Assembly (NCBI RefSeq): GCF_013004105.1
Contig: NZ_CP053085.1
Span: forward strand, 1,612,001 to 1,676,000
Source: Gemmatimonas groenlandica
GTDB lineage: Bacteria > Gemmatimonadota > Gemmatimonadetes > Gemmatimonadales > Gemmatimonadaceae
Direction of reading: 5' to 3'
DNA: 64,000 nt
Positions 1 through 64,000 of the stretch are shown here, piece after piece (positions within the stretch are counted from its first letter, which is position 1; each line of letters opens with the position of its first letter). A program made the position numbers and the translations under genes. The notes beneath the pieces were generated by a model. It did not search any database and had not been told where the DNA came from. It saw only the letters and a list, made by a program, of their open reading frames with translations.

Positions 1-570
1 CATTCCGTCGAGCGTGATTGCCACCTGCTCTCGACGCGCGCCTCGCAGCGAGAGGCCGGTTTCGCCACGCGCCGACCGCACGTTGGTGAACGGCATGAGC
101 GAGAGCACGGCGTTGACCGTGGACGCGCCGGCGGTGCGGGCGTCGGTGGTCTGCAAGGTGACCGTGGTGCGTCCCGCCGTGCTTATATCGCGCGTGCTTG
201 CGGCGGTGCGAGTCGCGGTGACTTGGACGGCGGCCAGACGCTCCGCACGCGTGGCATCGACCGCGAGCAGCGATACCCGGAGAGTGTCGCCGGCGGGCCG
301 CGTCGCGAATGGCACCGCCACGCGGTGCGGCAGATATCCGGAGCGTACCACAAGCATGCTGTCGGCAGTCGTCCCCGCGCGCGTCACGGAAAGCCGCGCG
401 CAGGCGTCGGATAGTCGACGCGATGGACTCCCCGCTTTCAGCGACGTGATCTCGGCACCCACCAGCGGCACGCGTGTGCGCGCATCGTCCACGCAGATGG
501 TGACGGAGTCACGAGAGGCTGGACTCGGCTGCGCGATTGCACTCACCAGCAGGAGCACCACGATATTCAT
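1..570 (-). CDS. TonB-dependent receptor, N-terminal part (probable cobalamin receptor), runs off the window
   Basis: This is an open frame of 190 codons on the minus strand that starts with ATG at 570 and reaches the window edge without a stop. It begins with a short hydrophobic signal segment (MNIVVLLLVSAIAQ), followed by a carboxypeptidase-regulatory-like beta domain to about residue 100. A plug-like stretch follows, with VQVTATRT near the TonB-box position and SLRGARREQVAITLDGM near the end. The ATG overlaps the stop of the upstream ATPase gene (ATGA), so the two are translationally coupled. Because the operon is a B12-type ABC importer behind a cobalamin riboswitch, I infer a BtuB-type outer-membrane vitamin B12 receptor. 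The barrel is outside the window, so substrate is inferred from context only. Confidence 0.8.
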   Translation of the reverse strand, partial: MNIVVLLLVSAIAQPSPASRDSVTICVDDARTRVPLVGAEITSLKAGSPSRRLSDACARLSVTRAGTTADSMLVVRSGYLPHRVAVPFATRPAGDTLRVSLLAVDATRAERLAAVQVTATRTAASTRDISTAGRTTVTLQTTDARTAGASTVNAVLSLMPFTNVRSARGETGLSLRGARREQVAITLDGM

Positions 571-1409
571 GACGACGGACGCTCACGGTGACGACCGCTG
601 CCGCGCAACGGGAGCAGCGCCGGTGCGCCGACGGCGGGATCGCGCGTGACGACCAGCGGCCACTCGTACACGCGCTCGAGAATCTCACCGCGCATGACCG
701 TGGCCGCGTCGCCCGCCGCCGCCACGGTGCCGCGATGCAGCAGCACGATGTGCGACGCAAACCGTGCCACGAGATTGAGCTGATGACTCACGAGTAAGAC
801 AGTCTGCCCGAGCTGAGCCAGCTCGTCGAGCAGTTCGAACACCGCCATCTCGTGCGCGATGTCGAGGAACGTGGTGGGTTCGTCGAGCACAAGTACCGGC
901 GCCGCCTGCGCCAGCGCGCGGGCGATGCGCACGCGTTGCCACTCGCCGCCGGAGAGCGTGTCGGTGCGACGCCCGATGGCGTCACGGATACCGGCACGCG
1001 TCACAGCACTCTCGACCGCGGCGTGATCGTCGGCACTCATGCCGCCGAACGCGCTGCGGCGCGCGTGGCGACCGAGCGCGACGAACTCCTCGACGCGCAG
1101 GGGCAGCACCGGTTCCTCGCGTTGCGGCACGATGGCTACGCGGCGTGCAATGTCTCGGGCATCGAGTGACGCCACATCGACGCCGCCCACCGTTACACGG
1201 CCGGAGTCCATGGGAACGCGCCGCAGGAGCGTGCGCACGAGCGTGCTCTTTCCGCTGCCATTCGGACCGACGACGGCCGTCATCTTTCCCGGCTCGGCCG
1301 TCACCGAGACGTCATCGAGGGCGCGTTGCGTGCGACCGGCGTAGCGAACGCTGACGTGGTCAAACATGAGGGGCGCCCCCTGCTCGCTGCCGCCGATCGC
1401 GCCGTTCAT
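567..1409 (-). CDS. btuD: ABC transporter ATP-binding protein, cobalamin/iron-siderophore type (BtuD-like)
   Basis: This is a 280-residue ATPase that powers the BtuCD-F importer from the cytoplasmic face. The Walker A motif GPNGSGKST is near residue 45, the ABC signature LSGGEWQR follows near the middle, and Walker B reads VLVLDEPTTFLD, with a switch histidine in LLVSHQ. I chose the ATG at 1409 because it overlaps the permease stop as ATGA; a longer frame upstream only shadows the permease. Its stop overlaps the start of the TonB receptor in the same way. The family also transports siderophores and heme, but the riboswitch upstream points to cobalamin. Confidence 0.9.
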   Translation of the reverse strand: MNGAIGGSEQGAPLMFDHVSVRYAGRTQRALDDVSVTAEPGKMTAVVGPNGSGKSTLVRTLLRRVPMDSGRVTVGGVDVASLDARDIARRVAIVPQREEPVLPLRVEEFVALGRHARRSAFGGMSADDHAAVESAVTRAGIRDAIGRRTDTLSGGEWQRVRIARALAQAAPVLVLDEPTTFLDIAHEMAVFELLDELAQLGQTVLLVSHQLNLVARFASHIVLLHRGTVAAAGDAATVMRGEILERVYEWPLVVTRDPAVGAPALLPLRGSGRHRERPSS

Positions 1410-2425
1410 GCCGCCATCCGACGTAAGCGGAGCAAGAAGAACGGGACGCCGATCAGCGCCGTGACCGCGCCGAGCGGCAGGTCGGCAGGAGCACGAAGCG
1501 TGCGCGCCAACAGATCGGCAGCGACCAACAGCACGGCACCATACAGCGCGGACATGAGCAGCATCGATCGATGATGACGCGCGCCCAACGCGCGTGCGAG
1601 ATTCGGCACGACCAACCCCACGAAGCCGATCAATCCGGCCGCCGCGACGGTGGCGGCGGCGAGCCATGAGGCCACGAGAAACAGCTGTCGCGACACGCGA
1701 TCGACGTCGACGCCGAGCGCGGCGGCGGGTTCGTCACCCAACGACAACACATCGAGATCGCGCGCACGCCACACGAGTACGCCCCCCAGCAGCAGGAGCG
1801 CGCCCGCGCAGCGAGCAACGGCGGGCCACGTGGCATCGGCCGCCGACCCCATCATCCAGAAGAGCGCACCGCGCAATCGCTCCGGCGGTGCATCAGCCAG
1901 CGCCACGAGAATCGCCGCGTTGGCAAAAGCGCCGACCACGACACCGGCCATCAGCAGCAGCTTCGTATCGGCGCTTCCGCCGACGACGCGCGCGATGGCG
2001 GTAACGACGACCGTGGCGATCGCGGCGCCGGCGAACGCACACGCGGTCACGAGTACGGGTTGCACGACACCGAACGCCATCGCGGTGACCGCACCGACGG
2101 CCGCACCGCCGGACACGCCGAGCAGATACGGTTCCGCCAGCGGATTGCGCAGCGTGCCCTGCAGCGCGCCCCCACTAGTGGCGAGACCGGCGCCAACCAG
2201 CGCCGCGAGCAACACGCGCGGCGCGCGCAGATCGCGCACGATGGCGATCGTGGACGGGTCACCAATCCCGCGGAGTGCATCGACGACGTCGCGCGTCGCG
2301 ATCGGCACGGCACCGATGGAGAGCCCGAGCACGAGCACGAGGATCAGCAGGAGCGCACCGATGCCCCAAGCTAGCCACGGGGAAGTCGGCACATGTGCTG
2401 CCTGACGGCGGAAGATGTCGTTCAC
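1406..2425 (-). CDS. btuC: ABC transporter permease, FecCD/BtuC family
   Basis: This is a 339-residue polytopic inner-membrane permease. It has about ten hydrophobic segments and the family's typical features: an early LRAPRVLLAALVGAGLATSG stretch, the GALQGTLRNPLAEPYLLGVS region, and the late GFVGLVVPNLAR motif, which contacts the ATPase. The start is a GTG at 2425 whose bases overlap the stop of the binding-protein gene (GTGA); the frame upstream of it is an artefact of high GC. The length is normal for BtuC. With the adjacent binding protein and ATPase it forms a complete inner-membrane importer. Confidence 0.92.
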   Translation of the reverse strand: MNDIFRRQAAHVPTSPWLAWGIGALLLILVLVLGLSIGAVPIATRDVVDALRGIGDPSTIAIVRDLRAPRVLLAALVGAGLATSGGALQGTLRNPLAEPYLLGVSGGAAVGAVTAMAFGVVQPVLVTACAFAGAAIATVVVTAIARVVGGSADTKLLLMAGVVVGAFANAAILVALADAPPERLRGALFWMMGSAADATWPAVARCAGALLLLGGVLVWRARDLDVLSLGDEPAAALGVDVDRVSRQLFLVASWLAAATVAAAGLIGFVGLVVPNLARALGARHHRSMLLMSALYGAVLLVAADLLARTLRAPADLPLGAVTALIGVPFFLLRLRRMAA

Positions 2426-3363
2426 CGGAGCGAGTCGCGCAGCGCTGGATGGAGCGCCCGGGCGAGTTGCACGGCGGCCATGCCCAGCACTACGGAAGGC
2501 CGACCAGTGACCGACGGATCCTGCACCATGAAGCGCCGCTCGCGCACCGCACGGATCGCTTGCCACGAGGGATTGGCGGCGAGCTTTCCTCCTCGCGCGA
2601 CGCCGGTGATGATGACATCAGGATCGCGCTTCGCGATCTCCTCGATCGACACCGGCGGCGACGGTGCGTCCATGTCATGGAACACGTTCTCGGCGCCAGC
2701 AATGACCAACAGCTCATCGATGTAACTGCCGCCGCCGATCACGAGCAGCGGCGATTCCCACGCGGGCCAGACGACGCGTTGTCGCGGTCGTGACGCCGTC
2801 AGGGCGCGCACACGATCGAGTGTGGTCTGCACCGAGTCGCTGACGATTCGCGCACGTGCGTCGGCACCGAGCGCGCGTCCGAGGGTCGCGATCAGCCGGT
2901 GAAACTGCGCAATGTGATCGACACGCAGCGCGATCGTACGCACACCAGCGCGACTCAACGCCTCGGCGGCGGCACGATTCTCGGCCGTGGCGTACAGCAC
3001 AACGAGCGTGGGACGCGCCGCGAGGACCGCTTCGATGTTCGGGCGAATGCCGTCGCCGAGTGCGGCGATGCGGCTGACCTCTTTCGGATACTCGTCCCAG
3101 CGCGAGCGACCCACGAGCAGCGAGTCAGCCCCGATCGTGAAGATCGCTTCAGTGGCGGCGGGATTGAGCGACACGACGCGTGCGGCGAAACGCGCGTCAC
3201 GCGGCAGCGGCGCACCGAAATCATCGGTGTCCGCGACGGCGACGACCGAAACGGTGTCGCGTGTATCCGACGCACCGGTATCCGCACGCGAGCAAGCCAC
3301 TGCGCCCAGGAATGGCAACAGGACCTGCAGCGCACGGCGTACCAATCGTGGGTGAGGATACAA
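2422..3363 (-). CDS. btuF: Periplasmic cobalamin-binding lipoprotein, BtuF-like
   Basis: This is a solute-binding protein of the helical-backbone metal/cobalamin receptor class. It has the family hallmarks RVVSLNPAATEAIFTIGA, then LVGRSRWDEYP, and IEEIAKRDPDVII late in the protein. A lipobox-like LLPFLGAVAC precedes the mature sequence, so it is probably a lipoprotein. The start is uncertain. The frame runs up to a GTG at 3408, but that would translate through the terminator hairpin. I prefer the TTG at 3363, because GAGAGGA lies 8 nt upstream; a TTG at 3345 is also possible. It is the first gene after the B12 riboswitch and overlaps the permease start. Confidence 0.85.
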   Translation of the reverse strand: MYPHPRLVRRALQVLLPFLGAVACSRADTGASDTRDTVSVVAVADTDDFGAPLPRDARFAARVVSLNPAATEAIFTIGADSLLVGRSRWDEYPKEVSRIAALGDGIRPNIEAVLAARPTLVVLYATAENRAAAEALSRAGVRTIALRVDHIAQFHRLIATLGRALGADARARIVSDSVQTTLDRVRALTASRPRQRVVWPAWESPLLVIGGGSYIDELLVIAGAENVFHDMDAPSPPVSIEEIAKRDPDVIITGVARGGKLAANPSWQAIRAVRERRFMVQDPSVTGRPSVVLGMAAVQLARALHPALRDSLR

Positions 3364-3393
3364 AAAAGGCGTCCTCTCCCACGAGAAGACGCC
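3362..3393 (-). terminator. Intrinsic terminator of the cobalamin riboswitch
   Basis: On the minus strand an 11-bp stem (GGCGTCTTCTC pairing with GAGAGGACGCC, one G-U pair) closes on a GTGG loop and is followed directly by six T residues. It sits about 85 bp downstream of the B12-box of the riboswitch and directly before the binding-protein gene. This is where a transcription-attenuating expression platform is expected. Its 3' arm holds the only purine-rich ribosome-binding sequence near the likely TTG start. Confidence 0.85.
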
Positions 3394-3477
3394 CGAGCAC
3401 GCGTGCACGTCGAATGGCTAGAAACGACGACACGTGGCGCGAGCCCCCCCTCGAGGGTCTTCGTCCGAGAATGAGCG

Positions 3478-3645
3478 CGGGTCGTCTCCTGGCTCCGGGT
3501 CGCTCCACTCGCCTTCCCGACCCAAAGGTCAGTGGCATCGTGAGTGTCGCTGCTGCATCGCGTGTGGCGTTGCAGATCCCGTTACAGTGGCGGGGCCGCA
3601 CCGGCATTGAACCGGTTTCCGTGTCCTGCGCTCTGAAATCAGTTG
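3478..3645 (-). promoter_or_regulatory. Cobalamin (adenosylcobalamin) riboswitch
   Basis: Read on the minus strand, the conserved core appears in order. First comes a GGAAACCGGTTCAATGCCGG element, then CCCCGCCACTGTAACGGG, later CACTGACC, GGGAAGG and CGAGTGG, and finally the B12-box-like GAGCCAGGAGACG at 3483-3495. The order and spacing match class-I cobalamin riboswitches, although the paired ends are approximate by eye. It lies between a preceding same-strand gene and the importer operon, with an intrinsic terminator after it. Binding of B12 should therefore stop transcription of btuFCD and the receptor. Confidence 0.9.
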
Positions 3646-3676
3646 TCCGCCGCGCCGAATGCGCGACATCAGGAAC

Positions 3677-4885
3677 CTACTTTCGAGTCCCCATGTCGGC
3701 AAGCGCCGCGCCGAGCGCGCCCTTCAGTTCGCTCCGCCTCGTCTCGTAGGCCTTCTTCACCGTGTCAGACGGATCGGCGATGCGGGCGTACGTTTCGTCA
3801 AGCGCAGCGATCTCCTGCGCCAGCCGTTCGTGCATCGGCGCATCGGATTCACGTGGACGCAAGGTAGGCTCCACGGCAACACGACTCGCCGCGCGTCGCT
3901 GCATCGAACGCATCAGCACGACCATCATGAGCATACCGATCGCGACGAGTAATCCCGCAATGTACAGATTGCGCCCCGGTGCACCCGACGAGGGGAGCTC
4001 GATGATCAGATCCGCATTCGCCTGCACATCCTGCGACAGAAAGCGCCGGAAGTTGCGCCCTTCGAGCGTGACGGGGTCGACGTTGGCGAATCCTTTGCCG
4101 GTGACGAATCCCTGCGGCTCTTCGAGCAAGATTTCGAAGACGACAGCGCCACCTTCGGCTCGCATCGACAGCGGAAAGCTGCTGTTCGGCACTTTGTATG
4201 AGAACGCGACCTGCTTGATACCGGGCGCGATCGGCGCGTAGACCGACACGCGACCGGGACCCGCGACAAAGGCATCGGGTGAGATCTCGCCTTCGTTGGC
4301 GCGCACATCGAGTGCGGAGGCGGGAATCGAAATGCTCCACGTGGGCATCGGCGACGTCGTGTCCGTGGCGACGAGTGTGCGCAGACTGTCGTTGGACAGT
4401 TCGAACACTTCGATCACGGTGCGGAACTGCGTCGTATCGGCTTTGCCGACGATCAAATGGCGGCCTTTGACCGTGAGCTGAAATCGCACAGACGTCGTGT
4501 CGAATACGGTGATCTCGGCGTCATCACCACGGGCGTCGACGTTCCGGAGCGGCGGCGTGAAGTAGGCGATACCGCCCCACGTGGTCGACGCGAAATACAC
4601 GCCGTCGGCGGTGCCGAAGGGCGTCCACCGAAAGCGGTAGCGACCCTGCGCATCCGTGCGGATGGAGTCGATTGGTCCGGCGGTATCCTTGCCGACGCGA
4701 TGCAGCGTGACCCACGTCCCGACGGCGGGTCCCATGCCGGTCGAGTCCGCGTTGACACTCACGGGACGACGCACGCGGCCATCAACGGAGCGCGATTGCG
4801 CGTGCAGCGTCGTGGCGGTGGCGATGGCGGTCGCGGCGACGAGCGTCAGCGCGAAGAGTCGGAAGAACGACGGAAGTCGGGACAC
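3677..4885 (-). CDS. Exported, C-terminally membrane-anchored protein of unknown function
   Basis: The 402-residue protein begins with a clear signal peptide (hydrophobic FALTLVAATAIATATTL, then HAQ). A beta-rich region with a carboxypeptidase-regulatory-like fold follows (GTWVTLHRVG, then DAQGRYRFRW), and then a longer beta domain. One membrane helix near residue 315 (LYIAGLLVAIGMLMMVVLM) is followed by a charged, probably coiled-coil cytoplasmic tail rich in Glu, Arg and Ala. I do not recognise a named family. It is the last gene of the long minus-strand run and lies just before the cobalamin riboswitch. The start is a GTG with no strong ribosome-binding site. Confidence 0.75.
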   Translation of the reverse strand: MSRLPSFFRLFALTLVAATAIATATTLHAQSRSVDGRVRRPVSVNADSTGMGPAVGTWVTLHRVGKDTAGPIDSIRTDAQGRYRFRWTPFGTADGVYFASTTWGGIAYFTPPLRNVDARGDDAEITVFDTTSVRFQLTVKGRHLIVGKADTTQFRTVIEVFELSNDSLRTLVATDTTSPMPTWSISIPASALDVRANEGEISPDAFVAGPGRVSVYAPIAPGIKQVAFSYKVPNSSFPLSMRAEGGAVVFEILLEEPQGFVTGKGFANVDPVTLEGRNFRRFLSQDVQANADLIIELPSSGAPGRNLYIAGLLVAIGMLMMVVLMRSMQRRAASRVAVEPTLRPRESDAPMHERLAQEIAALDETYARIADPSDTVKKAYETRRSELKGALGAALADMGTRK

Positions 4886-4917
4886 GCGGAGGACAATCGG
4901 GTGGGAGAGCGTATACG

Positions 4918-5436
4918 TCAGGGCGAGAACTTGCCGAAGTCTTCCGGCCGGAGGTTCTCGAGATAGGCCTTGAGCTGTTCGGCCGTCAGCTCGCTGTCGG
5001 CGGCGTCGACGGAGGAGAAATCATCACCGTCGTCGTCCTGATCGTCGTCGATCGCGGTGAGCAGCGTGGACGGCGCAAAGATCGGCGCGTCGAGTCGCAG
5101 GGCAATGGCGATACTGTCGGACGGACGAGCGTCGACCTCGACCACGCCGTTCGGTCCGTCGATCTGCATCTCCGCGTAGTAGGTGCTCTTTTGTACGCGG
5201 GTGATGGAGACGCGGCGCAGTGTACCACCGAGTCCGATGATGAGTGATTTGCAGAGGTCGTGGGTGATCGGACGTTCGCGCTTCACCTGATTCATCTGCA
5301 TCACGATCGACTCCGCTTCGGGCTGGCCGATCCAGATGGGCAGGACGCGCTTCCCACCGCGTTCGCGGAGAATGACGACGTAGGAATTCGTCGCGCTATC
5401 GAGCCCAAGTCGGGCCACCGTGACTTCAACCATCAT
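4918..5436 (-). CDS. Bifunctional nuclease family protein (DUF151)
   Basis: This 172-residue protein has the DUF151 core: VTVARLGLDSATNSYVVIL, then VLPIWIGQPEAESI, RPITHDL, and a late ARPSDSIAIALRLDAPIF block. The C-terminal tail is acidic (DDDQDDDGDD), followed by a short helix. Family members are described as having nuclease activity, but the physiological role is unclear in most bacteria. I placed the start at the first of two adjacent ATG codons, which follows GAGGAGCAACG, a good ribosome-binding site; the open frame extends much further upstream without support. It lies 94 bp downstream of metK. Confidence 0.88.
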   Translation of the reverse strand: MMVEVTVARLGLDSATNSYVVILRERGGKRVLPIWIGQPEAESIVMQMNQVKRERPITHDLCKSLIIGLGGTLRRVSITRVQKSTYYAEMQIDGPNGVVEVDARPSDSIAIALRLDAPIFAPSTLLTAIDDDQDDDGDDFSSVDAADSELTAEQLKAYLENLRPEDFGKFSP

Positions 5437-5530
5437 CGTTGCTCCTCGTGCAGGCGAACGCGAGGACGGCACGCCGTCCGCGGGGCACACCGCTCGGCAC
5501 TCGTGGTGCGGAGCGGTGCGCCCTCGCGGA

Positions 5531-6703
5531 TCACCGAATAGCGCGCTTGAGCGCGGCGACGCGGTCGGTGCGTTCCCACGTGAACGTGGTCCGGGCCGTG
5601 CGGCCACGACCCACGGTTTCCGGACGGCGACCGAAATGTCCGTACGCCGCGGTTGCCTGATAGATCGGCTTGCGCAGATCCAAATCGCGCGTGATGCCAC
5701 GCGGCGTCAGGTCGAACACGTCGTTCACCGCGGCCTCGATCGCACGGTCGGACACGACGCCCGTTCCGAACGTCTGGACGTACACCGACACCGGCTGGAC
5801 GACGCCGATCGCATAGGCCACCTGCACTTCACAGCGCGACGCGAGCTTCGCCGCCACGATGTTCTTGGCCACCCACCGCGCCGCGTAGCAGGCCGAGCGA
5901 TCGACCTTGGACGGATCCTTGCCACTGAAGGCGCCGCCGCCGTGACGACCCATGCCACCGTACGTGTCGACGATGATCTTGCGTCCGGTCAGACCGGCAT
6001 CGCCCTGCGGGCCGCCAATGACGAAGCGGCCGGTGGGATTGATGTGGGTCTTGAGGCGCTTCGGCAGATACTCCTCGGGGATCGACGCCATGATGACGTC
6101 GTCGAGGATGGCGCGACGGAGCTTGGTGTTCGAGACTTTCTCGTCGTGCTGCGTGGAGATCACGACCGTGTCGACGGCGATGGGACGATCGCCTTCGTAA
6201 GTCACCGAGACCTGCGCCTTGCCGTCGGGGCGGAGCCACGGCAGCGACCCGTCCTTGCGTAGCGCCGACAGGCGGTGCGTGAGGGCGTGCGCCAACTGGA
6301 TCGGCAACGGCATGAGTTCCGCCGTTTCGTCGGTCGCGTAGCCGAACATCATGCCCTGGTCGCCGGCGCCGCCGGTGTCGACGCCCTGCGAGATGTCAGG
6401 CGACTGCGCGTCGATCGTGCTCATGACGGCGCACGTCTTGTTGTCGAAGCCGAACGTGGCGTCGGTGTAGCCGATCCCTTCGATCGTCTTGCGCACGATA
6501 TCGGGGAGCGGCACGTAGGCCGACGTCGTGATCTCGCCGGCGATGACCACCAGGCCAGTCGTCACCAAGGTCTCACAGGCGACGCGCGCCGCTGGATCCT
6601 TGGCCAGGATCGCGTCGAGCACGGCATCCGAAATCTGATCCGCGATCTTGTCCGGATGTCCTTCGGTCACGGACTCCGACGTAAACAGGTGACGATCGGC
6701 CAC
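5531..6703 (-). CDS. metK: S-adenosylmethionine synthetase
   Basis: The protein makes S-adenosylmethionine from methionine and ATP in the cytoplasm. At 390 residues it has the normal length. Diagnostic motifs are the N-terminal [20 protein letters not shown], then [12 protein letters not shown], and [16 protein letters not shown] late in the protein. The start is a GTG at 6703 (MADRHLF). It follows Enzyme I of the PTS by 53 bp on the same strand. I saw no SAM riboswitch in that short gap, so it probably depends on the upstream operon or a small internal promoter. Confidence 0.97.
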
Positions 6704-6756
6704 GCAGCACTCTGGGTAGAAGGTTCGTGCGAGAGGGTCTCGCGTAGACTAGTCCG

Positions 6757-8526
6757 CTATGAAAGTGCGGGCAACCCGCCCGCCTGGGCGGCCGCATCGA
6801 GTTCGGTCCGCAAGCGACGACGCAGCAAGGTTTCCGCTTCGCGCGCGGTGCTGGCCGCGAGGGCGGCCTGCGCCGCATCCTGCGCGGCGGACATGCGCAC
6901 GCTGCGAATGACCCGCTTCACTTCACCGACGGCCCGCGGGGCCACGCTGAGCTGACGGATGCCAAGCCCCATGAGGGCGAAGACGGCCAGCGGCTGCGAG
7001 CCCATTTCACCACAGACGCAGACATCGATGCCGTGGGCGGCACCGGTGGCCTGCACCTGCGCAATGAGGCGTAGCACGGCGGGATGAAAGGGCGTGAAGC
7101 GGGGCGCGAGGTTCGCGTTGCCACGGTCGACGGCGAGCGTGTACTGGACGAGGTCGTTCGACCCGATGCTGAAGAAGTCGACGTCGCGCACGAGGGTATC
7201 ACTGGCGATGGCGGCAGCCGGGGTTTCGACCATCACCCCCAGTGGCACATCGGCCCGAAAGGGAATGCGGCGTGCGGCCAGTTCGGCCACGGCTTCGTCG
7301 ATCAGCTGACGTGTTTCCCGCACTTCGTCGACCGTGACGACCAGCGGCAGCATGATGCGCAGATCGCCGTGCACACCGGCGCGCAGCAGCGCGCGGAGCT
7401 GCACCTTGAACAGCTCGCTCTCGTCGAGGCACATGCGGATGGCGCGCCAGCCGAGGAACGGATTGGCCTCGCTCGGGAATCCGCCCACCGGCAGTTTGTC
7501 GCCGCCAACGTCGAATGTACGAATGATGACGGGGCGCGTCCCAAACGCTTGAATCACCTTCTTGTAGGCCTTGTACTGCTCTTCCTCGTCGGGCATGGTG
7601 GCGCGGCCGACAACGAGAAACTCCGTGCGCATGAGGCCCACGCCATCGGCACCACTGGTCGCGCTCATCTCCGCTTCTTCGGGGATGTCGACGTTGGCGC
7701 GAATGACCATGCGCACGCCATCGGGGGTGATCGCCTCGCTGTGCGCGATCTCGCGCATCTCGCCGACGCGACCGGCTTCCTGCTCGACGCGCAGCCTCGC
7801 GTCTTCGAGCTCGTGCTCGGAGGGCGCAATGAGTAGCGTGCCTTCCGCGCCGTCGAGAATCGCGATCTGGCCGGGCACGAGAAACGACAGCGCGTTGCGC
7901 AGGCCGACGACGGCGGGCAGCCCGAGCGAACGCGCGAGGATGGCCACATGTGCGGTGGCGGTGCCGGCTTCGGTGGCGATGGCCGCGATGCAGTTGCGAT
8001 CGAGCTGCATCGTGAGCGACGGCGTGAGATCGTGCGTGACGAGAATCGCGTGCGCGCCCGGCGGCACGTCGACCGGGTCGTGATCGGGGAGATCGAGCAG
8101 CATGGAGAGCACGCGAATGTGCACGTCCATGAGATCGCCGACTTTTTCGCGTAGCATCGGCGCCGAGTGGCGGGCGAAGTGCTGCCGCCATTCGAGCAGA
8201 ATGATGTCGAAGGCCTTCTCGGCGCCAAGGTTCTGGCGGATGAGCGCCTCAGAGCTGCGGGAGAGTTCTCCATCGTCGAGAATGGAGATCTGCACATCGA
8301 AGATGGCCGCTTCCTCCGGGCCCGCCTGCTGCTCCGCTCTCGCGCGCAACAGGCGCAGGCGATCACGGGCGCGTTCAAAGGCGTCGTGCAAACGCACGAT
8401 CTCCGCATCGATGGCGCTGTCATCGATGAGGCGATGCTTCACTTCGGGCACTTCCCACCGCAGGAGGTGCACCGGTCCGACGACGATTCCCGGCGACGCG
8501 GGAATGCCGCGGAGCACTGACTGCAT
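6757..8526 (-). CDS. ptsI: Phosphoenolpyruvate-protein phosphotransferase (PTS Enzyme I)
   Basis: Enzyme I takes phosphate from PEP and passes it to HPr. The protein has 589 residues, close to the family's usual length. It starts with the typical LRGIPASPGIVVGPV. The phosphorylated histidine lies in GTATAHVAILARSLGLPAVVG. The PEP-binding barrel has ADGVGLMRTEFL, GGFPSEANPFLGWRAIRM, and ending motifs FFSIGSNDLVQYTLAVDRGN and VCVCGEMGSQP. The ATG overlaps the HPr stop by one base (TGATG), so synthesis of the two is coupled. It is the general, non-nitrogen form, because no GAF domain is present. Confidence 0.97.
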   Translation of the reverse strand: MQSVLRGIPASPGIVVGPVHLLRWEVPEVKHRLIDDSAIDAEIVRLHDAFERARDRLRLLRARAEQQAGPEEAAIFDVQISILDDGELSRSSEALIRQNLGAEKAFDIILLEWRQHFARHSAPMLREKVGDLMDVHIRVLSMLLDLPDHDPVDVPPGAHAILVTHDLTPSLTMQLDRNCIAAIATEAGTATAHVAILARSLGLPAVVGLRNALSFLVPGQIAILDGAEGTLLIAPSEHELEDARLRVEQEAGRVGEMREIAHSEAITPDGVRMVIRANVDIPEEAEMSATSGADGVGLMRTEFLVVGRATMPDEEEQYKAYKKVIQAFGTRPVIIRTFDVGGDKLPVGGFPSEANPFLGWRAIRMCLDESELFKVQLRALLRAGVHGDLRIMLPLVVTVDEVRETRQLIDEAVAELAARRIPFRADVPLGVMVETPAAAIASDTLVRDVDFFSIGSNDLVQYTLAVDRGNANLAPRFTPFHPAVLRLIAQVQATGAAHGIDVCVCGEMGSQPLAVFALMGLGIRQLSVAPRAVGEVKRVIRSVRMSAAQDAAQAALAASTAREAETLLRRRLRTELDAAAQAGGLPALS

Positions 8527-8792
8527 CAGCTCTCCCCGAACCGCGCCGCGACGAGCGCCGCCAGCGACTCCAACGCATCGTCGGCATCGGGCCCGGACGC
8601 GCGCAGGGTGATCATGGCCCCGTGTTCGGCGGCCAACATCATGACACCCATGATGCTCTTGCCATTCACTTCGAGGTCATCGCGCGAGATCGTGATGTCG
8701 CTCTTGAAGCGTGACGCCGCCTTGACCATTTCGGCGGCCGGCCTGGCATGGAGTCCATGCTTGTTCACGATTTGAACCGATCGTTCAGCCAT
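8526..8792 (-). CDS. ptsH: Phosphocarrier protein HPr
   Basis: The true HPr is 88 residues, starting at ATG 8792 (MAERSVQIVNKHGLHARPAA); the much longer open frame is a shadow of the EIID gene. His15 sits in the HGLHARPA motif and takes phosphate from Enzyme I. Ser46 sits in NGKSIMGVMML, the site used by HPr kinase, which is encoded five genes upstream. Both sites being present implies that HPr can act in transport and in regulation. The start overlaps the EIID stop (TAATG) and the stop overlaps the ptsI start. Confidence 0.96.
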   Translation of the reverse strand: MAERSVQIVNKHGLHARPAAEMVKAASRFKSDITISRDDLEVNGKSIMGVMMLAAEHGAMITLRASGPDADDALESLAALVAARFGES

Positions 8793-9625
8793 TAACGGAC
8801 CACCGAGTAGAGGACGAAGGCCGCGAGCAGGAACAGGACGACGCGCCATCCCTCGGCGCGCCCCTGCAGTCGCACAAGGAGCACGGCCAAGAGCGGCGTC
8901 GCGACAGCGACGCCCACGGGAATGGGAGTCAGCGGCGCCGGTCCGCCCATAGCACGATGGACCGCGAGGGGCAGCGCCAAGCCACCCAACACAGCCGATA
9001 CCCGTCCAATGTAGCGCGGACCGTGCTGAAGCACCGGATGCCCGAGGGCCGTGGCGACGCGAAGCCCGTGCCGCCAGCCGGCGCGGAGGGCCCAGTCGCG
9101 TAGGGCGAGATGCCCCACGTTGTACAGGACGAGAAAGCCGAGCACGACCAGCAGCGCCGACGCGCCGACACCGAAGAGCAGCAGCGCCACGAGCGAGCAG
9201 GCCGGCAACCAAGCGGCCCAGACGAGGCGATCGCCGACGCTGCCGAGGGGACCGCAGAGCGCCGTGCGGAAGCGCTCAATGCGCTGCGGAGCGACTTGCT
9301 CCACTTCAGCCCGGGCGAGGGCGCCAATGGCGAGGGAGGCGAGATAGGGGTGGGCGTTGAAGTAGACCGACTGCCGCGCCAGTGCCTCACGGTAGAGCTG
9401 CCCGTCCACGCCACCGGGGAGCTGTCGCAGGGCGGGTTCGACGCAGAAGCCCACCCCATTGCCGACCAGGATCTCGTAGTTCCACGAGCCCTGAATGGCC
9501 AGGCAGCGCAGATACATGGACAGGCGCAGGGCGGTGTCCATTTCCGGCGCCGACGCCATGCCCGGCACGGGCATGCTGACCGTGTCGGTGCGCAGCGCGT
9601 TCTGACCGAGCAGTTCGTCAGGCAC
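8792..9625 (-). CDS. PTS mannose/fructose/sorbose family, EIID membrane component
   Basis: This is a 277-residue membrane protein of the mannose-type PTS. The N-terminal half is amphipathic, as usual for EIID, with LYLRCLAIQGSWNYE-like and GNGVGFCVEPAL segments and later YFNAHPYLASLAIG and FRTALCGPLGSVGDRLVW, which are typical of the family. The C-terminal half has four or five membrane segments. With EIIC it forms the sugar channel. It overlaps the EIIC end by 8 bp and the HPr start by one base. The sugar cannot be read from the sequence. Confidence 0.9.
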   Translation of the reverse strand: MPDELLGQNALRTDTVSMPVPGMASAPEMDTALRLSMYLRCLAIQGSWNYEILVGNGVGFCVEPALRQLPGGVDGQLYREALARQSVYFNAHPYLASLAIGALARAEVEQVAPQRIERFRTALCGPLGSVGDRLVWAAWLPACSLVALLLFGVGASALLVVLGFLVLYNVGHLALRDWALRAGWRHGLRVATALGHPVLQHGPRYIGRVSAVLGGLALPLAVHRAMGGPAPLTPIPVGVAVATPLLAVLLVRLQGRAEGWRVVLFLLAAFVLYSVVR

Positions 9626-10331
9626 CGAGCACCACCATCAACGTGCCCATGGCCAGGGAGATCAGGAACAGTCGGCGGGTGCCACTGATGGCGTGAAAAT
9701 CCTTCCAAACAGCGGCGGCGGCAACTGCAGCCACGCACGTGACCACGATGGCGCGCGAGAGGTCCTCAGGCACGTTCCAGCGGCCGTTCACCCGTTCAGC
9801 AAGGAGATACCCGGGAATGAAGCAGAGCGCGCCCAGTAGTGCCGCCCGAACGAGATCGAGCGTCATGCCGAACACCTGAAGCCCGACGACCGTATTGCGA
9901 TTGCCGGCGGCGAGCTGACCAAGACGTGGACGCGCAAAGCTGGCGATGATCTGGCGATGCTTGATCATGGTCAGCCCTCCGATCCACGCCGTGGCGATGC
10001 CGAGCGCGACCGCGACGGCAAAGGCACCGGCCAAGGGCATCGATCCCGCGGTGACACCGGTGGCAGCCACGGCACCGGCCACGACTGATGCACTGCCCCA
10101 CTCGGGATAGCGGGAGGCGCCGACCGGCAAGGCTTCAAGCGCCAGACACTCGAGCGCCGCACCGCAGACGAGACCGGCCATCGGCGCGCCGACGAAGGCG
10201 CCACCCAGCGTCGCGGCCACAATCGGGCGCGAAAACATAGCCTGCGGGAAACTGACCACGTCGAGCCCGCAGACACCGGCCAGGAGTGACAACGGCAGGA
10301 TGTCGAGCCACCATGTCGGCGCCGCCATCAC
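9618..10331 (-). CDS. PTS mannose/fructose/sorbose family, EIIC membrane component
   Basis: This 237-residue protein is almost entirely hydrophobic, with seven or eight membrane segments. Its N-terminal region (LLAGVCGLDVVSFPQAMFSRPIVAA) and the following GALVGAPMAGLVCGAALECLALEALPVG-like stretch match EIIC of the sorbose/mannose class. It pairs with EIID to form the transmembrane channel. It overlaps EIIB by 4 bp and EIID by 8 bp, so the four PTS genes are made as a tight block. Confidence 0.88.
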   Translation of the reverse strand: MMAAPTWWLDILPLSLLAGVCGLDVVSFPQAMFSRPIVAATLGGAFVGAPMAGLVCGAALECLALEALPVGASRYPEWGSASVVAGAVAATGVTAGSMPLAGAFAVAVALGIATAWIGGLTMIKHRQIIASFARPRLGQLAAGNRNTVVGLQVFGMTLDLVRAALLGALCFIPGYLLAERVNGRWNVPEDLSRAIVVTCVAAVAAAAVWKDFHAISGTRRLFLISLAMGTLMVVLGA

Positions 10332-10822
10332 GCGCCCGTGGTGGACGTCAGCAGTTCGCCGAGCGGCACCGGGCGGGCGCTGGGCACATCTTGCGCCGAC
10401 ACATCGACCCCCTGCGCGGCAATGTCACGCAGCCCCTGCTCTTCGGGGGGCGTGAGAAACACGAATCGCAGCCGCTGCACGCGACCAGGCGAGTGATGCA
10501 CGCCGCCCACGTTCACGGCGCGGATGCGCCCGTCGGCCTGGGCGACGAGTCGGCCCATCGTGCCGATGTCGCCGACGAGCACGATGCCAGGCTCGGGACG
10601 TTTCTGCAGCTCAGCGAGGTGCGCGGCGGCATCGTCGACCGTGTAGAACAGGACCGACATCTCGGGGGGCACGCCCATGCGATAGAGCTCTTGTTCCCAC
10701 TCGCTCGACGCGACCTCGTCGTCGACCAGGACGATGAAACGGAGCTCCAGCGGTTGCCCCCAGCCGACTACCACCTGGCCGTGAATGAGTCGATCGTCGA
10801 TGCGGTACAGCGCGATGGGCAT
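10328..10822 (-). CDS. PTS mannose/fructose/sorbose family, EIIB component
   Basis: This is a 164-residue soluble EIIB. The phosphorylated histidine is His14 in the N-terminal motif YRIDDRLIHGQVVVGW, which is diagnostic of the mannose/sorbose subfamily. EIIB receives phosphate from EIIA and passes it to the sugar as it crosses the EIIC/EIID channel. The length is typical. The gene follows EIIA after 4 bp and overlaps EIIC by 4 bp. Confidence 0.94.
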   Translation of the reverse strand: MPIALYRIDDRLIHGQVVVGWGQPLELRFIVLVDDEVASSEWEQELYRMGVPPEMSVLFYTVDDAAAHLAELQKRPEPGIVLVGDIGTMGRLVAQADGRIRAVNVGGVHHSPGRVQRLRFVFLTPPEEQGLRDIAAQGVDVSAQDVPSARPVPLGELLTSTTGA

Positions 10823-10826
10823 GGGC

Positions 10827-11258
10827 TCAGCCGCCGTATACGGCCATCGACGCGCGACCGCGTTCGAGCGCCGCGTTCACGGCGACGACAGGATCGACCG
10901 CGTCCTGCATCGCGAAATCGAGGAGCAACGAGAGGTTGATCCCGGTGACGAGCAGGACACCCGGGCGCGCCCGGATCATGCGCCGTACGGCCATCGTACA
11001 GCTCCCGGCGGGCAAGTCGGTGAAGATCACGCGCGCACCGGTGTCATCAACCGCGCGCGCGAGTGTGCCCTGAATGTCGTCGAGGCACAGCCCGCTGTTG
11101 GACATCGCCAGGAACGACGAGCCCCGGCCGGTGATCTGGTCCACGGCCGAGATGATGCCGGTGGCAAAGGATCCATGACCGGCAACGATGGCACGGACCG
11201 TCGCTGGTGCGACGTCGGTGTCGGTCGTGGTGCTCACGCGTGCATCCCCATCACTCAT
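10827..11258 (-). CDS. PTS mannose-type EIIA component
   Basis: This EIIA domain protein has its active histidine in VAGHGSFATGIISAV, corresponding to the His near residue 10 of mannose EIIA proteins. The rest matches the fold, with IFTDLPAGSCTMAVRR and LLVTGINLSLLLDFA. It carries phosphate from HPr to EIIB. The start is ambiguous: an AGGAGG lies directly before two adjacent ATG codons (11261 and 11258), and a GTG at 11237 with a GGGG upstream is another candidate. Using 11258, it overlaps the HPr kinase end by 8 bp. Confidence 0.88.
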   Translation of the reverse strand: MSDGDARVSTTTDTDVAPATVRAIVAGHGSFATGIISAVDQITGRGSSFLAMSNSGLCLDDIQGTLARAVDDTGARVIFTDLPAGSCTMAVRRMIRARPGVLLVTGINLSLLLDFAMQDAVDPVVAVNAALERGRASMAVYGG

Positions 11259-12225
11259 CATCCTCCTGCAGGTATCGCTGAACGTCGGACGTCCGGCGCA
11301 TCTGGCCAATCAACCGTTCGTTGAAGGCCGTGGCCGAATCATAGCCGCGATAATACCGCAAGAGATGGTTCATCGCGATGACTTCGGCGATGACGGTGAT
11401 GTTCTTGCCGGGATTGAGGTGTACCGTGATTTTCGGGACCTCGACACCGAGAATATCCTGCGTCTGCACGTCGAGACCGGTGCGATCGACCGTGGCCTCG
11501 GCGTCCCACTCTTCCAGCACGACGACCACTTCGAGTCGTTTCTGCTGGCGCACGGCATGAATGCCGAAGATCGCCGGCACGTCGAGCAGGCCGACGCCAC
11601 GGATCTCCATGAAATGCCGCTGCAACTCATGGCCCTTGCCAATGAGCACATCGTTGCCACGGCGAGAGACGAACACGAGGTCGTCCGCCACGAGCCGATG
11701 GCCGCGCTCGACGAGATCGAGCACGCACTCCGACTTGCCGATCCCGCTCTTGCCGGTGAAGAAGAGGCCCACGCCGTACACGTCGGCGAGCGAGCCGTGC
11801 AGCGTGGTCGTGGGCGCAAACTGATCGGCGAGGTAGGGCTTGATGAGGCGATAGAACTCAGCCGTCTTCAGGCGCGAGCGTAGGATCGCGACGCCGGCTT
11901 CTTCGGCGAGCTTGACGAGCGGCTCAGGCGGATCGAGGTGCTTCGTGATGAACGCGCAGGGGAGCGGAAAGCCGAAGAACTGCTCGAGATTACTGATGCG
12001 CAGCTCTTCGCTGAGCGACTGCAGATAGGTGATCTCGGTTTCGCCGAGGACCTGAATGCGCTGATACGGGAAGCGATTGATATAGCCGGCAAGGACGAGC
12101 CCCGGGCTTGACGCCTCGGGGCTCGTGATCTCACGGTCAAGACCGGATGCCGAACCAAGCAGCTCGAGTTCGAGCGGATCCTTCATCCGTTCGAAGAGCG
12201 TGCCGACTGTCAGGCGTCGACTCAC
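11251..12225 (-). CDS. hprK: HPr kinase/phosphorylase
   Basis: This bifunctional enzyme phosphorylates and dephosphorylates Ser46 of HPr in response to metabolic state. The 324-residue length is normal. It has the N-terminal domain of the family, then the P-loop GKSGIGKSE near residue 158, an ADDLV motif, and the signature MEIRGVGLLDVPAIFG that defines HprK. It lies directly upstream of the PTS EII genes and overlaps hpf (GTGA). In this genome it therefore probably sets whether HPr serves transport or regulation. No CcpA-like partner is visible in the window. Confidence 0.96.
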   Translation of the reverse strand: MSRRLTVGTLFERMKDPLELELLGSASGLDREITSPEASSPGLVLAGYINRFPYQRIQVLGETEITYLQSLSEELRISNLEQFFGFPLPCAFITKHLDPPEPLVKLAEEAGVAILRSRLKTAEFYRLIKPYLADQFAPTTTLHGSLADVYGVGLFFTGKSGIGKSECVLDLVERGHRLVADDLVFVSRRGNDVLIGKGHELQRHFMEIRGVGLLDVPAIFGIHAVRQQKRLEVVVVLEEWDAEATVDRTGLDVQTQDILGVEVPKITVHLNPGKNITVIAEVIAMNHLLRYYRGYDSATAFNERLIGQMRRTSDVQRYLQEDDE

Positions 12226-12533
12226 CCGGTGCGATCCCCGTCGGTCGGGACGCGCCGCGAGCGGCGCACACGTGACACCTGGCTTTCAAGCCGGTGTACG
12301 GCAGCGCTCAGGGCCGGCGCGAACGCACGCGCATCGGCATGGACGAATAGCTCTCGCGATCGCGCGCGTTGCAGCACGATCTCGACGCGGCGGGTCTCAC
12401 CGTCTCCGACGAAACGCACGATGGCGTTGGCAACGCGATGCAATCGCTTCGCGAGGCGGATGACGGCGGCTTCGGCCTGTGCACGGAGCGATTCCGTGAC
12501 TTCGGCATGGTGCGCGTGCAGGATGATCTCCAT
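12222..12533 (-). CDS. hpf: Ribosome hibernation promoting factor, short form (HPF/RaiA family)
   Basis: This 103-residue protein has the single HPF/YfiA domain: EIILHAHHAEVTESLRAQAE, then RVEIVLQRAR and ELFVHADARAF, then a basic C-terminal tail (SRVRRSRRVP). Such proteins bind the 30S decoding site and silence ribosomes when growth slows. It lacks the C-terminal dimerisation domain of long HPFs. Placement next to hprK and PTS genes matches the rpoN-hpf-PTS arrangement known from proteobacteria, although rpoN and rapZ are missing here. It overlaps both neighbours by 1-4 bp. Confidence 0.88.
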   Translation of the reverse strand: MEIILHAHHAEVTESLRAQAEAAVIRLAKRLHRVANAIVRFVGDGETRRVEIVLQRARSRELFVHADARAFAPALSAAVHRLESQVSRVRRSRRVPTDGDRTG

Positions 12534-13678
12534 CAGCGACCTTCCTCCTTTCCCACCACCTGGCGGAGGTGAGCTTCAGTCTCTGTGGCGGCGTTGTCCC
12601 AGGTAAATGCCTCGGCGAAACGCCGCGCGGCGATCCCCAGGCGTTCGACGAGCGCTCGCTCGCCGCTGAGGTACCGCATCGACTCGGCCATCGCAGCGAC
12701 ATCGCCGTGCGGAACGAGAAAGCCTGTCTCGCCATGCCGCACGGACTCGCGAATACCCGGAGAATTCGACGCAATCACCGGAGTCCCGCTTGCCGCTGCC
12801 TCCAGATTCGTAATCCCCCATCCCTCTTTAGGTGATGCGAACACAAACGCCCAAGCCCGTCGAAGAAGGGCGCACTTCTGAGTCTCGTCAATACGTCCTA
12901 AAAACCGTACCCGCGAGTCCACCCCAAGGGTTCTTGCCAACTCTTCAAGCTCGGCGCGGAATTCGCCAGCCCCTGCGATCTCCAGTGTAGCCTCCGGAAC
13001 GCCACATTGTGCAAACGACCGGAGCACCAGGTCGACCCCTTTGTACTTCTTGAGGCGGCCGAGGTAGGCAAAAACGGGACGATCCGCACGCTGAGAGAGA
13101 TCAGGAGTGTATAATCCGGTATCAATACCCGGGAAAATCACGCGAATCCGATCCCGGCGCACTCCCCGGGAGACAAGGTCATCCCGGGTACTCTCACTGA
13201 TGGCCTCGAACGCGCAGTGGCGGTACACGACGGGCAGCGGTCGCTCGGCCAGCCACACCGCCGTGGCCAAGGGTGCGGCAAGCTCCTGAAAAGCGGTGCC
13301 ACCGAACAGGTGCGGGACCAGCGCCACGATCGGAGGCGCCTGCCACCACGGCGTGAATACCGGCACCTTGTTGATGTCCTCGACCAATACGTCGAAATGC
13401 CGATCGGCGAAGTGCGCGTGCCAGTGCTTTCGCACCAGCAACGGGAACGTGGCGCGCGTACCGACACGATGCACGTCAATGCCGTCGAGCGTGGCCCGCG
13501 GCGGGCAGCCGGGCCATCCGCCACACAGCAGGGTCACCTGATGCCCTCGGCTGGCGAGGCGACCAAAGATCTCGTGCAGATGAATCTCAGCGCCGCCAGC
13601 GAGCGGATTCTCCCGGCACTGCCAGTTGACGACGGCGATCCGCAGCCGGTCGCCCGGACGTGCGGCGGTGCCGGTCAC
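12533..13678 (-). CDS. Glycosyltransferase family 4 protein
   Basis: This is a 381-residue retaining glycosyltransferase of the GT-B fold. It starts with RIAVVNWQCRENPLAGGAE and has a glycine-rich loop typical of family 4, then VFAYLGRLKKYKGVDLVL, where the donor-binding half begins. The conserved EGWGITNLEAAASGTPVIA block follows, with the catalytic E-x7-E arrangement. The acceptor and product are unknown. The GTG start overlaps nusB and the stop overlaps hpf. The stretch from about 12,780 to 13,150 is visibly less GC-rich than its surroundings. Confidence 0.9.
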   Translation of the reverse strand: MTGTAARPGDRLRIAVVNWQCRENPLAGGAEIHLHEIFGRLASRGHQVTLLCGGWPGCPPRATLDGIDVHRVGTRATFPLLVRKHWHAHFADRHFDVLVEDINKVPVFTPWWQAPPIVALVPHLFGGTAFQELAAPLATAVWLAERPLPVVYRHCAFEAISESTRDDLVSRGVRRDRIRVIFPGIDTGLYTPDLSQRADRPVFAYLGRLKKYKGVDLVLRSFAQCGVPEATLEIAGAGEFRAELEELARTLGVDSRVRFLGRIDETQKCALLRRAWAFVFASPKEGWGITNLEAAASGTPVIASNSPGIRESVRHGETGFLVPHGDVAAMAESMRYLSGERALVERLGIAARRFAEAFTWDNAATETEAHLRQVVGKEEGR

Positions 13679-14190
13679 AGGCGCCCGAGTTTGCGGGCGT
13701 AGGCGTCGAGCACACCGTTCACGAACCGCGCGCTGCGCGTCGTGCCGTAGCGTTCGGCCAAGTGAACGGCCTCTTGCAGGACCACTTTTACCGGCGTCTC
13801 ATTGCGATCGAGCTCGGCGGCCGCGAGGCGGAGCACGCTACGCTCGATGGCACCGAGTCGTTCGAGTCGCCAGTTGTTGGTGACCTGCGCGAGGTCGGCA
13901 TCGAGCTCGGCACACTTGTCGGCGACGGTGGCCACCAGGCGTGACGCGAACTGCCGCTCCTCGGGATCGACGGCCAGATCGTCGAACACGTGCGTGGCGA
14001 TCTTGCGGAGCTGCGTGAGATCACGGAGGTCGGCGGCGTACAGCGCCTGGAGTGCGCGGGCGCGCCCGCGGGTTTCCACGCGCTCGACCTTCGTCGCGGC
14101 GCGATTACCACGAGAGCGGCGACCGGCGCGAGGCGCCAGCGGTTCCTGGACGGGCGTGTCCCAGAACGCGTCATCCTGCATGTTGGTCAC
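13675..14190 (-). CDS. nusB: Transcription antitermination factor NusB
   Basis: This 171-residue protein has the NusB helical domain from about residue 40: RARALQALYAADL near the start, and LERLGAIERSVLRLAAAEL and VVLQEAVHLAERYGTTRSARFVNGVLDA near the end. It binds the boxA RNA element with NusE to support rRNA transcription. About 38 basic N-terminal residues are extra compared with short NusB proteins. The GTG at 14190 overlaps the ribH stop (TAGTG). The ribH-nusB pairing is very common in bacteria. Confidence 0.95.
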   Translation of the reverse strand: MTNMQDDAFWDTPVQEPLAPRAGRRSRGNRAATKVERVETRGRARALQALYAADLRDLTQLRKIATHVFDDLAVDPEERQFASRLVATVADKCAELDADLAQVTNNWRLERLGAIERSVLRLAAAELDRNETPVKVVLQEAVHLAERYGTTRSARFVNGVLDAYARKLGRL

Positions 14191-14681
14191 TATTCGTCCC
14201 CTTCGAACTCTTCGGCGGGCGTGACCTGGTCGAACAGATCGAGCATTTCGAGCGCTGCCATCGCGGCTTCGGCGCCCTTGTTCCCATGCACGCCACCGGC
14301 GCGCGCCTCGGCCTGTTCCATGTTGTCCGTGGTGAGGACGCCCATCGTGACCGGCACATCAAAATCGCGCATGGCGTCCATGAGACCGCGTGAGGTTTCG
14401 CCGGCGACGATGTCGAAGTGCGGTGTATCGCCGCGCACGACGGCGCCAACCGCAACCGCGGCGTCGTAGCGTTCCGTGGCGAGTGCACGGCGCACCGCGA
14501 CCGGGATCTCCCACGCCCCCGGGACCCAGAGCACGTCGATGTCTTCGAACTTCACGCCCTGCCCTACCAGCGCGCCCACCGCCCCTTCGGCGAGCGGCAT
14601 GGTGATGCCCTCGTTGAAGCGACTGGCGATGACGACAATGCGGCGACCTTCACCGCGCGGACTACCGTTGAACTCGGCCAT
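14190..14681 (-). CDS. ribH: 6,7-dimethyl-8-ribityllumazine synthase
   Basis: This is lumazine synthase of 163 residues, which condenses dihydroxybutanone phosphate with the ribityl-aminouracil intermediate. It has VVIASRFNEGIT near the start, VPGAWEIPVAVRRAL, the substrate loop AVVRGDTPHFD with the catalytic histidine, and GVLTTDNMEQAEARAGG. It ends with an acidic tail (EEFEGDE). It follows ribBA by 12 bp and is coupled to nusB. Confidence 0.97.
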   Translation of the reverse strand: MAEFNGSPRGEGRRIVVIASRFNEGITMPLAEGAVGALVGQGVKFEDIDVLWVPGAWEIPVAVRRALATERYDAAVAVGAVVRGDTPHFDIVAGETSRGLMDAMRDFDVPVTMGVLTTDNMEQAEARAGGVHGNKGAEAAMAALEMLDLFDQVTPAEEFEGDE

Positions 14682-14693
14682 CAGGAATACGTC

Positions 14694-15938
14694 TCAGATT
14701 GCGAACAGGTGACCGAGCTTGGTGCGCTTCGTTTCGAGGTACGAGGCGTTTTCGTCGGTGGAGGGAGCTTCGATGCGGACCCGATCCTTGAGGATCAGAC
14801 CGTAGCCATCGAGGCCCACGAGCTTGCGGGGATTGTTGGTCAGCAGGCGAATGGAGCGCGCGCCCATATCGAGCAGAATCTGTGCACCGATGCCGTAATT
14901 GCGCAGATCCGCCTTGAAGCCAAGTTGCTCATTGGCTTCGACGGTGTCAGCGCCTTTGTCCTGCAGCTCGTACGCCTTGAGCTTGTTGAGCAGCCCGATC
15001 CCGCGGCCTTCCTGATCGAGGTACACGATGACGCCCTTGCCTTCGGCCTGAATCATCTGCATCGCCGTCTCGAGCTGCCAGCCGCAGTCGCAGCGGCGCG
15101 AGTGGAAGACGTCGCCCGTGAGACACTTCGAGTGCATGCGCACCAGCACGCCGTCGGCCTCCGTCACGTCGCCGAACGCGATGGCGATGTGCTCGCGCGC
15201 GTCGACGTCGTTCTTGTAGCCGACGATACGCCACTCACCATACTCGGTGGGGAGTCGCGCCTCGGCCACGCGATGCACCAGACGTTCGTGCTTGAGGCGA
15301 TACGCCACGAGTTGCGCGATCGTGATGAACGTGAGGCCGTGCGCTTTGGCGAACACTTCAAGTTGCGGGCGACGTGCGGTCGTGCCGTCCTTGTTCAGGA
15401 TTTCGCAGATCACGCCGGCCGAGCGTAAGCCGGCAAGCCGCGCGAGATCGACGGCCGCCTCGGTGTGTCCCACGCGCTGCAGTACGCCACCGTCACGCGC
15501 ACGAAGCGGGTGAATGTGCCCGGGCACGCGAAGGTCGGCGCGCGTGCTGCTGGGATCGACGGCCACGCGAATGGTGGTAGCGCGATCGCTGGCACTGATG
15601 CCGGTGCTCACGCCGTATTTCGCGGCGGCATCGATGCTCACCGTGAAGGCGGTGTGCATCGCTTCGGTGTTCTCGTCGACCTGCATCTCGAGCCCGAGAT
15701 GGTCGGCCAGCGCGTTCTCCATGGCGAGGCAGATCATGCCCTTCGCCTCGAGCATGAAGTTGACCATTTCGGGCGTCACCATTTCGGCGCCGCAGACGAG
15801 GTCTCCTTCGTTCTCGCGATCTTCATCATCGGCGACGATGACGAACTTGCCCGCCGCAATGTCGGCCAACGCCTGCTCGACTGTGCCGAACGTCATGTCC
15901 TGCGCCTCTTCGCCCGTTACCGCGTCCGCTGCCGTCAT
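14694..15938 (-). CDS. ribBA: Bifunctional 3,4-dihydroxy-2-butanone-4-phosphate synthase / GTP cyclohydrolase II
   Basis: This fused enzyme of 414 residues supplies both precursors of riboflavin. The N-terminal half (about residues 15-210) is the butanone phosphate synthase, with the acidic metal site DDEDRENEGDL and HTEAAVDLARLAGL. The C-terminal half is GTP cyclohydrolase II, with zinc ligands in CLTGDVFHSRRCDCG, then YLDQEGRGIGL and RLLTNNPRKLVGLDGYG. It overlaps ribE by 4 bp. No key residue looks lost. Confidence 0.97.
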   Translation of the reverse strand: MTAADAVTGEEAQDMTFGTVEQALADIAAGKFVIVADDEDRENEGDLVCGAEMVTPEMVNFMLEAKGMICLAMENALADHLGLEMQVDENTEAMHTAFTVSIDAAAKYGVSTGISASDRATTIRVAVDPSSTRADLRVPGHIHPLRARDGGVLQRVGHTEAAVDLARLAGLRSAGVICEILNKDGTTARRPQLEVFAKAHGLTFITIAQLVAYRLKHERLVHRVAEARLPTEYGEWRIVGYKNDVDAREHIAIAFGDVTEADGVLVRMHSKCLTGDVFHSRRCDCGWQLETAMQMIQAEGKGVIVYLDQEGRGIGLLNKLKAYELQDKGADTVEANEQLGFKADLRNYGIGAQILLDMGARSIRLLTNNPRKLVGLDGYGLILKDRVRIEAPSTDENASYLETKRTKLGHLFAI

Positions 15939-16558
15939 GCGACTTCAACCCCTGCGCTGCGCCAAGGCGACAGCAACCGTTCGACGTGCTTTGCAAGCAC
16001 ATCGGCTTCTACATGCACCCGGTCGCCGGCGACGAGTTCGCCGAGCGTGGTGTGCCGTTTGGTGTATTCGATGATGGAGAGTTGCACGCCGTCGTCGAGC
16101 AACGCGTTCACCGTGAGGCTCACGCCGTTGACGGTAATCGAGCCGTGCGCGACCATGAGCGGACGCAAGGCGATGGGAAGAATCACGTCGACAAGCCATG
16201 CGTCGCCGACCTGTTCGGTGCGTGCGACGACACCGAGGTCGTCGACGTGGCCGAGCACCATGTGGCCTCCCAGACGATCGCCGAGTCGCATGGCGCGCTC
16301 GAGGTTGACGTGCGCGTCGGCGCGCCACGCGTCAATCGTGGTGCGGCCGAGCGTGGTGATCACGGCGGCGACGGTGAACCACGTGCTGCCGTCATCGAGC
16401 GCGCCGTGTTCGCGCACGGTCAGGCACGCGCCATTGACGGCGATGCTTTCGCCGTCGACCAGGTCGGTATAGCGGCAGCGGATGCGCAGTTCGCGCCCGG
16501 CCGGCGTGTCGGCGACGTGGGTGATCAGTCCCAGGTCGTCCACGAGCCCCGTGAACAT
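15935..16558 (-). CDS. ribE: Riboflavin synthase, alpha chain
   Basis: This enzyme of 207 residues makes riboflavin from two lumazine molecules. The two homologous lumazine-binding repeats can be seen. The first begins MFTGLVDDLG with SIAVNGACLTV. The second, after about residue 98, has GHMVLGHVDDLGVV and SITVNGVSLTV. It lies 7 bp after ribD and overlaps ribBA by the ATGA pattern. Confidence 0.96.
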   Translation of the reverse strand: MFTGLVDDLGLITHVADTPAGRELRIRCRYTDLVDGESIAVNGACLTVREHGALDDGSTWFTVAAVITTLGRTTIDAWRADAHVNLERAMRLGDRLGGHMVLGHVDDLGVVARTEQVGDAWLVDVILPIALRPLMVAHGSITVNGVSLTVNALLDDGVQLSIIEYTKRHTTLGELVAGDRVHVEADVLAKHVERLLSPWRSAGVEVA

Positions 16559-16565
16559 CCTCTCT

Positions 16566-17711
16566 TCAGTCTCCAGAAACAGCGTAGACGGTCATCAGGT
16601 CGGCACCCAGTGCCTTCCGCTCCACGACGCGCAACCGAGGCGCCTGCCCGGCCCGCTGCGCAGGAAGCGCCGCGAAGGCCGATAGGGCGCCGGCGCCGAG
16701 GATGACCGGTGCCTGAAAGATAACCAGTTGGTCGACGAGCCCGGCGGCCAGCAGCGAAGAACCCAGCGCAGCCCCGCCCTCCACCAACAGATGGCGCACG
16801 CCGCGGGTGCCCAGGTGCCGCAGGGCCTCACCGGCGGAGGCGACGACGACGGTCTCGATGCCGGCCGCTCGAAGGGCGGACTCGGCCTCCGGGCACGAGC
16901 CGTCGGTGAAATCGACGACGGGGAGTGCGCGGGCCGACTGGACCAGCTGACCATCGAGCGGCAGGCGGGCACCCCGGTCGAAGACCACGCGTAGCGGCGC
17001 GCGGCGCGGTGATGCGGCATGGCGGACCGTGAGCGCCGGGTCGTCGGCCAAGGCGGTACCGATTCCGACGGCGATCGCGTCAGTTTCGGCGCGCAGCGCA
17101 TGAACCGCCGCGCGGGCCTCCTCGCCGGTAAGCCAGCCTGGCTGGCGCGAGGCATCGACGATGGCCCCGTCGATCGAGACCGCCAGCTTCAGTGTCACAA
17201 ACGGGCGATCCGCCCCCCGCGCGGCGAAGAAGAACGGCGCGTTCTGGTCGAGCGCCTCGCGTTCGAGCACCCCGCCGCTGACGGCGATCCCGGCCGACGC
17301 GAGGCGGGCGGCGCCGCCCGCGGCTTTGGGGTTGGGATCGTGGGCCGCGAAGACCACCCGGGACACGCCGGCGGCGATGAGGGCCTCGGAACAGGGGCCG
17401 GTCTTTCCGGTGTGATTGCAGGGCTCGAGCGATACATACGCGGTGGCCCCGGTCGCCCGCGGGCCGGCCTCGATGAGCGCGGCGACCTCGGCGTGGGCCA
17501 GTCCGTATTCGGCATGCCAGCCTTCGCCGACGATCCGGCCCTGCTGCACGATCACCGCCCCGACCTTTGGATTGGGTGACACGCGACCCGCGCCACGCTC
17601 GGCAAGTTCGAGAGCGCGACGCATGAAGCGCACGTCGTCGGCTGACGATGCCGGCAGCGGCCCGTTAGAACCTGAAGGCGATGCCGAGCGATCCGTAGCG
17701 ATACCCTTCAT
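16566..17711 (-). CDS. ribD: Riboflavin biosynthesis deaminase/reductase RibD
   Basis: This bifunctional enzyme performs the deamination and reduction steps of the pathway. The deaminase half has MRRALELAERGAG, NPKVGAVIV, the zinc ligands HAEV and PCNHTGKTGPC. The reductase half begins near PFVTLKLAVSIDG and includes WLTGEEARAAVHALRAETDAI and LLVEGGAALGSSLL. The start is uncertain. ATG 17711 follows AGGAAGG and overlaps the upstream gene by 47 bp. A GTG at 17633 would avoid the overlap but has no ribosome-binding site and leaves a short N-terminus. No FMN riboswitch is visible upstream. Confidence 0.92.
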   Translation of the reverse strand: MKGIATDRSASPSGSNGPLPASSADDVRFMRRALELAERGAGRVSPNPKVGAVIVQQGRIVGEGWHAEYGLAHAEVAALIEAGPRATGATAYVSLEPCNHTGKTGPCSEALIAAGVSRVVFAAHDPNPKAAGGAARLASAGIAVSGGVLEREALDQNAPFFFAARGADRPFVTLKLAVSIDGAIVDASRQPGWLTGEEARAAVHALRAETDAIAVGIGTALADDPALTVRHAASPRRAPLRVVFDRGARLPLDGQLVQSARALPVVDFTDGSCPEAESALRAAGIETVVVASAGEALRHLGTRGVRHLLVEGGAALGSSLLAAGLVDQLVIFQAPVILGAGALSAFAALPAQRAGQAPRLRVVERKALGADLMTVYAVSGD

Positions 17712-18690
17712 CTGCCTTCCTGCCGCCGAACTGATTGACGGTTTCCCGCACGGTGCCTTCGCCGGACCAGCCGTACTCGCCAACGACGCGAGCCAGGCCG
17801 AGACCGATCGATGCGTTCACGAATGCGGTGTTGCGCGTGGTCGTGTAGCGCAGGTCGGGCAGTTGCACCAGAAAGCGCTGATTGGTGGCGAGCACGGTCT
17901 CGTTGACCGACGCACGCATCGACGCCGAGCCTTCGATTTCATCGCGACCGACGCCGGCGGCAATCCCGAAGATCGCAAAGCGCTTGCTGGCTACGACGCG
18001 CAGCGCATTCGACGTGACCGACGTGCCGGTGACGGTGAGCGTGTCGTTGTTCGGCGTGTAGCCGAGATCGACCGTTGGCAACTTCCGGCGCATGTAACTC
18101 ACGCTGAGTCCGGGAATGAACGAGGACTCCTGCAGTGCGCCAACGCGCACACCGTACTGGAAGGCGAACCCGCCATTTCTGGGGGCGACTTCGAAGGTCG
18201 ATTCCTTTACCGTCGGCAGATACGACGCACCGAGTAGGACATCGACACCGAGCGTGTTGGTGAGGCCGAGCGGGATACCGGGGAAGATGCCGATCGCGGC
18301 ATCGGCCGATGGCAGCGGGATGGGGGTGCGCGCGGCACCGAAATCGGAGCCGACGGCGGAGCCGGTCACGCTGATCGGCACCGCATTCTTCGGCAGCTGA
18401 CCATCGACCGCGCTCACGCGAAACGAGAACGCGCGCTTGGGCCATCCGCCCAACGTGCCTCCCTCACCGAGCACGGGATTACCCGACGAGACGGCGATCC
18501 CGATCTGCGGCACGACGAATCCGAACAAGTCGCGCGCCTTCTGACAGGCGTCGGCCCCCGACGCGGCAGCGGGCGTCACGGTGCACGGCCCCGACGTCGT
18601 TTGCGCCTCGAGCGACTGGGCCTGCCCTGCTCCCATCGCCGCGAGCACGACGACGGTGAGGCCAGCCACGCGCCGCTGACGCGCACTCAT
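17665..18690 (-). CDS. Predicted outer-membrane beta-barrel protein of unknown function
   Basis: The 341-residue protein starts at ATG 18690, overlapping the purM stop (ATGA), and has a signal peptide ending in SLEAQ. The mature part is rich in alternating hydrophobic strands with many Gly and aromatic turns. It ends in YGSLGIAFRF, with the C-terminal Phe that is typical of proteins assembled by the BAM machinery. Two cysteines near residues 35 and 48 may form a disulfide. I do not recognise a family. It is inserted between purM and ribD, with no obvious link to either pathway. Confidence 0.75.
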   Translation of the reverse strand: MSARQRRVAGLTVVVLAAMGAGQAQSLEAQTTSGPCTVTPAAASGADACQKARDLFGFVVPQIGIAVSSGNPVLGEGGTLGGWPKRAFSFRVSAVDGQLPKNAVPISVTGSAVGSDFGAARTPIPLPSADAAIGIFPGIPLGLTNTLGVDVLLGASYLPTVKESTFEVAPRNGGFAFQYGVRVGALQESSFIPGLSVSYMRRKLPTVDLGYTPNNDTLTVTGTSVTSNALRVVASKRFAIFGIAAGVGRDEIEGSASMRASVNETVLATNQRFLVQLPDLRYTTTRNTAFVNASIGLGLARVVGEYGWSGEGTVRETVNQFGGRKADEGYRYGSLGIAFRF

Positions 18691-19739
18691 GTGATCACAC
18701 CATCGAGGCGTACTCGACCGGTTCCCGGGACGATCTTCCCGCATTCCCACGCATCGATTCCACACTCCGCCGCGCGCGCAGTGATGGCGCGCACGTTCTC
18801 CTGTGCCGTGATGACGACCATTCCCACTCCCATGTTGAAGGCTCGGAACATCTCGAGCGGAGCGACAGCTCCCGCTTCAGCAAGTACCCGGAAGGTCGAG
18901 GGGACGGTCCACGAACCCGTATCCACGTCGGCATCGAGTGTGACGGGGAGCGCACGATTGAGGTTACCCGGTAGTCCACCGCCGGTGATGTGCGCCATCG
19001 CGTGCACGTGACCGAGCATGGGCTTGAGACACTGCAGATACGAGCGATGCACCTTGAGCATGACATCGGCGACGGTGGCACCGCCCGCGTCGGGGAAGGC
19101 GTCGTGCACCCCGAGCTTGAGCCGATCGCTGATAATGCGACGCGCCAACGAATAGCCGTTGGTGTGCAGCCCATCGCTGGCGAGCGCGACGAGGGCATCG
19201 CCTTCGCGCACGTTGGCACTGGTGATGACCTGCGACTCTTCGACGATGCCGACGATGAACCCGGCGAGGTCGTAATCTGGCGGTGTATACACGCCCGGCA
19301 TTTCAGCCGTTTCACCACCGATCAACGCACAGCTGTTCTCGCGGCATCCCGCGGCCACGCCGGCCACCACGCCTTCGACTACATGCGGCAGCAACTTGCC
19401 GAATGCGACGTAGTCGAGGAAGAACATGGGCACCGCCCCCTGCACGAGAATGTCGTTCGTGCAGTGATTGACAAGGCAGTGTCCGATCGTCTCGTGGCGG
19501 TCGGCCTCGATCGCGATCTTGATCTTGGTCCCCACGCCGTCTGCGCTCGACACCAGCAGCGGCGCGCGGTAGCCCTCGGGCACACGGAACATGCCGCCGA
19601 ATCCGCCGAACGCTCCGCGCGCGCCCGCCGTCATCGTGGACTGCACGAGTTTGGCGAGACGGTTCTTCGAGTCTTCGGCGGCGTCGATGTCGACGCCGGC
19701 CGAACGATAAGTGAGCGAGGATTCGCCAGACGTGCTCAC
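18687..19739 (-). CDS. purM: Phosphoribosylformylglycinamidine cyclo-ligase
   Basis: The enzyme closes the imidazole ring of the purine precursor to give AIR, using ATP. The 350-residue length is typical. It has YRSAGVDIDAAE at the start, LLVSSADGVGTKIKIA, ALIGGETAEMPGVY, and HITGGGLPGNLNRALP, all conserved in PurM. It is coupled to the sugar kinase upstream and the outer-membrane protein downstream by 4-bp overlaps. No other purine gene lies in the window. Confidence 0.97.
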   Translation of the reverse strand: MSTSGESSLTYRSAGVDIDAAEDSKNRLAKLVQSTMTAGARGAFGGFGGMFRVPEGYRAPLLVSSADGVGTKIKIAIEADRHETIGHCLVNHCTNDILVQGAVPMFFLDYVAFGKLLPHVVEGVVAGVAAGCRENSCALIGGETAEMPGVYTPPDYDLAGFIVGIVEESQVITSANVREGDALVALASDGLHTNGYSLARRIISDRLKLGVHDAFPDAGGATVADVMLKVHRSYLQCLKPMLGHVHAMAHITGGGLPGNLNRALPVTLDADVDTGSWTVPSTFRVLAEAGAVAPLEMFRAFNMGVGMVVITAQENVRAITARAAECGIDAWECGKIVPGTGRVRLDGVIT

Positions 19740-20677
19740 GCGCTGAAATCCTCGTCGAAGGCGACGAGCTGGCGGAACTCCCGCACGCGCGCGTCGATAT
19801 CGGCGCGCGTGATTTCCAGCAGCCGTCCATTCGAGAACTTCTCGACGGCGAATGAGCCCATGGCCGAGCCGACGACGACGGCGCGACGCATGGAGGCATC
19901 GCTCAGGTCGCCGCTGGCCGCGAGTGAGCCGATGAACCCACCGGCGAAGGAATCGCCGGCGCCGGTGGGATCGAAGACCGACTCGAGCGGATATGCAGGC
20001 GCGAAAAACACACTGTCTCGCGTGAACATGAAGGCGCCATGCTCGCCTTTCTTGATCAGCACGTGCTTCGGTCCCTTGTCGAGAATCCAGCGCGCGGCCT
20101 GCACGAGATTGCTGTGCTCGGTGAGCTGGCGCGCTTCTCCGTCATTGAGCGTGATCAGATCGACGTGACCGAGCAGCTCGATGAGCTCCGGGCGACGCGA
20201 CTCGATCCAGAAATTCATGGTATCGCACGCGACGAGGCGCGGCTTCTCCACCTGCTCGAGCACCTGCAGCTGGAGGCGCGGATCGATGTTCGCGAGGAAC
20301 ACGAAGGGTGCCTTGCGGAACTGATCGGGAATGTTCGGGCGAAAATTGGAGAACACTCCGAGATGCGTCTCGAGCGTTTCGGCGGAGTTGAGATCGTGGC
20401 GATAGCGGCCACGCCACCGGAAACTCGAGCCGCTCACCTTTTCGAGGCCGGCGAGATCGACGCCGCGAGCGGCCAGCGGCTGGAGCAACTCGATGGGATA
20501 ATCGTCCCCGACCACACCCACGAGCTGCACGGGCGCGAAGTGCGACGCCGACGACGAGAAGTAGGTGCCCGACCCGCCGAGCACATCATCGGCCTTGCCG
20601 AACGGCGTCTCGACGGAATCGAGTGCCACGGAACCGACAACGAGGACCTGGCTGGCGGTACTGGGGAAACTGCTCAC
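19736..20677 (-). CDS. PfkB-family carbohydrate kinase
   Basis: The 313-residue kinase has the ribokinase fold with DPTGAGDSFAGGFIGSLAA, holding the anion hole and the catalytic Asp. The N-terminal region VLVVGSVALDSVETPFG and GGSGTYFSSSASHF matches sugar or nucleoside kinases of the PfkB family. The substrate cannot be assigned from the sequence. The GTG start at 20677 overlaps the argS stop; the longer open frame only shadows argS. It overlaps purM by 4 bp. Confidence 0.9.
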   Translation of the reverse strand: MSSFPSTASQVLVVGSVALDSVETPFGKADDVLGGSGTYFSSSASHFAPVQLVGVVGDDYPIELLQPLAARGVDLAGLEKVSGSSFRWRGRYRHDLNSAETLETHLGVFSNFRPNIPDQFRKAPFVFLANIDPRLQLQVLEQVEKPRLVACDTMNFWIESRRPELIELLGHVDLITLNDGEARQLTEHSNLVQAARWILDKGPKHVLIKKGEHGAFMFTRDSVFFAPAYPLESVFDPTGAGDSFAGGFIGSLAASGDLSDASMRRAVVVGSAMGSFAVEKFSNGRLLEITRADIDARVREFRQLVAFDEDFSA

Positions 20678-22326
20678 ATGCGCTCCGGCGCGGACAGTCC
20701 GAGAATGCGCAATCCGGCGGCGATGCCGAGCTGCGTGGCACGGGCGAGCACGAGGCGCGCGCGCGTGATGGCCTCGGGTTCGCCGAGGACATGATGCTTG
20801 TGGTACCAGGTGTGGCCGGCTCGCGCCGTTTCCAGCAACCACGCCGCGATGCGGTGCGGCTCGAGCGTGTCGGCCGCGCCCTTCACGGTCGCGGGGAAAT
20901 CGAGGAGCTGCTTCACGAGCTCCTGCTCGGCAGGCTCGGTGAGCACCCCGAGGTCGACGCCTTCGCCGGTGACCGTGGTCGCGTCGATTTCACCGACGCG
21001 GAAGATGCCGCACATGCGCGCGTGCGCCATCTGCACGTAGTACACCGGATTCTCTTCCGATTGGCTGCGCGCGAGATCGACATCGAACACGAGCTGCGAG
21101 TCACCCTTCCGCATAAGGTAGAAATAGCGCACGGCATCGCGACCGACTTCATCGATGAGATCACGCACGGTGACGTACGAGCCGGCGCGCTTGGAGATCT
21201 TCACTTCCTCACCACCCTTCATGACGGTCACCATCTGGTGCAACACGTAGTCGGGATAGCCCTTGGGAATCCCGATCGCGAGTGCCTGCAGACCAGCCCG
21301 CACACGCGTGATCGTGCTGTGGTGATCGGCACCCTGCACGTTGATCGCGCGGTGGTAGCCGCGATCCCACTTCGTGACGTGATAGGCGACGTCGGGCACG
21401 AAGTACGTGTAGTCTCCGCCCTTGGCCGCGCTCTTCTTCATCACGCGATCCTTGTCATCACCGAAGTCGGTAGTGCGGAGGAACAGCGCGCCCTCCTCCT
21501 CGTACGTGTGCCCCGACTGCTTCAGTCCGTCGACCGTCTTGTTGACCGAGCCATCGGTGTAGAGCGAGCTCTCGAGGTAGTACGTGTCGAACTTGACGCC
21601 GAACGCCTGCATGTCGAGGTCCTGCTCATGGCGCAGCGCGGCGACCGCGAACGCCTGCATCGCGGCGAGATCATCACACGCCGCGTCTTCCGGATGGTCG
21701 ACGACGTAGCGCTCGGCGATCTCACGGATGTAGTCGCCGTGGTATCCGCCTTCGGGAATCTCGAGCGGCGCTCCACCGATGGCGCGCACCTGCGCCTGCG
21801 TGCTCTTCGCGAGATTCGCGATCTGCGCGCCGGCGTCGTTGTAGTAGAACTCGCGATCGACCTTCCAGCCGGTGTACTCCAGCAGCGTGCTGATGGCATC
21901 GCCGAGGGCGGCCTGACGGCCGTGGCCGACGTGCAGCGGACCGGTGGGATTGGCCGACACGAACTCCACGACCACGCGTTCGCCATGGCCGATATCGAGC
22001 CGTCCGAAGGTGTCGGGCGACTCGAGAATGGTAAGCAGGCCGCGCGCTTGGAATCCGGGATCGAGGCGGAAATTCAGGAACCCCGGGCCAGCGATTTCGG
22101 CGGCCGTTACGCCGACGCTGGCTTTGTCCATCGCGGCGATAAGCGCTTCCGCAATGTCGCGCGGCTTCTTGCCGAGCGGCTTCGCGAGGGTCATAGCGAG
22201 ATTGGTCGCCCAATCTCCGAACGACGGATCACGCGGCCGCTCGAGAATGGGAGAAACGTCGTCGGGCGCACCGAGCGTGCGCGCGGCGCGCGAGAGCTCG
22301 GCGCGCAGGGCGTCGGCGTGAGTCAC
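20674..22326 (-). CDS. argS: Arginyl-tRNA synthetase
   Basis: This class I synthetase charges tRNA-Arg. It has an Add-1-like N-terminal domain, the HIGH-type motif in SANPTGPLHVGHGRQAALGD, the KMSKS-equivalent KISKRAGSYVTVRDL, and the C-terminal anticodon-binding domain with a final Met (LSAPERM). I placed the start at GTG 22326, giving 550 residues, a usual length. The open frame continues upstream into the FmdB-like gene but is Arg/Ser rich there and not credible. It overlaps the next gene by GTGA. Confidence 0.95.
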   Translation of the reverse strand: MTHADALRAELSRAARTLGAPDDVSPILERPRDPSFGDWATNLAMTLAKPLGKKPRDIAEALIAAMDKASVGVTAAEIAGPGFLNFRLDPGFQARGLLTILESPDTFGRLDIGHGERVVVEFVSANPTGPLHVGHGRQAALGDAISTLLEYTGWKVDREFYYNDAGAQIANLAKSTQAQVRAIGGAPLEIPEGGYHGDYIREIAERYVVDHPEDAACDDLAAMQAFAVAALRHEQDLDMQAFGVKFDTYYLESSLYTDGSVNKTVDGLKQSGHTYEEEGALFLRTTDFGDDKDRVMKKSAAKGGDYTYFVPDVAYHVTKWDRGYHRAINVQGADHHSTITRVRAGLQALAIGIPKGYPDYVLHQMVTVMKGGEEVKISKRAGSYVTVRDLIDEVGRDAVRYFYLMRKGDSQLVFDVDLARSQSEENPVYYVQMAHARMCGIFRVGEIDATTVTGEGVDLGVLTEPAEQELVKQLLDFPATVKGAADTLEPHRIAAWLLETARAGHTWYHKHHVLGEPEAITRARLVLARATQLGIAAGLRILGLSAPERM

Positions 22327-22369
22327 GGAGTCCGGGATGTCGAGAAAGAGTACGCGCGAACGGCTCGCG

Positions 22370-22681
22370 TCATTCGGATGACGAGGACGGCGTGCTGGTC
22401 GACGGCTTCGACTCGCTCTTGCTGTCGCTCTTCGTGTCGCTTTTGGTGCTGCTTTCGGCGGACGAGGACGCGCCACTGGTGCGCTGGTCCTTCTTCCCGT
22501 CCTTGCCGTAGTCCGTGATGTAGAAGCCGGAGCCCTTGAACAGGAGACTGGCGCCACCGGAGATGATGCGCGTGGCCACCCCCGTGCCATCGGGCGTCGG
22601 AATGCTTTCCGGAACCTCTGAGATCTTGAACCGCGCCTCGATGATGGACCCGTCGGGGCAGCGGAACTCGTAAGTCGGCAT
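22370..22681 (-). CDS. FmdB-like small protein with a lost zinc ribbon
   Basis: This 103-residue protein starts like the FmdB zinc-ribbon family (MPTYEFRCPDGS) and has the family's later segment LLFKGSGFYITDYGK. FmdB proteins normally have four cysteines in two CxxC knuckles. Here only one cysteine remains, because the second position is Gly-Ser and the second knuckle reads SIPTPDG. The C-terminal 40 residues are a low-complexity Ser/Lys/Thr tail. It may keep a structural role without zinc. It is the first gene of the long minus-strand run, just ahead of argS. Confidence 0.75.
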   Translation of the reverse strand: MPTYEFRCPDGSIIEARFKISEVPESIPTPDGTGVATRIISGGASLLFKGSGFYITDYGKDGKKDQRTSGASSSAESSTKSDTKSDSKSESKPSTSTPSSSSE

Positions 22682-22755
22682 GGCTACGTTACTTGGCTAG
22701 GGTCAGACAGCCTTGAAACGTAGCCCAGCCGGTCTCGCGGTTCAACCGGTACGGC

Positions 22756-24237
22756 TCAGGTCACCGTGAGGGTCGTGGCGCCGGGCGTGTAGATCACGGT
22801 GAGCGTGGAGAGATTGTCTGCGCGCTGCGGCGACGACTGCCAGACGCCGGCGCCGTTGAACAGGGCGCCATGATTGGGACACCGGAAGCTGGTGCCGTTC
22901 ACCACGTTCACCGTCGTGCCGGCATGAGGACAGCGCATGGAGAAGGCGGCAAAGCTGGTGGCGCTGAGGCGCGAGACGGCCACGGGCCCCCCGTTCACAT
23001 TGCCGACACTGCCGGCGACGCCGCCCACGTTGGCCAGGGCCGGCCAGGCGGCAAGGGTGACTACCAGTCCGGCGGCGGTCACGGTGAGGGTCACCGCAAT
23101 CGTGCGTGACGCCACGCCGTTACCACTGACGGTGATCGTGGCCGTGTAGCTGCCGGCGGCCAGGGCGCCGACACTCGGGCGCACGGTGAGGGTGGCCGGC
23201 GCCGTGGTCTGATTGAGTGTGGTCGTGATCCAGCCCGTCGCGCCGGCACCGTAGGACACCGTCGCGACCAACCCGGCCAAGGTGCCGCCGCCGCTGTTGT
23301 TGCACTGCACCACCTGCGCGGCCGGCGTACTGCCGACCGGCGCCGTGAAGGACAGCGCCGCTGTCGATAGTTGCAGCGCGGCCGGTGTGGTCGGATCCTG
23401 CACCAGCAGCGAGACGCTCAGTGTTTGCGCACCGTTGCTGACGCCGGCACCGGATATGGTGACGGTGGCCGTGTAGTTGCCGATCGGCAGCGTGCCGCGC
23501 TGCGCCGACAGCGTCAACGTGGAAGGCGCCGACGCCTGACTGAGCGCCAGCGACAGCCAGCCGGTACGCTGCCCCGGTCCGTACGTAAGTGTGACCGCCA
23601 GTCCACCAAGAATGCCACCGCCGTCATTCGCAATCGCGACCGTCTGCGCAGACGGGGCGTTGCCAGTGAGCGTCGTCAGGAACACGACCGACGTGCGGTC
23701 GAGACCAAGCACCGGGGGCGTGAGGGCACCGCCGATCATGAGCGATCCGTCGGCGCTCTGTCGCACGTCGAGCGCCGTGAGTCCGGCGGTCGGTTGTCCG
23801 CTCAGCCACGTGCCGTCATTCGCGAAAACGGCCTCATGATTCGGGCACCGCAGTCCGGTGGCGGTGACATCCACGATGGAGCCGCGATGCGGACACACCA
23901 GCGAGAGCGCGCGGAACTGCGCCGAACCGACGCGCTCTACCACGACAGGGGCCGAGGTGCCGGAGACGACGACGGCACGGCCGCCGACCGAGGCGAGTTC
24001 AGGAACCGTGGACGGATCGAGCCGGAAGGGCGCCGGGATGGCGTCGAGCACCTGCTCGGGGCCGCTAATGATCCCGTCGCCGCAGCCGGAAACCAGGACG
24101 CCGAGGGTCAAGGCCGAGGCCGAGGCCAGAAACTGGCGCCGATCGACCCGATGGCAGCCACCACAGGGCGACGGATCAGAGGGCGACAGCTCGGTTGCGA
24201 GCGGGGACGACGGATCAAACGACGGATCGTGAGGCAT
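22756..24237 (-). CDS. Tat-exported protein with two Rieske domains flanking two BACON-like repeats
   Basis: This 493-residue protein has a twin-arginine signal DRRQFLASASALTLGVLVSGC ending in a lipobox-like Cys at about residue 52. A first Rieske [2Fe-2S] domain has ligands C115, H117, C131 and H134 (CPHRGS, CPNHEAVF). Two Ig-like repeats follow at about residues 178-280 and 285-385. Each has a GPGQRTGWLSLALSQ or GAGATGWITTTLNQ core that resembles BACON domains. A second Rieske domain at about residues 395-493 has C436, H438, C453 and H456. All eight cluster ligands are present. An extra CGGCH precedes the Tat motif. I infer an exported redox or carbohydrate-linked electron carrier, but the partner is unknown. 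Confidence 0.85.
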   Translation of the reverse strand: MPHDPSFDPSSPLATELSPSDPSPCGGCHRVDRRQFLASASALTLGVLVSGCGDGIISGPEQVLDAIPAPFRLDPSTVPELASVGGRAVVVSGTSAPVVVERVGSAQFRALSLVCPHRGSIVDVTATGLRCPNHEAVFANDGTWLSGQPTAGLTALDVRQSADGSLMIGGALTPPVLGLDRTSVVFLTTLTGNAPSAQTVAIANDGGGILGGLAVTLTYGPGQRTGWLSLALSQASAPSTLTLSAQRGTLPIGNYTATVTISGAGVSNGAQTLSVSLLVQDPTTPAALQLSTAALSFTAPVGSTPAAQVVQCNNSGGGTLAGLVATVSYGAGATGWITTTLNQTTAPATLTVRPSVGALAAGSYTATITVSGNGVASRTIAVTLTVTAAGLVVTLAAWPALANVGGVAGSVGNVNGGPVAVSRLSATSFAAFSMRCPHAGTTVNVVNGTSFRCPNHGALFNGAGVWQSSPQRADNLSTLTVIYTPGATTLTVT

Positions 24238-24429
24238 ACTGGATGTTAACGGGGAACCGCATCCTGTCGAGTTCGTACATCACGAAGTCGTTCATCGATT
24301 CGTCACGCGAGGATCATGCGGGTGTCACGTTCTTCGCGTGCACACCGGCTCGCGAGGCTGCATGTTGGCGAGACGGTCGGGATGTTCACGGTGCCGACCG
24401 CTCCTGCAAGACTCATTGGAGCGCCCCGC

Positions 24430-25440
24430 ATGTTCTCGACCTGCCTGTACTGCCACGGTTCCCTCGGACGGAACGACGTGCTTGAGGACTTTCCGATTGG
24501 CCGTCGGATCGCGTTCGACGCGCGTCGCGGACGTCTCTGGGTGGTGTGCCGTGGATGCCGCAACTGGAATCTCTCCCCGCTCGAGGAGCGGTGGGAGTCG
24601 GTAGAAGCGTGCGAGCGACTCTACCGCCAGACGCCGGTGCGTGTGAGTAGCGATCAGATCGGGCTGGCGACCCTGAGCGAGGGGCTCGACCTCGTGCGGA
24701 TCGGCACGCCCCTTCGACCGGAGTTCGCGGCGTGGCGGTACGGGGGGCGCCTTCGCAAGCGGCGCCTGCAACTGCCCGATCCGCGGGCCACCGCATTGGC
24801 CTTGTTGAGTCAAAGCGCCGCACTGATGGTTGGCGCGGTGGCGGCGATGGCCGGCATAACCTACACGCTGACGAGCAGCCGTCGATGGCAGCGTGCGGTG
24901 GTCGACCCGCTCGAGCATGTGGAAGCGCGACTGCAGTATGACCGGACCATTGCCCATGTACGCACGCCCGACGGCATGCTGCGGCCGTTGCGATTCAGTC
25001 ACATCGCACGACTGGAAATCATCGCCGACGAGGGCCGGCCGTGGGTGCTTCGTGTCGCGCACGCGCAGGGCATCACGGATCTCGATCAGGCGCACGCCAT
25101 TCAGGTGGCGAGTCCACTGCTGGCGCGGTTGAACACGCGCGGCGGAACGCCGGGCCAGGTGCTCGACGCCACACGCCGCATCACCGAAGCCGGTGATGCG
25201 GAGCAGTACATCCGCAGCAGCAGTGCGCTGCGGGTCACGCGTCGTGCCAAGAATACGATTTTCTGGGACGATGACGTGGGCGTCCTCGGCCTCACCGGCA
25301 CCGAGCGTCTGGCGCTCGAAATCGCGATGAACGAGGACGCCGAGCGTCAGGCCATGCAGGGTGAACTCAGCGCACTGGAAGACGCCTGGCGCGACGCCGA
25401 GGAAATTGCCGAGATCGCCGATCGCATGTTTCTCCCGTAG
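24430..25440 (+). CDS. Zinc-ribbon membrane protein of unknown function
   Basis: The 336-residue protein starts at ATG 24430, which has GGAG 8 nt upstream. The N-terminus has two paired cysteines, CLYCHG and CRGCRNWN, about 30 residues apart, suggesting a zinc ribbon. It is followed by LSPLEERWESVEACE, a charged helix. One likely membrane segment lies near residues 122-145 (ALLSQSAALMVGAVAAMAGI). The C-terminal part is Ala/Glu rich and helical. I do not recognise a family with a known role. It is transcribed divergently from the double-Rieske gene across 190 bp, in which I saw no clear promoter or RNA element. Confidence 0.75.
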   Translation: MFSTCLYCHGSLGRNDVLEDFPIGRRIAFDARRGRLWVVCRGCRNWNLSPLEERWESVEACERLYRQTPVRVSSDQIGLATLSEGLDLVRIGTPLRPEFAAWRYGGRLRKRRLQLPDPRATALALLSQSAALMVGAVAAMAGITYTLTSSRRWQRAVVDPLEHVEARLQYDRTIAHVRTPDGMLRPLRFSHIARLEIIADEGRPWVLRVAHAQGITDLDQAHAIQVASPLLARLNTRGGTPGQVLDATRRITEAGDAEQYIRSSSALRVTRRAKNTIFWDDDVGVLGLTGTERLALEIAMNEDAERQAMQGELSALEDAWRDAEEIAEIADRMFLP

Positions 25441-25469
25441 GGCGTACGGCGCGCCGTTACGGTGTGCCG

Positions 25470-26813
25470 CTACGGTGTACCGGTCTGGCCGCGGATCTCA
25501 CCGGCCGGGAACGTGGTCGAGTGCACGTTCACGTACGCGTTGCCCGTGCGCAGGAGCGTCATGAGCGAGTCGAGGGCGATGGGCGGCTGTCCGCTGATGC
25601 CACGGATATCGGACGCCGTGAACGTGCCCGTAAGCACGCCGCTGTTGCTCGTCTGTGTCTGCTTGACCAGATCGACGATGACGCCCGCCGTGGCGGCGAG
25701 ACCGGCCGGTGCGTGGATGTGGGCACCGGTCGGGATCGACGCAATGCCCTGATACGTGACCGTGTACGTGACCGAGGCGCCGTTGCGCGTGAAGACGGCG
25801 GCGCCGTTCGCACTGGTGGTCACGGGATTGGGACGTTCGTTGGCGCCGTTCAACAGGGCCATGATACCACTCGGCAACACATTAACCGTCCCCGACATGC
25901 CGGCGTGCAGCGAGCACACATACGGGTAGCTGCCTGCCGTGGGGAAGGTGCGCGCCACCGACGAGTTGGAGACCACCGGCACGTTGGTCGGTGCTCCCGC
26001 CGACTGAAAGAGCACATTGTGCTCGATGCTACCGAAGCTGAAGGTCACGACGCCGCCTTCGGCAATCGTGGTGGTGGCCGGCGTGAACACGTTGGCGTTG
26101 GTGGCCTGCACGGCAACAGCGGTGGCGCCGCTGATCGGCGCCGTCACGGTAATCGCCGCGCTGCCAGTGGCGGTCACGCCATCCCGCGTCAGTGAAGCGC
26201 TGACCGACGCCGCGCCCGGTGCGATGGCGGTCACGAGTCCATCGACACTGACGATGGCCTTCGTGCGATCGGCGCTCGTGTACGTCACGCCGGTGACACC
26301 GGCGATGGCGTTACCGCGCGAATCACGGGCGGTCGCGGTGAGCTGCGTGGTGCTGCCGATCGCCGGCGTCAGCGCGGCCGCTTGCACGGCCAACGTGGCG
26401 AAGCGCTGCGCGACATCGACCGCGACCGTTCCCGACACCGATCCGCTGGTCGCGGTGATCGTGGCGGCGCCATTGCCGGTAGCTGTAATCGTTGCGGTGG
26501 CGCCCGATCCCGAGACGGTGGCGACGGCGGCGTTGCTCGTGCTCCAGCTCACGGCGGCTCCGCTCAGCGTAGCCTGACTGGCGTCCTTCACCACCGCCGA
26601 GAGCGACCGCGTGGCGCCGAGCGCGGTCAGCGCACCGGTTTCGGCGGCACTGACCGCCACTGATGCCGCGACCGCGGTTGGCGTCGGCGTGGTGGTGCCG
26701 CCATCGCCGCCACTGCAGGCCGCGAGGGTGAACAGCAGCGACATCTGTGCGGCGCATGTCGCTACGCGTATCGCTGCGCGCGTGCCGCGTGCATCACGGA
26801 GTGTGGTGAACAT
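25470..26813 (-). CDS. Lipoprotein with two Ig-like (BIG2) domains, a cupredoxin domain and a CHRD domain
   Basis: The 447-residue protein starts at ATG 26813, with GGGAG upstream. It has a lipobox (LFTLAAC, Cys33). Two bacterial Ig-like domains follow, at about residues 45-225 (VSWSTSNAAVATVSG and VTYTSADRTKAIVS). A cupredoxin-like domain at about 230-315 has EHNVLF and YVCSLHAGM, giving a plausible His-Cys-His-Met copper site. The C-terminus is a CHRD domain with AHIHAPAG and NVHSTTFPAGEIRGQ. It is probably anchored in the outer membrane or periplasm. It is the last gene of the sigma-factor cassette and has a GGGAATAG motif about 70 bp upstream. Confidence 0.85.
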   Translation of the reverse strand: MFTTLRDARGTRAAIRVATCAAQMSLLFTLAACSGGDGGTTTPTPTAVAASVAVSAAETGALTALGATRSLSAVVKDASQATLSGAAVSWSTSNAAVATVSGSGATATITATGNGAATITATSGSVSGTVAVDVAQRFATLAVQAAALTPAIGSTTQLTATARDSRGNAIAGVTGVTYTSADRTKAIVSVDGLVTAIAPGAASVSASLTRDGVTATGSAAITVTAPISGATAVAVQATNANVFTPATTTIAEGGVVTFSFGSIEHNVLFQSAGAPTNVPVVSNSSVARTFPTAGSYPYVCSLHAGMSGTVNVLPSGIMALLNGANERPNPVTTSANGAAVFTRNGASVTYTVTYQGIASIPTGAHIHAPAGLAATAGVIVDLVKQTQTSNSGVLTGTFTASDIRGISGQPPIALDSLMTLLRTGNAYVNVHSTTFPAGEIRGQTGTP

Positions 26814-26880
26814 CGGTCGATCTCCCGGCGAGAATGAATCGGCGACACGGACGTGCATCGCCACCGGGAGTAGAGCGAAC

Positions 26881-26899
26881 AAGCGAGGAAACTATTCCC
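26881..26899 (-). promoter_or_regulatory. GGGAATAGTTT motif, possible ECF sigma promoter element (site B)
   Basis: On the minus strand this reads GGGAATAGTTTCCTCGCTT. It overlaps the end of the kinase-like gene and lies 68 bp upstream of the Ig-like/cupredoxin/CHRD lipoprotein start. Nearly the same sequence is found upstream of the ECF sigma gene at 32691-32710. A -35 role is inferred from position and similarity. The -10 is not clear here. Confidence 0.4.
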
Positions 26900-28931
26900 G
26901 CGGGGCGGCGGACGTCTCGAGCCGTTCGAGCCGTTCGAGTACGTCGGCCGCCGAGTGGGCCCGGTTGGCCAGGTCATTCTCCGTCATGGAAGCGATCAGC
27001 GTATCGAGCGGCAGCGGCCAGGCAATCGCGTCGGAGCGTGCATGTGCTCCAGGCTCGTCGCCCAGGCGACCGCCGATGAGCGTCACCGGCATGTCATGCC
27101 GTTGCGGCGCGTGACCGGCGAGACACTCATGCAGCACCAGTCCGAGTGCATACAAGTCGCTGGCGAATGAGGCCGAAGCGCCGATGAGCTGTTCGGGCGC
27201 GAGGTACTCCGGCGTCCCCACGGTCGCTCCGGTGACGCGTCCCGACAGAGAGGCGTCGCCGGCGCGCTGCACCGACTGCGCCCGCTGCGCGGCGTCGCGC
27301 AGCGCGCGCGCGATGCCGAAGCCCGCGAGCTTGACCTGCCCGCCGGCCACGATGCGAATGTCGCTCGGTTTGATATCGCCATGGATCACCTGCTCCGCGT
27401 GCGCGGCCGCCAGGGCGCGCAGCAGCTGCCGCGCCAGCGCGATCACGCCGTCAACTGGCAGAGTGCCCCACTGACGGAGCACGCTCGCGAGTGAAACGCC
27501 GGGCACGAACTCCGATGCCACGAACGGCACGCCGTGGTCGTCGCCCACGTCGCGAACCTGCGCGACGTGCGGATGCACGACGCGGCTCGCCTTCGCCACA
27601 TCAGCCGCGAGCAACGCGCGCGCGTCGTCGTCGAGAAAGAGTCGTTCAGGGCGGACGACGCCGAGCGCGACCAATTCTCCGCGATGGAGATCCAGGGCGC
27701 GATACAGCACGCCGCGGTCACGCTCGCCGAGTATCGCATCGATGCGATAGCGCTTGGCCACGGTGCTGCCCAGCGCGAACGGCGTCGTGTCGCTGTCCGC
27801 CTCACTCAATATCGGCAGCGGAAGCGCGCGTGGCAGCGACAGCGTGCGCTCCACGCGATGACGAAGCGGCAATATGCTGCGCGACGTCTCGGTGGCGACA
27901 GGATGCTCGGCGGTCACCAACGTGGCAACGTCAGGCGAGAGTAGCCGACTGAGCGCGACGTGATCCTGCAGATCACCACGTGCCGCGGAAAGCTCACGAG
28001 CAAGGACCTGCCGCTCGTGCTCAAGCCGCCCGGCCGGTGCGCCCACGACCCGGTGAGCGACCAACGCGGCTACGACAGCGAGCAGCAAACCGAGTGCACT
28101 GGCGATGGCCATCGCACGACGCAGCGCCGCGATGGCCGGAACCTCCACCTCGGCTCGCCGCAATACGAGGTAGCCACCGACCTCCGTGCCACCCGCGGTG
28201 TTGAGCGCCGTCGCATGCGTGATCCACTCCCGACCGTCGATCACGAGCGGGGCCTGCCCCGATGCCCTGCTCCGCACGGCCTCACGCAACGACGTATCGC
28301 GCGTCATCGTCGACGCGGCGACGTGGGCGACGCCATCGGCGGTGCGTACATAGAACACCAGCTCGCTGCCCGTGGCCGTCGCGATGTCGACCGCTAATGC
28401 GGAGTCGAGCAGTCGCGTGGCGACCAGCACACCGAACGGCGACCCTCCCGGGGCCGCCACCGGAACGGCGGTCGCCTGAAAGAGCGCGGAATCACCGGAT
28501 CCACCAAAACCGGTCATCACCTGTCCCCGGAGCGCCCCCGAAATCAGCGAGACGTTCGCGAGCTGATCGCCGGAGGCGGAGGGCTCGTCGGACTTCGCCA
28601 CCAGCATGCCCGAGGCATCGGTGATGAAGACCCACGAGGCGTCGAGCTGTTCGGCGGCTTCGAACGTCTGGTCGAGGATATCGTCGCGACGGCTTTCGGC
28701 GACGAGCGTGCGAAAGTACGGCCCTTGCACAAACACGCGCGCGCCGCCGGCGAGACTGCGGCCACGTCCAGCGAGGAGCTGCGCGACGAGGTCGGCCGAC
28801 TGCTCGAGCGCGCGCACCGCGCCTGCGGCGGCGGCGCGTCGCGCTTCGGTCCGCGCCACGGTAAACACCGTGCCCAGCACGAGGGCGACGATCGTGACCG
28901 CCCCCACGAAGACGCGCGCGGTGACGTGCAT
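26892..28931 (-). CDS. Transmembrane sensor with a degenerate Ser/Thr kinase domain (predicted pseudokinase)
   Basis: The 679-residue protein has a membrane helix at about 7-27, an extracytoplasmic sensor region (28-265) that resembles a Cache domain, a second helix at about 273-292, a helical linker, and a Ser/Thr kinase-like domain from about 392 to 670. The HRD-type motif is HGDIKPSD with Asp519 and Lys521 kept. However, the beta-3 Lys of VAIK is Gly424 (VALGVV) and the DFG Asp is Gly537 (AGFG). APE (578-580) and the F-helix Asp592 are kept. Loss of the ATP-anchoring Lys and the metal-binding Asp argues for a pseudokinase. It lies between two cupredoxin genes in a sigma-factor cassette. 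Confidence 0.85.
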   Translation of the reverse strand: MHVTARVFVGAVTIVALVLGTVFTVARTEARRAAAAGAVRALEQSADLVAQLLAGRGRSLAGGARVFVQGPYFRTLVAESRRDDILDQTFEAAEQLDASWVFITDASGMLVAKSDEPSASGDQLANVSLISGALRGQVMTGFGGSGDSALFQATAVPVAAPGGSPFGVLVATRLLDSALAVDIATATGSELVFYVRTADGVAHVAASTMTRDTSLREAVRSRASGQAPLVIDGREWITHATALNTAGGTEVGGYLVLRRAEVEVPAIAALRRAMAIASALGLLLAVVAALVAHRVVGAPAGRLEHERQVLARELSAARGDLQDHVALSRLLSPDVATLVTAEHPVATETSRSILPLRHRVERTLSLPRALPLPILSEADSDTTPFALGSTVAKRYRIDAILGERDRGVLYRALDLHRGELVALGVVRPERLFLDDDARALLAADVAKASRVVHPHVAQVRDVGDDHGVPFVASEFVPGVSLASVLRQWGTLPVDGVIALARQLLRALAAAHAEQVIHGDIKPSDIRIVAGGQVKLAGFGIARALRDAAQRAQSVQRAGDASLSGRVTGATVGTPEYLAPEQLIGASASFASDLYALGLVLHECLAGHAPQRHDMPVTLIGGRLGDEPGAHARSDAIAWPLPLDTLIASMTENDLANRAHSAADVLERLERLETSAAPRE

Positions 28932-28942
28932 CGCCGACGCTG

Positions 28943-29629
28943 CTAATACCGGTCAGCGCGCGATGTCGCGTACGGCTGGCCGAACTTGTTCGTGTGGGGT
29001 TTGGGCACGTAGCCGCGCCCGTCGAGGGCCACCACGATGTCGGAGAGACCGTCCGCGGGGACGATGATCGTCTCTACGTGTTCGGGTGCCCGCTCATGCC
29101 ACACGTGCAGCCGCCACGCTCCTGCCGGCACTCGCGCGATCGTGAACACACCGGATGCTTGCGCCCGCGCGACATACGGCGTGGGAACGGCGACGACATA
29201 GCTCACCATGCGCGCGTGGATGTTGCAGTAGATCGCGTACACGCCGGCCTTGGGAAACGTCGTTGCTCGGCTCTTTCCGGTACGATACAGACCGAGATCG
29301 AAGGCGCCGAGTGCGGAGTTCGAGAAGACGTTGTGGCTGAACGGGTCCTGATTGGGAAACGCGACCGCGCCGCCGACGCCGATGGTCTGCACGCGCGGCA
29401 CGAACTCGCGCAGTCGCATCCCCACCGACGCTTTGGCCATGTAAACGGTGGGGCCGCGCGGGCGCTCTCCGCTCGCTTCGAGGAAAATCACCGCATCACT
29501 GAGCGTCGCTGGCGCGCCGTTGGCCGTTTCGATCACGCGCAACTGGCCTCGCACGGCGCCCTGCGCCTCGAGCCTCGTGACGCCTGCGCCGCACACGGCC
29601 ACCCCCCACGCGAGCGCGGCGACTCGCAC
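28943..29629 (-). CDS. Exported cupredoxin (plastocyanin/azurin-like) protein
   Basis: The 228-residue protein has a signal peptide ending near RLEAQ. Its cupredoxin fold has PFSHNVFS, then YAIYCNIHARM, giving the complete His, Cys, His and Met ligand set of a type 1 copper site. A carboxypeptidase-regulatory-like tail (GVFTIARVPAGAWRLHVW) follows. Some related proteins are annotated as methylamine utilisation proteins, but nothing here supports that pathway. The likely GTG start at 29629 lacks a clear ribosome-binding site; the open frame upstream overlaps the barrel gene. It ends 11 bp before the sensor gene. Confidence 0.85.
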   Translation of the reverse strand: MRVAALAWGVAVCGAGVTRLEAQGAVRGQLRVIETANGAPATLSDAVIFLEASGERPRGPTVYMAKASVGMRLREFVPRVQTIGVGGAVAFPNQDPFSHNVFSNSALGAFDLGLYRTGKSRATTFPKAGVYAIYCNIHARMVSYVVAVPTPYVARAQASGVFTIARVPAGAWRLHVWHERAPEHVETIIVPADGLSDIVVALDGRGYVPKPHTNKFGQPYATSRADRY

Positions 29630-29667
29630 GTATCGCGAGCATGACGATGGCTGCGCGCGACGCCGGG

Positions 29668-31095
29668 TCACAGCTCGATCCCAAAGCCGATGTTGAGATG
29701 ACGCGCGTGCTGCAGTCCAGCGGCGTAGCGGGTTTTGAGATCGCGCAGTTCGAACGAGAGAAGGAGTGGCTGCGCCGGACGCCACATGGCCTGCACGGCA
29801 CACACGCTGTTGCGGCGACGGTCCGCGCTGGCGCCCAACACGCGATCGGTACCGCAGCCCACGCCGGCAATCACGCGCGGGTGCCACTGCACGTTGAGCT
29901 GGACCCATCCGGCCGCGTCGGTGAGCGGCACCCCGGGTTTGTCGACATTGTTGCCCAAGACGCCGAAATTCTGACCGATGGCGCCGCCACCGAGTCCCCG
30001 CAGGAGTCGGCCTCGATACGCTTCGCCGCGTACCTCGACGCCGTGTCCAAGGGCGACGCGCGCGTCGGCACTGGCGGCCCAACTGGTCAGGTTCGTGTCG
30101 CCGACGGCGCGCAGCCAGCCGCGATGCGTGCCGACACCGACCTCACCACCGTGCGAGAGGACTGACTGGAGCCCCGCCACCTCCTCGTCGATACCCCAGC
30201 GCAGTCTGGCCCGAGACTCGAGCGCCGGTCGTCCGCTGAGCTGGCCGGCGTCGGGCCCTGCCGGGTCGGTCACATGGCGGTCCGCGCTAAAGGGCGACAT
30301 GATCGCCCCCTGAAGCGCAATCGAGACGGGTGTACCGGCACGGCGCCGCCACAACTCGCGCGTCACGCGAACCTGTGGCAACCAGTTCCACAAATTGCCG
30401 GCCGCCGTGAACGTAGGGATCGCCACGCCGGCCGCCGTGATCGGCGTGAGATCGGAGATGAGCGGCGTCTCCATGCCGACCATCACCTCCGTGCGCGGCC
30501 ACACCAGCATGGCGCGCGCCGTGCGCAGTCGCGGCTCGGGGAAGAGCGGCGGATTCGGATCGAGTGCCCGGGCGAAGAAATCCAACTCGAGGTCCGCGAA
30601 GAGCACGCCGCCCAGCACGCTGTCCACGCTGACGCTGGCGCCCACGACCGATTGACGCATGGACAGTCCGAGGGTGTGCACGCCGGTGGACCCGTACTGT
30701 GGGTCGGCCGGTCGCGCCACGGCCGCGAACGTCGGCACCTCCGAGTTCGACGCGACGCCGGTGGTGCGCCACCCATTCACGATCAGACGCGCCGAGAGTT
30801 CGAGCTGCACTCGTGAACGCAGGCGAACCTGCGTGGACGATTCGGTCGCGAGTTGCTGTCGCAACAACGCCAACGCCGCCTCGGCACGTTCGAGGCGTAC
30901 GGCGATCGAATCGAGCGTGAGTCGTGCCCCCGTCGAGTCGCGGGCCAGCGAATCGCGCGGCGGTGGCCCCTGCGCGTGCAGGCCGCGGGCGCTGACGGTC
31001 AGCAGCAGCGCCGACCCGAGACGGACCAAGAGACGGGGAGTGAACACGACTCCAATCAGCGGTGCGATTGGATCGAGCGCAACGTGCCCCATCAT
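29668..31095 (-). CDS. Predicted outer-membrane beta-barrel protein of the sigma-factor cassette
   Basis: The protein of about 475 residues has an N-terminal signal region ending in GLHAQ, then a helical coiled-coil-like stretch with heptads (SIAVRLERAEAALALLRQQL). A long run of amphipathic strands follows, with RLRSRVQLELSARLIVNGW and FADLELDFFAR, ending in LNIGFGIEL. This resembles porin-like barrels that have an N-terminal periplasmic coiled coil. The start is either ATG 31095 or GTG 31047; the GTG would give a shorter, more typical signal peptide. It follows the anti-sigma gene by 23 bp. Confidence 0.8.
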   Translation of the reverse strand: MMGHVALDPIAPLIGVVFTPRLLVRLGSALLLTVSARGLHAQGPPPRDSLARDSTGARLTLDSIAVRLERAEAALALLRQQLATESSTQVRLRSRVQLELSARLIVNGWRTTGVASNSEVPTFAAVARPADPQYGSTGVHTLGLSMRQSVVGASVSVDSVLGGVLFADLELDFFARALDPNPPLFPEPRLRTARAMLVWPRTEVMVGMETPLISDLTPITAAGVAIPTFTAAGNLWNWLPQVRVTRELWRRRAGTPVSIALQGAIMSPFSADRHVTDPAGPDAGQLSGRPALESRARLRWGIDEEVAGLQSVLSHGGEVGVGTHRGWLRAVGDTNLTSWAASADARVALGHGVEVRGEAYRGRLLRGLGGGAIGQNFGVLGNNVDKPGVPLTDAAGWVQLNVQWHPRVIAGVGCGTDRVLGASADRRRNSVCAVQAMWRPAQPLLLSFELRDLKTRYAAGLQHARHLNIGFGIEL

Positions 31096-31118
31096 CCATC
31101 GGCGACTCCGGCGAGCCG

Positions 31119-32036
31119 TCAGTGCGCGCGCGGATGCAGGGCCACGAGCGCCGGCCAGCGTTGGTCGGCGACCACGACCGTGCTTCCCTGCCCGGAGGAC
31201 CACGCGAGCATGCCGACGCCGGAGGCATCGGTGCCGACCGACTGCCCAGCCGCGAACGCGCCGCGAATGGTGAGCGAGCGAAACAGCCAGGCATCGGAGA
31301 ACACGTACTGCATCACGAGTGCGTCGCGCCACTTGTACGCAAGTACCGCCGCCACCTCTCCATCGAGCTCGGTGGTCCAGGCGGCAACAAGCTGGAGGTC
31401 CGCGCGACGAAGCGGCTCCACCGAGAAGGGGACGGCCCCGCGCACGGTCTCCAGATCGCGCGCACGCCCGGGCAAATCCCGCGCGCTGGCGGTGAGAAAG
31501 TCGGCGGCCACGAGCGAAAGCAGGGGGATCGGCGCGGTCACGACGAGTGGCGCCGGCTGCAGCGCGGCGATGTCCGGCTCCCGAGTGCGCGGGGTGAACA
31601 CGAGCGCGGCGGCCATCACGACGACGACCGACACCAGGCCGACGAGCCACCGGCGCCGGCTCGCGGCCATCGTGGCTGTGCCATCGATCGACGCGGCGAC
31701 GATCGATGCCGACGGCACGGGCTCCGCGGCGATCGGCGCCGAGGCGATCGGCGCCGAGGCGATCGCCGCGCGCAGCCGGTCGTCGAAAGCGGCTGACACG
31801 GCCGGTCGGGCGACACGGGAAAGCCGGGTGGCGAGACTCTGGTGCACCGTGACCTCCCGTCGGCAGCGGCCGCAACCGAGCAAGTGCGCGTCGATCTGAG
31901 CCATCGTTTCCGGCGGCAACTCGCCGTCGACGTACGCCGCCAACAGCGTCGCCAGCACTTCGTGCCGCGCCTCGCGTGTCGCGTCGTCCTCGGGCTGCAG
32001 CCGGCCCGCGGCTGCCCCTCCCTGCCACTCACTCAT
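31119..32036 (-). CDS. Zinc-finger anti-sigma factor, membrane-anchored
   Basis: The 305-residue protein has a zf-HC2 motif near its N-terminus (DAHLLGCGRC, H-x3-C-x2-C), typical of ZAS-type anti-sigma factors that hold ECF sigma factors inactive. A basic stretch precedes one membrane helix near residues 131-148 (WLVGLVSVVVVMAAALVF). The periplasmic part of about 150 residues has no known fold that I recognise. It overlaps the sigma gene (ATGA). A short tandem DNA repeat encodes API-AS repeats near residue 95. Confidence 0.88.
   Translation of the reverse strand: MSEWQGGAAAGRLQPEDDATREARHEVLATLLAAYVDGELPPETMAQIDAHLLGCGRCRREVTVHQSLATRLSRVARPAVSAAFDDRLRAAIASAPIASAPIAAEPVPSASIVAASIDGTATMAASRRRWLVGLVSVVVVMAAALVFTPRTREPDIAALQPAPLVVTAPIPLLSLVAADFLTASARDLPGRARDLETVRGAVPFSVEPLRRADLQLVAAWTTELDGEVAAVLAYKWRDALVMQYVFSDAWLFRSLTIRGAFAAGQSVGTDASGVGMLAWSSGQGSTVVVADQRWPALVALHPRAH
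31729..31766. repeat. 15-bp tandem repeat inside the anti-sigma gene
   Basis: The unit GCGATCGGCGCCGAG occurs twice in full (31729-31743 and 31744-31758) and is followed by a partial third copy. It encodes alternating API and AS residues in the linker before the membrane helix of the anti-sigma protein. The repeat keeps the frame, so copy-number change would lengthen or shorten the linker by five residues. Confidence 0.8.
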
Positions 32037-32674
32037 GATGTCCTCGGCGCTCGTCCATGACCGCTCCGCAATTCGCCCCGTGCCTCGCTGCGTCGACCGA
32101 GGTCAGTCGCACCGAGCGCCCACTGTTGACGACGTTCCACGATCACGCCGGCGAGCAGCCGGCGACCGCGAGAGATCCGGCTCATGACCGTGCCGATCGG
32201 CACGCCGACAATGTCGGCGATCTCGTGATACTTGAACCCTTCGATGTCGTGCAGTTCGACCGCCGAGGCGAAATCCTCAGGAATCGCGTCGAGCGCCAAG
32301 CGCAGCATCTCTTCGTCGAGGCGGGCGACCACTTCGGCGAACACGACATCGGTGTCGGTCGACACGAACTGCTCGTGCACGTCCTCGAGGCGCGACATCT
32401 GCACCAGCCGTGCACGTCGGCCGGTGCGGTCGAACGCGTCGCTGAGCACCGTGCGCAGAATGCTGAAAAGCCACGGACGCACGCGCGCGGGATCGCGCAA
32501 TTCATCGAAAGCGCTCCACGCCCGCACGCACATGTCCTGCACGGCGTCTTCGGCGTCACTGAACGAGACCGTGCGCCGCGCCGCGAAGCCCAAGAGGCGA
32601 TCGAGATGCGGACGCACGAGGTCCTCGTAGCGCTGCTGTCGTAGCGCGAAGGCACTGGCCGAATCGGGAGTCAT
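32033..32674 (-). CDS. ECF-type RNA polymerase sigma factor
   Basis: The 213-residue protein has sigma region 2 at about residues 15-85 (DLVRPHLDRLLGFAARRT, then DAEDAVQDMCVRAWSAFDEL) and region 4 at about 130-185 (GFKYHEIADIVGVPIGTVMSRISRGRRLL). There is no region 3, as expected for an ECF sigma. The gene is coupled to its anti-sigma by overlap. The ATG at 32674 has no ribosome-binding site, and a GGGAATAG motif lies about 36 bp upstream, which would suit a leaderless, autoregulated transcript. The long frame upstream of the ATG is a GC artefact. Confidence 0.93.
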   Translation of the reverse strand: MTPDSASAFALRQQRYEDLVRPHLDRLLGFAARRTVSFSDAEDAVQDMCVRAWSAFDELRDPARVRPWLFSILRTVLSDAFDRTGRRARLVQMSRLEDVHEQFVSTDTDVVFAEVVARLDEEMLRLALDAIPEDFASAVELHDIEGFKYHEIADIVGVPIGTVMSRISRGRRLLAGVIVERRQQWALGATDLGRRSEARGELRSGHGRAPRTS

Positions 32675-32690
32675 ACGATCGGTGACGGGG

Positions 32691-32710
32691 GCACGAGGCA
32701 AACTATTCCC
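32691..32710 (-). promoter_or_regulatory. GGGAATAGTTT motif upstream of the ECF sigma gene (site A)
   Basis: On the minus strand the sequence is GGGAATAGTTTGCCTCGTGC. A CGTC sequence follows 16 nt after GGAATA, a spacing that fits ECF -35 and -10 elements. The transcript would then begin close to the sigma start codon, which lacks a ribosome-binding site. The site is in the 87-bp gap shared with the divergent aminopeptidase gene. Confidence 0.5.
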
Positions 32711-32761
32711 TCCGGGGACGGGCCGCTGGACAGTCCCTACGGCGGTGGGCAGCTTGCCTGT

Positions 32762-35443
32762 ATGTCTTCTTCCCGATCCTGCCGCCCTTCGCGCCCTCTC
32801 ACGGGCGCCCTCGCGGGTCTGCTCGCCGCCGTCCTCGCGTGTGCCGTCGTCACCCGCGCCGGCGCGCAGTCGCCACTCCTGACCGGCCCCGGCGTCTCCG
32901 CCGAGCTGGCGCGTCTCCGGGAGGCACAGGTCACCGACGTGGCGTACGACCTCGCGCTCTCGGTGAGCGCCGGAGACACGGCGACGGGCCGGGTGACGGT
33001 GTCGTTTACGCAGCGCACGGCGGGCGACGTTGTGCTCGACTTCCGCGGACTGTCGGTGCGTGATGGGAAGATCAACGGTGCGGCATGGGCCGAGATGGCG
33101 GCGGCCTGGAACCGGCATCACCTCGTCGTTCCCGCCGCGCGTCTCCGGCTCGGCCGGAATTCGGTCGAGGTGGGGTTCGCGACACCGGTTGCCCAGGCCG
33201 GCGCCAGTATCATCCGCAACCGCGACGCCACCGACGGCAACGTATATCTCTACACGCTGCTCGTACCGTCGGACGCGAACCTGCTCTTCCCCTGTTTCGA
33301 TCAGCCTGATCTCAAAGCGAAGGTACGCCTCTCGCTTACCACGCCGATGGCTTGGCGCGCGCTCGCGAACGGCCGCGAGATCGGTGTGGACACGGCCGGC
33401 GCGCGAGTCACGCATCGTTTCGCCGAGACGCAGCGCCTCAGCACCTATCTCATCGCGTTCGCCGCCGGTCCGTGGGCGAGTGTCACACGGAGCGTGGCCA
33501 CGACCTCCAAGGCGGCGCCCGTACCCGTGTCGCTCTGGATGCGCCAGTCACGTCGCACCGAAGCAGAAAGCGACACGCTGATCGAGATGAATGCGCGCGC
33601 GCTGCGCTGGCTGGGCGACTGGTTCGGTATCCCCTACGCGTTCGACAAATTCGATGCCCTGCTCGCCCCGGCCTTCCCGTTTGGCGGTATGGAACATCCG
33701 GGCGCGGTCTTCTACAACGAAGAGAGCTTCATCTATCGCGAACGTCCGACCGTTTCGCAGCTACTTGGCCGACAGGCGACGACGTTTCACGAAGTGGCTC
33801 ACCAGTGGTTCGGCGATTACATGACGATGCGATGGTTCGATGATCTGTGGTTGAAAGAAGGATTCGCGACGTACATGGCAGCGCGCATGCAGGCCGATCT
33901 CGAGCCCACCTCGAACGCGTGGAAGACGTTCTATCTGCGCAACAAGCCGGTGGCGTACGCGACCGACGCCACGGCGGGCACAACCCCGATCTGGCAGCAG
34001 CTTGGCAACCTCGATCAGGCCAAGAGCAACTACGGTCCGATCGTCTACAACAAGGCGCCGGGTGTGCTCAAGCAGCTCGAGTATCTGGTGGGTGCGGCGG
34101 CGTTTCAGCGCGGGGTGCAGGATTTCCTGCGCACGCATGCCTACGACAACGGTACGTGGCGCGAATTGCTCGGCAGCGTGGGGCGTGCGGCCAGTCGCGA
34201 TCTCACGGCATGGGGCCAGGCGTGGATGCTTCGCCCCGGCATGCCGCTGGTCGAACAGCGACTCACCGTGCGCAACGGCGTGGTGCAGCGACTGGCGCTG
34301 GTGCAACGCGCGGCCCAGCCGACGCTGTCGGGGCGCGGTGCCTGGCCGCTCAAGGTACAGCTCCTGATGTACTACGCGAATAGACCGGCGGTGCGCCTTC
34401 CCGTGGAGATGCGCGGCGATACGACGTTCGTGACCGCGGCCGCGGGACGGCCGGCCCCCGACTTCGTGTTCGCGAACGACGGAGATTACGGCTACGCGAT
34501 CGTGCTTCCCGACTCCATGAGCGTGCGGTGGCTCGAGCAGCACATCGGCGCCGTGCGCGACGACTTCTTGCGGGCGATGCTGTGGGGATCGCTGTGGGAT
34601 CTGGTGAGAGAAGCGAGGCTCTCACCGGCGCGCTACGCCGAGATGGTGATGCGCGAACTGCCCGCGGAGCGCGACGAGCAGATCACGGGAGCGCTCGTGG
34701 GCCGCCTCTCCACCGTGATCGGGCGCTATACCGACGACGCGGCGCGCGAGGCGCTGCTCGCTCGTGCGGAGCCCGTGTTGTTACGGGGCGCCGCCGACAG
34801 CGCGCGCAGCTACGGGCAGCGCAAAACGCAGGTCGATGCGGTGATCGGACTCGCGCGCTCGCCAGCCTCGCTGCAGCGGCTCGATCGCTGGCTCGATGGC
34901 GACACGGCCGCGGGGTTAGCCCTGCGGCCACCCACACGATGGTCGATCGTGACGCGGCTGGTGGCGCGTTCGGCACCGAGTGCGTCCGCGCGGTTGGCCG
35001 CGGAAGCGCGTCGCGATTCCACGAGTGAAGGACAACGACAGGCGTTCGTCGCCGACGCGGCGCGTCCGGATTCGGCCCATAAGCGCGCGTTGTTCACGCG
35101 GTGGTTCTCGGATGTCGCGCTGAACGAAGAGTGGGTCACGTCGAGCCTGCGCAGCTTTCACGACGCCGACCAGTCGACGATGACGAAGGCGTACCTTGTG
35201 CCTGCGCTCGATACGCTGCCGTGGATTCAGCAGAATCGCCGCATCTTTTTCCTGGGCAGCTGGCTGGGCGCGACGATCGGCGGCCAGAGTGATGCCGCGG
35301 CGCTCGGGCAGATCGACCGCTGGCTGGCGTCGCATCCGGCGCTTGCCCTCGACCTCCAGCAGAAGATCCGGCAGAGCCGAGACGAGCTCGAGCGTACGGT
35401 CCGGATCCGGCAAGCGTTCAGCGCGGGGACGCCTCGACAGTGA
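32762..35443 (+). CDS. M1-family metallopeptidase (aminopeptidase N-like), exported
   Basis: This is an 893-residue zinc aminopeptidase with a signal peptide ending near TRAGAQ. The N-terminal beta domain is followed by a GGMEHPG exopeptidase motif, a variant of the usual GAMEN. The zinc-binding HEVAHQWFGD is followed by the downstream glutamate in WLKEGFATY. The C-terminal half is helical, as in the family. It probably acts on peptides in the periplasm or outside the cell. It is divergent from the ECF sigma gene. The length and motifs fit an intact enzyme. Confidence 0.93.
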   Translation: MSSSRSCRPSRPLTGALAGLLAAVLACAVVTRAGAQSPLLTGPGVSAELARLREAQVTDVAYDLALSVSAGDTATGRVTVSFTQRTAGDVVLDFRGLSVRDGKINGAAWAEMAAAWNRHHLVVPAARLRLGRNSVEVGFATPVAQAGASIIRNRDATDGNVYLYTLLVPSDANLLFPCFDQPDLKAKVRLSLTTPMAWRALANGREIGVDTAGARVTHRFAETQRLSTYLIAFAAGPWASVTRSVATTSKAAPVPVSLWMRQSRRTEAESDTLIEMNARALRWLGDWFGIPYAFDKFDALLAPAFPFGGMEHPGAVFYNEESFIYRERPTVSQLLGRQATTFHEVAHQWFGDYMTMRWFDDLWLKEGFATYMAARMQADLEPTSNAWKTFYLRNKPVAYATDATAGTTPIWQQLGNLDQAKSNYGPIVYNKAPGVLKQLEYLVGAAAFQRGVQDFLRTHAYDNGTWRELLGSVGRAASRDLTAWGQAWMLRPGMPLVEQRLTVRNGVVQRLALVQRAAQPTLSGRGAWPLKVQLLMYYANRPAVRLPVEMRGDTTFVTAAAGRPAPDFVFANDGDYGYAIVLPDSMSVRWLEQHIGAVRDDFLRAMLWGSLWDLVREARLSPARYAEMVMRELPAERDEQITGALVGRLSTVIGRYTDDAAREALLARAEPVLLRGAADSARSYGQRKTQVDAVIGLARSPASLQRLDRWLDGDTAAGLALRPPTRWSIVTRLVARSAPSASARLAAEARRDSTSEGQRQAFVADAARPDSAHKRALFTRWFSDVALNEEWVTSSLRSFHDADQSTMTKAYLVPALDTLPWIQQNRRIFFLGSWLGATIGGQSDAAALGQIDRWLASHPALALDLQQKIRQSRDELERTVRIRQAFSAGTPRQ

Positions 35444-35449
35444 CCCGAT

Positions 35450-35471
35450 TCGTCCCGCGCTGACGGGACGA
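35450..35471 (+). terminator. Possible hairpin after the aminopeptidase gene
   Basis: A perfect 8-bp stem (TCGTCCCG with CGGGACGA) and a 6-nt loop lie 6 bp after the stop. There is no T-tract, so intrinsic termination is unproven. Confidence 0.35.
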
Positions 35472-35562
35472 CCGGAGTCGTCAGCAGGCGTCATGTCCCA
35501 GACTGACGCGACTTGTGACCTAGCCACACGCTATTCGTCCGCGCTACCTTGCCTTCAACTCG

Positions 35563-35619
35563 ACTGTCAGCTTTGTGTGACGATTTCGTCCCAATCTGAC
35601 AACGAAAAACGCTGACAGT
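35563..35619. promoter_or_regulatory. Inverted repeat in the SusC upstream region
   Basis: Two 9-bp arms, ACTGTCAGC at 35563-35571 and GCTGACAGT at 35611-35619, are exact inverted copies separated by 39 bp. They lie 74-130 bp upstream of the SusC-type start in a 249-bp non-coding stretch. A DNA-looping operator or a long RNA stem in the leader is possible; nothing else identifies the binding factor. Confidence 0.35.
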
Positions 35620-35692
35620 GGCGCGAATCGACGACTTCGAGCCGCTCACCGTTTCGATCCCGCTCCGCCTTCCCCTCCATCGGAGACCCTCA

Positions 35693-38600
35693 ATGGGTAG
35701 GTTTTTCTCGTTCGCCGCGGCACTCGCGGTTGCCGTGCTGCCGCTTCGCGCGGACGCACAAACCCGAGATATCTCGGGTAAGGTGACTCAGGCGGTCGTC
35801 GGCACCCCTATCGCTGACGTGACCGTCAGTATCGTCGGACAGCAAGTCGGTGTCCGTACTAATGAACGCGGTGAATTCCGCATGCGCGTGCCGTCGGGTG
35901 AAGTGGTCGTGCTGGCGCGACAGCTGGGCTTCAAACGCCAGACAATCCGCCTCGGCCCGACCGAGAACACGGCCAATTTCGTCCTCGAGAAGGACGTGCT
36001 GCAGCTGGAAGGCGTGACGGTGACGGGTCAGGCGACGACGACGGATCGCAAGGTCGCCGCGACCGCCGTGGCAACCGTCGGTGGTCCGGAGCTGAACCGC
36101 GTGCCGGCTCGCTCGATTGAAAGCAACTTGGCGGGTAAAGTGGCCGGTGCGCGCATGTTCGAGAACAGCGGCGCCCCGGGCGGCGGTGCGCAGATTCAGA
36201 TTCGCGGTGCCACCTCGGTGCTCGCCTCTGGCGACCCGTTGTATGTGGTGGACGGCGTCATCATTTCAAACGCCAGCATCTCCTCGGGAGCGAGCTCGGT
36301 GAGTCGCGCCTCCGGTAGCACCGGATCGAGTCAGGACCAGGTGGTGAACCGCTTGGCGGACCTGAATCCGAACGACGTCGAGAACATCGAAGTGCTGAAG
36401 TCGGCGGCCGCGACGGCCATCTACGGGTCGCGTGCTACCAACGGTGTGGTGGTGATCACCACGAAGCGTGGCAAGCAGGGCAAGGCCACGTGGAACGTGG
36501 TGCAGCGTATGGGGACGCAGCAGGCCCAGCGTCTTCTCGGCCATCGCTCGTTCGAGAATTACGCCGAAGTGAAGCCGTATGTGGGCGGCGTGTATGGCGA
36601 CTCGATCGCCCGCGCGGTGTGCGGCTCCGGCGCGTGCCCGTCGTTCGATTGGCAGAAGGAGCTGTACGGCCGCACGTCACCCAGCTGGGAAACGTTGCTG
36701 TCATCGGCCGGTGGTGCCAACAACACCCGGTACTTCGTCTCGCTCAATGACCGTCAGGAATCGGGCATTGCGGTGAACACCGGTGCCCGTCGTACCGGTG
36801 GTCGCATCAACCTCGACCAGACCATCGGCACCAAGCTCACCGTGAGCGCCGGTATCGACGTTACGCGCAACTTTTTCCAGCGTGGGTTCGGCAACAACGA
36901 CAACGCTGGTGTGAGCCCGATCTACTCGCTGGCCTACAACCCGGCCATTATCGACCTGCAACAAAAGGACGCGTCGGGCCGCTACGTGCAGATGCCGTTC
37001 TACACGGGTAGCACAAAGCCAGGCTTCGGCACGTCGAATCCGTTTGAGGTGTTCAACTTCGCCGACAATACGGAAAGTGTGTGGCGCCAGGCGGGCAATG
37101 TGCGCGTGGGATACACCGCGCTGTCGACGACGAAGAACTCGGTGCAGCTGTCGTATCTGACCGGTGTTGACCGTTTCCAACAGGAAGGCTTCCAGTATTT
37201 CCCGAACTACTTCCAGGTCGAGCCGGCTGACGGATTCCTGGGCACGGCGAATCAGGTGAACGCGTCGAGCTTACAGATGAATCAGGGCATCAACGCGGTG
37301 TGGACGTATTCGCCCGGTGGCAAGTGGTTCACCTCGGCGACGACCTCGATTGGTGGCTCGTACGAAACGCAGGCGCTGAACCAGTACAGCGTGCGTGGAC
37401 GCGGCCTGCTGCCGACGCGCAAGATCGCGCTTGGAGCAACCGACATCGCGATCACGAATCAGCGAACGGAGTTCCGCGATCAGTCGATGTACGGGCAGAC
37501 GCAGTTGCTCATGCTCGACGAAAAGCTGGCGGTGAATGCCGGCGTGCGTGCCGACCGTTCCAGTGCAAACGGCGATCGCGAAAAATATTTCACGTTCCCG
37601 AAGTTCTCGGGCTCTTATCGGTTCGTGAAGCCGCTGACTGACAAGCTCGACGAAGTAAAATTTCGTGCCGCGTGGGGACAGTCAGGCAATCGGCCGCGTT
37701 GGGCCGACCGTGATGTGCTCTACGCCGACGGCGGTCTGATCGGCGGTAGCGGCTCGCTTGTATCCTCCTCGGCGCTCGGCAGCACGACGGTGAAGCCGGA
37801 AGTCATGAACGAATTGGAGTTCGGTACGGACATCACGCTGTTCGGTGGGCGTATGGGCGTCGAGTTCTCACGCTACCAGCGTAAGATCAAGGACTTGCTG
37901 CTCACGTTCCCGCTCGCGCCGTCATCGGGCCTCGGCACACAGGTGATCAACGGTGGTCAGTTGTCCGTCCTTGGTACCGAAGCCGTACTCTCAGCGGTGC
38001 CGCTCCGCACGCGAAATTTCGAGTGGACCACGCGCATCATCTTCAACCACAACGCGCAGTTCACGGATTCCATTCCGGTTCCGGCCTTCGCCGCGGCTGG
38101 TACGTTCGGCGTCTCGTACGGCCGTAATCGTATTCAGAGCGCGACGCGTTCGACGAACATCTGGGGCAATGCGCCGCTTCGTCCGGGTACCACACCCGGT
38201 ACCTTCGTCGTCGTTGACACCATTCTGTATGACTCGAACCCGATCCACACCACCACGTTCAACAATGACTTCTCCTACAAGCGTTTCACGCTGTCGGCGT
38301 TGGTTGATTGGCGGAATGGTGGCTACGTGTCGAACATGACCAAGAACCTGTGGGATGAGGGTGGTCAGGCTCGCGATTTCGTAGCAGAGGGGAAAACACG
38401 GTTCGACACGTTCAATAAGCAGGATATCCGCCCGTATCTCGAGAAGGGCACGTACGTGAAGATTCGTGAAGTCTCGTTGAACTATCAGGCGCCGGACGCG
38501 TTGGCGAAGAAGCTGCCAGGTGCGAGCTCGCTGCGGTTCAACTTGAGCGGTCGCAATCTGGCGATCATTTCGAAGTACTGGAGCTTTGACCCCGAGTTCA

Positions 38601-38695
38601 GCAACTTCGGCAACGCGAACTTCAACCGCTTCGTCGACCTCGCGCCGTTCCCGGCAAGCCGTCAGTTCTTCTTCAGCGTCGACGTGGGGTTCTAA
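35693..38695 (+). CDS. SusC/RagA-type TonB-linked outer-membrane transporter
   Basis: The 1000-residue receptor starts at ATG 35693, with GGAGA six bases upstream. It has a signal peptide ending RADAQ, a carboxypeptidase-regulatory-like domain (about 25-110), then a plug domain with GGAQIQIRGATSVLASGDPLYVVDGV and IEVLKSAAATAIYGSRATNGVVVITTK, the SusC/RagA hallmark. A 22-strand barrel follows, ending in FFFSVDVGF. It works with the adjacent SusD lipoprotein to import a bound nutrient. Codon use here looks slightly less extreme than in the housekeeping operons. The substrate is unknown. Confidence 0.95.
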   Translation: MGRFFSFAAALAVAVLPLRADAQTRDISGKVTQAVVGTPIADVTVSIVGQQVGVRTNERGEFRMRVPSGEVVVLARQLGFKRQTIRLGPTENTANFVLEKDVLQLEGVTVTGQATTTDRKVAATAVATVGGPELNRVPARSIESNLAGKVAGARMFENSGAPGGGAQIQIRGATSVLASGDPLYVVDGVIISNASISSGASSVSRASGSTGSSQDQVVNRLADLNPNDVENIEVLKSAAATAIYGSRATNGVVVITTKRGKQGKATWNVVQRMGTQQAQRLLGHRSFENYAEVKPYVGGVYGDSIARAVCGSGACPSFDWQKELYGRTSPSWETLLSSAGGANNTRYFVSLNDRQESGIAVNTGARRTGGRINLDQTIGTKLTVSAGIDVTRNFFQRGFGNNDNAGVSPIYSLAYNPAIIDLQQKDASGRYVQMPFYTGSTKPGFGTSNPFEVFNFADNTESVWRQAGNVRVGYTALSTTKNSVQLSYLTGVDRFQQEGFQYFPNYFQVEPADGFLGTANQVNASSLQMNQGINAVWTYSPGGKWFTSATTSIGGSYETQALNQYSVRGRGLLPTRKIALGATDIAITNQRTEFRDQSMYGQTQLLMLDEKLAVNAGVRADRSSANGDREKYFTFPKFSGSYRFVKPLTDKLDEVKFRAAWGQSGNRPRWADRDVLYADGGLIGGSGSLVSSSALGSTTVKPEVMNELEFGTDITLFGGRMGVEFSRYQRKIKDLLLTFPLAPSSGLGTQVINGGQLSVLGTEAVLSAVPLRTRNFEWTTRIIFNHNAQFTDSIPVPAFAAAGTFGVSYGRNRIQSATRSTNIWGNAPLRPGTTPGTFVVVDTILYDSNPIHTTTFNNDFSYKRFTLSALVDWRNGGYVSNMTKNLWDEGGQARDFVAEGKTRFDTFNKQDIRPYLEKGTYVKIREVSLNYQAPDALAKKLPGASSLRFNLSGRNLAIISKYWSFDPEFSNFGNANFNRFVDLAPFPASRQFFFSVDVGF

Positions 38696-38698
38696 GCC

Positions 38699-40168
38699 AT
38701 GACAACCTCAATTCACGCGACCCCGTCCTCGGCAAAGACGATTTTGACCACTTCTCGCGCATTCGCCACGCTTGGTGCGGCGCTGGTGCTCGGTGCGTGC
38801 AGCGCCGACAAACTCGACATCACGAATCCCAACACGCCGAGCGTCGCAGCTGCCAGCGGCGACCCGCAGGCACTTCAGCTGCAGGCAACCGGTTTGTTAC
38901 GTCAGCTTCGCGGAGGCCGCGGTGGCTTCATCAGCAATACCGGAATTTTCGGGCGCGAGTCGTATAACTACACTCCGCAGGAAGGACGCAACACCTCGAA
39001 CTATCTGATCGGCATCTCAGGACAGAACCGATTGGACCCGGCGGGATTTGCGACTGGAGTCTGGGCTGGGCAGTACGGTAACCTGCGCGATGTGTTCAAT
39101 CTCAAGAATGTCGCAACGACGTCGACCGCGCTGACGGCGGAGCAGAAGGCTGCGACGCTGGGCTTTGCGAAGACGATCGAAGGATTGGAGCTGCTGTACG
39201 TCATCAGCACCCGCGACACGCTCGGCGCGATCGTCGAGATCAAGGCGAACGCGTCCGAACTTGCCGCGTTCGTATCGCGTGATTCGGTGTACAAGTACAT
39301 CCTTGCCACGCTCGACGAAGGTGCCACCAACCTGGCGGCGGGCGGAAGCGCGTTTCCGTTCACGATCCACGCCGGCTTCAACGGCTTCAACACGCCGTCA
39401 ACGTTCCGACTTTTCAACCGCGCGATTGCAGCGCGCGCCGCCGCGTACTACGCGACGAGCGGTGGTGGCGCGGCAGCGTGGCAGCGAGCGCTTACTGCAC
39501 TCGGTGCATCGTTCATCAACACTGCGGCAACGACGCGCGCGCAGCTTGATGCAGGGCCCGCCCACGTGTATTCATCGGCGACGGGCGATGCGAACAACCC
39601 ACTCAACGTGGTGACGGCTACGGACATCTATGCGCATGAGTCCATTCGGACGGATGCACAGAACAAGGCGAACGGTTCGCCTGATGACCGGTATACCGCC
39701 AAAATTGGGTCACGGCCCACGCGGAACGCTCCCTCGGGACTGGGCATTGCGTCATCGCTCGGTTTCAATGTTTATCCGGCGTTGACGAGCAACATTCCGA
39801 TCATCCGTAACGAAGAGTTGTTGCTCCTGCGGGCCGAGGCGCTGTTGGCCACGGCCGACAAGGCGGGCGCGATAGCGATCGTGAACCAGCTCCGCGTGAA
39901 CTCGGGTGGCCTTGCGCCGTCCACGCTCACGACGGCGTCAACGGATGCCGATGTGTTGACCGAAATCCTGTACAACAAGCGCTATTCGTTGTTGCTCGAG
40001 GGGCATCGCTGGATCGACATGCGCCGGTATGGCCGGTTGAACCAGCTGCCGCTCGATATCGCAACGGGAACGAACGCACACTTCGTCGCGCGGGTGATGC
40101 CGATCCCGCAGGGCGAATGCCTGGTGCGTGTAGGCAAGCCGGCGCCGCTCGCTGGACCGGGATGCTAA
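38699..40168 (+). CDS. SusD/RagB-type nutrient-binding outer-membrane lipoprotein
   Basis: The 489-residue protein has a lipobox (ALVLGAC, mature N-terminal Cys) and the SusD-like helical scaffold. The C-terminal region shows IIRNEELLLLRAEALLATADK and LTEILYNKRYSLLLEGHRWIDMRRYGRL, which is typical of the family. It is the cap of the SusC transporter and binds the nutrient at the cell surface. It starts 3 bp after the SusC stop. No carbohydrate enzyme is linked, so the substrate could equally be a peptide. Confidence 0.93.
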   Translation: MTTSIHATPSSAKTILTTSRAFATLGAALVLGACSADKLDITNPNTPSVAAASGDPQALQLQATGLLRQLRGGRGGFISNTGIFGRESYNYTPQEGRNTSNYLIGISGQNRLDPAGFATGVWAGQYGNLRDVFNLKNVATTSTALTAEQKAATLGFAKTIEGLELLYVISTRDTLGAIVEIKANASELAAFVSRDSVYKYILATLDEGATNLAAGGSAFPFTIHAGFNGFNTPSTFRLFNRAIAARAAAYYATSGGGAAAWQRALTALGASFINTAATTRAQLDAGPAHVYSSATGDANNPLNVVTATDIYAHESIRTDAQNKANGSPDDRYTAKIGSRPTRNAPSGLGIASSLGFNVYPALTSNIPIIRNEELLLLRAEALLATADKAGAIAIVNQLRVNSGGLAPSTLTTASTDADVLTEILYNKRYSLLLEGHRWIDMRRYGRLNQLPLDIATGTNAHFVARVMPIPQGECLVRVGKPAPLAGPGC

Positions 40169-40171
40169 GGA

Positions 40172-40262
40172 GTACGGAGTAAGAAGTACGAAGTAAGAAG
40201 TACGAAGTAAGAAGTACGAAGTACGAAGTACGAAGTAAGAAGTACGAGGTACGGAGTAGTAA
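40172..40262. repeat. Heptanucleotide repeat tract, 13 units
   Basis: The tract is 91 bp and divides into 13 consecutive 7-bp units of the form GTA(C/A)GAA, with a few GTACGGA and GTACGAG variants at the edges. Units with C and units with A alternate in the first half. It begins 4 bp after the SusD stop and runs into a terminator hairpin. No credible protein is encoded in either direction. Confidence 0.9.
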
Positions 40263-40295
40263 ACGCCCCCGTGAGAGTCTTCTCACGGGGGCGTT
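40262..40295. terminator. Bidirectional terminator hairpin between convergent genes
   Basis: A perfect 15-bp stem (AACGCCCCCGTGAGA with its complement) closes on a GTCT loop. It lies between the SusD gene on the plus strand and the plug-only gene on the minus strand. The T-tract is weak on both sides, but the stem is very stable and placed between convergent genes. Confidence 0.7.
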
Positions 40296-40317
40296 CTCAC
40301 GGAACCTAGCGGATCAA

Positions 40318-41184
40318 TCAGTACCCGTCGCGCGTCCAAACCGCGATGACGCCGCAGCGTCGGTCAGGGCCGCTGAATTCAGGCGGGGTCGTGGCGGGAC
40401 CGCTGTAGATCTCGATACCGGCAATTTGTCGAGGCGGTGGTAGCAGGTCGAGATTGAAGAATCGAGGCAGCACAATGCCATCGAGCAGGATCTGCATGGG
40501 ACAGGCGCCTGAGCCTGCGCCCGTCAAGCTCCCGCCTTCCCGGCGCGACAGGGCCACGGTTCCGGCGAACTGTTGATCGGTGATGCGTGAGACCTCGACG
40601 CTACGCGTATTGCGAAGATAGTCGGAGGCCTCACGCGAGCCTCGACGATCGAGCTCGTCTTGCGTGATGAACTGTCCTTGGCCGATAAGTCGGCGCTTTT
40701 CAAATCCAAGCATACGCATGCCGACCCGTCGCTCTCGAATACGCAACGTGTCCAGCAGGCTGTTGGAGCGAGTGAGCGAATAGGTGAGCCGCAACGTGTC
40801 ATTGTCGCGCACGTCGATGATCCCGGAGGTGGGCGCGAAGCCAATGCGTCGGACGACGATCAGGTATTGCCCGGGCGGTACCTGCAACATCCGGAACCGT
40901 CCGTTCTCTCCAGTCACGACGCGGGCGGAGGTGCCGACTACGGAGATGTCCGCGCTTACCAGCGGGCGAAGCAAGGTATCGGTCACCACGCCATCGATCA
41001 CCGATTGGGCGCCGGCCAAGCGTCGCGCGGCTGCGGCGGCGCGTTCCCGCTCCTGCGCGGCGCGATCGAGAACAGTCGTACGTTGCTGGGCGCCGAGTGC
41101 CGTCACCGAAATCGGGAGCGCGCAAAGAGCTGCGATGGCAACGGACGTTCCGAGGCGCCGAGAAAAGCTGGGCATATTGGTCAT
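40318..41184 (-). CDS. Plug-only TonB-receptor-like exported protein
   Basis: The 288-residue protein has a signal peptide ending ALGAQ, an Arg/Ala-rich helical segment, a carboxypeptidase-regulatory-like domain (ADISVVGTSARVVTGENGRFRMLQVPPG), then a segment like the TonB-receptor plug (ACPMQILLDGIVLPRFFNLD, IAGIEIYSG, CGVIAVWTR). No barrel follows; the frame ends right after the plug. Two cysteines are placed as a likely disulfide. Similar short proteins are familiar from Gemmatimonadota-like genomes as recalled from general knowledge. Function is unknown. Confidence 0.8.
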   Translation of the reverse strand: MTNMPSFSRRLGTSVAIAALCALPISVTALGAQQRTTVLDRAAQERERAAAAARRLAGAQSVIDGVVTDTLLRPLVSADISVVGTSARVVTGENGRFRMLQVPPGQYLIVVRRIGFAPTSGIIDVRDNDTLRLTYSLTRSNSLLDTLRIRERRVGMRMLGFEKRRLIGQGQFITQDELDRRGSREASDYLRNTRSVEVSRITDQQFAGTVALSRREGGSLTGAGSGACPMQILLDGIVLPRFFNLDLLPPPRQIAGIEIYSGPATTPPEFSGPDRRCGVIAVWTRDGY

Positions 41185-41222
41185 GGACTAGAGCAACTGG
41201 TGGATGAACGCTTGCTTCGGTG

Positions 41223-41666
41223 CTACTTCTTCTTCAGGTCACCGCAGGCCACGATGATGCCCATGGCTTGCGCGGCGTCGTGGATGTTGACGTAGTAGGT
41301 CGTCGTGTCGGCGAGCACGACGGCCAAAGTTGCCTTACCGGTCCCCTGCCCCTTGTCGTTGATCACAATGGGCGCGTAGGCGCGTCCGCCACCGACGACG
41401 CCGCCGCTCTTCTCGCAGCTGCCGGCGTGGATGTGCCATGGTCGTGTCGCCCCGGGGGTGTCGTCGGCGATCGTGACGGAGACCTCGGAGCCCGCGCCGT
41501 CTGTGGTAGGCGTGACGGATGCGGTGCCGTGCGCCTTACGCCCGTCCTTCCCGGCGAGCGTGGCGGCGTAATCGGCGATCGGTCGGGCGAGGGCGAACAG
41601 GACGGCGCTGTTGCCGACGAGTGCGGCGCTGAGCGCCAGCCAGCGGAAGGTCGTGCGGCGGGGCAT
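41223..41666 (-). CDS. Exported CHRD/Cu-Zn-SOD-like small protein
   Basis: The 147-residue protein has a hydrophobic N-terminal segment (signal or anchor) and a beta-rich domain with TRPWHIHAGSCEKSGG, YYVNIHDA and IIVACGDL. The paired histidine motifs and two cysteines recall CHRD and Cu-Zn superoxide dismutase-like folds, but the full set of SOD metal ligands is not visible. It is followed by a basic tail. Likely periplasmic. Confidence 0.65.
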   Translation of the reverse strand: MPRRTTFRWLALSAALVGNSAVLFALARPIADYAATLAGKDGRKAHGTASVTPTTDGAGSEVSVTIADDTPGATRPWHIHAGSCEKSGGVVGGGRAYAPIVINDKGQGTGKATLAVVLADTTTYYVNIHDAAQAMGIIVACGDLKKK

Positions 41667-41698
41667 CGGGAACTCCGGTACGAGGACGTGCAGGGAAT

Positions 41699-42151
41699 CT
41701 ACGGACGACGAGCAGGAGGACGCGGGGGCGTTCCCTTGGCGGGCGGCCCCTTGGCGGGCGGCCCCTTAACCGGCGGGCGGGCGATCGGTGGGGCCTTGAG
41801 CGGCGGTCGAGGTGGCGTCGAGCGAGACGTGGTACCCCGCTGTCCCGGGAACGCATCCGCCACGAAAATGAACGCGAGCGCGAGCGCGGCCAGCACGAGG
41901 ACCACAAAGAGCACGCGCGCTCGCATGGGCCGACCATCGACCCAGATCGTGGAAACGAGCACGGGTACGACGATAAGAAACAGGCGCACGATGCGTCGAT
42001 CGAACGTGTTCGGTACGATCTTCGTGTTGCGCGGCGTGATCTTGAGACGATACTCCGCCTCACTGGCGAGTCTGAACACGCCATCCTCGAGCGCGCGGAA
42101 CCAGCGCACCGGCGGCAGGCGCATGAGCAGTGCCTGCAGCTTCGCCTTCAT
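41699..42151 (-). CDS. Small membrane protein with a Pro-rich basic tail, function unknown
   Basis: The 150-residue protein has two hydrophobic segments (LFLIVVPVLVSTIW and ARVLFVVLVLAALALAFIFVA) and ends in a proline-rich tail of KGPPAKGPPAKG repeats. I do not recognise a family. Its ATG overlaps the MOSC gene stop (ATGA). Confidence 0.65.
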   Translation of the reverse strand: MKAKLQALLMRLPPVRWFRALEDGVFRLASEAEYRLKITPRNTKIVPNTFDRRIVRLFLIVVPVLVSTIWVDGRPMRARVLFVVLVLAALALAFIFVADAFPGQRGTTSRSTPPRPPLKAPPIARPPVKGPPAKGPPAKGTPPRPPARRP

Positions 42152-42654
42152 GCCGGCACGCGATCGAAGAGCGAGGGCGGTTCCGAGGAGTCATCCCAGC
42201 GGATCGCGTCGCCCACGGCAATGTCGCCGTCGTCGAGAATCATGGCGAACGCTCCGCCACCCCACGCTGGACGCATGATGGCCTGCAACCCCGGGAACAC
42301 CTCGTCCATCTGGTGACACGGCTTGGTCTCGCCCGCGATCTGTACACGCACGTTGCCGAGACGGAGTACGCGCCCGCGCGAGTCGACCAGCGGGATGCCG
42401 CGAACCAGCACGTTGGCGCGACGTCGGATGGGGCCAAGCGACGCATCGTGCTCATGGCCGAGGGCGGCGAGGTGTTCGTCCCATCGCTCGGCCTCGAGTA
42501 GCGTGATCTGCCGGCGTCCACGCTGATTGGCGTTGCCCACCAGTCCGCGGTTAGCGCGCGCGTGCACCGTGCCCACCGCATCCATGGGGCCGCGCTTCGC
42601 GCGCTTGAGCCAGATCTGTTCGACGACGCCGGTGGGCACTTCGGAATCGGACAT
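42148..42654 (-). CDS. MOSC-domain protein
   Basis: The 168-residue protein starts at ATG 42654 (MSDSEVPTGVVEQIWLKRA) and has the MOSC core with GLVGNANQRGRRQITLLE, then NVLVRGIPL and the conserved Cys in ETKPCHQMDE, the position that binds sulfur or molybdenum cofactor in the family. Known members act in metal-sulfur transfer or N-hydroxylated substrate reduction. The start overlaps the tyrA stop by one base; the longer open frame is a shadow of tyrA. Confidence 0.85.
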   Translation of the reverse strand: MSDSEVPTGVVEQIWLKRAKRGPMDAVGTVHARANRGLVGNANQRGRRQITLLEAERWDEHLAALGHEHDASLGPIRRRANVLVRGIPLVDSRGRVLRLGNVRVQIAGETKPCHQMDEVFPGLQAIMRPAWGGGAFAMILDDGDIAVGDAIRWDDSSEPPSLFDRVPA

Positions 42655-43796
42655 CAGGCGCGCTCGACGATGCGATCGATGAGGAAGCTGGACTGCTCGA
42701 GCGCCTCGGCAGTGAAGTCGCCGAAGAACAGGCGGACATCCTCGAACAGTCGCGAGAACGCGGCTTGATCGCCGCGCGCGAGAATATCGGCTACGTCGTG
42801 CACGGACTGTCCGAACGCCGACGTGACGTCCGCGGTGCGCGGGTTCCGCATTTCGATGGATCCGTAAAGCGCGGGGTCCTGCGCAAAATGGCGCGCGGCC
42901 ACGTAGAGTTCCAAGAGGTACGCCGGTGAGGTGAAGGGCAGCGTTTCGGCCAACGGCAGGCCGAGGCGGCTGAGCGTGAGCCCCTGCACCTGCGTTTGAA
43001 AGTGGGTGAGCACCTGCACCACCGACATCGCACGATCGTGCTGCGTGGCGTTGGTTTCGGTGATGACGAGACCGCGCGCGGCGAAGGATTGCGCGACCCA
43101 GTCGGCCCATGCGTCGCCGCGACCACGACAGATCACCACGCGCTGTCCCTGCAGCGTGTGCACGCTGGGTCCGAACATGGGGTGCGTGCCGACCACGCTC
43201 GCGCTGGTAACCTCGAGCATCGCGTGGAGCGGCGCCTCCTTCACGCTGGTGACGTCCATGAGCAGCGCATCCTCCCGCACATGCGGGCCTACAGCGCGAA
43301 TCACCGTGTCGGTCACGTCGATCGGGACGCTGACCACGACCACGTCGGCCACCGCCGCCGCTTCCTCCGCGCGCAACGTGGTGTCGGTGTCGACGAGCAG
43401 CAGGCGATGTCCGAGGTCGCCGAAGAGTCGCGCCATCACGCGACCGATACGGCCGTGGCCGCCGATGATCGCGATGGTGTACGACGCGGCATCCATCGGC
43501 ACTTCGGCGCGCAAGGCGGCCTGATGATCGCGACTCGACCGCATGAGCAGCCGGAAGATCGACTCGATCTCATCGCTCGGGAGGCCCAGCTCCTTCGCGT
43601 GTTCGTGTCGATCACGCAGCAGTTCTCGCTCGCGACTGGCGTCACGGATCTTGAGACCGTGCTGGCGTTTGTAGGCCGCGACTTCTGCCACGAGTGCCAT
43701 GCGCTTGGCCATGATCTGCAGCAGGTCGCGATCGAGCGCGTCGATCATGGCGCGCACCACCGGGAGCGGGCGCGGCGTATCAGCCACGTGTGCCAC
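42654..43796 (-). CDS. tyrA: Fused chorismate mutase / prephenate dehydrogenase (T-protein)
   Basis: The 380-residue protein directs chorismate to tyrosine synthesis. The N-terminal 90 residues are an AroQ-type chorismate mutase (IDALDRDLLQIMAKRMALVAEVAAYK, then RERELL). The rest is prephenate dehydrogenase with the NAD-binding IIGGHGRIGRVMARLF, then LLMDVTSVK and GTHPMFGPSV. This domain order is that of the enterobacterial T-protein. The GTG start lacks a strong ribosome-binding site; a second GTG nine bases downstream is an alternative. Confidence 0.92.
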   Translation of the reverse strand: MAHVADTPRPLPVVRAMIDALDRDLLQIMAKRMALVAEVAAYKRQHGLKIRDASRERELLRDRHEHAKELGLPSDEIESIFRLLMRSSRDHQAALRAEVPMDAASYTIAIIGGHGRIGRVMARLFGDLGHRLLLVDTDTTLRAEEAAAVADVVVVSVPIDVTDTVIRAVGPHVREDALLMDVTSVKEAPLHAMLEVTSASVVGTHPMFGPSVHTLQGQRVVICRGRGDAWADWVAQSFAARGLVITETNATQHDRAMSVVQVLTHFQTQVQGLTLSRLGLPLAETLPFTSPAYLLELYVAARHFAQDPALYGSIEMRNPRTADVTSAFGQSVHDVADILARGDQAAFSRLFEDVRLFFGDFTAEALEQSSFLIDRIVERA

Positions 43797-43808
43797 TCAT
43801 GAACGGCG

Positions 43809-45119
43809 TCACTTGGTCATCTTCCAGAAAGCGATACCGCTGGCCTGCGGTCCGACATCGGCAGTACCCACCGTCGCATGCGACGTGAGATCGATGACAT
43901 CGACCTTACCGGGCTGCGAGCCCTGCCCTTCGCTGCTCACGAACGCGTATTTCGAGTCGGAGCTGATGGTTACGCCGTGCGCGAGACGGTTCGACGTGGG
44001 CACCTGCGCGACACTGGCGCCGGTGGTGAGATCAAAGATCTCGACGGCGTTACCCTGCTTGAGCGTGGCGACCATCAGTTTGCCGTCGGCAGTCACGGCC
44101 AGGTTGTACACGCCACGTCCGGTCTTCATTCGACGCATGAGTGCCCAGGACTTCGTGTCGATCTCGAGGATCTCATCAGCCTTGTTACAGGCTACGTAGA
44201 TCTTCGTGCCGTCGGCCGACGGCTGTGCCCACGTGGGCGAGCAGGAGGCGGGTGCCATCGTATGCTTCTCGAGGCCCATCCCCGAACGCCCGACCTGCGC
44301 CGGATCGACCGTCGGCCCGGCGGACGGCTTCGTTGCCGGACGTGAAGCGGCCATGTCGTGCCCCATGGCGGCATGATCCATTCCCGCCTTACCGCTGGCC
44401 ATCGTGGTGGTCGCCGTGAGCGCCAGCGGCCCTTCCTTGCCCGTGGCCAGCGAGAACCGGCGTGCCACGACGAAGTCCTTGGTGTCCACTTCCACCAGCT
44501 GGTCATCCATCATGCAGGTGGAGTACTGCCGCATACCATCCGGCGACACGCGACTGCCGTGCGGCATCGTGCACGTCACGATACGCGCGACTTCCGTGTG
44601 ATTCGGCGTGTAGATCACCGAGACCGTCGACGGGATCATGTCGCCGTGCAGATTGAAATTCACCGACAGCGCGTAGAGGCCGTCGGGCGTGACGTCGATT
44701 GACGCGGGGAAGTTGCCCAACAGCAATCCCGGACCGACAAGCGTGTCGGGGCCGAGTTCGTAGCGCCAGTACTTACCATCGGGGAAGCCGTGCCCTGTGG
44801 TCAGGTGCAGGTACTTGCCATCCGGCGAGATGGCGAGGCCGTGCGGTCCCTCCATCTCGGTCGCCAGCTCGCCGACACCGATCATCTTTTCGACCACCGT
44901 CCCCATGGGCCCGAAGCGCACGCGATAGATCTTGTCGGCGGACTCCGCACCCACGTACACCCAGTAGTCGACGAGGGGCGCTTCGACGGGCGCTGGCGCA
45001 AAGACGGGCTTGGTCTGCGCGGTCAACGGTGCCGTCGGGCGCAGCAGCGTAGCGGCCGCGAAGGCGACGACCGCGTGGGCCGCGCGCCACGTCTTGCGAG
45101 GGCTTGGAACGAGAGGCAT
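43809..45119 (-). CDS. Exported beta-propeller (YVTN-like) protein with a Met/His-rich insert
   Basis: The 436-residue protein has a signal peptide and a beta-propeller whose blades show LAISPDGKYLHLTTG, SRVSPDGMRQYS, and VTISSDSKYAFVSSEG. Between two blades near residue 245 lies a stretch GMDHAAMGHDM, rich in Met and His, that looks like a soft-metal (copper) binding loop. The ATG has no ribosome-binding site, and a GGGATAG motif sits just upstream. It is divergent from another propeller protein, 43 bp away. The function is not known. Confidence 0.8.
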   Translation of the reverse strand: MPLVPSPRKTWRAAHAVVAFAAATLLRPTAPLTAQTKPVFAPAPVEAPLVDYWVYVGAESADKIYRVRFGPMGTVVEKMIGVGELATEMEGPHGLAISPDGKYLHLTTGHGFPDGKYWRYELGPDTLVGPGLLLGNFPASIDVTPDGLYALSVNFNLHGDMIPSTVSVIYTPNHTEVARIVTCTMPHGSRVSPDGMRQYSTCMMDDQLVEVDTKDFVVARRFSLATGKEGPLALTATTTMASGKAGMDHAAMGHDMAASRPATKPSAGPTVDPAQVGRSGMGLEKHTMAPASCSPTWAQPSADGTKIYVACNKADEILEIDTKSWALMRRMKTGRGVYNLAVTADGKLMVATLKQGNAVEIFDLTTGASVAQVPTSNRLAHGVTISSDSKYAFVSSEGQGSQPGKVDVIDLTSHATVGTADVGPQASGIAFWKMTK

Positions 45120-45130
45120 GATCGCGGGGC

Positions 45131-45147
45131 TCGGCAGGAACTATCCC
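45131..45147 (-). promoter_or_regulatory. GGGATAGTTCC motif in a 43-bp divergent gap (site C)
   Basis: On the minus strand this reads GGGATAGTTCCTGCCGA, one base shorter than sites A and B in the GGGAATAG core. It is 12 bp before the beta-propeller ATG, which has no ribosome-binding site. The opposite strand reads GGAACTATCCC just ahead of the divergent gene. Either direction is possible, so I give it low confidence. Confidence 0.3.
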
Positions 45148-45162
45148 ATTGGAGACAACAGT

Positions 45163-47208
45163 ATGAACGTAGCGCGCAGCCAGCGGTTCGTCACGACGAC
45201 CGCCCTCTTCCTGGCGATCCCGCTTGCGATCACCGGTGTGACACCCGGCGCTGCCGCAGCGCAGGTCGCGACCCAAGCCGTCGTTGCCAGACTCGTCGCC
45301 GAACCGGCCAAGGTCACGATCCGCGCCGGCGAATCGCTGCCGTTCAAGGTCACGGCGTACGACGCGCAGGGTCAGATCATCCCCGACGCCGTCGTGCGCG
45401 TGGGCGGACCGCGTCAAGCGGTGGCGTTCAGCGATGGACAGGTGCGCGCCTTCCGGGCGGGCTCGTATACCGCCACGGCCACGGCAGCCGGCGCGACGGG
45501 GCCGATCGCGCTGGACATCCCGGTACTCGTCAGCTGGCCGGCGCTGTCCAAGCTCGCGATCACCGCCGACTCTGGACGCCTGTACACCGGCATCTCACTG
45601 GGGCATCGCGTGGACGGCACGCATGCCGACGGCAGTTCGCGCGCCGGCCTCATTCCGACGTGGCGTAGCAGCGCACCAGCCGTCGCGTCGGTGGATCGCT
45701 TCGGCACCGTGACGGCGCTCAAGGCCGGTACGGTGGTGATCAGCGCCGAGTCGGAAGGGTTTCGCACCAGTAAGACGTACACGATCATCACGAACCCGGT
45801 CAGCGCGCTCGCACTGGACATCAAGGAACATGTGATCCTGACGGGTCAGGTCGTGCATCTCAACGCCACGGCGCGCACGGCGACCGGGGCGCCGGTGAAG
45901 GATGCCGTGATCACGTGGAGCTACACGTACACTCCCGACGACACGACGGTGGCACCCGGCGGCCCCGGCATCATCGACTGGGGACGCTTCACCGCAAATT
46001 ATCCGGGCCGTTTCACGTTGCTCGCGCAGTCGGGGAACGTGACGGCGCGCAAGGTGCTCGAGGCCAAGCCGCGTGACGTGGTGCGTCGGATCACGGTCAC
46101 CGGCCGTGGCAGCATCGCAACGACGGCCACGTCGGACCTGTGGCCGTGGACGGGCAAGGATGGACGCGACTACTGCCTGGTGGGCACCTGGGGCGGCGAC
46201 GGCTACGGCATGGTGTTCGACATCACGGACATGAACAACATCGTGAAGACGGACTCCATCAAGATCGATGCGCGCACGATCAACGACGTTACGGTTTCCC
46301 CGGACGGTCGGTACGGCGTGCTGGCGCGTGAAGGCGCCTCGAACCGCGTAAACGGGGTGGTCATTCTCGATCTTGCCAACCCGGCGCATCCAAAGATTGC
46401 GTCGACGTTCGACCAGGAACTCACGGGTGGCGTGCACAACATGTTCGCCACCAACGATCACCTGTTCGCGATCTCCGGCGGCCAGAAGTACGTGATCATC
46501 GACGTGAAGGACATCTACAAGCCGAAGTACGTGAGTGAGTATCAGCACCCGAATGCCCGCATTCACGACCTGTGGGTGCGCGATGGCATCGCCTATTCGG
46601 CGCAGGGCGGCGTGGGAGCGGTGATGGTCGACGTGGGCAACGGCAAGTACGGCGGAACGATCGAGAAGCCGAAGCTCATCAACGTCTTCCCGATCAACTC
46701 AGGCCACGAAATCTATCCGTACTTCCAGAAGTCGACGGGTCGCACGTATCTCTTCCTGGGCGACGAAGAGATGAACCGCGCCGGCCGCGTCTGGGAAGGC
46801 ACGAACTATCGCGCCACACTGGGCAGCGCCGGCGGCGTCGCGCAGACCTCGGGCGGATACGTGCACATCGTGGACGCCACCGATCCGATGCATCCGCGCA
46901 AAGTCGGCCGCTACCACCTCGAGGATTACGGCGCGCACGACATCATTGTCGAAGACGACATTCTGTACCAAGCCTACTACGACGGCGGCGTGCGCGTGGT
47001 CGACGTGAGCGGTGAACTCATGGGCAACCTCGCAGATCAGAAGCGAGAGATCGCCGTGTTCAAGCCGTACGATCCGAAGGCCTTCACGGCGAACGCACCG
47101 TTCGTCATGAACGCGATGCCATGGAAGGGTCAGGTGCTGTTCACCGACTTCAATTCCGGACTGTGGTCGGCGAAGCTCGAGCCGAAGGCGAAAGCGATTA
47201 CGCCGTAA
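45163..47208 (+). CDS. Exported protein with Ig-like (BIG2) domains and an LVIVD-type beta-propeller
   Basis: The 681-residue protein starts at ATG 45163, with GGAG 8 nt upstream. It has a signal peptide ending near AAAAQ, Ig-like domains in the first 300 residues (PTWRSSAPAVASVDRFGTVTALKAGT), then a propeller with repeats such as GVVILDLANPAHPKI, YVIIDVKDIYKPKYVSEY and YVHIVDATDPMHPRKVG, which resemble LVIVD repeats. It probably sits in the periplasm or on the surface. The pairing with the divergent propeller gene suggests a shared role, which is unknown. Confidence 0.82.
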   Translation: MNVARSQRFVTTTALFLAIPLAITGVTPGAAAAQVATQAVVARLVAEPAKVTIRAGESLPFKVTAYDAQGQIIPDAVVRVGGPRQAVAFSDGQVRAFRAGSYTATATAAGATGPIALDIPVLVSWPALSKLAITADSGRLYTGISLGHRVDGTHADGSSRAGLIPTWRSSAPAVASVDRFGTVTALKAGTVVISAESEGFRTSKTYTIITNPVSALALDIKEHVILTGQVVHLNATARTATGAPVKDAVITWSYTYTPDDTTVAPGGPGIIDWGRFTANYPGRFTLLAQSGNVTARKVLEAKPRDVVRRITVTGRGSIATTATSDLWPWTGKDGRDYCLVGTWGGDGYGMVFDITDMNNIVKTDSIKIDARTINDVTVSPDGRYGVLAREGASNRVNGVVILDLANPAHPKIASTFDQELTGGVHNMFATNDHLFAISGGQKYVIIDVKDIYKPKYVSEYQHPNARIHDLWVRDGIAYSAQGGVGAVMVDVGNGKYGGTIEKPKLINVFPINSGHEIYPYFQKSTGRTYLFLGDEEMNRAGRVWEGTNYRATLGSAGGVAQTSGGYVHIVDATDPMHPRKVGRYHLEDYGAHDIIVEDDILYQAYYDGGVRVVDVSGELMGNLADQKREIAVFKPYDPKAFTANAPFVMNAMPWKGQVLFTDFNSGLWSAKLEPKAKAITP

Positions 47209-47251
47209 CACATACAAAGACGGCGACGGCAACGGCAACGGCGAAAAGCAA

Positions 47252-47400
47252 AGGCAACAGCCGGAACACGGATTAAGTCAGATGGCACCGATCACACAGA
47301 TAAGCAAAAGCCTTTGATCAAAAACGCGAGGCGAAGGCGCGGTACGGCTTATCTGTGCAATCGGTGATATCGTTTTCAAATCCGTGTTCCCGCTGTTGCT
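47252..47400. repeat. Large imperfect palindromic element, about 150 bp
   Basis: The left arm holds CAACAGC, GGAACACGGATT, CACCGAT and CACAGATAAGC in order. The right arm, read on the other strand, has the same four blocks in the same order and close spacing. Both arms flank a 40-bp centre. The element lies in a 201-bp gap between convergent genes and is preceded by a short CGGCAA hexamer run. It could be a REP-like or MITE-like repeat, or a strong transcript-end structure. Confidence 0.8.
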
Positions 47401-47409
47401 GTTCGCGAG

Positions 47410-47934
47410 TTAGACGCGCGCCGATGTCGATTCGCGATCGCCGCTGGACGTGACAACCGTGCCCTGCACGTGCTGTACGAACGACTCAGCACAGAATGCA
47501 TTGAAATCACGCTGCATGGCGTCGTGCTCCCGCTCGCCCATCTTGCCAAGCTCGGCCAGTCGGGCATCACCGAGGCGCTCACCAGCCGCCGCGAAGGTCG
47601 CGAACGTGTCCTGCGACTGGCGGATCATGACGATGTCGCCGACGACACGCAGGAAGTCGGTACCACGCAGGGAATCGACGACATCGCGTGCTTTGCCAAT
47701 CGCCGAGCCCAGTACGTTCTTGAGACCGCTTCCACCATCCGATCCGATCGTCGTGCCGTAGGCCTCGAGCATTGTTTGGTGCTCCTCGAGAGCCGGGATG
47801 TGCTTCTCGCACAACTGCCGATAGGTGGGATCGTCGGCCTGTCCCGCATGATCGCGCAGACTGCCGATCAAGGCGTTGTGCTGCGAGATCGCGTTGTTCA
47901 GCTGCGCGCGAAGGAAATCGCGTCCTGTATCCAT
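47410..47934 (-). CDS. Small helical protein of unknown function
   Basis: The 174-residue protein starts at ATG 47934, which has GGAG 7 nt upstream; an ATG six bases earlier is too close to it. It has no signal peptide. The sequence is mostly helical (FLRAQLNNAISQHNALIGSL, ERLGDARLAELGKMGEREHD), with a glycine-rich middle (IGSDGGSG). A ferritin-like or DUF-type helical bundle is possible but I see no metal-ligand pattern that settles it. It precedes no obvious partner. Confidence 0.65.
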   Translation of the reverse strand: MDTGRDFLRAQLNNAISQHNALIGSLRDHAGQADDPTYRQLCEKHIPALEEHQTMLEAYGTTIGSDGGSGLKNVLGSAIGKARDVVDSLRGTDFLRVVGDIVMIRQSQDTFATFAAAGERLGDARLAELGKMGEREHDAMQRDFNAFCAESFVQHVQGTVVTSSGDRESTSARV

Positions 47935-48003
47935 GGTCATGCTCCATCGTGAAAGGTGCGAACACGGGTTGCACAGCCCGTGCCGCACCGATCGCGATGC
48001 CGA

Positions 48004-49599
48004 TCACATTGTCGGCTGATATCGACCCCACACCTGCTCGAGCGTGTCGGCAATTTCGCCAACCGAGGCGCGCAGGCGTACCGCGTCGATGATGCGCGGC
48101 ATGAGCGGCGCGCGCGCACCGACATGGGCCGGGAGATACTCCGGCGCGATCTCGAAAATCGCCTGCAACGCGGCCTGCACGGCGGCGTTGTCGCGCGAGG
48201 CCTTTACCTGCTTCAGTCCGGCCACCTGCCCCACTTCCAGCGCGCTGAAGTCCGGGGAGGGAATGATTGGCGGGTCCTGTCCGTCGCCGAAACGATTCAC
48301 CCCCACCACCACGGTTTCGCCCGCTTCGACACGAAGCTGGTACTCATACGCGCTACGTCCGATCTCTTCCTGGAAGAAGCCGGCGCGAATCGCCGCGGCG
48401 GCACCGCCGAGGGCGTCCACACGCTCCAGCAACTCGAGCGCGCGCGCTTCGACGGCATCGGTGAGCTGCTCCACATACCAACTGCCGGCGAGCGGGTCCG
48501 CGGTCTGTGCCACGCCAGACTCATAGCCCACGATCTGTTGCGTGCGCAGCGCGAGCGTCGCGGCTTCGGCGGTCGGCAGCGCCAGCGCCTCATCGTAGCC
48601 ATTCGTGTGCAGCGACTGCGTGCCGCCCAGTGTGGCCGCGAGCGCCTGGACGGTAACGCGCACCACATTGTTGAGCGGCTGCTGTGCAGTGAGCGTGACA
48701 CCACCGGTCTGCGTGTGAAAGCGCAACTTGCAGCTGGTGTCGTTGGCGCCGAAGCGTTCGCGCATGAGGCGCGCCCACAATCGCCGTGCGGCACGGAACT
48801 TCGCGACTTCTTCGAACAGATCGCTGTGCGCGGCGAAGAAGAACGACAAGCGCGGCGCGAACGCGTCGACGGCCAGACCCGTGTCGACCGCCTGCTGCAC
48901 GTAGGCGATGGCATCGGCGAACGTGAACGCCACTTCCTGCACCGCCGTGGCACCCGCTTCGCGGATGTGGTATCCCGAAATCGAAATCGGATTCCACTGC
49001 GGCACTTCAGCGGCGCAGAAGCGGAACATCTCGGCCGTGAGCGCGAGCGACGGATCGGGCGGATAGATGTACGTGCCGCGCGCGATGTACTCCTTGAGAA
49101 TGTCGTTCTGCACGGTACCCGACAGCGCGGAGCGGGCGATCCCACGCTCTTCGGCCACCACGATGTACATGGCGAGCAACGTCGATGCCGTGGAGTTGAT
49201 CGTCATCGACGACGAGACTTTGTCGAGCGGAATGCCGTCGAGCAAGACGTGCATGTCGTCGACGGTATCGATGGCGACGCCGACGCGGCCCACTTCTCCG
49301 CTCGCGCGCGGCGAGTCGGAATCGATGCCCATCTGCGTGGGCAAGTCGAAGGCGACCGAGAGTCCCGTCTGCCCCGCTTCCAGCAACAAGCGGAATCGCT
49401 CGTTGGTGGAGCGTGCCGTACCGAAGCCCGCGTACTGGCGCATCGTCCAGAGACGACCGCGGTACATCGTGGGCTGCACGCCACGCGTGAAGGGAAACTG
49501 ACCGGGATCGGCCAGGTCACGGGTGTAATCAACGTGGACGTCGTCCGGACGGACGACGCCTGGGATCGGAATGCCGGAGGGGGAGAGTCGCTCGCTCAT
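48004..49599 (-). CDS. Methylmalonyl-CoA mutase, catalytic (large) subunit without the B12 domain
   Basis: The 531-residue subunit has the CoA-binding and barrel motifs of methylmalonyl-CoA mutase: [77 protein letters not shown] and [15 protein letters not shown]. The Tyr in RQYAGF suits methylmalonyl-CoA, whereas isobutyryl-CoA mutases have Phe there. The C-terminal cobalamin-binding domain is absent, so a separate small subunit is needed; it is not in the window. It needs adenosylcobalamin, fitting the B12 importer. Confidence 0.92.
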
Positions 49600-49615
49600 C
49601 CCCCCAATCTAGCGA

Positions 49616-50695
49616 TCAGGACGCGACTGTCGGAGTCGGCGCTGCGGTTCGCGTTCCACGCCGCTCCGGAATGCCCGGTGCGACGTACTGCGGCAGCGGG
49701 AACTCGGCGACCGTTTCCACTTCGGCTTTGCTGCCGAGGTAGAGCGGCGTCCGCTCGTGTAGTTCGGTGGGCTGCACGTCGAGGATGCGACCGAACCCGT
49801 TGGTGGCCAAGCCACCCGCCTGCTCGGCGATGAACGCCAATGGATTCGCCTCATACAACAGGCGCAGCTTACCCTTGGGCGCCTTCTCGTTGGCCGGATA
49901 GCAAAACACGCCGCCACCGAGGAGGTTGCGATGGAAGTCGGCGACGAGTGATCCCACGTAGCGCACGTTCAGCGGCGAGCGCTGACCGTCCAGCCCGCGA
50001 TAGCGACGCATGAGCGCGCGCGTGGGTTCCGGCCAATCCTGTTCGTACGCGTCGTTCACCGACAGATACCGCGCACGGGTCGGGATCTGAATGTTCGGGT
50101 GCGACAGCAGAAACTCGCCAATGGACGGATCGAGCGTGAAGCCGTGGGCGCCCTGTCCGGTGGTATACACCAGCATCGTACTCGAGCCGTAGATGACATA
50201 CCCGGCGGCCACCTGACGGCGACCCGGCTGCAGCATGTCCTCCATCTCGCCACGCGCACCACGGGTGATCTTCTGATACACCGAGAAGATCGTTCCCACC
50301 GGCACGTTCACGTCGATGTTGGACGAACCGTCGAGGGGATCGAACAGCAGCACATACTTGCCGGCGCGAAAACCTTCGGGAATGTGGATGATGTCCGGCT
50401 CCTCTTCGGACGCCATCGCGCACAAGCGACCGCCATGGTCGAACGCTTTGACGATGATCTCGTTCGAAATCACGTCAAGCTTCTGCTGGACCTCTCCCTG
50501 CACATTCACATCGCTCGTGGCGCCGAGAATGTCCGCGAGTCCGGCGCTTCGCACCTTGTTGGCGATCATCTTGCCGGCGAGCGCCATGTCGTAGAGGATG
50601 CCCGACAATTCGCCGGTCGCCTCGGGGAACATGCGCTCCTGTTCGATGATGAAGCGTTCGATCGTGACGACGGACGTCGCAGTATGCCTGACCAC
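49616..50695 (-). CDS. fbp: Fructose-1,6-bisphosphatase, class I
   Basis: The 359-residue enzyme hydrolyses fructose-1,6-bisphosphate in gluconeogenesis. It has the metal site EEEP and the signature VLLFDPLDGSSNIDVNVPVGTIF, plus GGGVFCYPANEKAPKGKLRLLYEANPLAFIAEQAGG. The GTG start at 50695 follows AGGAG with a 7-nt gap, so the longer upstream frame is rejected. The C-terminal 20 residues are extra, Arg/Thr/Pro rich. About 200 bp of non-coding DNA lie upstream, with no clear RNA element. Confidence 0.95.
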   Translation of the reverse strand: MVRHTATSVVTIERFIIEQERMFPEATGELSGILYDMALAGKMIANKVRSAGLADILGATSDVNVQGEVQQKLDVISNEIIVKAFDHGGRLCAMASEEEPDIIHIPEGFRAGKYVLLFDPLDGSSNIDVNVPVGTIFSVYQKITRGARGEMEDMLQPGRRQVAAGYVIYGSSTMLVYTTGQGAHGFTLDPSIGEFLLSHPNIQIPTRARYLSVNDAYEQDWPEPTRALMRRYRGLDGQRSPLNVRYVGSLVADFHRNLLGGGVFCYPANEKAPKGKLRLLYEANPLAFIAEQAGGLATNGFGRILDVQPTELHERTPLYLGSKAEVETVAEFPLPQYVAPGIPERRGTRTAAPTPTVAS

Positions 50696-50900
50696 GGTTC
50701 TACTCCTGGGGGGAGACGGGCGCGCAGGAGCGCAGCAGCAGAGGTTCGACCCGATCCGGGGAGGATCAGAGCGAGACGCACGTAAAGACCGTTGACGCAG
50801 TGGCGGGGAAACAAGCGTACGCGTCGCGGTCTGTGGAAACTGACCTACGTGGGCAAGCTCAGGCAAGAGCCGCGCCGTGCTCCGGCGCCGACAATGGCGA

Positions 50901-53372
50901 TCAGGGTGGCACGGCCGGGCGCTCCGGGATACGCCACCGGTCGCCATGGGCGGTCACGTCGAGCCACTGCCCGTTCGTGGAGACGACGACTGCCCCTTCC
51001 AGATCTGATCGCAGCAGCGGCACCCGCCGGTTGGCAAAGCGCTCCAGGACCTCCGGCGATGGGTGCCGGTAGCTGTTTCCCGCGCCGACGGAGACGAGGC
51101 CCACGAGCGGGTCCACGGCGCGAACAAAGTCGGGCCCGGAGCTCGTCCGACTGCCGTGATGGCCGAGCTTCAGCACGTCGGCGCGTAAGGCGCCGTCGGG
51201 AAGTCGGTCGAGCAACCACCGCTCCTCCTGCTGCTCGGCATCACCCATGAACAAGAATCGCCGTCGCCCGTACGAGACCCGGAGTACCACGGACGTCTCG
51301 TTGGCGTCGTGCTGCATGGCCGTCCAGGTCGAGTCCGGTGCCAGGACCTCGATGGACACGCCATCGAGCTGCCAGCGCTGCCCGGGGTGCACGCGTCGCC
51401 ACGGCTGGCCGCTGTCGCGCAGCGCCACGAGCGCTTTGCGATAGCCGCTGCTCGACGTGACGAAGGCAGGCTCCCACCACTGCCGCGGCGAGAGCGCCGT
51501 GATCACGCTGGCGGCGCCGCCCACATGGTCCTCGTGGGCATGCGAGAGCACCATGAGCGCGACCGCACCGCCGCGACGCTGCACGTATGGGATCACCGCG
51601 CGGCGACCCGCGTCGCCGCCATCCCATGATGGCCCCGCATCGATGAGCACCCAGCGACCGCGCGGCGTTCGGAGTGCGAACGCGTCTCCCTGCCCGACGT
51701 CGATCATGTGCAGCTCGAGTACGCCAGCGCCCACCGTCAGCGTGGGTAGCCAGACGGCCAGGACCAAGGCCGCAACAGCGAGGCGAAGCCACGGTCCGGC
51801 ACGACGCGCGGCGGTGGCCCGCACCACGGCGACCGACGCGAGACCCGCACCGATCGCGGCCGACAGCGTTGGCGCCACATGCACGACGGCATACGGCATC
51901 GCGGCGGCCGCGGCGGCGATCCGATCGAGCAGCGCAATCGGCAGGGCACTGGCGTCGGCGATGATCTTCGCCATCGGGTCCAGCGGACTGGCCAGCAGGG
52001 CGAGGAACAGCGCGGGCTGCAGGAACGCCACGAGCGGCCCCGCCAGAATGTTCGTGAGCGGCGCGAGCACGCTCACGCGTCCAAACGTCCACGCGATCAA
52101 CGGCGCGGTGACAACGGTGGCGACCACGCCGGTGATCGTTTCACGCACCAGCCATCGTGCGATTCCCCGTCGCGTGACGAGCCAGCGCTGTGTGTCCCGC
52201 AGGGCAGCGCGCCACACCCCGGAGAGACCTCCGCGCGACGAAGGCGGTAGGGCGAGGGCATACGGCTGCCAGCGTCGCAGGATGGCTCTGGCAGCCACCA
52301 GCGCAGCCATCCCACTCACGCTCAGCTGCCACCCAAGGTCGAGCACGACCAACGGCTGCACGGTGGGGATCACGGCCCCGAGCGCGAGCGCGGTCCATTC
52401 ATGCACCGGACGCTGCCACGCGGTGGAGAGCATCACCGTGAGCAGCATGACCGCGCTGCGCACGGCAGGAGCCGGCGCACCAAGCATCGCGACGTAGGCG
52501 AGAATGAGCGCCAGTGACGCTACGGCCCCGACGGTCGCCGGGAGTCGCATGGCGGCGGTGATCGTGAGCAGCGCCGACGCGATGATGGCCACGTGCATAC
52601 CCGACACCGACAGCATATGCACCAGCCCCGCGTCGGCGAATCGATCACGCACGGCCGTGGCGATGCCGTCCTGGTCGGCGATGACCAGCGCGCGCACGAG
52701 CGCGGCCCGCTCACCGAACAAGCGATCGATCGTCTCGCCGGTCCGTCCACGGGCGGCGCGCAACCAGTCGCGACCGATCGGTACCTCGGCACTATCGGCG
52801 GCGAGTCGCACGCCGCGATCGGTGGCCAGCGCACGGCCCCGCACCACGGCGATGTCGCCGGCGCGAAGTACACCGCCGGCGAGTCTCACTGAGGCCGCGA
52901 CGGTGCAGCCTCGAGATCCCACGTTGAAGCGAAGCGTGCCGCGCCCGCGGAACACGGGCGGCGCGGTCGCCGAGATGGAATCCGATCCAAAATCCGCTCG
53001 GTGCCGACGCCTTCGAGGCGCGGCACCGTCACGCTCGGTGGTTGCGCCCTCGAAGGCCAACGTGACGCCCGCGCCGGTGGCGACGCGCTCGACTGCCGCC
53101 GCCCGACAGAGGCGCGCATCGTGAGTGGCCGACGCACTCGCGAACACGCCGGCGAGGCCGAGCCCGGCGAGCGTCAGACTCGTGAGCCCCCCCACGTGCC
53201 GCGCCCGCCATCCCGGACGCGCCGCCAGGCCGGCGAACAGCATCGCGACGACGAAGGCCGCCGCCGACTCGACGCGTGCGAGCCATGGCGAACCCATCGC
53301 CGGTTCGCCGAACGTGGCGCCGACGAACAACCCGAGCAGCCACCAGCCGGCGGCGTGAATCAGGAGTGGCAT
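50901..53372 (-). CDS. comEC: ComEC/Rec2 DNA-uptake channel protein
   Basis: The 823-residue protein has an N-terminal membrane and OB-like region, then the competence domain with FADAGLVHMLSVSGMHVAIIAS, and many membrane helices. The C-terminal metallo-beta-lactamase-like domain has the metal motif LSHAHEDHVGG and later KLGHHGSRTSSG. ComEC passes single-stranded DNA through the inner membrane during natural transformation. No other competence genes are in the window. The gene is divergent from the TonB receptor across about 220 bp, where I saw no clear promoter. Confidence 0.93.
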   Translation of the reverse strand: MPLLIHAAGWWLLGLFVGATFGEPAMGSPWLARVESAAAFVVAMLFAGLAARPGWRARHVGGLTSLTLAGLGLAGVFASASATHDARLCRAAAVERVATGAGVTLAFEGATTERDGAAPRRRRHRADFGSDSISATAPPVFRGRGTLRFNVGSRGCTVAASVRLAGGVLRAGDIAVVRGRALATDRGVRLAADSAEVPIGRDWLRAARGRTGETIDRLFGERAALVRALVIADQDGIATAVRDRFADAGLVHMLSVSGMHVAIIASALLTITAAMRLPATVGAVASLALILAYVAMLGAPAPAVRSAVMLLTVMLSTAWQRPVHEWTALALGAVIPTVQPLVVLDLGWQLSVSGMAALVAARAILRRWQPYALALPPSSRGGLSGVWRAALRDTQRWLVTRRGIARWLVRETITGVVATVVTAPLIAWTFGRVSVLAPLTNILAGPLVAFLQPALFLALLASPLDPMAKIIADASALPIALLDRIAAAAAAMPYAVVHVAPTLSAAIGAGLASVAVVRATAARRAGPWLRLAVAALVLAVWLPTLTVGAGVLELHMIDVGQGDAFALRTPRGRWVLIDAGPSWDGGDAGRRAVIPYVQRRGGAVALMVLSHAHEDHVGGAASVITALSPRQWWEPAFVTSSSGYRKALVALRDSGQPWRRVHPGQRWQLDGVSIEVLAPDSTWTAMQHDANETSVVLRVSYGRRRFLFMGDAEQQEERWLLDRLPDGALRADVLKLGHHGSRTSSGPDFVRAVDPLVGLVSVGAGNSYRHPSPEVLERFANRRVPLLRSDLEGAVVVSTNGQWLDVTAHGDRWRIPERPAVPP

Positions 53373-53593
53373 CCCCCACGGTGGCGAACCGGCACCGGTA
53401 ATGCAGTACCGGATCCACGCACACCGTTACCGGTCGACGCCGCAACGCCACCGAAAACGACTACTCCCGCGTGCACCACGTTCTCGACACGAAAATGCGC
53501 CTCCTCCCCCTCCACGCCTCTTTCGGAAGTATCAAAACGGCCGCATTCTAGCATGAAAGAACCGTTCGCCCCACTCACTCATTGGGAGATCCG

Positions 53594-56290
53594 ATGCGGA
53601 TTGAAACATTCGTCGCGGCTGCAGCAGTCGGCGTGATGACGGCTGGTAGCGCGCACGCACAGCCTGCGACCGGCACCGTCGCGGGCAAGGTGACGGAGGT
53701 CGGCGGTGGTGCCGTCGTAGGTGCCAGCGTGTTCATCACGGGAACGCAATCGGGATCACTGACCCGAGGCGATGGTGGCTACCGCATCGCACTTCGGCCG
53801 GGCCGCTACGAGATTCGCGTACGGCTGGTCGGGTACGGCCTGGCGCGCGACTCCGTCACCGTGACTGCAGGCGGCACCGTGACGAAGGACTTTCGGCTCG
53901 AGAAATCAGCTACGACGTTGGGGGCGGTGGCGGTCCTCGGTTCGCGCACGCAAGAACGTACCGTGCTCGACGCGCCGGCCCCGATCGACGTGCTCAGTGC
54001 GACCGAGTTGCGGGCCACCGGCCGTGTAGAGACCGCACAGATGATTCAGATGATCGCCCCGTCGTTCAACTTTCCACGCGCCACCGTTGGCGACGGTACG
54101 GACCACGTACGACCAGCAACGCTGCGCGGACTCGGCGCCGATCAGGTACTGGTGCTGATCAACGGCAAGCGTCGGCACACGAGTGCGCTCGTCAACGTGA
54201 ACGGCTTCGTGGGACGTGGTCAGGCTGCCGTCGATCTCAACGCGATTCCGGCGGGCATGATCGATCGGATCGAAATTCTCCGTGACGGCGCCGCGGCCCA
54301 GTACGGATCGGACGCCATCGCCGGCGTGATCAACATCATTCTCAAGGGCAATGCGCCGACGGAGTTCACGGCGTCGGTGGGCCAGACGAACACCACGCTC
54401 GAGGGCAACCCAGCGCTTCCCAGCAGCATTCAAAACTTCAAGAAGACGCTGAACGACGGCAAAGTCTTCCAAGCGAATGGCACCTGGAGCACGGATTTTG
54501 GCGGCGCGGGATTCCTCGCGCTAGGCGCGGAGTATCGTGACCGAGGCCCCACCAATCGCTCCTTGCCGGATACGAGGCAGCAATATTTCACCGGCGATTC
54601 GAAGAATGCAAATGCCGCGGCCATCAATCATCGCCAGGGCGATGCGGACACGCGTGACGCCACGGCATTCATGAATTACGGACGGACCCTGTCCAACGGC
54701 GCGCAGGTCTACTCCTTCGCCGGCATCGGCCGCCGCGATGGTGAGGCGGCAGGCTTTTGGCGCCGCGCGCAGGACGACCGCACGGTTCGCGCGATCTATC
54801 CCGACGGCTTTCTGCCGTTGATCACGTCGACCATCTGGGATTACTCCGGCACGCTCGGCGTGAAGGGCGACGTGGGCAAATGGAAGTACGACGTGAGCTC
54901 GGTGGCCGGTCGCAACACGTTCGCCTTCGACATCGCCAATTCTGCCAACGTTACGCTGGGTGCGGCGAGCCCGCGCGAGTTTTACGCCGGTACGTTGGGC
55001 TTTACCCAGAGCACGACGAACGCCGACTTCTCACGAGAACTGAACATCGGCCTTCGGAAGCCGCTCCAACTCGCCACGGGCGCCGAGGTGCGCTACGAGC
55101 GCTACGACATTACGGAGGGCAACCCGGATTCGTATCGCGACGGCGGCGTGCGGATCCTCGACGGCCCGAATGTCGGCCGCCAAGGCGCGGTCGGCTCCCA
55201 GGTGTTCCCCGGCTTTCGTCCCACGGATGCAGGCGCGCACTCGCGCAGCAACGTCGGCGCCTATCTCGAAGCCTCGAACGAAATAACCGATCGGTGGCTG
55301 CTGAGCGTCGCGGCGCGCGCCGAGAACTATTCCGACTTCGGCAGCACCGCCACTGGCAAGGTGGCCACGCGCATCTCGTTGCTCGATCAAGTCAAGCTTC
55401 GCGGAGCCGTGAGCACCGGTTTCCGTGCGCCGTCGCTGCACCAGCAGTGGTTCTCCTCTACCGCGACGAACTTCATCAACGGGCAGCCGTTTGACGTGCG
55501 AACGCTCCCCGTGACCGATCCGATTGCCCGTGCCCTCGGGGCCGAAGATCTCAAGCCGGAAAACTCCGTGAACTGGAGCGGTGGCTTCGCGATCGAGCCC
55601 TCCAAAAACTTCTCGTTCACGGCTGACTACTACAACATCTTCATCAGCGACCGCATCGTCTTCTCGGAGAATTTCACCGGAGCGCAGGTCTCGGCGCTGC
55701 TCGCCTCGAAGGGACTCGCCGGTGTCTCAGGCGGCCGCTACTTCACCAACGCCATCAACACCCGGACGCAGGGCGCGGACTTCGTGGCGAACTACGGCGT
55801 GACACTGGGCACGCTTGGCTTCGTGCGCCTGACCGGTGCGTACAACACGACCGAGAACCGCGTCACCTACGTGAAGCCCACGCCGACGGCCCTGTCGTCG
55901 CAGTCCGAAGCGTTGTTCGGTCGGGTTGAACGCGGGCGCATCGAAGTCGGACAGCCGCGATCGAACGTGATGGTGTCGGCGAACCTCTCACGCCGGGCGC
56001 TCGACCTCACGCTTCGCGCGCAGCGCTTCGGTGAAGTAGTGTCGCGCGGCACCGCGACGAACGGCACGCTCGACAACGTATACGGCGCCAAGGTCATCAC
56101 CGATGCCTCCATCGCGTACACGTTTCCCCGACAGCTCCGATTGACGATCGGCGCCGACAACCTGTTGGATGTCTATCCCGGCTACAACTCGGCGCTGACC
56201 AACAACGGCGGCATCTTTCCGTACAGTGGTGGCAGTCCGTTCGGCTTCAACGGCCGATATCTCTATGCTCGGCTGAATATCACGCGCTGA
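53594..56290 (+). CDS. TonB-dependent receptor with N-terminal carboxypeptidase-regulatory-like domain
   Basis: The 898-residue receptor starts at ATG 53594, preceded by GGGAG. It has a signal peptide ending SAHAQ and a beta domain with RGDGGYRIALRPGRYEIRVRLVGYG. The plug has SATELRATGRVETAQMIQMI, LRGLGADQVLVLINGKRRHTSA, and ILRDGAAAQYGSDAIAGVINIILK. A full barrel of about 650 residues follows, with GAVSTGFRAPSLHQQWFSS near its middle. The substrate is unknown. It stands alone and ends at a strong terminator shared with the convergent miaB operon. Confidence 0.92.
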   Translation: MRIETFVAAAAVGVMTAGSAHAQPATGTVAGKVTEVGGGAVVGASVFITGTQSGSLTRGDGGYRIALRPGRYEIRVRLVGYGLARDSVTVTAGGTVTKDFRLEKSATTLGAVAVLGSRTQERTVLDAPAPIDVLSATELRATGRVETAQMIQMIAPSFNFPRATVGDGTDHVRPATLRGLGADQVLVLINGKRRHTSALVNVNGFVGRGQAAVDLNAIPAGMIDRIEILRDGAAAQYGSDAIAGVINIILKGNAPTEFTASVGQTNTTLEGNPALPSSIQNFKKTLNDGKVFQANGTWSTDFGGAGFLALGAEYRDRGPTNRSLPDTRQQYFTGDSKNANAAAINHRQGDADTRDATAFMNYGRTLSNGAQVYSFAGIGRRDGEAAGFWRRAQDDRTVRAIYPDGFLPLITSTIWDYSGTLGVKGDVGKWKYDVSSVAGRNTFAFDIANSANVTLGAASPREFYAGTLGFTQSTTNADFSRELNIGLRKPLQLATGAEVRYERYDITEGNPDSYRDGGVRILDGPNVGRQGAVGSQVFPGFRPTDAGAHSRSNVGAYLEASNEITDRWLLSVAARAENYSDFGSTATGKVATRISLLDQVKLRGAVSTGFRAPSLHQQWFSSTATNFINGQPFDVRTLPVTDPIARALGAEDLKPENSVNWSGGFAIEPSKNFSFTADYYNIFISDRIVFSENFTGAQVSALLASKGLAGVSGGRYFTNAINTRTQGADFVANYGVTLGTLGFVRLTGAYNTTENRVTYVKPTPTALSSQSEALFGRVERGRIEVGQPRSNVMVSANLSRRALDLTLRAQRFGEVVSRGTATNGTLDNVYGAKVITDASIAYTFPRQLRLTIGADNLLDVYPGYNSALTNNGGIFPYSGGSPFGFNGRYLYARLNITR

Positions 56291-56312
56291 CGACCGTCTG
56301 CCATGACGCAAC

Positions 56313-56347
56313 GCGAGGGCCAACGGGAGATTCCCGTTGGCCCTCGC
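56313..56347. terminator. Strong terminator hairpin between convergent genes
   Basis: A perfect 16-bp stem (GCGAGGGCCAACGGGA and its complement) closes on a GAT loop, 22 bp after the TonB receptor stop. The T-tract is short (CGTTTGT). It lies between the plus-strand receptor and the minus-strand miaB operon, and probably serves both. Confidence 0.85.
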
Positions 56348-56379
56348 CGTTTGTCGGATACCGCAACGAACCGGCGTCG

Positions 56380-57771
56380 CTACCCGGCCATCATCGGCAA
56401 CGGCTTGCGTTCGGTCTGCTCGACAACCGGCGTCCCCATGAACGTCGCGCCGGTGGTGCCGCTCAGCTTCACGGTGAGATAGTCGCCGATCGCGCCGGCG
56501 TCGGCCGGCACCATGATGGTCTTGAAATCACGCGAGCGCGCCTGCAGCAGTTCGCCGTCGCGCGCCACTTTCTCGATGAGCACTTCGACGGTATCGCCGA
56601 GTCGGCGCATGTTGTTCTCACGCGAGATCCCACGCACCGTCTTCAGCAGCAGCTCGAAGCGCGTCGCGACGATGTCGTCGGGGATCGTCCACTCGGCAGG
56701 CATGCGTGTCGCCGGTGTTCCTTCGCGCGGCGAGAACTTGAACATGAAGGCGTCGTCGAAACGCACTTCCTGACAGAGCGACAGTGTATCGGCGAACTCT
56801 TCGTCGGTCTCGCTGGGAAAGCCGACGATGATATCGGTGGTCAGGGCCAATCCGGGAATCGCGGCCCGCATGCGTTCCACGCACGCGAGATAATCCTCTC
56901 GCGAGTAGCGACGCAGCATCTTCTTGAGCATCGACGTCGAGCCGCTCTGCATCGGCAGATGGATGTGCCCACAGACCGTGGGCACTTCGGCCATCGCGGC
57001 AATCACACGATCAGAGAAGTCGTTGGGATGCGGGCTCGTGTAACGCACGCGGCGGATGCCGTCCACAGCGCCGACGGCGCGCAGGAGGTCGGCGAAATCG
57101 TGCGTGCCATCGTTGTACGAGTTGACCGTCTGTCCAAGCAGCACCACTTCCGTGAGCCCTTGGTTCACGACCTCGTGCACTTCGCGCACGACCTCGTGGA
57201 GCTTGCGGCTCCGCTCGGGGCCCCGCGTGGTCGGCACAATGCAGTACGTGCAGCGATAGTCGCAGCCGCGCTGCACCGGGATCCAGGCCTTCACTCCCTC
57301 GAAGCGACGGGCGACGACGTCTTCGTAGTGCTCTTCGAGATCGAAGTCGGTGGCCGTGAATTTCTCCCCGCGGCGCGCGCCATCGAGCAGTTCCGGCAAC
57401 GCGCGATAACCATCGGGACCAACCACGATCGACACGTGCCGGGCCTGCTCGAGCACGCGAGGACCAAGCCGCTGCGCCATGCAGCCGGTCACGCCCATGA
57501 CGCTGCCGGGTCGCATGAACTTCTTGAGTTCACCGAGTCGGCCGATCACACGCGTTTCCGCGTTTTCGCGAATGGCACAGGTGTTCACGAGAATCACGTC
57601 GGCACCATCGGGCACATCCACGGCGTCGTAGCCGCTCGCGACGAGCTTGCCGTACATGAGTTCCGAATCGGCCACGTTCATCTGGCAGCCGTACGTCTCG
57701 ATGTAGACGGTGGGGCGCGGTGCTCCGATCGGTGCCCCGATCGGAGCCGCGGTCACGAGCGCGTCACTCAT
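56380..57771 (-). CDS. miaB: tRNA-2-methylthio-N6-dimethylallyladenosine synthase
   Basis: The 463-residue radical SAM methylthiotransferase modifies A37 of tRNAs. It has the three N-terminal cysteines of the extra cluster (YGCQMN, NTCAIRE, TGCMAQR), the radical SAM CDYRCTYC motif, LLGQTVNSYNDG, and a C-terminal TRAM domain. The N-terminus carries a small PIGAPIGAP repeat not seen in the core family. It is the last gene of a six-gene overlapping operon, 3 bp after the upstream stop. Confidence 0.96.
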   Translation of the reverse strand: MSDALVTAAPIGAPIGAPRPTVYIETYGCQMNVADSELMYGKLVASGYDAVDVPDGADVILVNTCAIRENAETRVIGRLGELKKFMRPGSVMGVTGCMAQRLGPRVLEQARHVSIVVGPDGYRALPELLDGARRGEKFTATDFDLEEHYEDVVARRFEGVKAWIPVQRGCDYRCTYCIVPTTRGPERSRKLHEVVREVHEVVNQGLTEVVLLGQTVNSYNDGTHDFADLLRAVGAVDGIRRVRYTSPHPNDFSDRVIAAMAEVPTVCGHIHLPMQSGSTSMLKKMLRRYSREDYLACVERMRAAIPGLALTTDIIVGFPSETDEEFADTLSLCQEVRFDDAFMFKFSPREGTPATRMPAEWTIPDDIVATRFELLLKTVRGISRENNMRRLGDTVEVLIEKVARDGELLQARSRDFKTIMVPADAGAIGDYLTVKLSGTTGATFMGTPVVEQTERKPLPMMAG

Positions 57772-57774
57772 CGG

Positions 57775-58935
57775 TCAGTTCCGCGGACGGATCTGCACGC
57801 CGATGCCAAGCAGCCACGCCGATTCCTTGAAGCCGCTGCCGGACATCGTGCGGTTCGCACGTTGCACCGAGAGGTCGAGCGTTGCGTCTTCACCGGCGAC
57901 CGGCACACCGAGTCCCGCCGTGAGGCGATTCTCCTTGGCGATCTGACCGAGGACGCCGAACGGGAGTTCATTGCGCGCATAGCCGGCGCGCACGAGCAGC
58001 GGCAGGCCGCGGAACTTGGGGCCTGCGACTTCCGCTCCGGCGTGCCAGTTCATGGCGTCGGTCGACGAGCTGTTTGCCGATCCCAATGACGCCATATCGG
58101 ACCAGGAAATCTGTTCCAGGCCGACGGCGAACACCGAACCGACAATACCGTCGTACCGCAAGGCCACACCCGTGCGGCTGGGCGCGCTGGCCGTCGAGAC
58201 GACGGTGTCGCGGACGCGGGCGTTGAGCTCGTTGCCGCGACGGTACGACGCCATCGCGGTGAATCCCTTACCGAGCGTGGCCTCACCGCCGACGGAGAGC
58301 GCGGTGCCGAAGTAGGTCACGCGCGACGAATCGAGCACGCTGCCGAAGGCGAGCGTATCGGCAAACGTGCGCTCGCGCGTCGCGCGGTTCTCACCCGTGT
58401 AGAGATGACCCGCGATGCCGACGCGAAAACGCGGCGACACCTGCCAACCGGCACCGGCGCGGAGGTCGTTGATGGCGCCGCGCACCTCCGTCTGGTCGGT
58501 CGTGGGCACGGTCTTGCCGTCAATCAGCGCACTGCCGGTCGTCGTGGTCGAGAACGTACGATCGAGGAAGCTCGTGGCGCTCAGGCCGACCGCAACGCCA
58601 TGTCGCGCCGGGAAAATCAGCATGATGAGCGGAATCCGCTGCAGCGTGCTCTTCTCGCTCACGCCGTTCACCGTGAGCTTTCGCAGCTCGGGTTCGGCCT
58701 GCGCCGTGATGACCGTGCGGGCGATACCACCGAGCGCGGCCGGGTTGGTCGGTGTGAGCGCGTCGAACTCGGCGAAGGCACCGCCCGTCCCGTTGGTGCG
58801 GATGCTGCCGCCGCCGACGGGATAGCCGAAGCCCTGCGAACCGATGGAGCCTTGCGCGCTGGCCGTCGATGCCATCGCGGCGAGCAACGCCAGCGAGGCG
58901 GGTGATGCGAAGGATCGGAGTCGAAGGCGGATCAC
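57775..58935 (-). CDS. Predicted outer-membrane barrel protein (PorV/FadL-like appearance)
   Basis: The 386-residue protein starts at GTG 58935, overlapping the lipoprotein stop (GTGA), and has a signal peptide ending TASAQ. A Gly-rich N-terminus (GSIGSQGFGYPVGGGSIRTNG) and FAEFDALTPTNPAALGGI look like the N-terminal part of PorV or FadL-like barrels. The end is a strand-rich C-terminus (SAWLLGIGVQIRPRN). It follows a lipoprotein gene, so the two may form an envelope pair. Confidence 0.75.
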   Translation of the reverse strand: MIRLRLRSFASPASLALLAAMASTASAQGSIGSQGFGYPVGGGSIRTNGTGGAFAEFDALTPTNPAALGGIARTVITAQAEPELRKLTVNGVSEKSTLQRIPLIMLIFPARHGVAVGLSATSFLDRTFSTTTTGSALIDGKTVPTTDQTEVRGAINDLRAGAGWQVSPRFRVGIAGHLYTGENRATRERTFADTLAFGSVLDSSRVTYFGTALSVGGEATLGKGFTAMASYRRGNELNARVRDTVVSTASAPSRTGVALRYDGIVGSVFAVGLEQISWSDMASLGSANSSSTDAMNWHAGAEVAGPKFRGLPLLVRAGYARNELPFGVLGQIAKENRLTAGLGVPVAGEDATLDLSVQRANRTMSGSGFKESAWLLGIGVQIRPRN

Positions 58936-60227
58936 GGGAGGACGAACTCCGAACGCGGGAGATAAGTGATTCGCAGACGCGGGCGCAGTGTGGCCGGCGC
59001 TTCGCTGGAGTAGAAGCGCAGTTCGGCCGGCTGCGCGCCTTCGAGCGCGATCTTGAAGGCAATCGCGCGCGGCACATTGGTCGGCAGCGTACGCCACGTG
59101 CGCGCGAGCGCCAGCACATTCACCGCGCGGACGCCCGCCGATGACGGCAGCAGCAGCGTGGAGTCGACGCCGGCGAACGAACCCGCCGCGGCGAGATCGA
59201 GAATGCGACGCAGGTCGGTGACGACGTCGGTCGTCGTGGGGACGAGGGCGAACAGTCCGACCGAATCCGCCGTATTGCCGAACGTGGAGGCTTGCTGCGT
59301 GAGCAGCACTTCGGCGCGCACGATGGTACTCGAGTCGGTGATGCGCGACGGCACGTTGAAGCGCAGGTACGATCGATAGGCCGGGAAACCGCCGACCAGC
59401 AGGGTGTTCGCGCCCGGCGGCGGCGACGCCAGATCGCTGATCATGTAGACCGCGTACGCCAGCTCGGCATCGGCGGTGGAATTCGGTACGATCGTGCTGG
59501 GCGAAATCTGCTGCGGCGCGTACGTGGTATCGGTGCTCGGATCGAAGACGACCGTGGGGGCACCAGCGCCGCCAACGAAGGCCACCGCACGAAGCTGTCC
59601 CGAACCACCACGGATGCGAACGCCCAGTCGCAGGCGTCCCTTCGCGGCGATTTTAGCCGCCATCACCGTCTTGGAGAACGGAATACGGATCGAGTCACCG
59701 ATCGCCGACGGCGTGAACACCAACGAGCCGATCCGGCGATCCGGTCGAAACAGCGAGCGCACCACCGACGTGACGGAATCGGACGCCGTGGTATCCACGT
59801 CGTACACTTCAAGCGTCACGGGCGTCGAGCCGCGGCGTCCGGTGCTGTCGAGGGGGAAACGCAAATACACCGAGTCGACCGCCGTGATGGAGTCGACCGT
59901 GGCCCCCTTATTCGGACTGAACACCGTCGGGAGCGCATCGAAGCGGAGGATGGCGCTGGTGACGACCGTGTCGGGGCGATTGGCGATCAGGACGTATGGC
60001 GACAGCCCGAGCGCTGGATAACCGGCGAGTGAGCTGTCGAGGACGACCGCATCGACAATGGTGTCGCGGAAGGACTCCGCCTTCGATGGACATAACGACG
60101 GGCAGGCAGCGCCACCGTCGAGGGACTCCGTGCACGCCGCGGCCGTGACGGCCGCGAGCACGAGTCCACAAAGCAGGAGAGGGCTGCGGAAACGCGGCCA
60201 CGAGGTAAAGCGAACGCGCTCAGGCAT
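58932..60227 (-). CDS. Lipoprotein of unknown function, beta-sandwich rich
   Basis: The 431-residue protein starts at ATG 60227, overlapping the cdd end by 8 bp. It has a lipobox (VTAAAC) and a Cys-containing N-terminus (ACPSLCPS). The mature part has several beta-rich regions, e.g. SAILRFDALPTVF, VYLRFPLDSTGRRGSTPVTLEVYDVD and RSYLRFNVPSRI, which look like jelly-roll or DNRLRE-type modules. I cannot name the function. It is coupled to the outer-membrane protein gene. Confidence 0.72.
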   Translation of the reverse strand: MPERVRFTSWPRFRSPLLLCGLVLAAVTAAACTESLDGGAACPSLCPSKAESFRDTIVDAVVLDSSLAGYPALGLSPYVLIANRPDTVVTSAILRFDALPTVFSPNKGATVDSITAVDSVYLRFPLDSTGRRGSTPVTLEVYDVDTTASDSVTSVVRSLFRPDRRIGSLVFTPSAIGDSIRIPFSKTVMAAKIAAKGRLRLGVRIRGGSGQLRAVAFVGGAGAPTVVFDPSTDTTYAPQQISPSTIVPNSTADAELAYAVYMISDLASPPPGANTLLVGGFPAYRSYLRFNVPSRITDSSTIVRAEVLLTQQASTFGNTADSVGLFALVPTTTDVVTDLRRILDLAAAGSFAGVDSTLLLPSSAGVRAVNVLALARTWRTLPTNVPRAIAFKIALEGAQPAELRFYSSEAPATLRPRLRITYLPRSEFVLP

Positions 60228-60618
60228 TCTCGAGCGAAGCAGGCGTGAATGGCGCGGGCAACAGTTCCGCCAGCGACCAGCACGCCGTGAGCCCATCCGG
60301 GGTCACGGCGAAGATTTCGAGCGCTGGGGCGAACTCCACCAGCGCCTGTCGGCAAATTCCACACGGTGGCGTCGGCGAAGCCGCCGCTGACGTGATTACG
60401 ATGCGCACAAAACGACGCGCCCCATCGGCGATCGCTGCACCGAGCGCAACGCGCTCCGCACAGATCCCCGCCGGGTACGACGCGTTCTCCACGTTGCAGC
60501 CCGCATACACGCGCCCGTCATCCGTCTCCAGCGCGGCGCCCACGGGATAGAGCGAGTACGGACACCACGCATTCGCGCGCGCCGCGTCTGCCGCGGTGCG
60601 CAGATGGGCGATGCTCAT
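60220..60618 (-). CDS. cdd: Cytidine deaminase
   Basis: The 132-residue enzyme converts cytidine to uridine. It has the zinc site CNVENASYPAGICAERVAL and PTPPCGICRQALVEF, with the catalytic Glu in CAERVA. The length fits the short tetrameric form. The ATG at 60618 overlaps the deoB stop by the ATGA pattern; the longer frame upstream is a shadow. With deoB it forms a nucleoside salvage pair. Confidence 0.95.
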   Translation of the reverse strand: MSIAHLRTAADAARANAWCPYSLYPVGAALETDDGRVYAGCNVENASYPAGICAERVALGAAIADGARRFVRIVITSAAASPTPPCGICRQALVEFAPALEIFAVTPDGLTACWSLAELLPAPFTPASLENA

Positions 60619-61826
60619 GCGTGCAAAAGGCCCGGCAGGAACGACGTGCCGCGGCCGCGCCACGAAAGACCGAACCAGTCGGCCACCGTTGCGCCCAGAT
60701 CCGAGAACGTATCGCGCTCTCCCACGCTCCCACCGCGCACCCGCGCGCCGGCCACCAGCACCGGCACGCGCTCGCGCGCGTGGTCGGTGGATGGCGTTGT
60801 AGGATCGTTGCCGTGATCGGCGGTAATGAAGAGCAGGTCGTCCTCCCGAAGTGCTGCCAGCAGGCTGGGCAGGGCGCGATCGAACGCTTCGAGCGCCCCC
60901 TGAAAACCACGGACATCGTTGCGATGCCCGAACAGCTGATCGAAATCTACCAGATTGGCAAAGCAGAACCCACGAGGAGCCGAATTCAGCCACTCGAGAA
61001 GGGCCGAGACCCCCTCCGCGTTGTCGACCGTGTGCCGGGACGTGATGCCGCGACCGGCGAACAGGTCGTCCACCTTCCCCACCCCGGCCCGCGGAATCCC
61101 CGCCTCGGCGAGGGCATCGAGCAGTGTCTCGCCGGGCGGCTGAAGGGAGTAGTCGCGTCGGTTGGCGGTACGCTTCCAAGCCCCCGAAGTTCCCACGAAC
61201 GGGCGCGCGATCACTCGCGACACGTCATGCGGGGCCACCAACTGCTCCCGGGCGATCTCGCAGGCGCGATAGAGCTCCGAGAGCGGGATCGACTCCTCGT
61301 GGGCGGCGATCTGGAAGACCGAGTCGGCCGAGGTATATACGATCCAGGCTCCGGCCTCACGGGCCTGCTCAGCGAAATCGGTAATCACCGCGGTCCCGCT
61401 GACCACGCAGTTGGCAATGACCGGACGGCCGGTCGCCCGCTCGAACGCCTCGATCACGCTGGAGGGAAACCCCTGCGGATAGGTAGGGAACGGCTTGGCC
61501 AAGTGAAGTCCGGCGAGCTCCCAGTGTCCGGTGGTCGAGTCCTTTCCAGAGGAACGAGGAAGCAGCGTGCCCCAGGCACCGATGGGATGCGCGGCCGGCT
61601 CGACGCCGGGAATCGGTGCGATATGCCCGAGACCGAGGCGCGCCATGTTCGGCAGGTCGAGGCCGCCCACCGCCCGTGCCACGTTGCCAATCGTGTCACT
61701 GCCGCTGTCGCCGTAGGCCGCCGTGTCGGGGGCCTCGCCGCAGCCCACGCCGTCGAGCACCAGAATCAAGGCGCGACGACCGGCGGTATCCGCCGCGGTA
61801 TCGGGTACGGAACCGGTGGTGGTCAT
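60615..61826 (-). CDS. deoB: Phosphopentomutase
   Basis: The 403-residue enzyme interconverts ribose-1-phosphate or deoxyribose-1-phosphate and the 5-phosphates. It belongs to the alkaline phosphatase superfamily: ILVLDGVGCGEAPD near the start, KDSTTGHWELAG, YTSADSVFQIAAHEE and ITADHGNDPTTPSTDH near the end. It is coupled to alr upstream and cdd downstream by 4-bp overlaps. Confidence 0.96.
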   Translation of the reverse strand: MTTTGSVPDTAADTAGRRALILVLDGVGCGEAPDTAAYGDSGSDTIGNVARAVGGLDLPNMARLGLGHIAPIPGVEPAAHPIGAWGTLLPRSSGKDSTTGHWELAGLHLAKPFPTYPQGFPSSVIEAFERATGRPVIANCVVSGTAVITDFAEQAREAGAWIVYTSADSVFQIAAHEESIPLSELYRACEIAREQLVAPHDVSRVIARPFVGTSGAWKRTANRRDYSLQPPGETLLDALAEAGIPRAGVGKVDDLFAGRGITSRHTVDNAEGVSALLEWLNSAPRGFCFANLVDFDQLFGHRNDVRGFQGALEAFDRALPSLLAALREDDLLFITADHGNDPTTPSTDHARERVPVLVAGARVRGGSVGERDTFSDLGATVADWFGLSWRGRGTSFLPGLLHA

Positions 61827-62965
61827 GACGGGCTCGGTAGAAGGGGCCGGGACGGCACGCGCAGCGGGAGGCCAACCAACAGCTCGTAGGGCGACAGATC
61901 GGCCAGCTCAGCCACCTGCTCCGTGCTGATCGTGGCCACCCCGTCGGTGCCGATGAGCGTGGCGATGTCGCCGACGGCACACGGCACGTCGGTCACGTCG
62001 ACCATGATCATGTCCATGGTGACACGACCCGCGACCGGACACCGTACCCCACCGATCAGAACCTCGCCGCGATTGGAGAGTTGCCGCCGATATCCATCGG
62101 CGTATCCGGCGGAGATCGTGGCAATGCGCGACGGTCGCGCGGCCGTCCACGTGGCGCCATAGCTCACTGTCTCGCCGGGAGCGACCTCGCGGAGATCGAT
62201 GACGCGGGCCCGCAGATGCACCACCTGCCGCAAACCGAGCAACTCGCTGAACATGCCCGCATAGACGGCAATGCCGGGACGGGCCAGCGAACCGGGCGAG
62301 AGGCGCGTCCGACTGGCGATCCCGGCGCTGTTGTCACTGTGCCGGAGCACGGCGGGCGGCAGGGCGTCCCCGAGCGCCAGCATGGCGTCGACGAAGCGCG
62401 CGTCCTGCTCGTCGCGGGAGTCGATGTCTTCGTCGGCCGAGTGAAAGTGCGTGAACACACCCTCGGGGGGATGGGCGCGGAGCACGTCACGGAGTTCCTC
62501 GACCTGATCCCAGCGCACTCCAGCGCGCGCCATGCCGGTATCGATCGACAGATGGTATGGCCGCAGCTCGCCTCCCTGCCCGGCATCGGCCCAGGCGCGA
62601 ATATCGGGCACACGATGCAAGGCCGGTCGCACTCCCAAAGCGTGGGCGCGCGGCAACTCCGACGCCAACAACGGCGTGAGGCAGAGAATGCGGCCGCGGC
62701 ACCCGGCATCGCGCAATTCGGCCGCTTCGTCGAGCGAGGCAACGCCGAGACCCCATGGGGCATCAGGGGCCGCCGGCGTGCGATCGAAGGGTACGCCAAG
62801 GGCCCTGCTGACCATTGCCGCACCGACGCCGTAGGCATTCGCCTTGACCATCACGATCAGCGGCACGCCGGCCCGCGCGCGCAGCTGACGGACGTTGTGG
62901 CGCACTGCCTCGAGATCGACGTCGAGCCAGGCGCGATCGGTGGCGGGATATATTGACGCGGTCAC
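61823..62965 (-). CDS. alr: Alanine racemase
   Basis: The PLP enzyme makes D-alanine for peptidoglycan. The PLP lysine is in VMVKANAYGVG, and the C-terminal beta domain has SYGATWTA, TISAGYADGY with the catalytic Tyr, and VAGRVTMDMIMVDVT. I chose GTG 62965 over GTG 62971 because an AGGA lies seven bases upstream of the second. It is the first gene of the six-gene operon and is divergent from mazG, with 38 bp between the starts. Confidence 0.94.
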   Translation of the reverse strand: MTASIYPATDRAWLDVDLEAVRHNVRQLRARAGVPLIVMVKANAYGVGAAMVSRALGVPFDRTPAAPDAPWGLGVASLDEAAELRDAGCRGRILCLTPLLASELPRAHALGVRPALHRVPDIRAWADAGQGGELRPYHLSIDTGMARAGVRWDQVEELRDVLRAHPPEGVFTHFHSADEDIDSRDEQDARFVDAMLALGDALPPAVLRHSDNSAGIASRTRLSPGSLARPGIAVYAGMFSELLGLRQVVHLRARVIDLREVAPGETVSYGATWTAARPSRIATISAGYADGYRRQLSNRGEVLIGGVRCPVAGRVTMDMIMVDVTDVPCAVGDIATLIGTDGVATISTEQVAELADLSPYELLVGLPLRVPSRPLLPSPS

Positions 62966-63003
62966 TCGCACATCCTAAGCAGCCAACGACGTACGGAGAA
63001 GCG

Positions 63004-63765
63004 ATGCAACGGACGATGGACGACGCGCTGGACCTGATGCGGGATCTGCGGGCCCGCTGCGAGTGGGACCGGGTGCAGACGCACAGCTCGCTCCGCCCGT
63101 ACCTGATCGAGGAAGCGCACGAGGTCGACGACGCGATCGCGCAGGGCGACGACCCGACGCTGCGCGACGAGTTGGGTGACTTGTTCTTGCAGGTGCTCTT
63201 TCACTCGGTGGTGGCCGAAGAGCGCGGGGCGTTCACGATGCAGGACGTCGCCGGTGCACTGGTCGCCAAGATGCACGCGCGGCATCCGCATCTGTACGGC
63301 GACGGCATCAAGCGCAGCTGGGAGTCGATGAAGGCCGAAAAGGCCAAACGTTCGACGCTGGAAGAGGGGCTCCCGGCGGGGCTCCCGTCGCTGCATCGGG
63401 CCCACCGGTTGCAGGACCGCGCCGCCGGCGTGGGCTTCGACTGGCCGAATGCCCTCGGTCCGCTGGAGAAAGTGCGCGAGGAGATCGACGAGCTGGCCGC
63501 GCACGTGAACGCGGATGGTCAGGTGGCCGATCAGGACGCGTTCGAGGCCGAGCTGGGCGACTTGCTCTTTGCCGTCGTGAACCTGGCGCGCAAGACCGGC
63601 GTGCACGGCGCGCTGGCCCTCGACCGGACGAACGCCAAGTTCGTGCGACGCTACGCCGCGATGGAAGCGTTGGCGAACGCCGATGGGGTGGAGCTCACGG
63701 CCCTCTCGCTCGAGGAGCAGGACCGGTACTGGGACGCGGTCAAGAGATCGGAGCGGTCAGGGTGA
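63004..63765 (+). CDS. mazG: Nucleoside triphosphate pyrophosphohydrolase MazG
   Basis: The 253-residue enzyme removes pyrophosphate from NTPs and cleans the nucleotide pool. The ATG at 63004 follows GGAG with a 5-nt gap. The first domain has [21 protein letters not shown] and [14 protein letters not shown], and the second has [11 protein letters not shown] and [16 protein letters not shown], the paired metal sites of the tandem MazG fold. Its end overlaps the asnS end by 9 bp in a tail-to-tail arrangement. Confidence 0.95.
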
Positions 63766-64000
63766 GAGCCGTCCCATCATCCGCGGGAACGCGATCACTT
63801 CGCGGATATGCTCGATGCCGCAGATCCACGCGATCGTGCGCTCGAGTCCGAGTCCGAAGCCTGAATGCGTGAACGTGCCGTACTTGCGAAGGTCGAGATA
63901 CCAGCCGTACGCCTCGACCGGGAGCCCTTCGTGCGTGAGACGCGCGAGGATCTTGTCGTAGTCGTCTTCGCGCTGTGAGCCGCCGATGATTTCGCCGCGG
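63757..64000 (-). CDS. asnS: Asparaginyl-tRNA synthetase, C-terminal part, runs off the window
   Basis: A frame on the minus strand, open at the window edge, ends with TGA at 63757. It encodes the class II motif 3 region: [38 protein letters not shown], then [19 protein letters not shown]. These match the C-terminus of asparaginyl-tRNA synthetase, including the conserved FGLGLER ATP-binding Arg and the IPFPR-like ending. Aspartyl and lysyl synthetases differ at these positions. About 80 residues are inside the window. Confidence 0.88.

Follow-up and report, generated by a model that had tools for sequence, protein, structure and literature searches.

The stretch of DNA analysed here (the window) is 64,000 nucleotides long and corresponds to G000:C1:1612001-1676000, the genome being a single contig of 5,179,092 bases. 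Its host, Gemmatimonas groenlandica TET16, is described in the available part of PMC7844134 as an aerobic phototroph with the menaquinones MK-8 and MK-9. On the reverse strand of the window lies a gene whose product has a Rieske domain at either end and two Ig-like modules in between (Table 1). A frame broken by a sequencing error would have made this architecture an artefact, as the original prediction pointed out, but there is no sign of one, and all 493 codons are open. The same prediction included export by the Tat pathway, with which the D-R-R-Q-F-L motif agrees; the claim was incomplete, as a lipobox, V-S-G-C, comes next. Since every ortholog has a cysteine at the equal position after the Tat motif, a lipoprotein is expected, and judged at the motif level by the twin arginine and the lipobox cysteine, the protein should be exported by Tat and lipid-modified. 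The sequence C-G-G-C-H in the signal n-region of the window protein is not conserved among the orthologs.

Table 1. Features of the twin-Rieske locus and of related genes; positions without a prefix are those of the window.
Feature	Position	Strand	Basis or remark
Rieske-BACON-BACON-Rieske gene, predicted lipoprotein, 493 aa	22756..24237	(-)	ORF, Pfam, orthologs
Signal region, residues 1-51, twin Arg R33-R34 (D-R-R-Q-F-L)	24085..24237	(-)	
Lipobox V49-S50-G51-C52, predicted lipid-modified Cys	24082..24093	(-)	Cys in 17/17 distinct loci
Rieske domain 1, residues 71-170, ligands C115, H117, C131, H134	23728..24027	(-)	
BACON-like Ig module 1, residues 173-281	23395..23721	(-)	
BACON-like Ig module 2, residues 284-388	23074..23388	(-)	AF2 model, Z 10.3 to 3zmr
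Rieske domain 2, residues 389-493, ligands C436, H438, C453, H456	22759..23073	(-)	
FmdB-like zinc-ribbon gene	22370..22681	(-)	~75 bases downstream of twin-Rieske gene
argS, longest frame	20674..22590	(-)	
Lipoprotein-like protein with two Big_2 Ig-like domains, plastocyanin-type copper domain and CHRD domain	25470..26882	(-)	
Sensor-like region fused to serine/threonine-kinase-like domain	26892..28931	(-)	
Rieske-(BACON)6-Rieske protein of G301, 937-aa frame	L204 1-2814		
Host A-B-C-D module, followed by M20-type peptidase gene	L057 2755-4931 = C1:978.2-980.4 kb		
Array frame with heme-c-like end	L205 191-2872		C-x2-C-H
Array frames with heme-c-like end, L022, L025, L027, L028			C-x2-C-H
Array frame with heme-c-like end	L100 926-4339		C-x4-C-H
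Array frame with heme-c-like end	L101 2253-4619		C-x4-C-H

Rieske domains and Ig-like spacer

The Pfam Rieske model (PF00355) matches the window protein twice (E 3.1e-16, 59.5 bits, cut-off 20.3). When the whole genome is scanned with the same model, which yields nine matches in eight proteins, both sites are found separately and both above the cut-off, at 36.2 and 30.1 bits. The ligand motifs read CPHRGS/CPNH and CPHAGT/CPNH, and the C-x-H and C-x-x-H pairs that define the Rieske superfamily therefore occur twice, each time in a domain above the Pfam cut-off. After 20,000 shuffles of the protein, two loose C-x-H...C-x-x-H motifs were present in none and one or more in 7. The two domains are identical to each other at 37 of 100 aligned residues, and a [2Fe-2S] cluster would be expected to assemble in each.

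Several known types of Rieske protein do not fit. The disulfide cysteine pair that lies next to the ligands in bc1/b6f Rieske subunits is absent at both sites, and the models for this type remain below their cut-offs (TIGR01416, 16.5 of 97.4 bits; NF045928, 19.9 of 250 bits). The same is true of the model for the small subunit of arsenite oxidase (TIGR02694, 29.4 bits, cut-off 95.65). Rieske-type ferredoxins of oxygenases are cytoplasmic and have an oxygenase neighbour, but here a Tat motif and lipobox are found and the neighbours are fmdB, argS, pfkB and purM. According to the available part of PMC12445004, high-potential Rieske proteins have a disulfide between the extra cysteines; since both window sites are without them, both clusters are probably of low potential. 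The host genome has a bc-complex Rieske subunit elsewhere (C1:888895-889059), adjoining cytochrome b at 889278, and this cytochrome b is the single PF00033 match in the genome, at 889 kb. The subunit shares the Rieske fold and a Tat-type start with the window protein, but it has the disulfide cysteines (CPHLGC/CPCH), and the window protein has neither these nor an adjacent cytochrome b. Another similar protein is Synechocystis PetC3 (5cxm), with which Rieske 2 can be superimposed for 96 residues (Z 9.7, identity 29%) in a part of the structure model where confidence is low, and which was retrieved by profile comparison too. PetC3 is a Rieske protein of the plasma membrane that does not belong to the b6f complex, and it thus shares with the window protein a Rieske domain that is separate from the main bc-type complex; its solved chain, however, has one Rieske domain and no spacer modules, and it comes from a different phylum. 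Nothing on the redox potential of PetC3 was found in the literature searched.

The two modules between the Rieske domains are identical at 47 of 104 aligned residues. Neither matches the Pfam BACON model (PF13004), even at E 10, and a related module stretch in an array protein from another genome (G190) reaches 15.0 bits where the cut-off is 25; the modules are for this reason called BACON-like here. An AF2 model of module 2 with Rieske 2, made with internal homologues as extra rows, gave pLDDT values of 70-93 for the Ig blocks and 44-65 for the Rieske part, and a full-length model from four close rows had a mean pLDDT of 35.3. Modelled module 2 superimposes on BACON residues 42-130 of 3zmr with Z 10.3 and an rmsd of 2.3 over 86 residues (21% identity), a score that PapD, ASH and S-layer Ig folds equal; the VIA-align comparison is a re-inspection of Foldseek matches only. 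The two BACON-like repeats originally proposed are thus real and Ig-like in the model, and BACON-like, though not BACON by the Pfam model, is the fitting name for them. The structure prediction that had been suggested as a check had a divided outcome: it produced a good Ig module, but because the Rieske half is modelled with low confidence it does not prove a second cluster site. One further match to the module profile exists in the host genome, a 731-aa frame without a C-x2-C-H or Rieske motif.

Conservation in the genus Gemmatimonas

Among 295 genomes of the class, the matches listed include full-length relatives in the genus Gemmatimonas only, in 8 of 9 genus genomes. Seven further genus genomes from the phylum draw all have the gene, giving 15 intact copies in 16 genomes, and a contig search with the query protein (P0001) added two distinct loci from MAGs. 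Together there are 17 distinct intact loci in 18 rows (L009 and G341 look like one contig). No match for P0001, or for the protein A described below, was found on plasmids. Both Rieske motifs, the twin arginine and the lipobox cysteine are present in 17/17 distinct loci; the locus script accepted a locus only with two Rieske motifs, and none of the full-length matches lacked them. With the two PF00355 sites, this bears out the claim that all eight ligands occur in two domains, and the search for the same domain order, proposed at the outset, has turned up a genus trait with a variable number of modules. The one exception is G144, where a decayed remnant with an internal stop and a changed last ligand histidine lies at the equal position, and the gene is therefore dispensable in that species.

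Spacing is nearly constant, with 298-304 residues between the two Rieske sites in 16/17 distinct loci. In G301 the gene occupies the usual site upstream of argS but has six modules, and the gap is 740 residues wide. Pairwise dN/dS between the window gene and nine orthologs ranges from 0.07 to 0.27 in the Rieske domains and from 0.08 to 0.51 in the spacer modules; it is well below 1 in each domain, Rieske 2 is lowest or nearly so, and in most pairwise comparisons the Rieske domains change at a lower rate than the modules. These codon comparisons indicate purifying selection on both clusters. A protein that works with a single cluster, the other being vestigial, would agree with the greater divergence of Rieske 1 relative to Rieske 2, but it is extremely unlikely given that the eight ligands are kept in every distinct locus and that only the decayed G144 copy has lost one.

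The rates also bear on the second half of the original prediction, an adhesive redox protein. In such a surface protein the modules would bind polysaccharide and the clusters would be incidental or sensory. The name BACON was given for carbohydrate association in Bacteroidota, and 3zmr is the BACON domain of a GH5 xyloglucanase from Bacteroides ovatus, which resembles the window modules in its lipoprotein context and in its Ig-like fold, a fold for which unrelated proteins score just as high. However, 3zmr carries a glycosidase where the window protein carries redox domains, and the latter has no Pfam BACON match. Furthermore, no carbohydrate gene was seen beside the twin-Rieske gene, it is the Rieske domains rather than the modules that are in most comparisons the slower to change, and even for the BACON domain of 3zmr a role as membrane spacer has been proposed (available part of PMC11216935). 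A glycan-binding function is thus very unlikely.

The conserved neighbourhood lies downstream and consists of fmdB, argS, pfkB and purM, with argS found at every locus and a recognisable fmdB in between in most. In the window, argS and fmdB overlap when argS is read as its longest frame; argS probably begins further downstream, near the stretch V-T-H-A-D-A-L-R. The lipoprotein-like Big2-cupredoxin-CHRD protein is another case of an exported redox domain on Ig-like repeats. As a possible partner its gene was rejected: it neighbours the twin-Rieske gene only in the window, G116, G144 and G332 (some other loci end earlier), and so it is no conserved partner. In several genomes of the genus the sensor/kinase-like gene lies next to the cupredoxin gene or not far from it.

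The D family and the A-B-C-D module

The profile A2 was built from six tandem Rieske proteins that have no spacer, the window protein not among them; it finds both window Rieske domains with E 3.1e-34 and 7.5e-28, and a domain profile that includes the two among its seeds gives them 130 and 131 bits. By sequence, both are members of one family of Rieske lipoproteins, here called D. Relatives detected by A2 are found in 130 of the 295 class genomes at E 1e-6. The surroundings of the listed A2 matches with E of at most ~6e-30, excluding the genus-type gene, make up 51 regions, mostly of 5 kb on each side and shorter at contig ends. Three genes recur there. A encodes a membrane protein of ~205 aa with four invariant histidines (nine rows), B a membrane protein of ~170 aa with two (seven rows), and C a Tat-type exported Rieske protein of the form CPHQNTAL...FQCPKH. 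Within 5 kb and on the same strand as D, A is found in 40, B in 32 and C in 34 of the 51 regions, all three in 30 and none in 8, numbers to which the seeds contribute by construction, the A, B and C profiles having been seeded partly from these regions. Pfam matches of A and B to DUF4079, cytochrome b561, DUF2214 and CopD are all below cut-off; A is likely a b-type heme protein, and both A and B would carry heme. In the phylum genomes, where the module was searched and after which it can be called a Gemmatimonadota module, A is present in 89 of 298.

The module is widespread in Gemmatimonadota and apparently undescribed. Searches for Rieske together with Gemmatimonadetes, with BACON, or doubled in one protein found nothing relevant in the literature covered, that is titles and the beginnings of abstracts, subscription papers being mostly missing. 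The word Rieske is absent from the main texts of PMC7844134 and PMC9426454, and the available part of PMC5449189 concerns a different Rieske type. One candidate role for the module, replacement of the bc complex, was rejected: A and PF00033 occur together in 49 phylum genomes, A only in 40, cytochrome b only in 108 and neither in 101 (Fisher p 0.61, or 0.50 when the genus is left out). Cytochrome b is found in 157 of the 298 genomes and in 16/16 of the genus. Judged by the potentials of such proteins, low-potential clusters without the disulfide would also be poor acceptors for menaquinol.

The original prediction also held that Rieske domains normally occur singly or beside catalytic domains. 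This overlooks the spacer-less tandem Rieske lipoproteins of the same phylum, with A2 matches over nearly the whole tandem in 7 proteins from 6 of the 295 genomes (G118 twice, G124, G150, G190, G192 and G222). Like the window protein, these belong to the D family and have a Tat-lipobox start and two Rieske domains per chain, but a short linker takes the place of the BACON-like modules. A, B and C accompany 5 of the 7. The idea that duplication inside the genus produced the two window-type Rieske domains was judged by a tree of Rieske domains (91 rows, 107 columns, many forks open; the decayed L038 copy, L002 and L007 excluded). Rieske 1 and Rieske 2 are apart in its best topology, although a single clade is not rejected (AU p 0.296). 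On that tree, the tandem arrangement of the other di-Rieske proteins takes 4 label changes (N) and 3 (C), which makes more than one tandem origin likely, though not certain; a single common origin is not supported by the domain tree.

At none of the 17 loci does the window-type gene itself adjoin A, B or C. A D gene is in the cluster in 11 of the 16 genus genomes (G000, G090, G116, G144, G244, G301, G320, G331, G332, G341 and G346), and A-B-C without D occurs in four (G039, G133, G253 and G337). In the two of these read in detail, G039 and G133, an M20-type peptidase gene follows directly after C. It is possible, if somewhat unlikely, that the twin-Rieske protein is a substitute for the single-domain D, doubled and moved in this genus. 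In the four genomes without D it is the only close D relative; G144, the sole loser of the twin-Rieske gene, retains D, and 0/16 genomes lack both. On the other hand, all the genomes with D in the cluster except G144 also keep the twin-Rieske gene, and G182 has it without A, and without a close C or D. The pattern of substitution comes from one loss on one side, and its statistical weight is almost nil.

Heme-c-like arrays and the proposed function

The best matches to the window spacer modules outside the genus are lipoprotein-like arrays in G190 and G192, with nine and six recognised modules respectively. In both genomes the array belongs to a run of module genes (B, A, C, tandem D and array in G190; A, B, A, C, tandem D and array in G192), and its last domain has C-x4-C-H and an M-P-P motif. 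Five more array proteins among the loci covered (in G257, G193, G149, G050 and G301) have C-x2-C-H after the array. These frames were encountered through their similarity to the window protein and are not a sampled survey. Pfam cytochrome matches of the array ends (PSCyt1, E 0.27; CBB3, E 0.077 and 0.21) are all below cut-off, and it is therefore the motifs that suggest heme c at these ends.

In the reading preferred here, to which a probability of roughly 0.55 is given, the window protein is an exported, lipid-anchored electron-transfer protein, a genus-specific paralogue of D in which two D-type Rieske domains flank a stiff Ig spacer. Each [2Fe-2S] cluster would carry one electron, the anchor-side cluster exchanging electrons at the surface of the membrane, while the distal one would do so with a partner kept several nanometres away. 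An Ig module is about 4 nm long, and the usual limit for tunnelling is 1.4 nm. An extended chain would set the clusters some 8 nm apart, far above that limit, and since they would then be beyond direct tunnelling range, they may serve as separate docking sites, or the molecule may bend. Distance between the clusters seems to matter, judging by the near-constant spacing of most species and the six-module form of one. This supports the exported electron carrier with a spacer that was originally predicted: clusters and spacing are conserved, there are two to six modules, and like modules precede heme-c-like domains in other exported proteins. Lipidation, the partners and the direction of electron flow are parts of this proposal, not observations. 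The best lead for a partner is the A-B-C module as a candidate, because the Rieske domains are of the D family.

A longer reach can also be imagined, with the protein as an extracellular or outer-membrane relay whose lipid anchor would sit in the outer membrane and whose distal Rieske domain would pass electrons across a gap to a second membrane, a matrix or a mineral. The variation from two to six modules with both Rieske ends kept would suit this, as would the heme-c-like domains that terminate other BACON-like arrays. The residue after the lipid cysteine is Gly, not Asp; under the E. coli sorting rule a non-Asp residue here permits transport to the outer membrane, a rule that may not hold in this phylum. 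However, the near-constant spacing in 16 of 17 loci fits a fixed periplasmic distance equally well, and such a relay is considered unlikely.

The lipid-anchored carrier could also be seen as part of a larger system, in which A and B and the exported Rieske proteins C and D form a membrane electron-transfer complex. Some lineages would add Ig-spaced stalks to it, either Rieske-(BACON)n-Rieske or (BACON)n-heme c, and the window protein would be the stalk form of D, setting in a modular manner how far apart redox centres lie beyond the cell membrane. This picture is tentative and rather doubtful as a whole. The individual folds are known, and what is new is the spacer form of a D-family redox lipoprotein and the module behind it. 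The A-B-C-D module makes a concrete candidate for an electron-transfer complex of Gemmatimonadota that is as yet uncharacterised, and it is a more interesting object than the twin-Rieske protein alone. With its variable length, an Ig spacer set between two redox domains would serve naturally as a ruler for electron transfer beyond the cytoplasm. As the host species is cultured, gene removals are conceivable. It is worth adding that some single D proteins (L109, L099, L083 and L093) have the disulfide-type motif CPHFGC...CPCH, which is missing from their C partners, and that the expected potential of D therefore differs between lineages.

Follow-up and report, generated by a model that had tools for sequence, protein, structure and literature searches.

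A conserved ECF sigma, porin, cupredoxin and dCache sensor cassette in Gemmatimonas groenlandica and some other Gemmatimonadota

We analyzed a window of 64,000 nucleotides (positions 1612001–1676000 of the single-contig 5.18 Mb Gemmatimonas groenlandica genome; feature coordinates below are those of the window) and found that six of its genes are real, conserved and form a coherent signalling cassette in some Gemmatimonadota. The genes lie on the minus strand, from 32674 down to 25470, and encode in that order a sigma factor, an anti-sigma, a porin, a cupredoxin, a sensor and a lipoprotein; coordinates, Pfam matches and the predicted porin model bear out this order, which had been proposed in an earlier sequence-only reading. 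In the interpretation we favour, to which we give about an even chance of being correct, the locus is the sigma-wired form of a wider module, in which the sensor acts on the anti-sigma and phosphotransfer is dispensable.

Genes of the cassette

The first gene (32033..32674, minus strand) encodes an ECF sigma factor of 213 aa (PF04542 1.4e-13, PF08281 1e-12), and an alignment of 19 orthologues places a DAED motif in region 2.2 of the window protein and of nearly all the others. A 4-bp overlap (ATGA) joins it to the gene for a transmembrane zinc-finger anti-sigma of 305 aa (31119..32036, minus strand), which has a zf-HC2 domain (PF13490 4e-11) with an HxxxCxxC motif and one strong transmembrane segment at residues 130–148. 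With only regions 2 and 4 in the sigma factor and a zf-HC2/HxxxCxxC protein encoded directly beside it, the two belong to the ECF sigma factors paired with a class I (zinc) anti-sigma. Both HxxxCxxC and an LPGRARDL...LAYRW region are conserved in the anti-sigma alignment, and the C-terminal domain is likewise conserved.

After a gap of 23 bp follows a 475-aa protein with an N-terminal helix (29668..31095, minus strand), for which the AlphaFold model and Foldseek point to an outer-membrane beta-barrel of the porin type. A Pfam search of this protein gave no match, and its model (pLDDT 75.6) led Foldseek to the general porins (Omp32, 1e54, E 6.5e-12); judged on the model, it is a predicted general-porin fold with a signal peptide. 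Its stop codon is overlapped by 4 bp (GTGA) by the GTG start of an exported cupredoxin of the 'methylamine utilization protein' type (28943..29671, minus strand; weak match to PF00127). The type 1 copper ligands of this cupredoxin (His, Cys, His, Met) are invariant among 14 sequences including Proteobacteria, in agreement with the full ligand set ascribed to it earlier, and by this ligand set it is a predicted type 1 copper protein.

The sensor gene (26892..28931, minus strand) starts 11 bp further on, and Pfam, residue states and the structural model indicate a periplasmic dCache_3 domain, a degenerate HAMP/linker and a Hanks-type pseudokinase (dCache_3 1e-15, Pkinase 2e-27, two transmembrane segments). 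The last gene (25470..26813, minus strand) follows after 78 bp and encodes a lipoprotein with, according to Pfam, two Ig-like Big_2 domains, a Copper-bind domain and a CHRD domain; its cupredoxin ligands are retained in orthologues. A spacing of 11–78 bp had been given for the whole run, and the gaps of 11 and 78 bp stand, but two of the gene pairs overlap by 4 bp. It is important to note that some gene starts were inferred from promoter distance and overlap.

Two neighbours may be mentioned here. The gene two places past the lipoprotein (22756–24237, minus strand) encodes an exported protein with a twin-arginine-like motif and two Rieske domains (PF00355); Rieske-like genes also lie downstream in several loci of the genus with no sigma promoter within 320 nt, and the Rieske gene of locus L041 does have a site. 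On the other side, a divergent gene for an 893-aa protein (32762–35443, plus strand) adjoins the sigma promoter and, from a HExxH-type motif in its sequence, looks like an M1-type aminopeptidase. Similar genes occupy the same place in L033, L035, L037 and L039.

Conservation, candidate promoter and possible regulon

A search of 298 Gemmatimonadota genomes with the cupredoxin, many or most of these genomes being draft or metagenome-assembled, gave matches in 138, and 40 loci were fetched. Thirteen of the fetched loci, together with the window, carry the sigma, anti-sigma, porin, cupredoxin and sensor genes on one strand (group A). The other 27 have cupredoxin and sensor together and no sigma pair (group B); the porin gene is divergent in 24 of these and was missing from the other 3 in our searches, so that porin orthologues are present in 38 of the 41 loci of this first set. 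Five further loci from the genus (L129–L133) are also of group A, L133 being cut before the sensor. Conservation of gene order in relatives had been proposed beforehand as a check, and the order of the first five genes is kept in 19 sigma-containing loci (including the cut one), so the run of genes is not due to chance. Among the 298 genomes, orthologues of the anti-sigma (E<1e-30) coincide with group A: they were found in its 14 genomes and in no others, and the next match is at 3e-10. All 14 carry the sensor, cupredoxin and sigma genes, whose co-occurrence the sequence-only reading had staked its case on. The module thus exists both with and without the sigma pair, but the sigma pair was found only together with the module. 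Both forms are present in the genomes G079 and G202.

Cupredoxin and dCache-kinase genes also occur together in named genome contigs of Acidobacteriota. Among loci with an assigned phylum, the only one outside Gemmatimonadota to have the sigma pair is L228 (CALQGY020000026.1), a group A locus under a Candidatus Kuenenia label; this contig probably belongs to Gemmatimonadota and was misbinned. The earlier reading had left open, as an alternative to a dedicated envelope system, that unrelated exported proteins are merely encoded in an ordinary operon. Exclusive co-occurrence, conserved order and a common candidate promoter contradict that alternative and support a dedicated system, and with the sigma-less core extending to Acidobacteriota we regard an ordinary operon as barely credible.

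Upstream of the sigma operon lies a candidate ECF promoter, GGGAATAGTTTGCCTCGTGCCCCCGTC (32684..32710, minus strand), consisting of a −35 element GGGAATA, a 16-bp spacer and a −10 element CGTC. A second candidate copy, GGGAATAGTTTCCTCGCTTGTTCGCTC (26873..26899, minus strand), overlaps the sensor stop codon and lies before the lipoprotein gene. Both the sigma and the lipoprotein gene are thus preceded by GGGAATAGTTT(G)CCTCG, a pairing that the earlier reading had missed. The core 11-mer GGGAATAGTTT occurs twice in the 5.18 Mb genome, both times at this locus, and when one mismatch is allowed 0.1 matches are expected in the window. In relatives the conserved sequence upstream of sigma is GGGAATA, a spacer of 16–17 bp and SSTC, and the candidate promoter precedes the sigma operon in 19/19 sigma loci, with small variants in some. 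The distance from −35/−10 to sigma is mostly fixed; in 16 of the 19 loci the site is no more than 150 nt from the sigma anchor, with A or C as its first base in three, and in L040 it is at −186.

Fourteen loci have a linked lipoprotein/CHRD gene, and a site lies upstream of it in 12 of them; in L040 and L041 that site is on the opposite strand. Where the lipoprotein gene comes first (L039 and L132) the site before it reads GGGAATG, and L038 and L131 do not fit the pattern of a promoter before a lipoprotein/CHRD gene. The strict pattern GGGAATA-N16/17-SSTC gave 28 sites in the 19 sigma loci and 0 in 28 sigma-less loci of the group B type, and its reversed control gave 0 and 1, respectively. The pattern was refined after seeing the same sequences, and its real test therefore lies in the group B loci and the reversed control. 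The strict 16-bp pattern has five matches in the genome of the window, two of them at this locus. These sites suggest that the sigma factor may autoregulate its own operon via the candidate promoter, with −35 and −10 elements common to a putative regulon.

Further members of the regulon were sought by pattern searches. In seven group A genomes, 5 of the 37 off-locus copper-bind/CHRD genes have an upstream site of the loose pattern, with 0 for the reversed control and a background of ~0.4 expected, as estimated from the loose-pattern rate in group B loci. Of the five, G158 contributes a CHRD gene, G071 the gene of a cupredoxin lipoprotein, G079 two divergent genes and G241 the gene of a protein with a C-terminal cupredoxin. 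In L041, a Rieske gene with a Tat signal also has a divergent site facing it. There are many other strict sites, which lie before genes of unrelated types or before no gene at all. A cupredoxin/CHRD regulon of the sigma factor is put forward here as a putative one. None of the off-locus copper and CHRD genes in the genome of G. groenlandica itself has a site, so the regulon of this genome may be local, and the Rieske gene of the window was dropped as a candidate member, as no site lies within 320 nt of its Tat motif.

Some individual sites were also recorded. At L155/L173 (G079:C2, about 2086469–2088291) two head-to-head cupredoxin genes are each faced by a site of the sigma-promoter type. A strict site lies 166 nt upstream of an arylsulfotransferase-family gene in L107 (G071:C51), and in L115 (G244) and L043 (4069, minus strand) a strict site lies before the gene of a 383-aa exported PEP-CTERM protein, beside the cupredoxin gene in the locus.

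With exported cupredoxin, CHRD and Rieske proteins as its candidate targets, the copper or redox theme suggested earlier gains support. It is a narrower claim that the cassette is specifically a copper-detoxification system, with copper as the signal and the cupredoxins binding its excess. Two proteins with complete type 1 ligand sets and further cupredoxin genes that carry the promoter would suit such a role. However, type 1 cupredoxins are mostly electron carriers, the locus consists of porin, cupredoxin, sensor, CHRD and Rieske genes, and no copper exporter or oxidase was found among the sites checked; we consider detoxification unlikely.

Loss of catalysis in the sensor kinase domain

The kinase domain of the window sensor had been described as degenerate, and indeed both the VAIK Lys and the DFG Asp are replaced by Gly. 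The catalytic-loop Asn is Asp, and the HxD Asp is retained. By residue loss the domain is classed as a pseudokinase, the catalytic state here and in the orthologues being read from motifs only. The sensor model has a pLDDT of 85.5, and its closest PDB fold is the PknA kinase (4ow8). Every one of the 27 kinases from group B in the first set retains the Lys, Arg, Asp, Asn and Asp, while the Arg of HRD is absent from every group A kinase examined, most of which have HGD. Within group A the catalytic residues are retained in L038, L039, L041–L045 and L129–L132, and also in L033 except for the DFG Phe; they are lost in the window, L034–L037 and L040.

When a tree was built from the dCache domain together with the other genes, the group A loci came out as a single clade (100/100), and three changes are needed on it to account for the pseudokinase state. 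A single origin for the window and L034–L037 was rejected, the one-clade topology having a p-AU of 7e-61. As far as motifs tell, the pseudokinase is a derived state: the sigma-less and the nearest sigma-linked relatives retain the catalytic residues, which were lost on at least three occasions. The pseudokinase, to which the earlier reading gave the part of a binding switch, is thus not a defining part of the system, given that the sigma-less kinases are intact and that most sigma-linked ones, in which HRD reads HGD, keep the Lys, Asp, Asn and Asp.

The HAMP domain follows a similar course. Scores are 66–99 bits in group B, 31–58 in outer group A and below 17 in the inner clade of the genus, on a profile that was built from group B and so favours it. 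The window sensor scores from none to −0.4 bits, and a HAMP domain between membrane and output is not recognised in it. For the dCache and kinase domains, mean identity goes from 33/60% (group B) through 59/56% (outer group A) to 84/54% (L034–L037), and for the window against L033, L129 and L131 it is 69/41%. In pairwise comparisons (NG86) the kinase domain has a dN/dS of 0.33–0.44 among pseudokinases and 0.07–0.19 among the intact pairs tested, and the dCache domain in the same pseudokinase proteins has one of 0.07–0.12. The window and L033 give 0.57, with dS above 1. Taken together, the shift in identity and the dN/dS values suggest that the pseudokinase domain is still retained, though under relaxed constraint, and that constraint has shifted to the sensor domain.

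It could be argued that the kinase domain of the window genome is a leftover that decays without a role, the sigma factor having taken over the output and the dCache domain working alone or with the anti-sigma. The loss of catalysis and HAMP fits this, as does a pseudokinase-domain dN/dS about 2–5 times that of intact ones. That ratio is nonetheless still 0.33–0.44 between pseudokinases, the open reading frames are all full length and the fold is predicted with high confidence, which makes a leftover improbable to us.

The main rival to our reading makes the sensor a target that the sigma factor controls, not the regulator of that factor. The anti-sigma would then sense the envelope through its own C-terminal domain, the porin, cupredoxin, sensor and lipoprotein would be the response, and the sensor would act elsewhere. 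ECF operons often have response genes downstream of the sigma/anti-sigma pair, the C-terminal domain is conserved as noted above, and when the alignments were read by eye no Ser/Thr that tracks the kinase state was seen in the anti-sigma or the sigma factor. However, catalytic and HAMP loss is confined to the sigma-linked branch, where constraint comes to be strongest in the sensor domain, and this fits a new output route through or beside the sensor. We find the sensor-as-target explanation possible but rather doubtful.

Related systems and proposed signalling

Plasmids of Proteobacteria encode a dCache_3-HAMP-GGDEF-EAL protein directly after a homologous cupredoxin ('methylamine utilization protein'). 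The Novosphingobium and Caballeronia plasmids also have a DUF3034 gene and a truncated haemoglobin gene; in Comamonas the cupredoxin and EAL protein come after a DUF4394 gene, and DUF3034 and haemoglobin are not annotated in its stretch. The Caballeronia sensor aligns with that of the window (2e-10), and the Comamonas sensor gave no significant alignment with it. These operons share with the window a homologous cupredoxin with the same ligands, encoded directly upstream of a membrane dCache_3 sensor, and it is by this arrangement that the window locus is assigned to a dCache_3-cupredoxin module. They differ in having cyclic-di-GMP enzymes as output in place of a kinase or sigma factor, and in the truncated haemoglobin, none being identified in the window locus. 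We also considered the porin as a DUF3034 homologue and found no similarity. The sigma-less modules of Gemmatimonadota and Acidobacteriota are closer, having the same cupredoxin, sensor and kinase and, in Gemmatimonadota, the same porin, but their porin gene is divergent, sigma, anti-sigma and promoter motif are missing, and kinase and HAMP are intact. From homology and gene order, these systems appear to be one sensing module with swapped outputs.

Among known ECF systems, the ECF43 sigma factors (EcfP/PknT, EcfK/PknS) are activated by a Ser/Thr kinase and have neither DAED nor an anti-sigma (PMC8999054). They resemble the window in that an ECF sigma factor is encoded with a Hanks-type kinase; direct phosphorylation of the sigma factor as in ECF43 was set aside, as the window has DAED and a zinc anti-sigma. 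Mycobacterium tuberculosis PknB phosphorylates zinc anti-sigmas, for example in SigH/RshA (PMC8999054, PMC13147305), and this is a precedent for signalling from a kinase to an anti-sigma. A zinc-type anti-sigma and a membrane Ser/Thr kinase are common to both cases, but PknB is a general PASTA kinase, whereas the window has a dedicated dCache sensor with a pseudokinase in the same operon. Cell-surface signalling of the FecI/FecR type through TonB was rejected, since the barrel resembles general porins and the anti-sigma is zf-HC2.

We propose that the wider module senses the envelope and comprises the porin, a periplasmic type 1 cupredoxin and a dCache_3 membrane sensor, with HAMP and an intact Hanks-type kinase as the output of the sigma-less form. 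In the form seen in the window, the operon also contains the ECF sigma factor and its transmembrane zinc anti-sigma. A periplasmic signal would be read by the cupredoxin and the dCache domain; it may be redox, copper or a small ligand, the first two being candidates because of the proteins involved. The signalled sensor would act on the anti-sigma and thereby release the sigma factor. Judging from the candidate promoters, the sigma factor would activate its own operon, including porin, cupredoxin and sensor (a feedback), and a second unit with the Ig-cupredoxin-CHRD lipoprotein, and in some relatives other cupredoxin, CHRD and Rieske proteins as well. Phosphotransfer may have been used at first or been optional, and contact would transmit the signal in the window genome, whose sensor has lost HAMP and catalytic residues. 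It is possible that the anti-sigma, having its own conserved C-terminal domain, might sense without the sensor.

A more specific version of this proposal, which we hold only tentatively, is that a kinase sensor was captured by an ECF system and became a dedicated regulator of the zinc anti-sigma, first as a non-RD kinase and then, repeatedly, as a binding pseudokinase. If true, such a capture would be a mode of ECF control with no counterpart found in the literature searched, and intact and dead versions of one switch would exist in close relatives.

The literature searched also contains no description of the module as such, nor any account at module level of the 'methylamine utilization' cupredoxins and CHRD proteins, for which the cassette offers a role. 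It also supplies an ECF pair with a candidate promoter and a candidate regulon. Beyond this, it provides a natural series of one cassette with a cyclic-di-GMP output, an active kinase, a kinase with a sigma factor, and a pseudokinase with a sigma factor, which allows tests of how an output is swapped and of why a kinase loses catalysis yet is kept.
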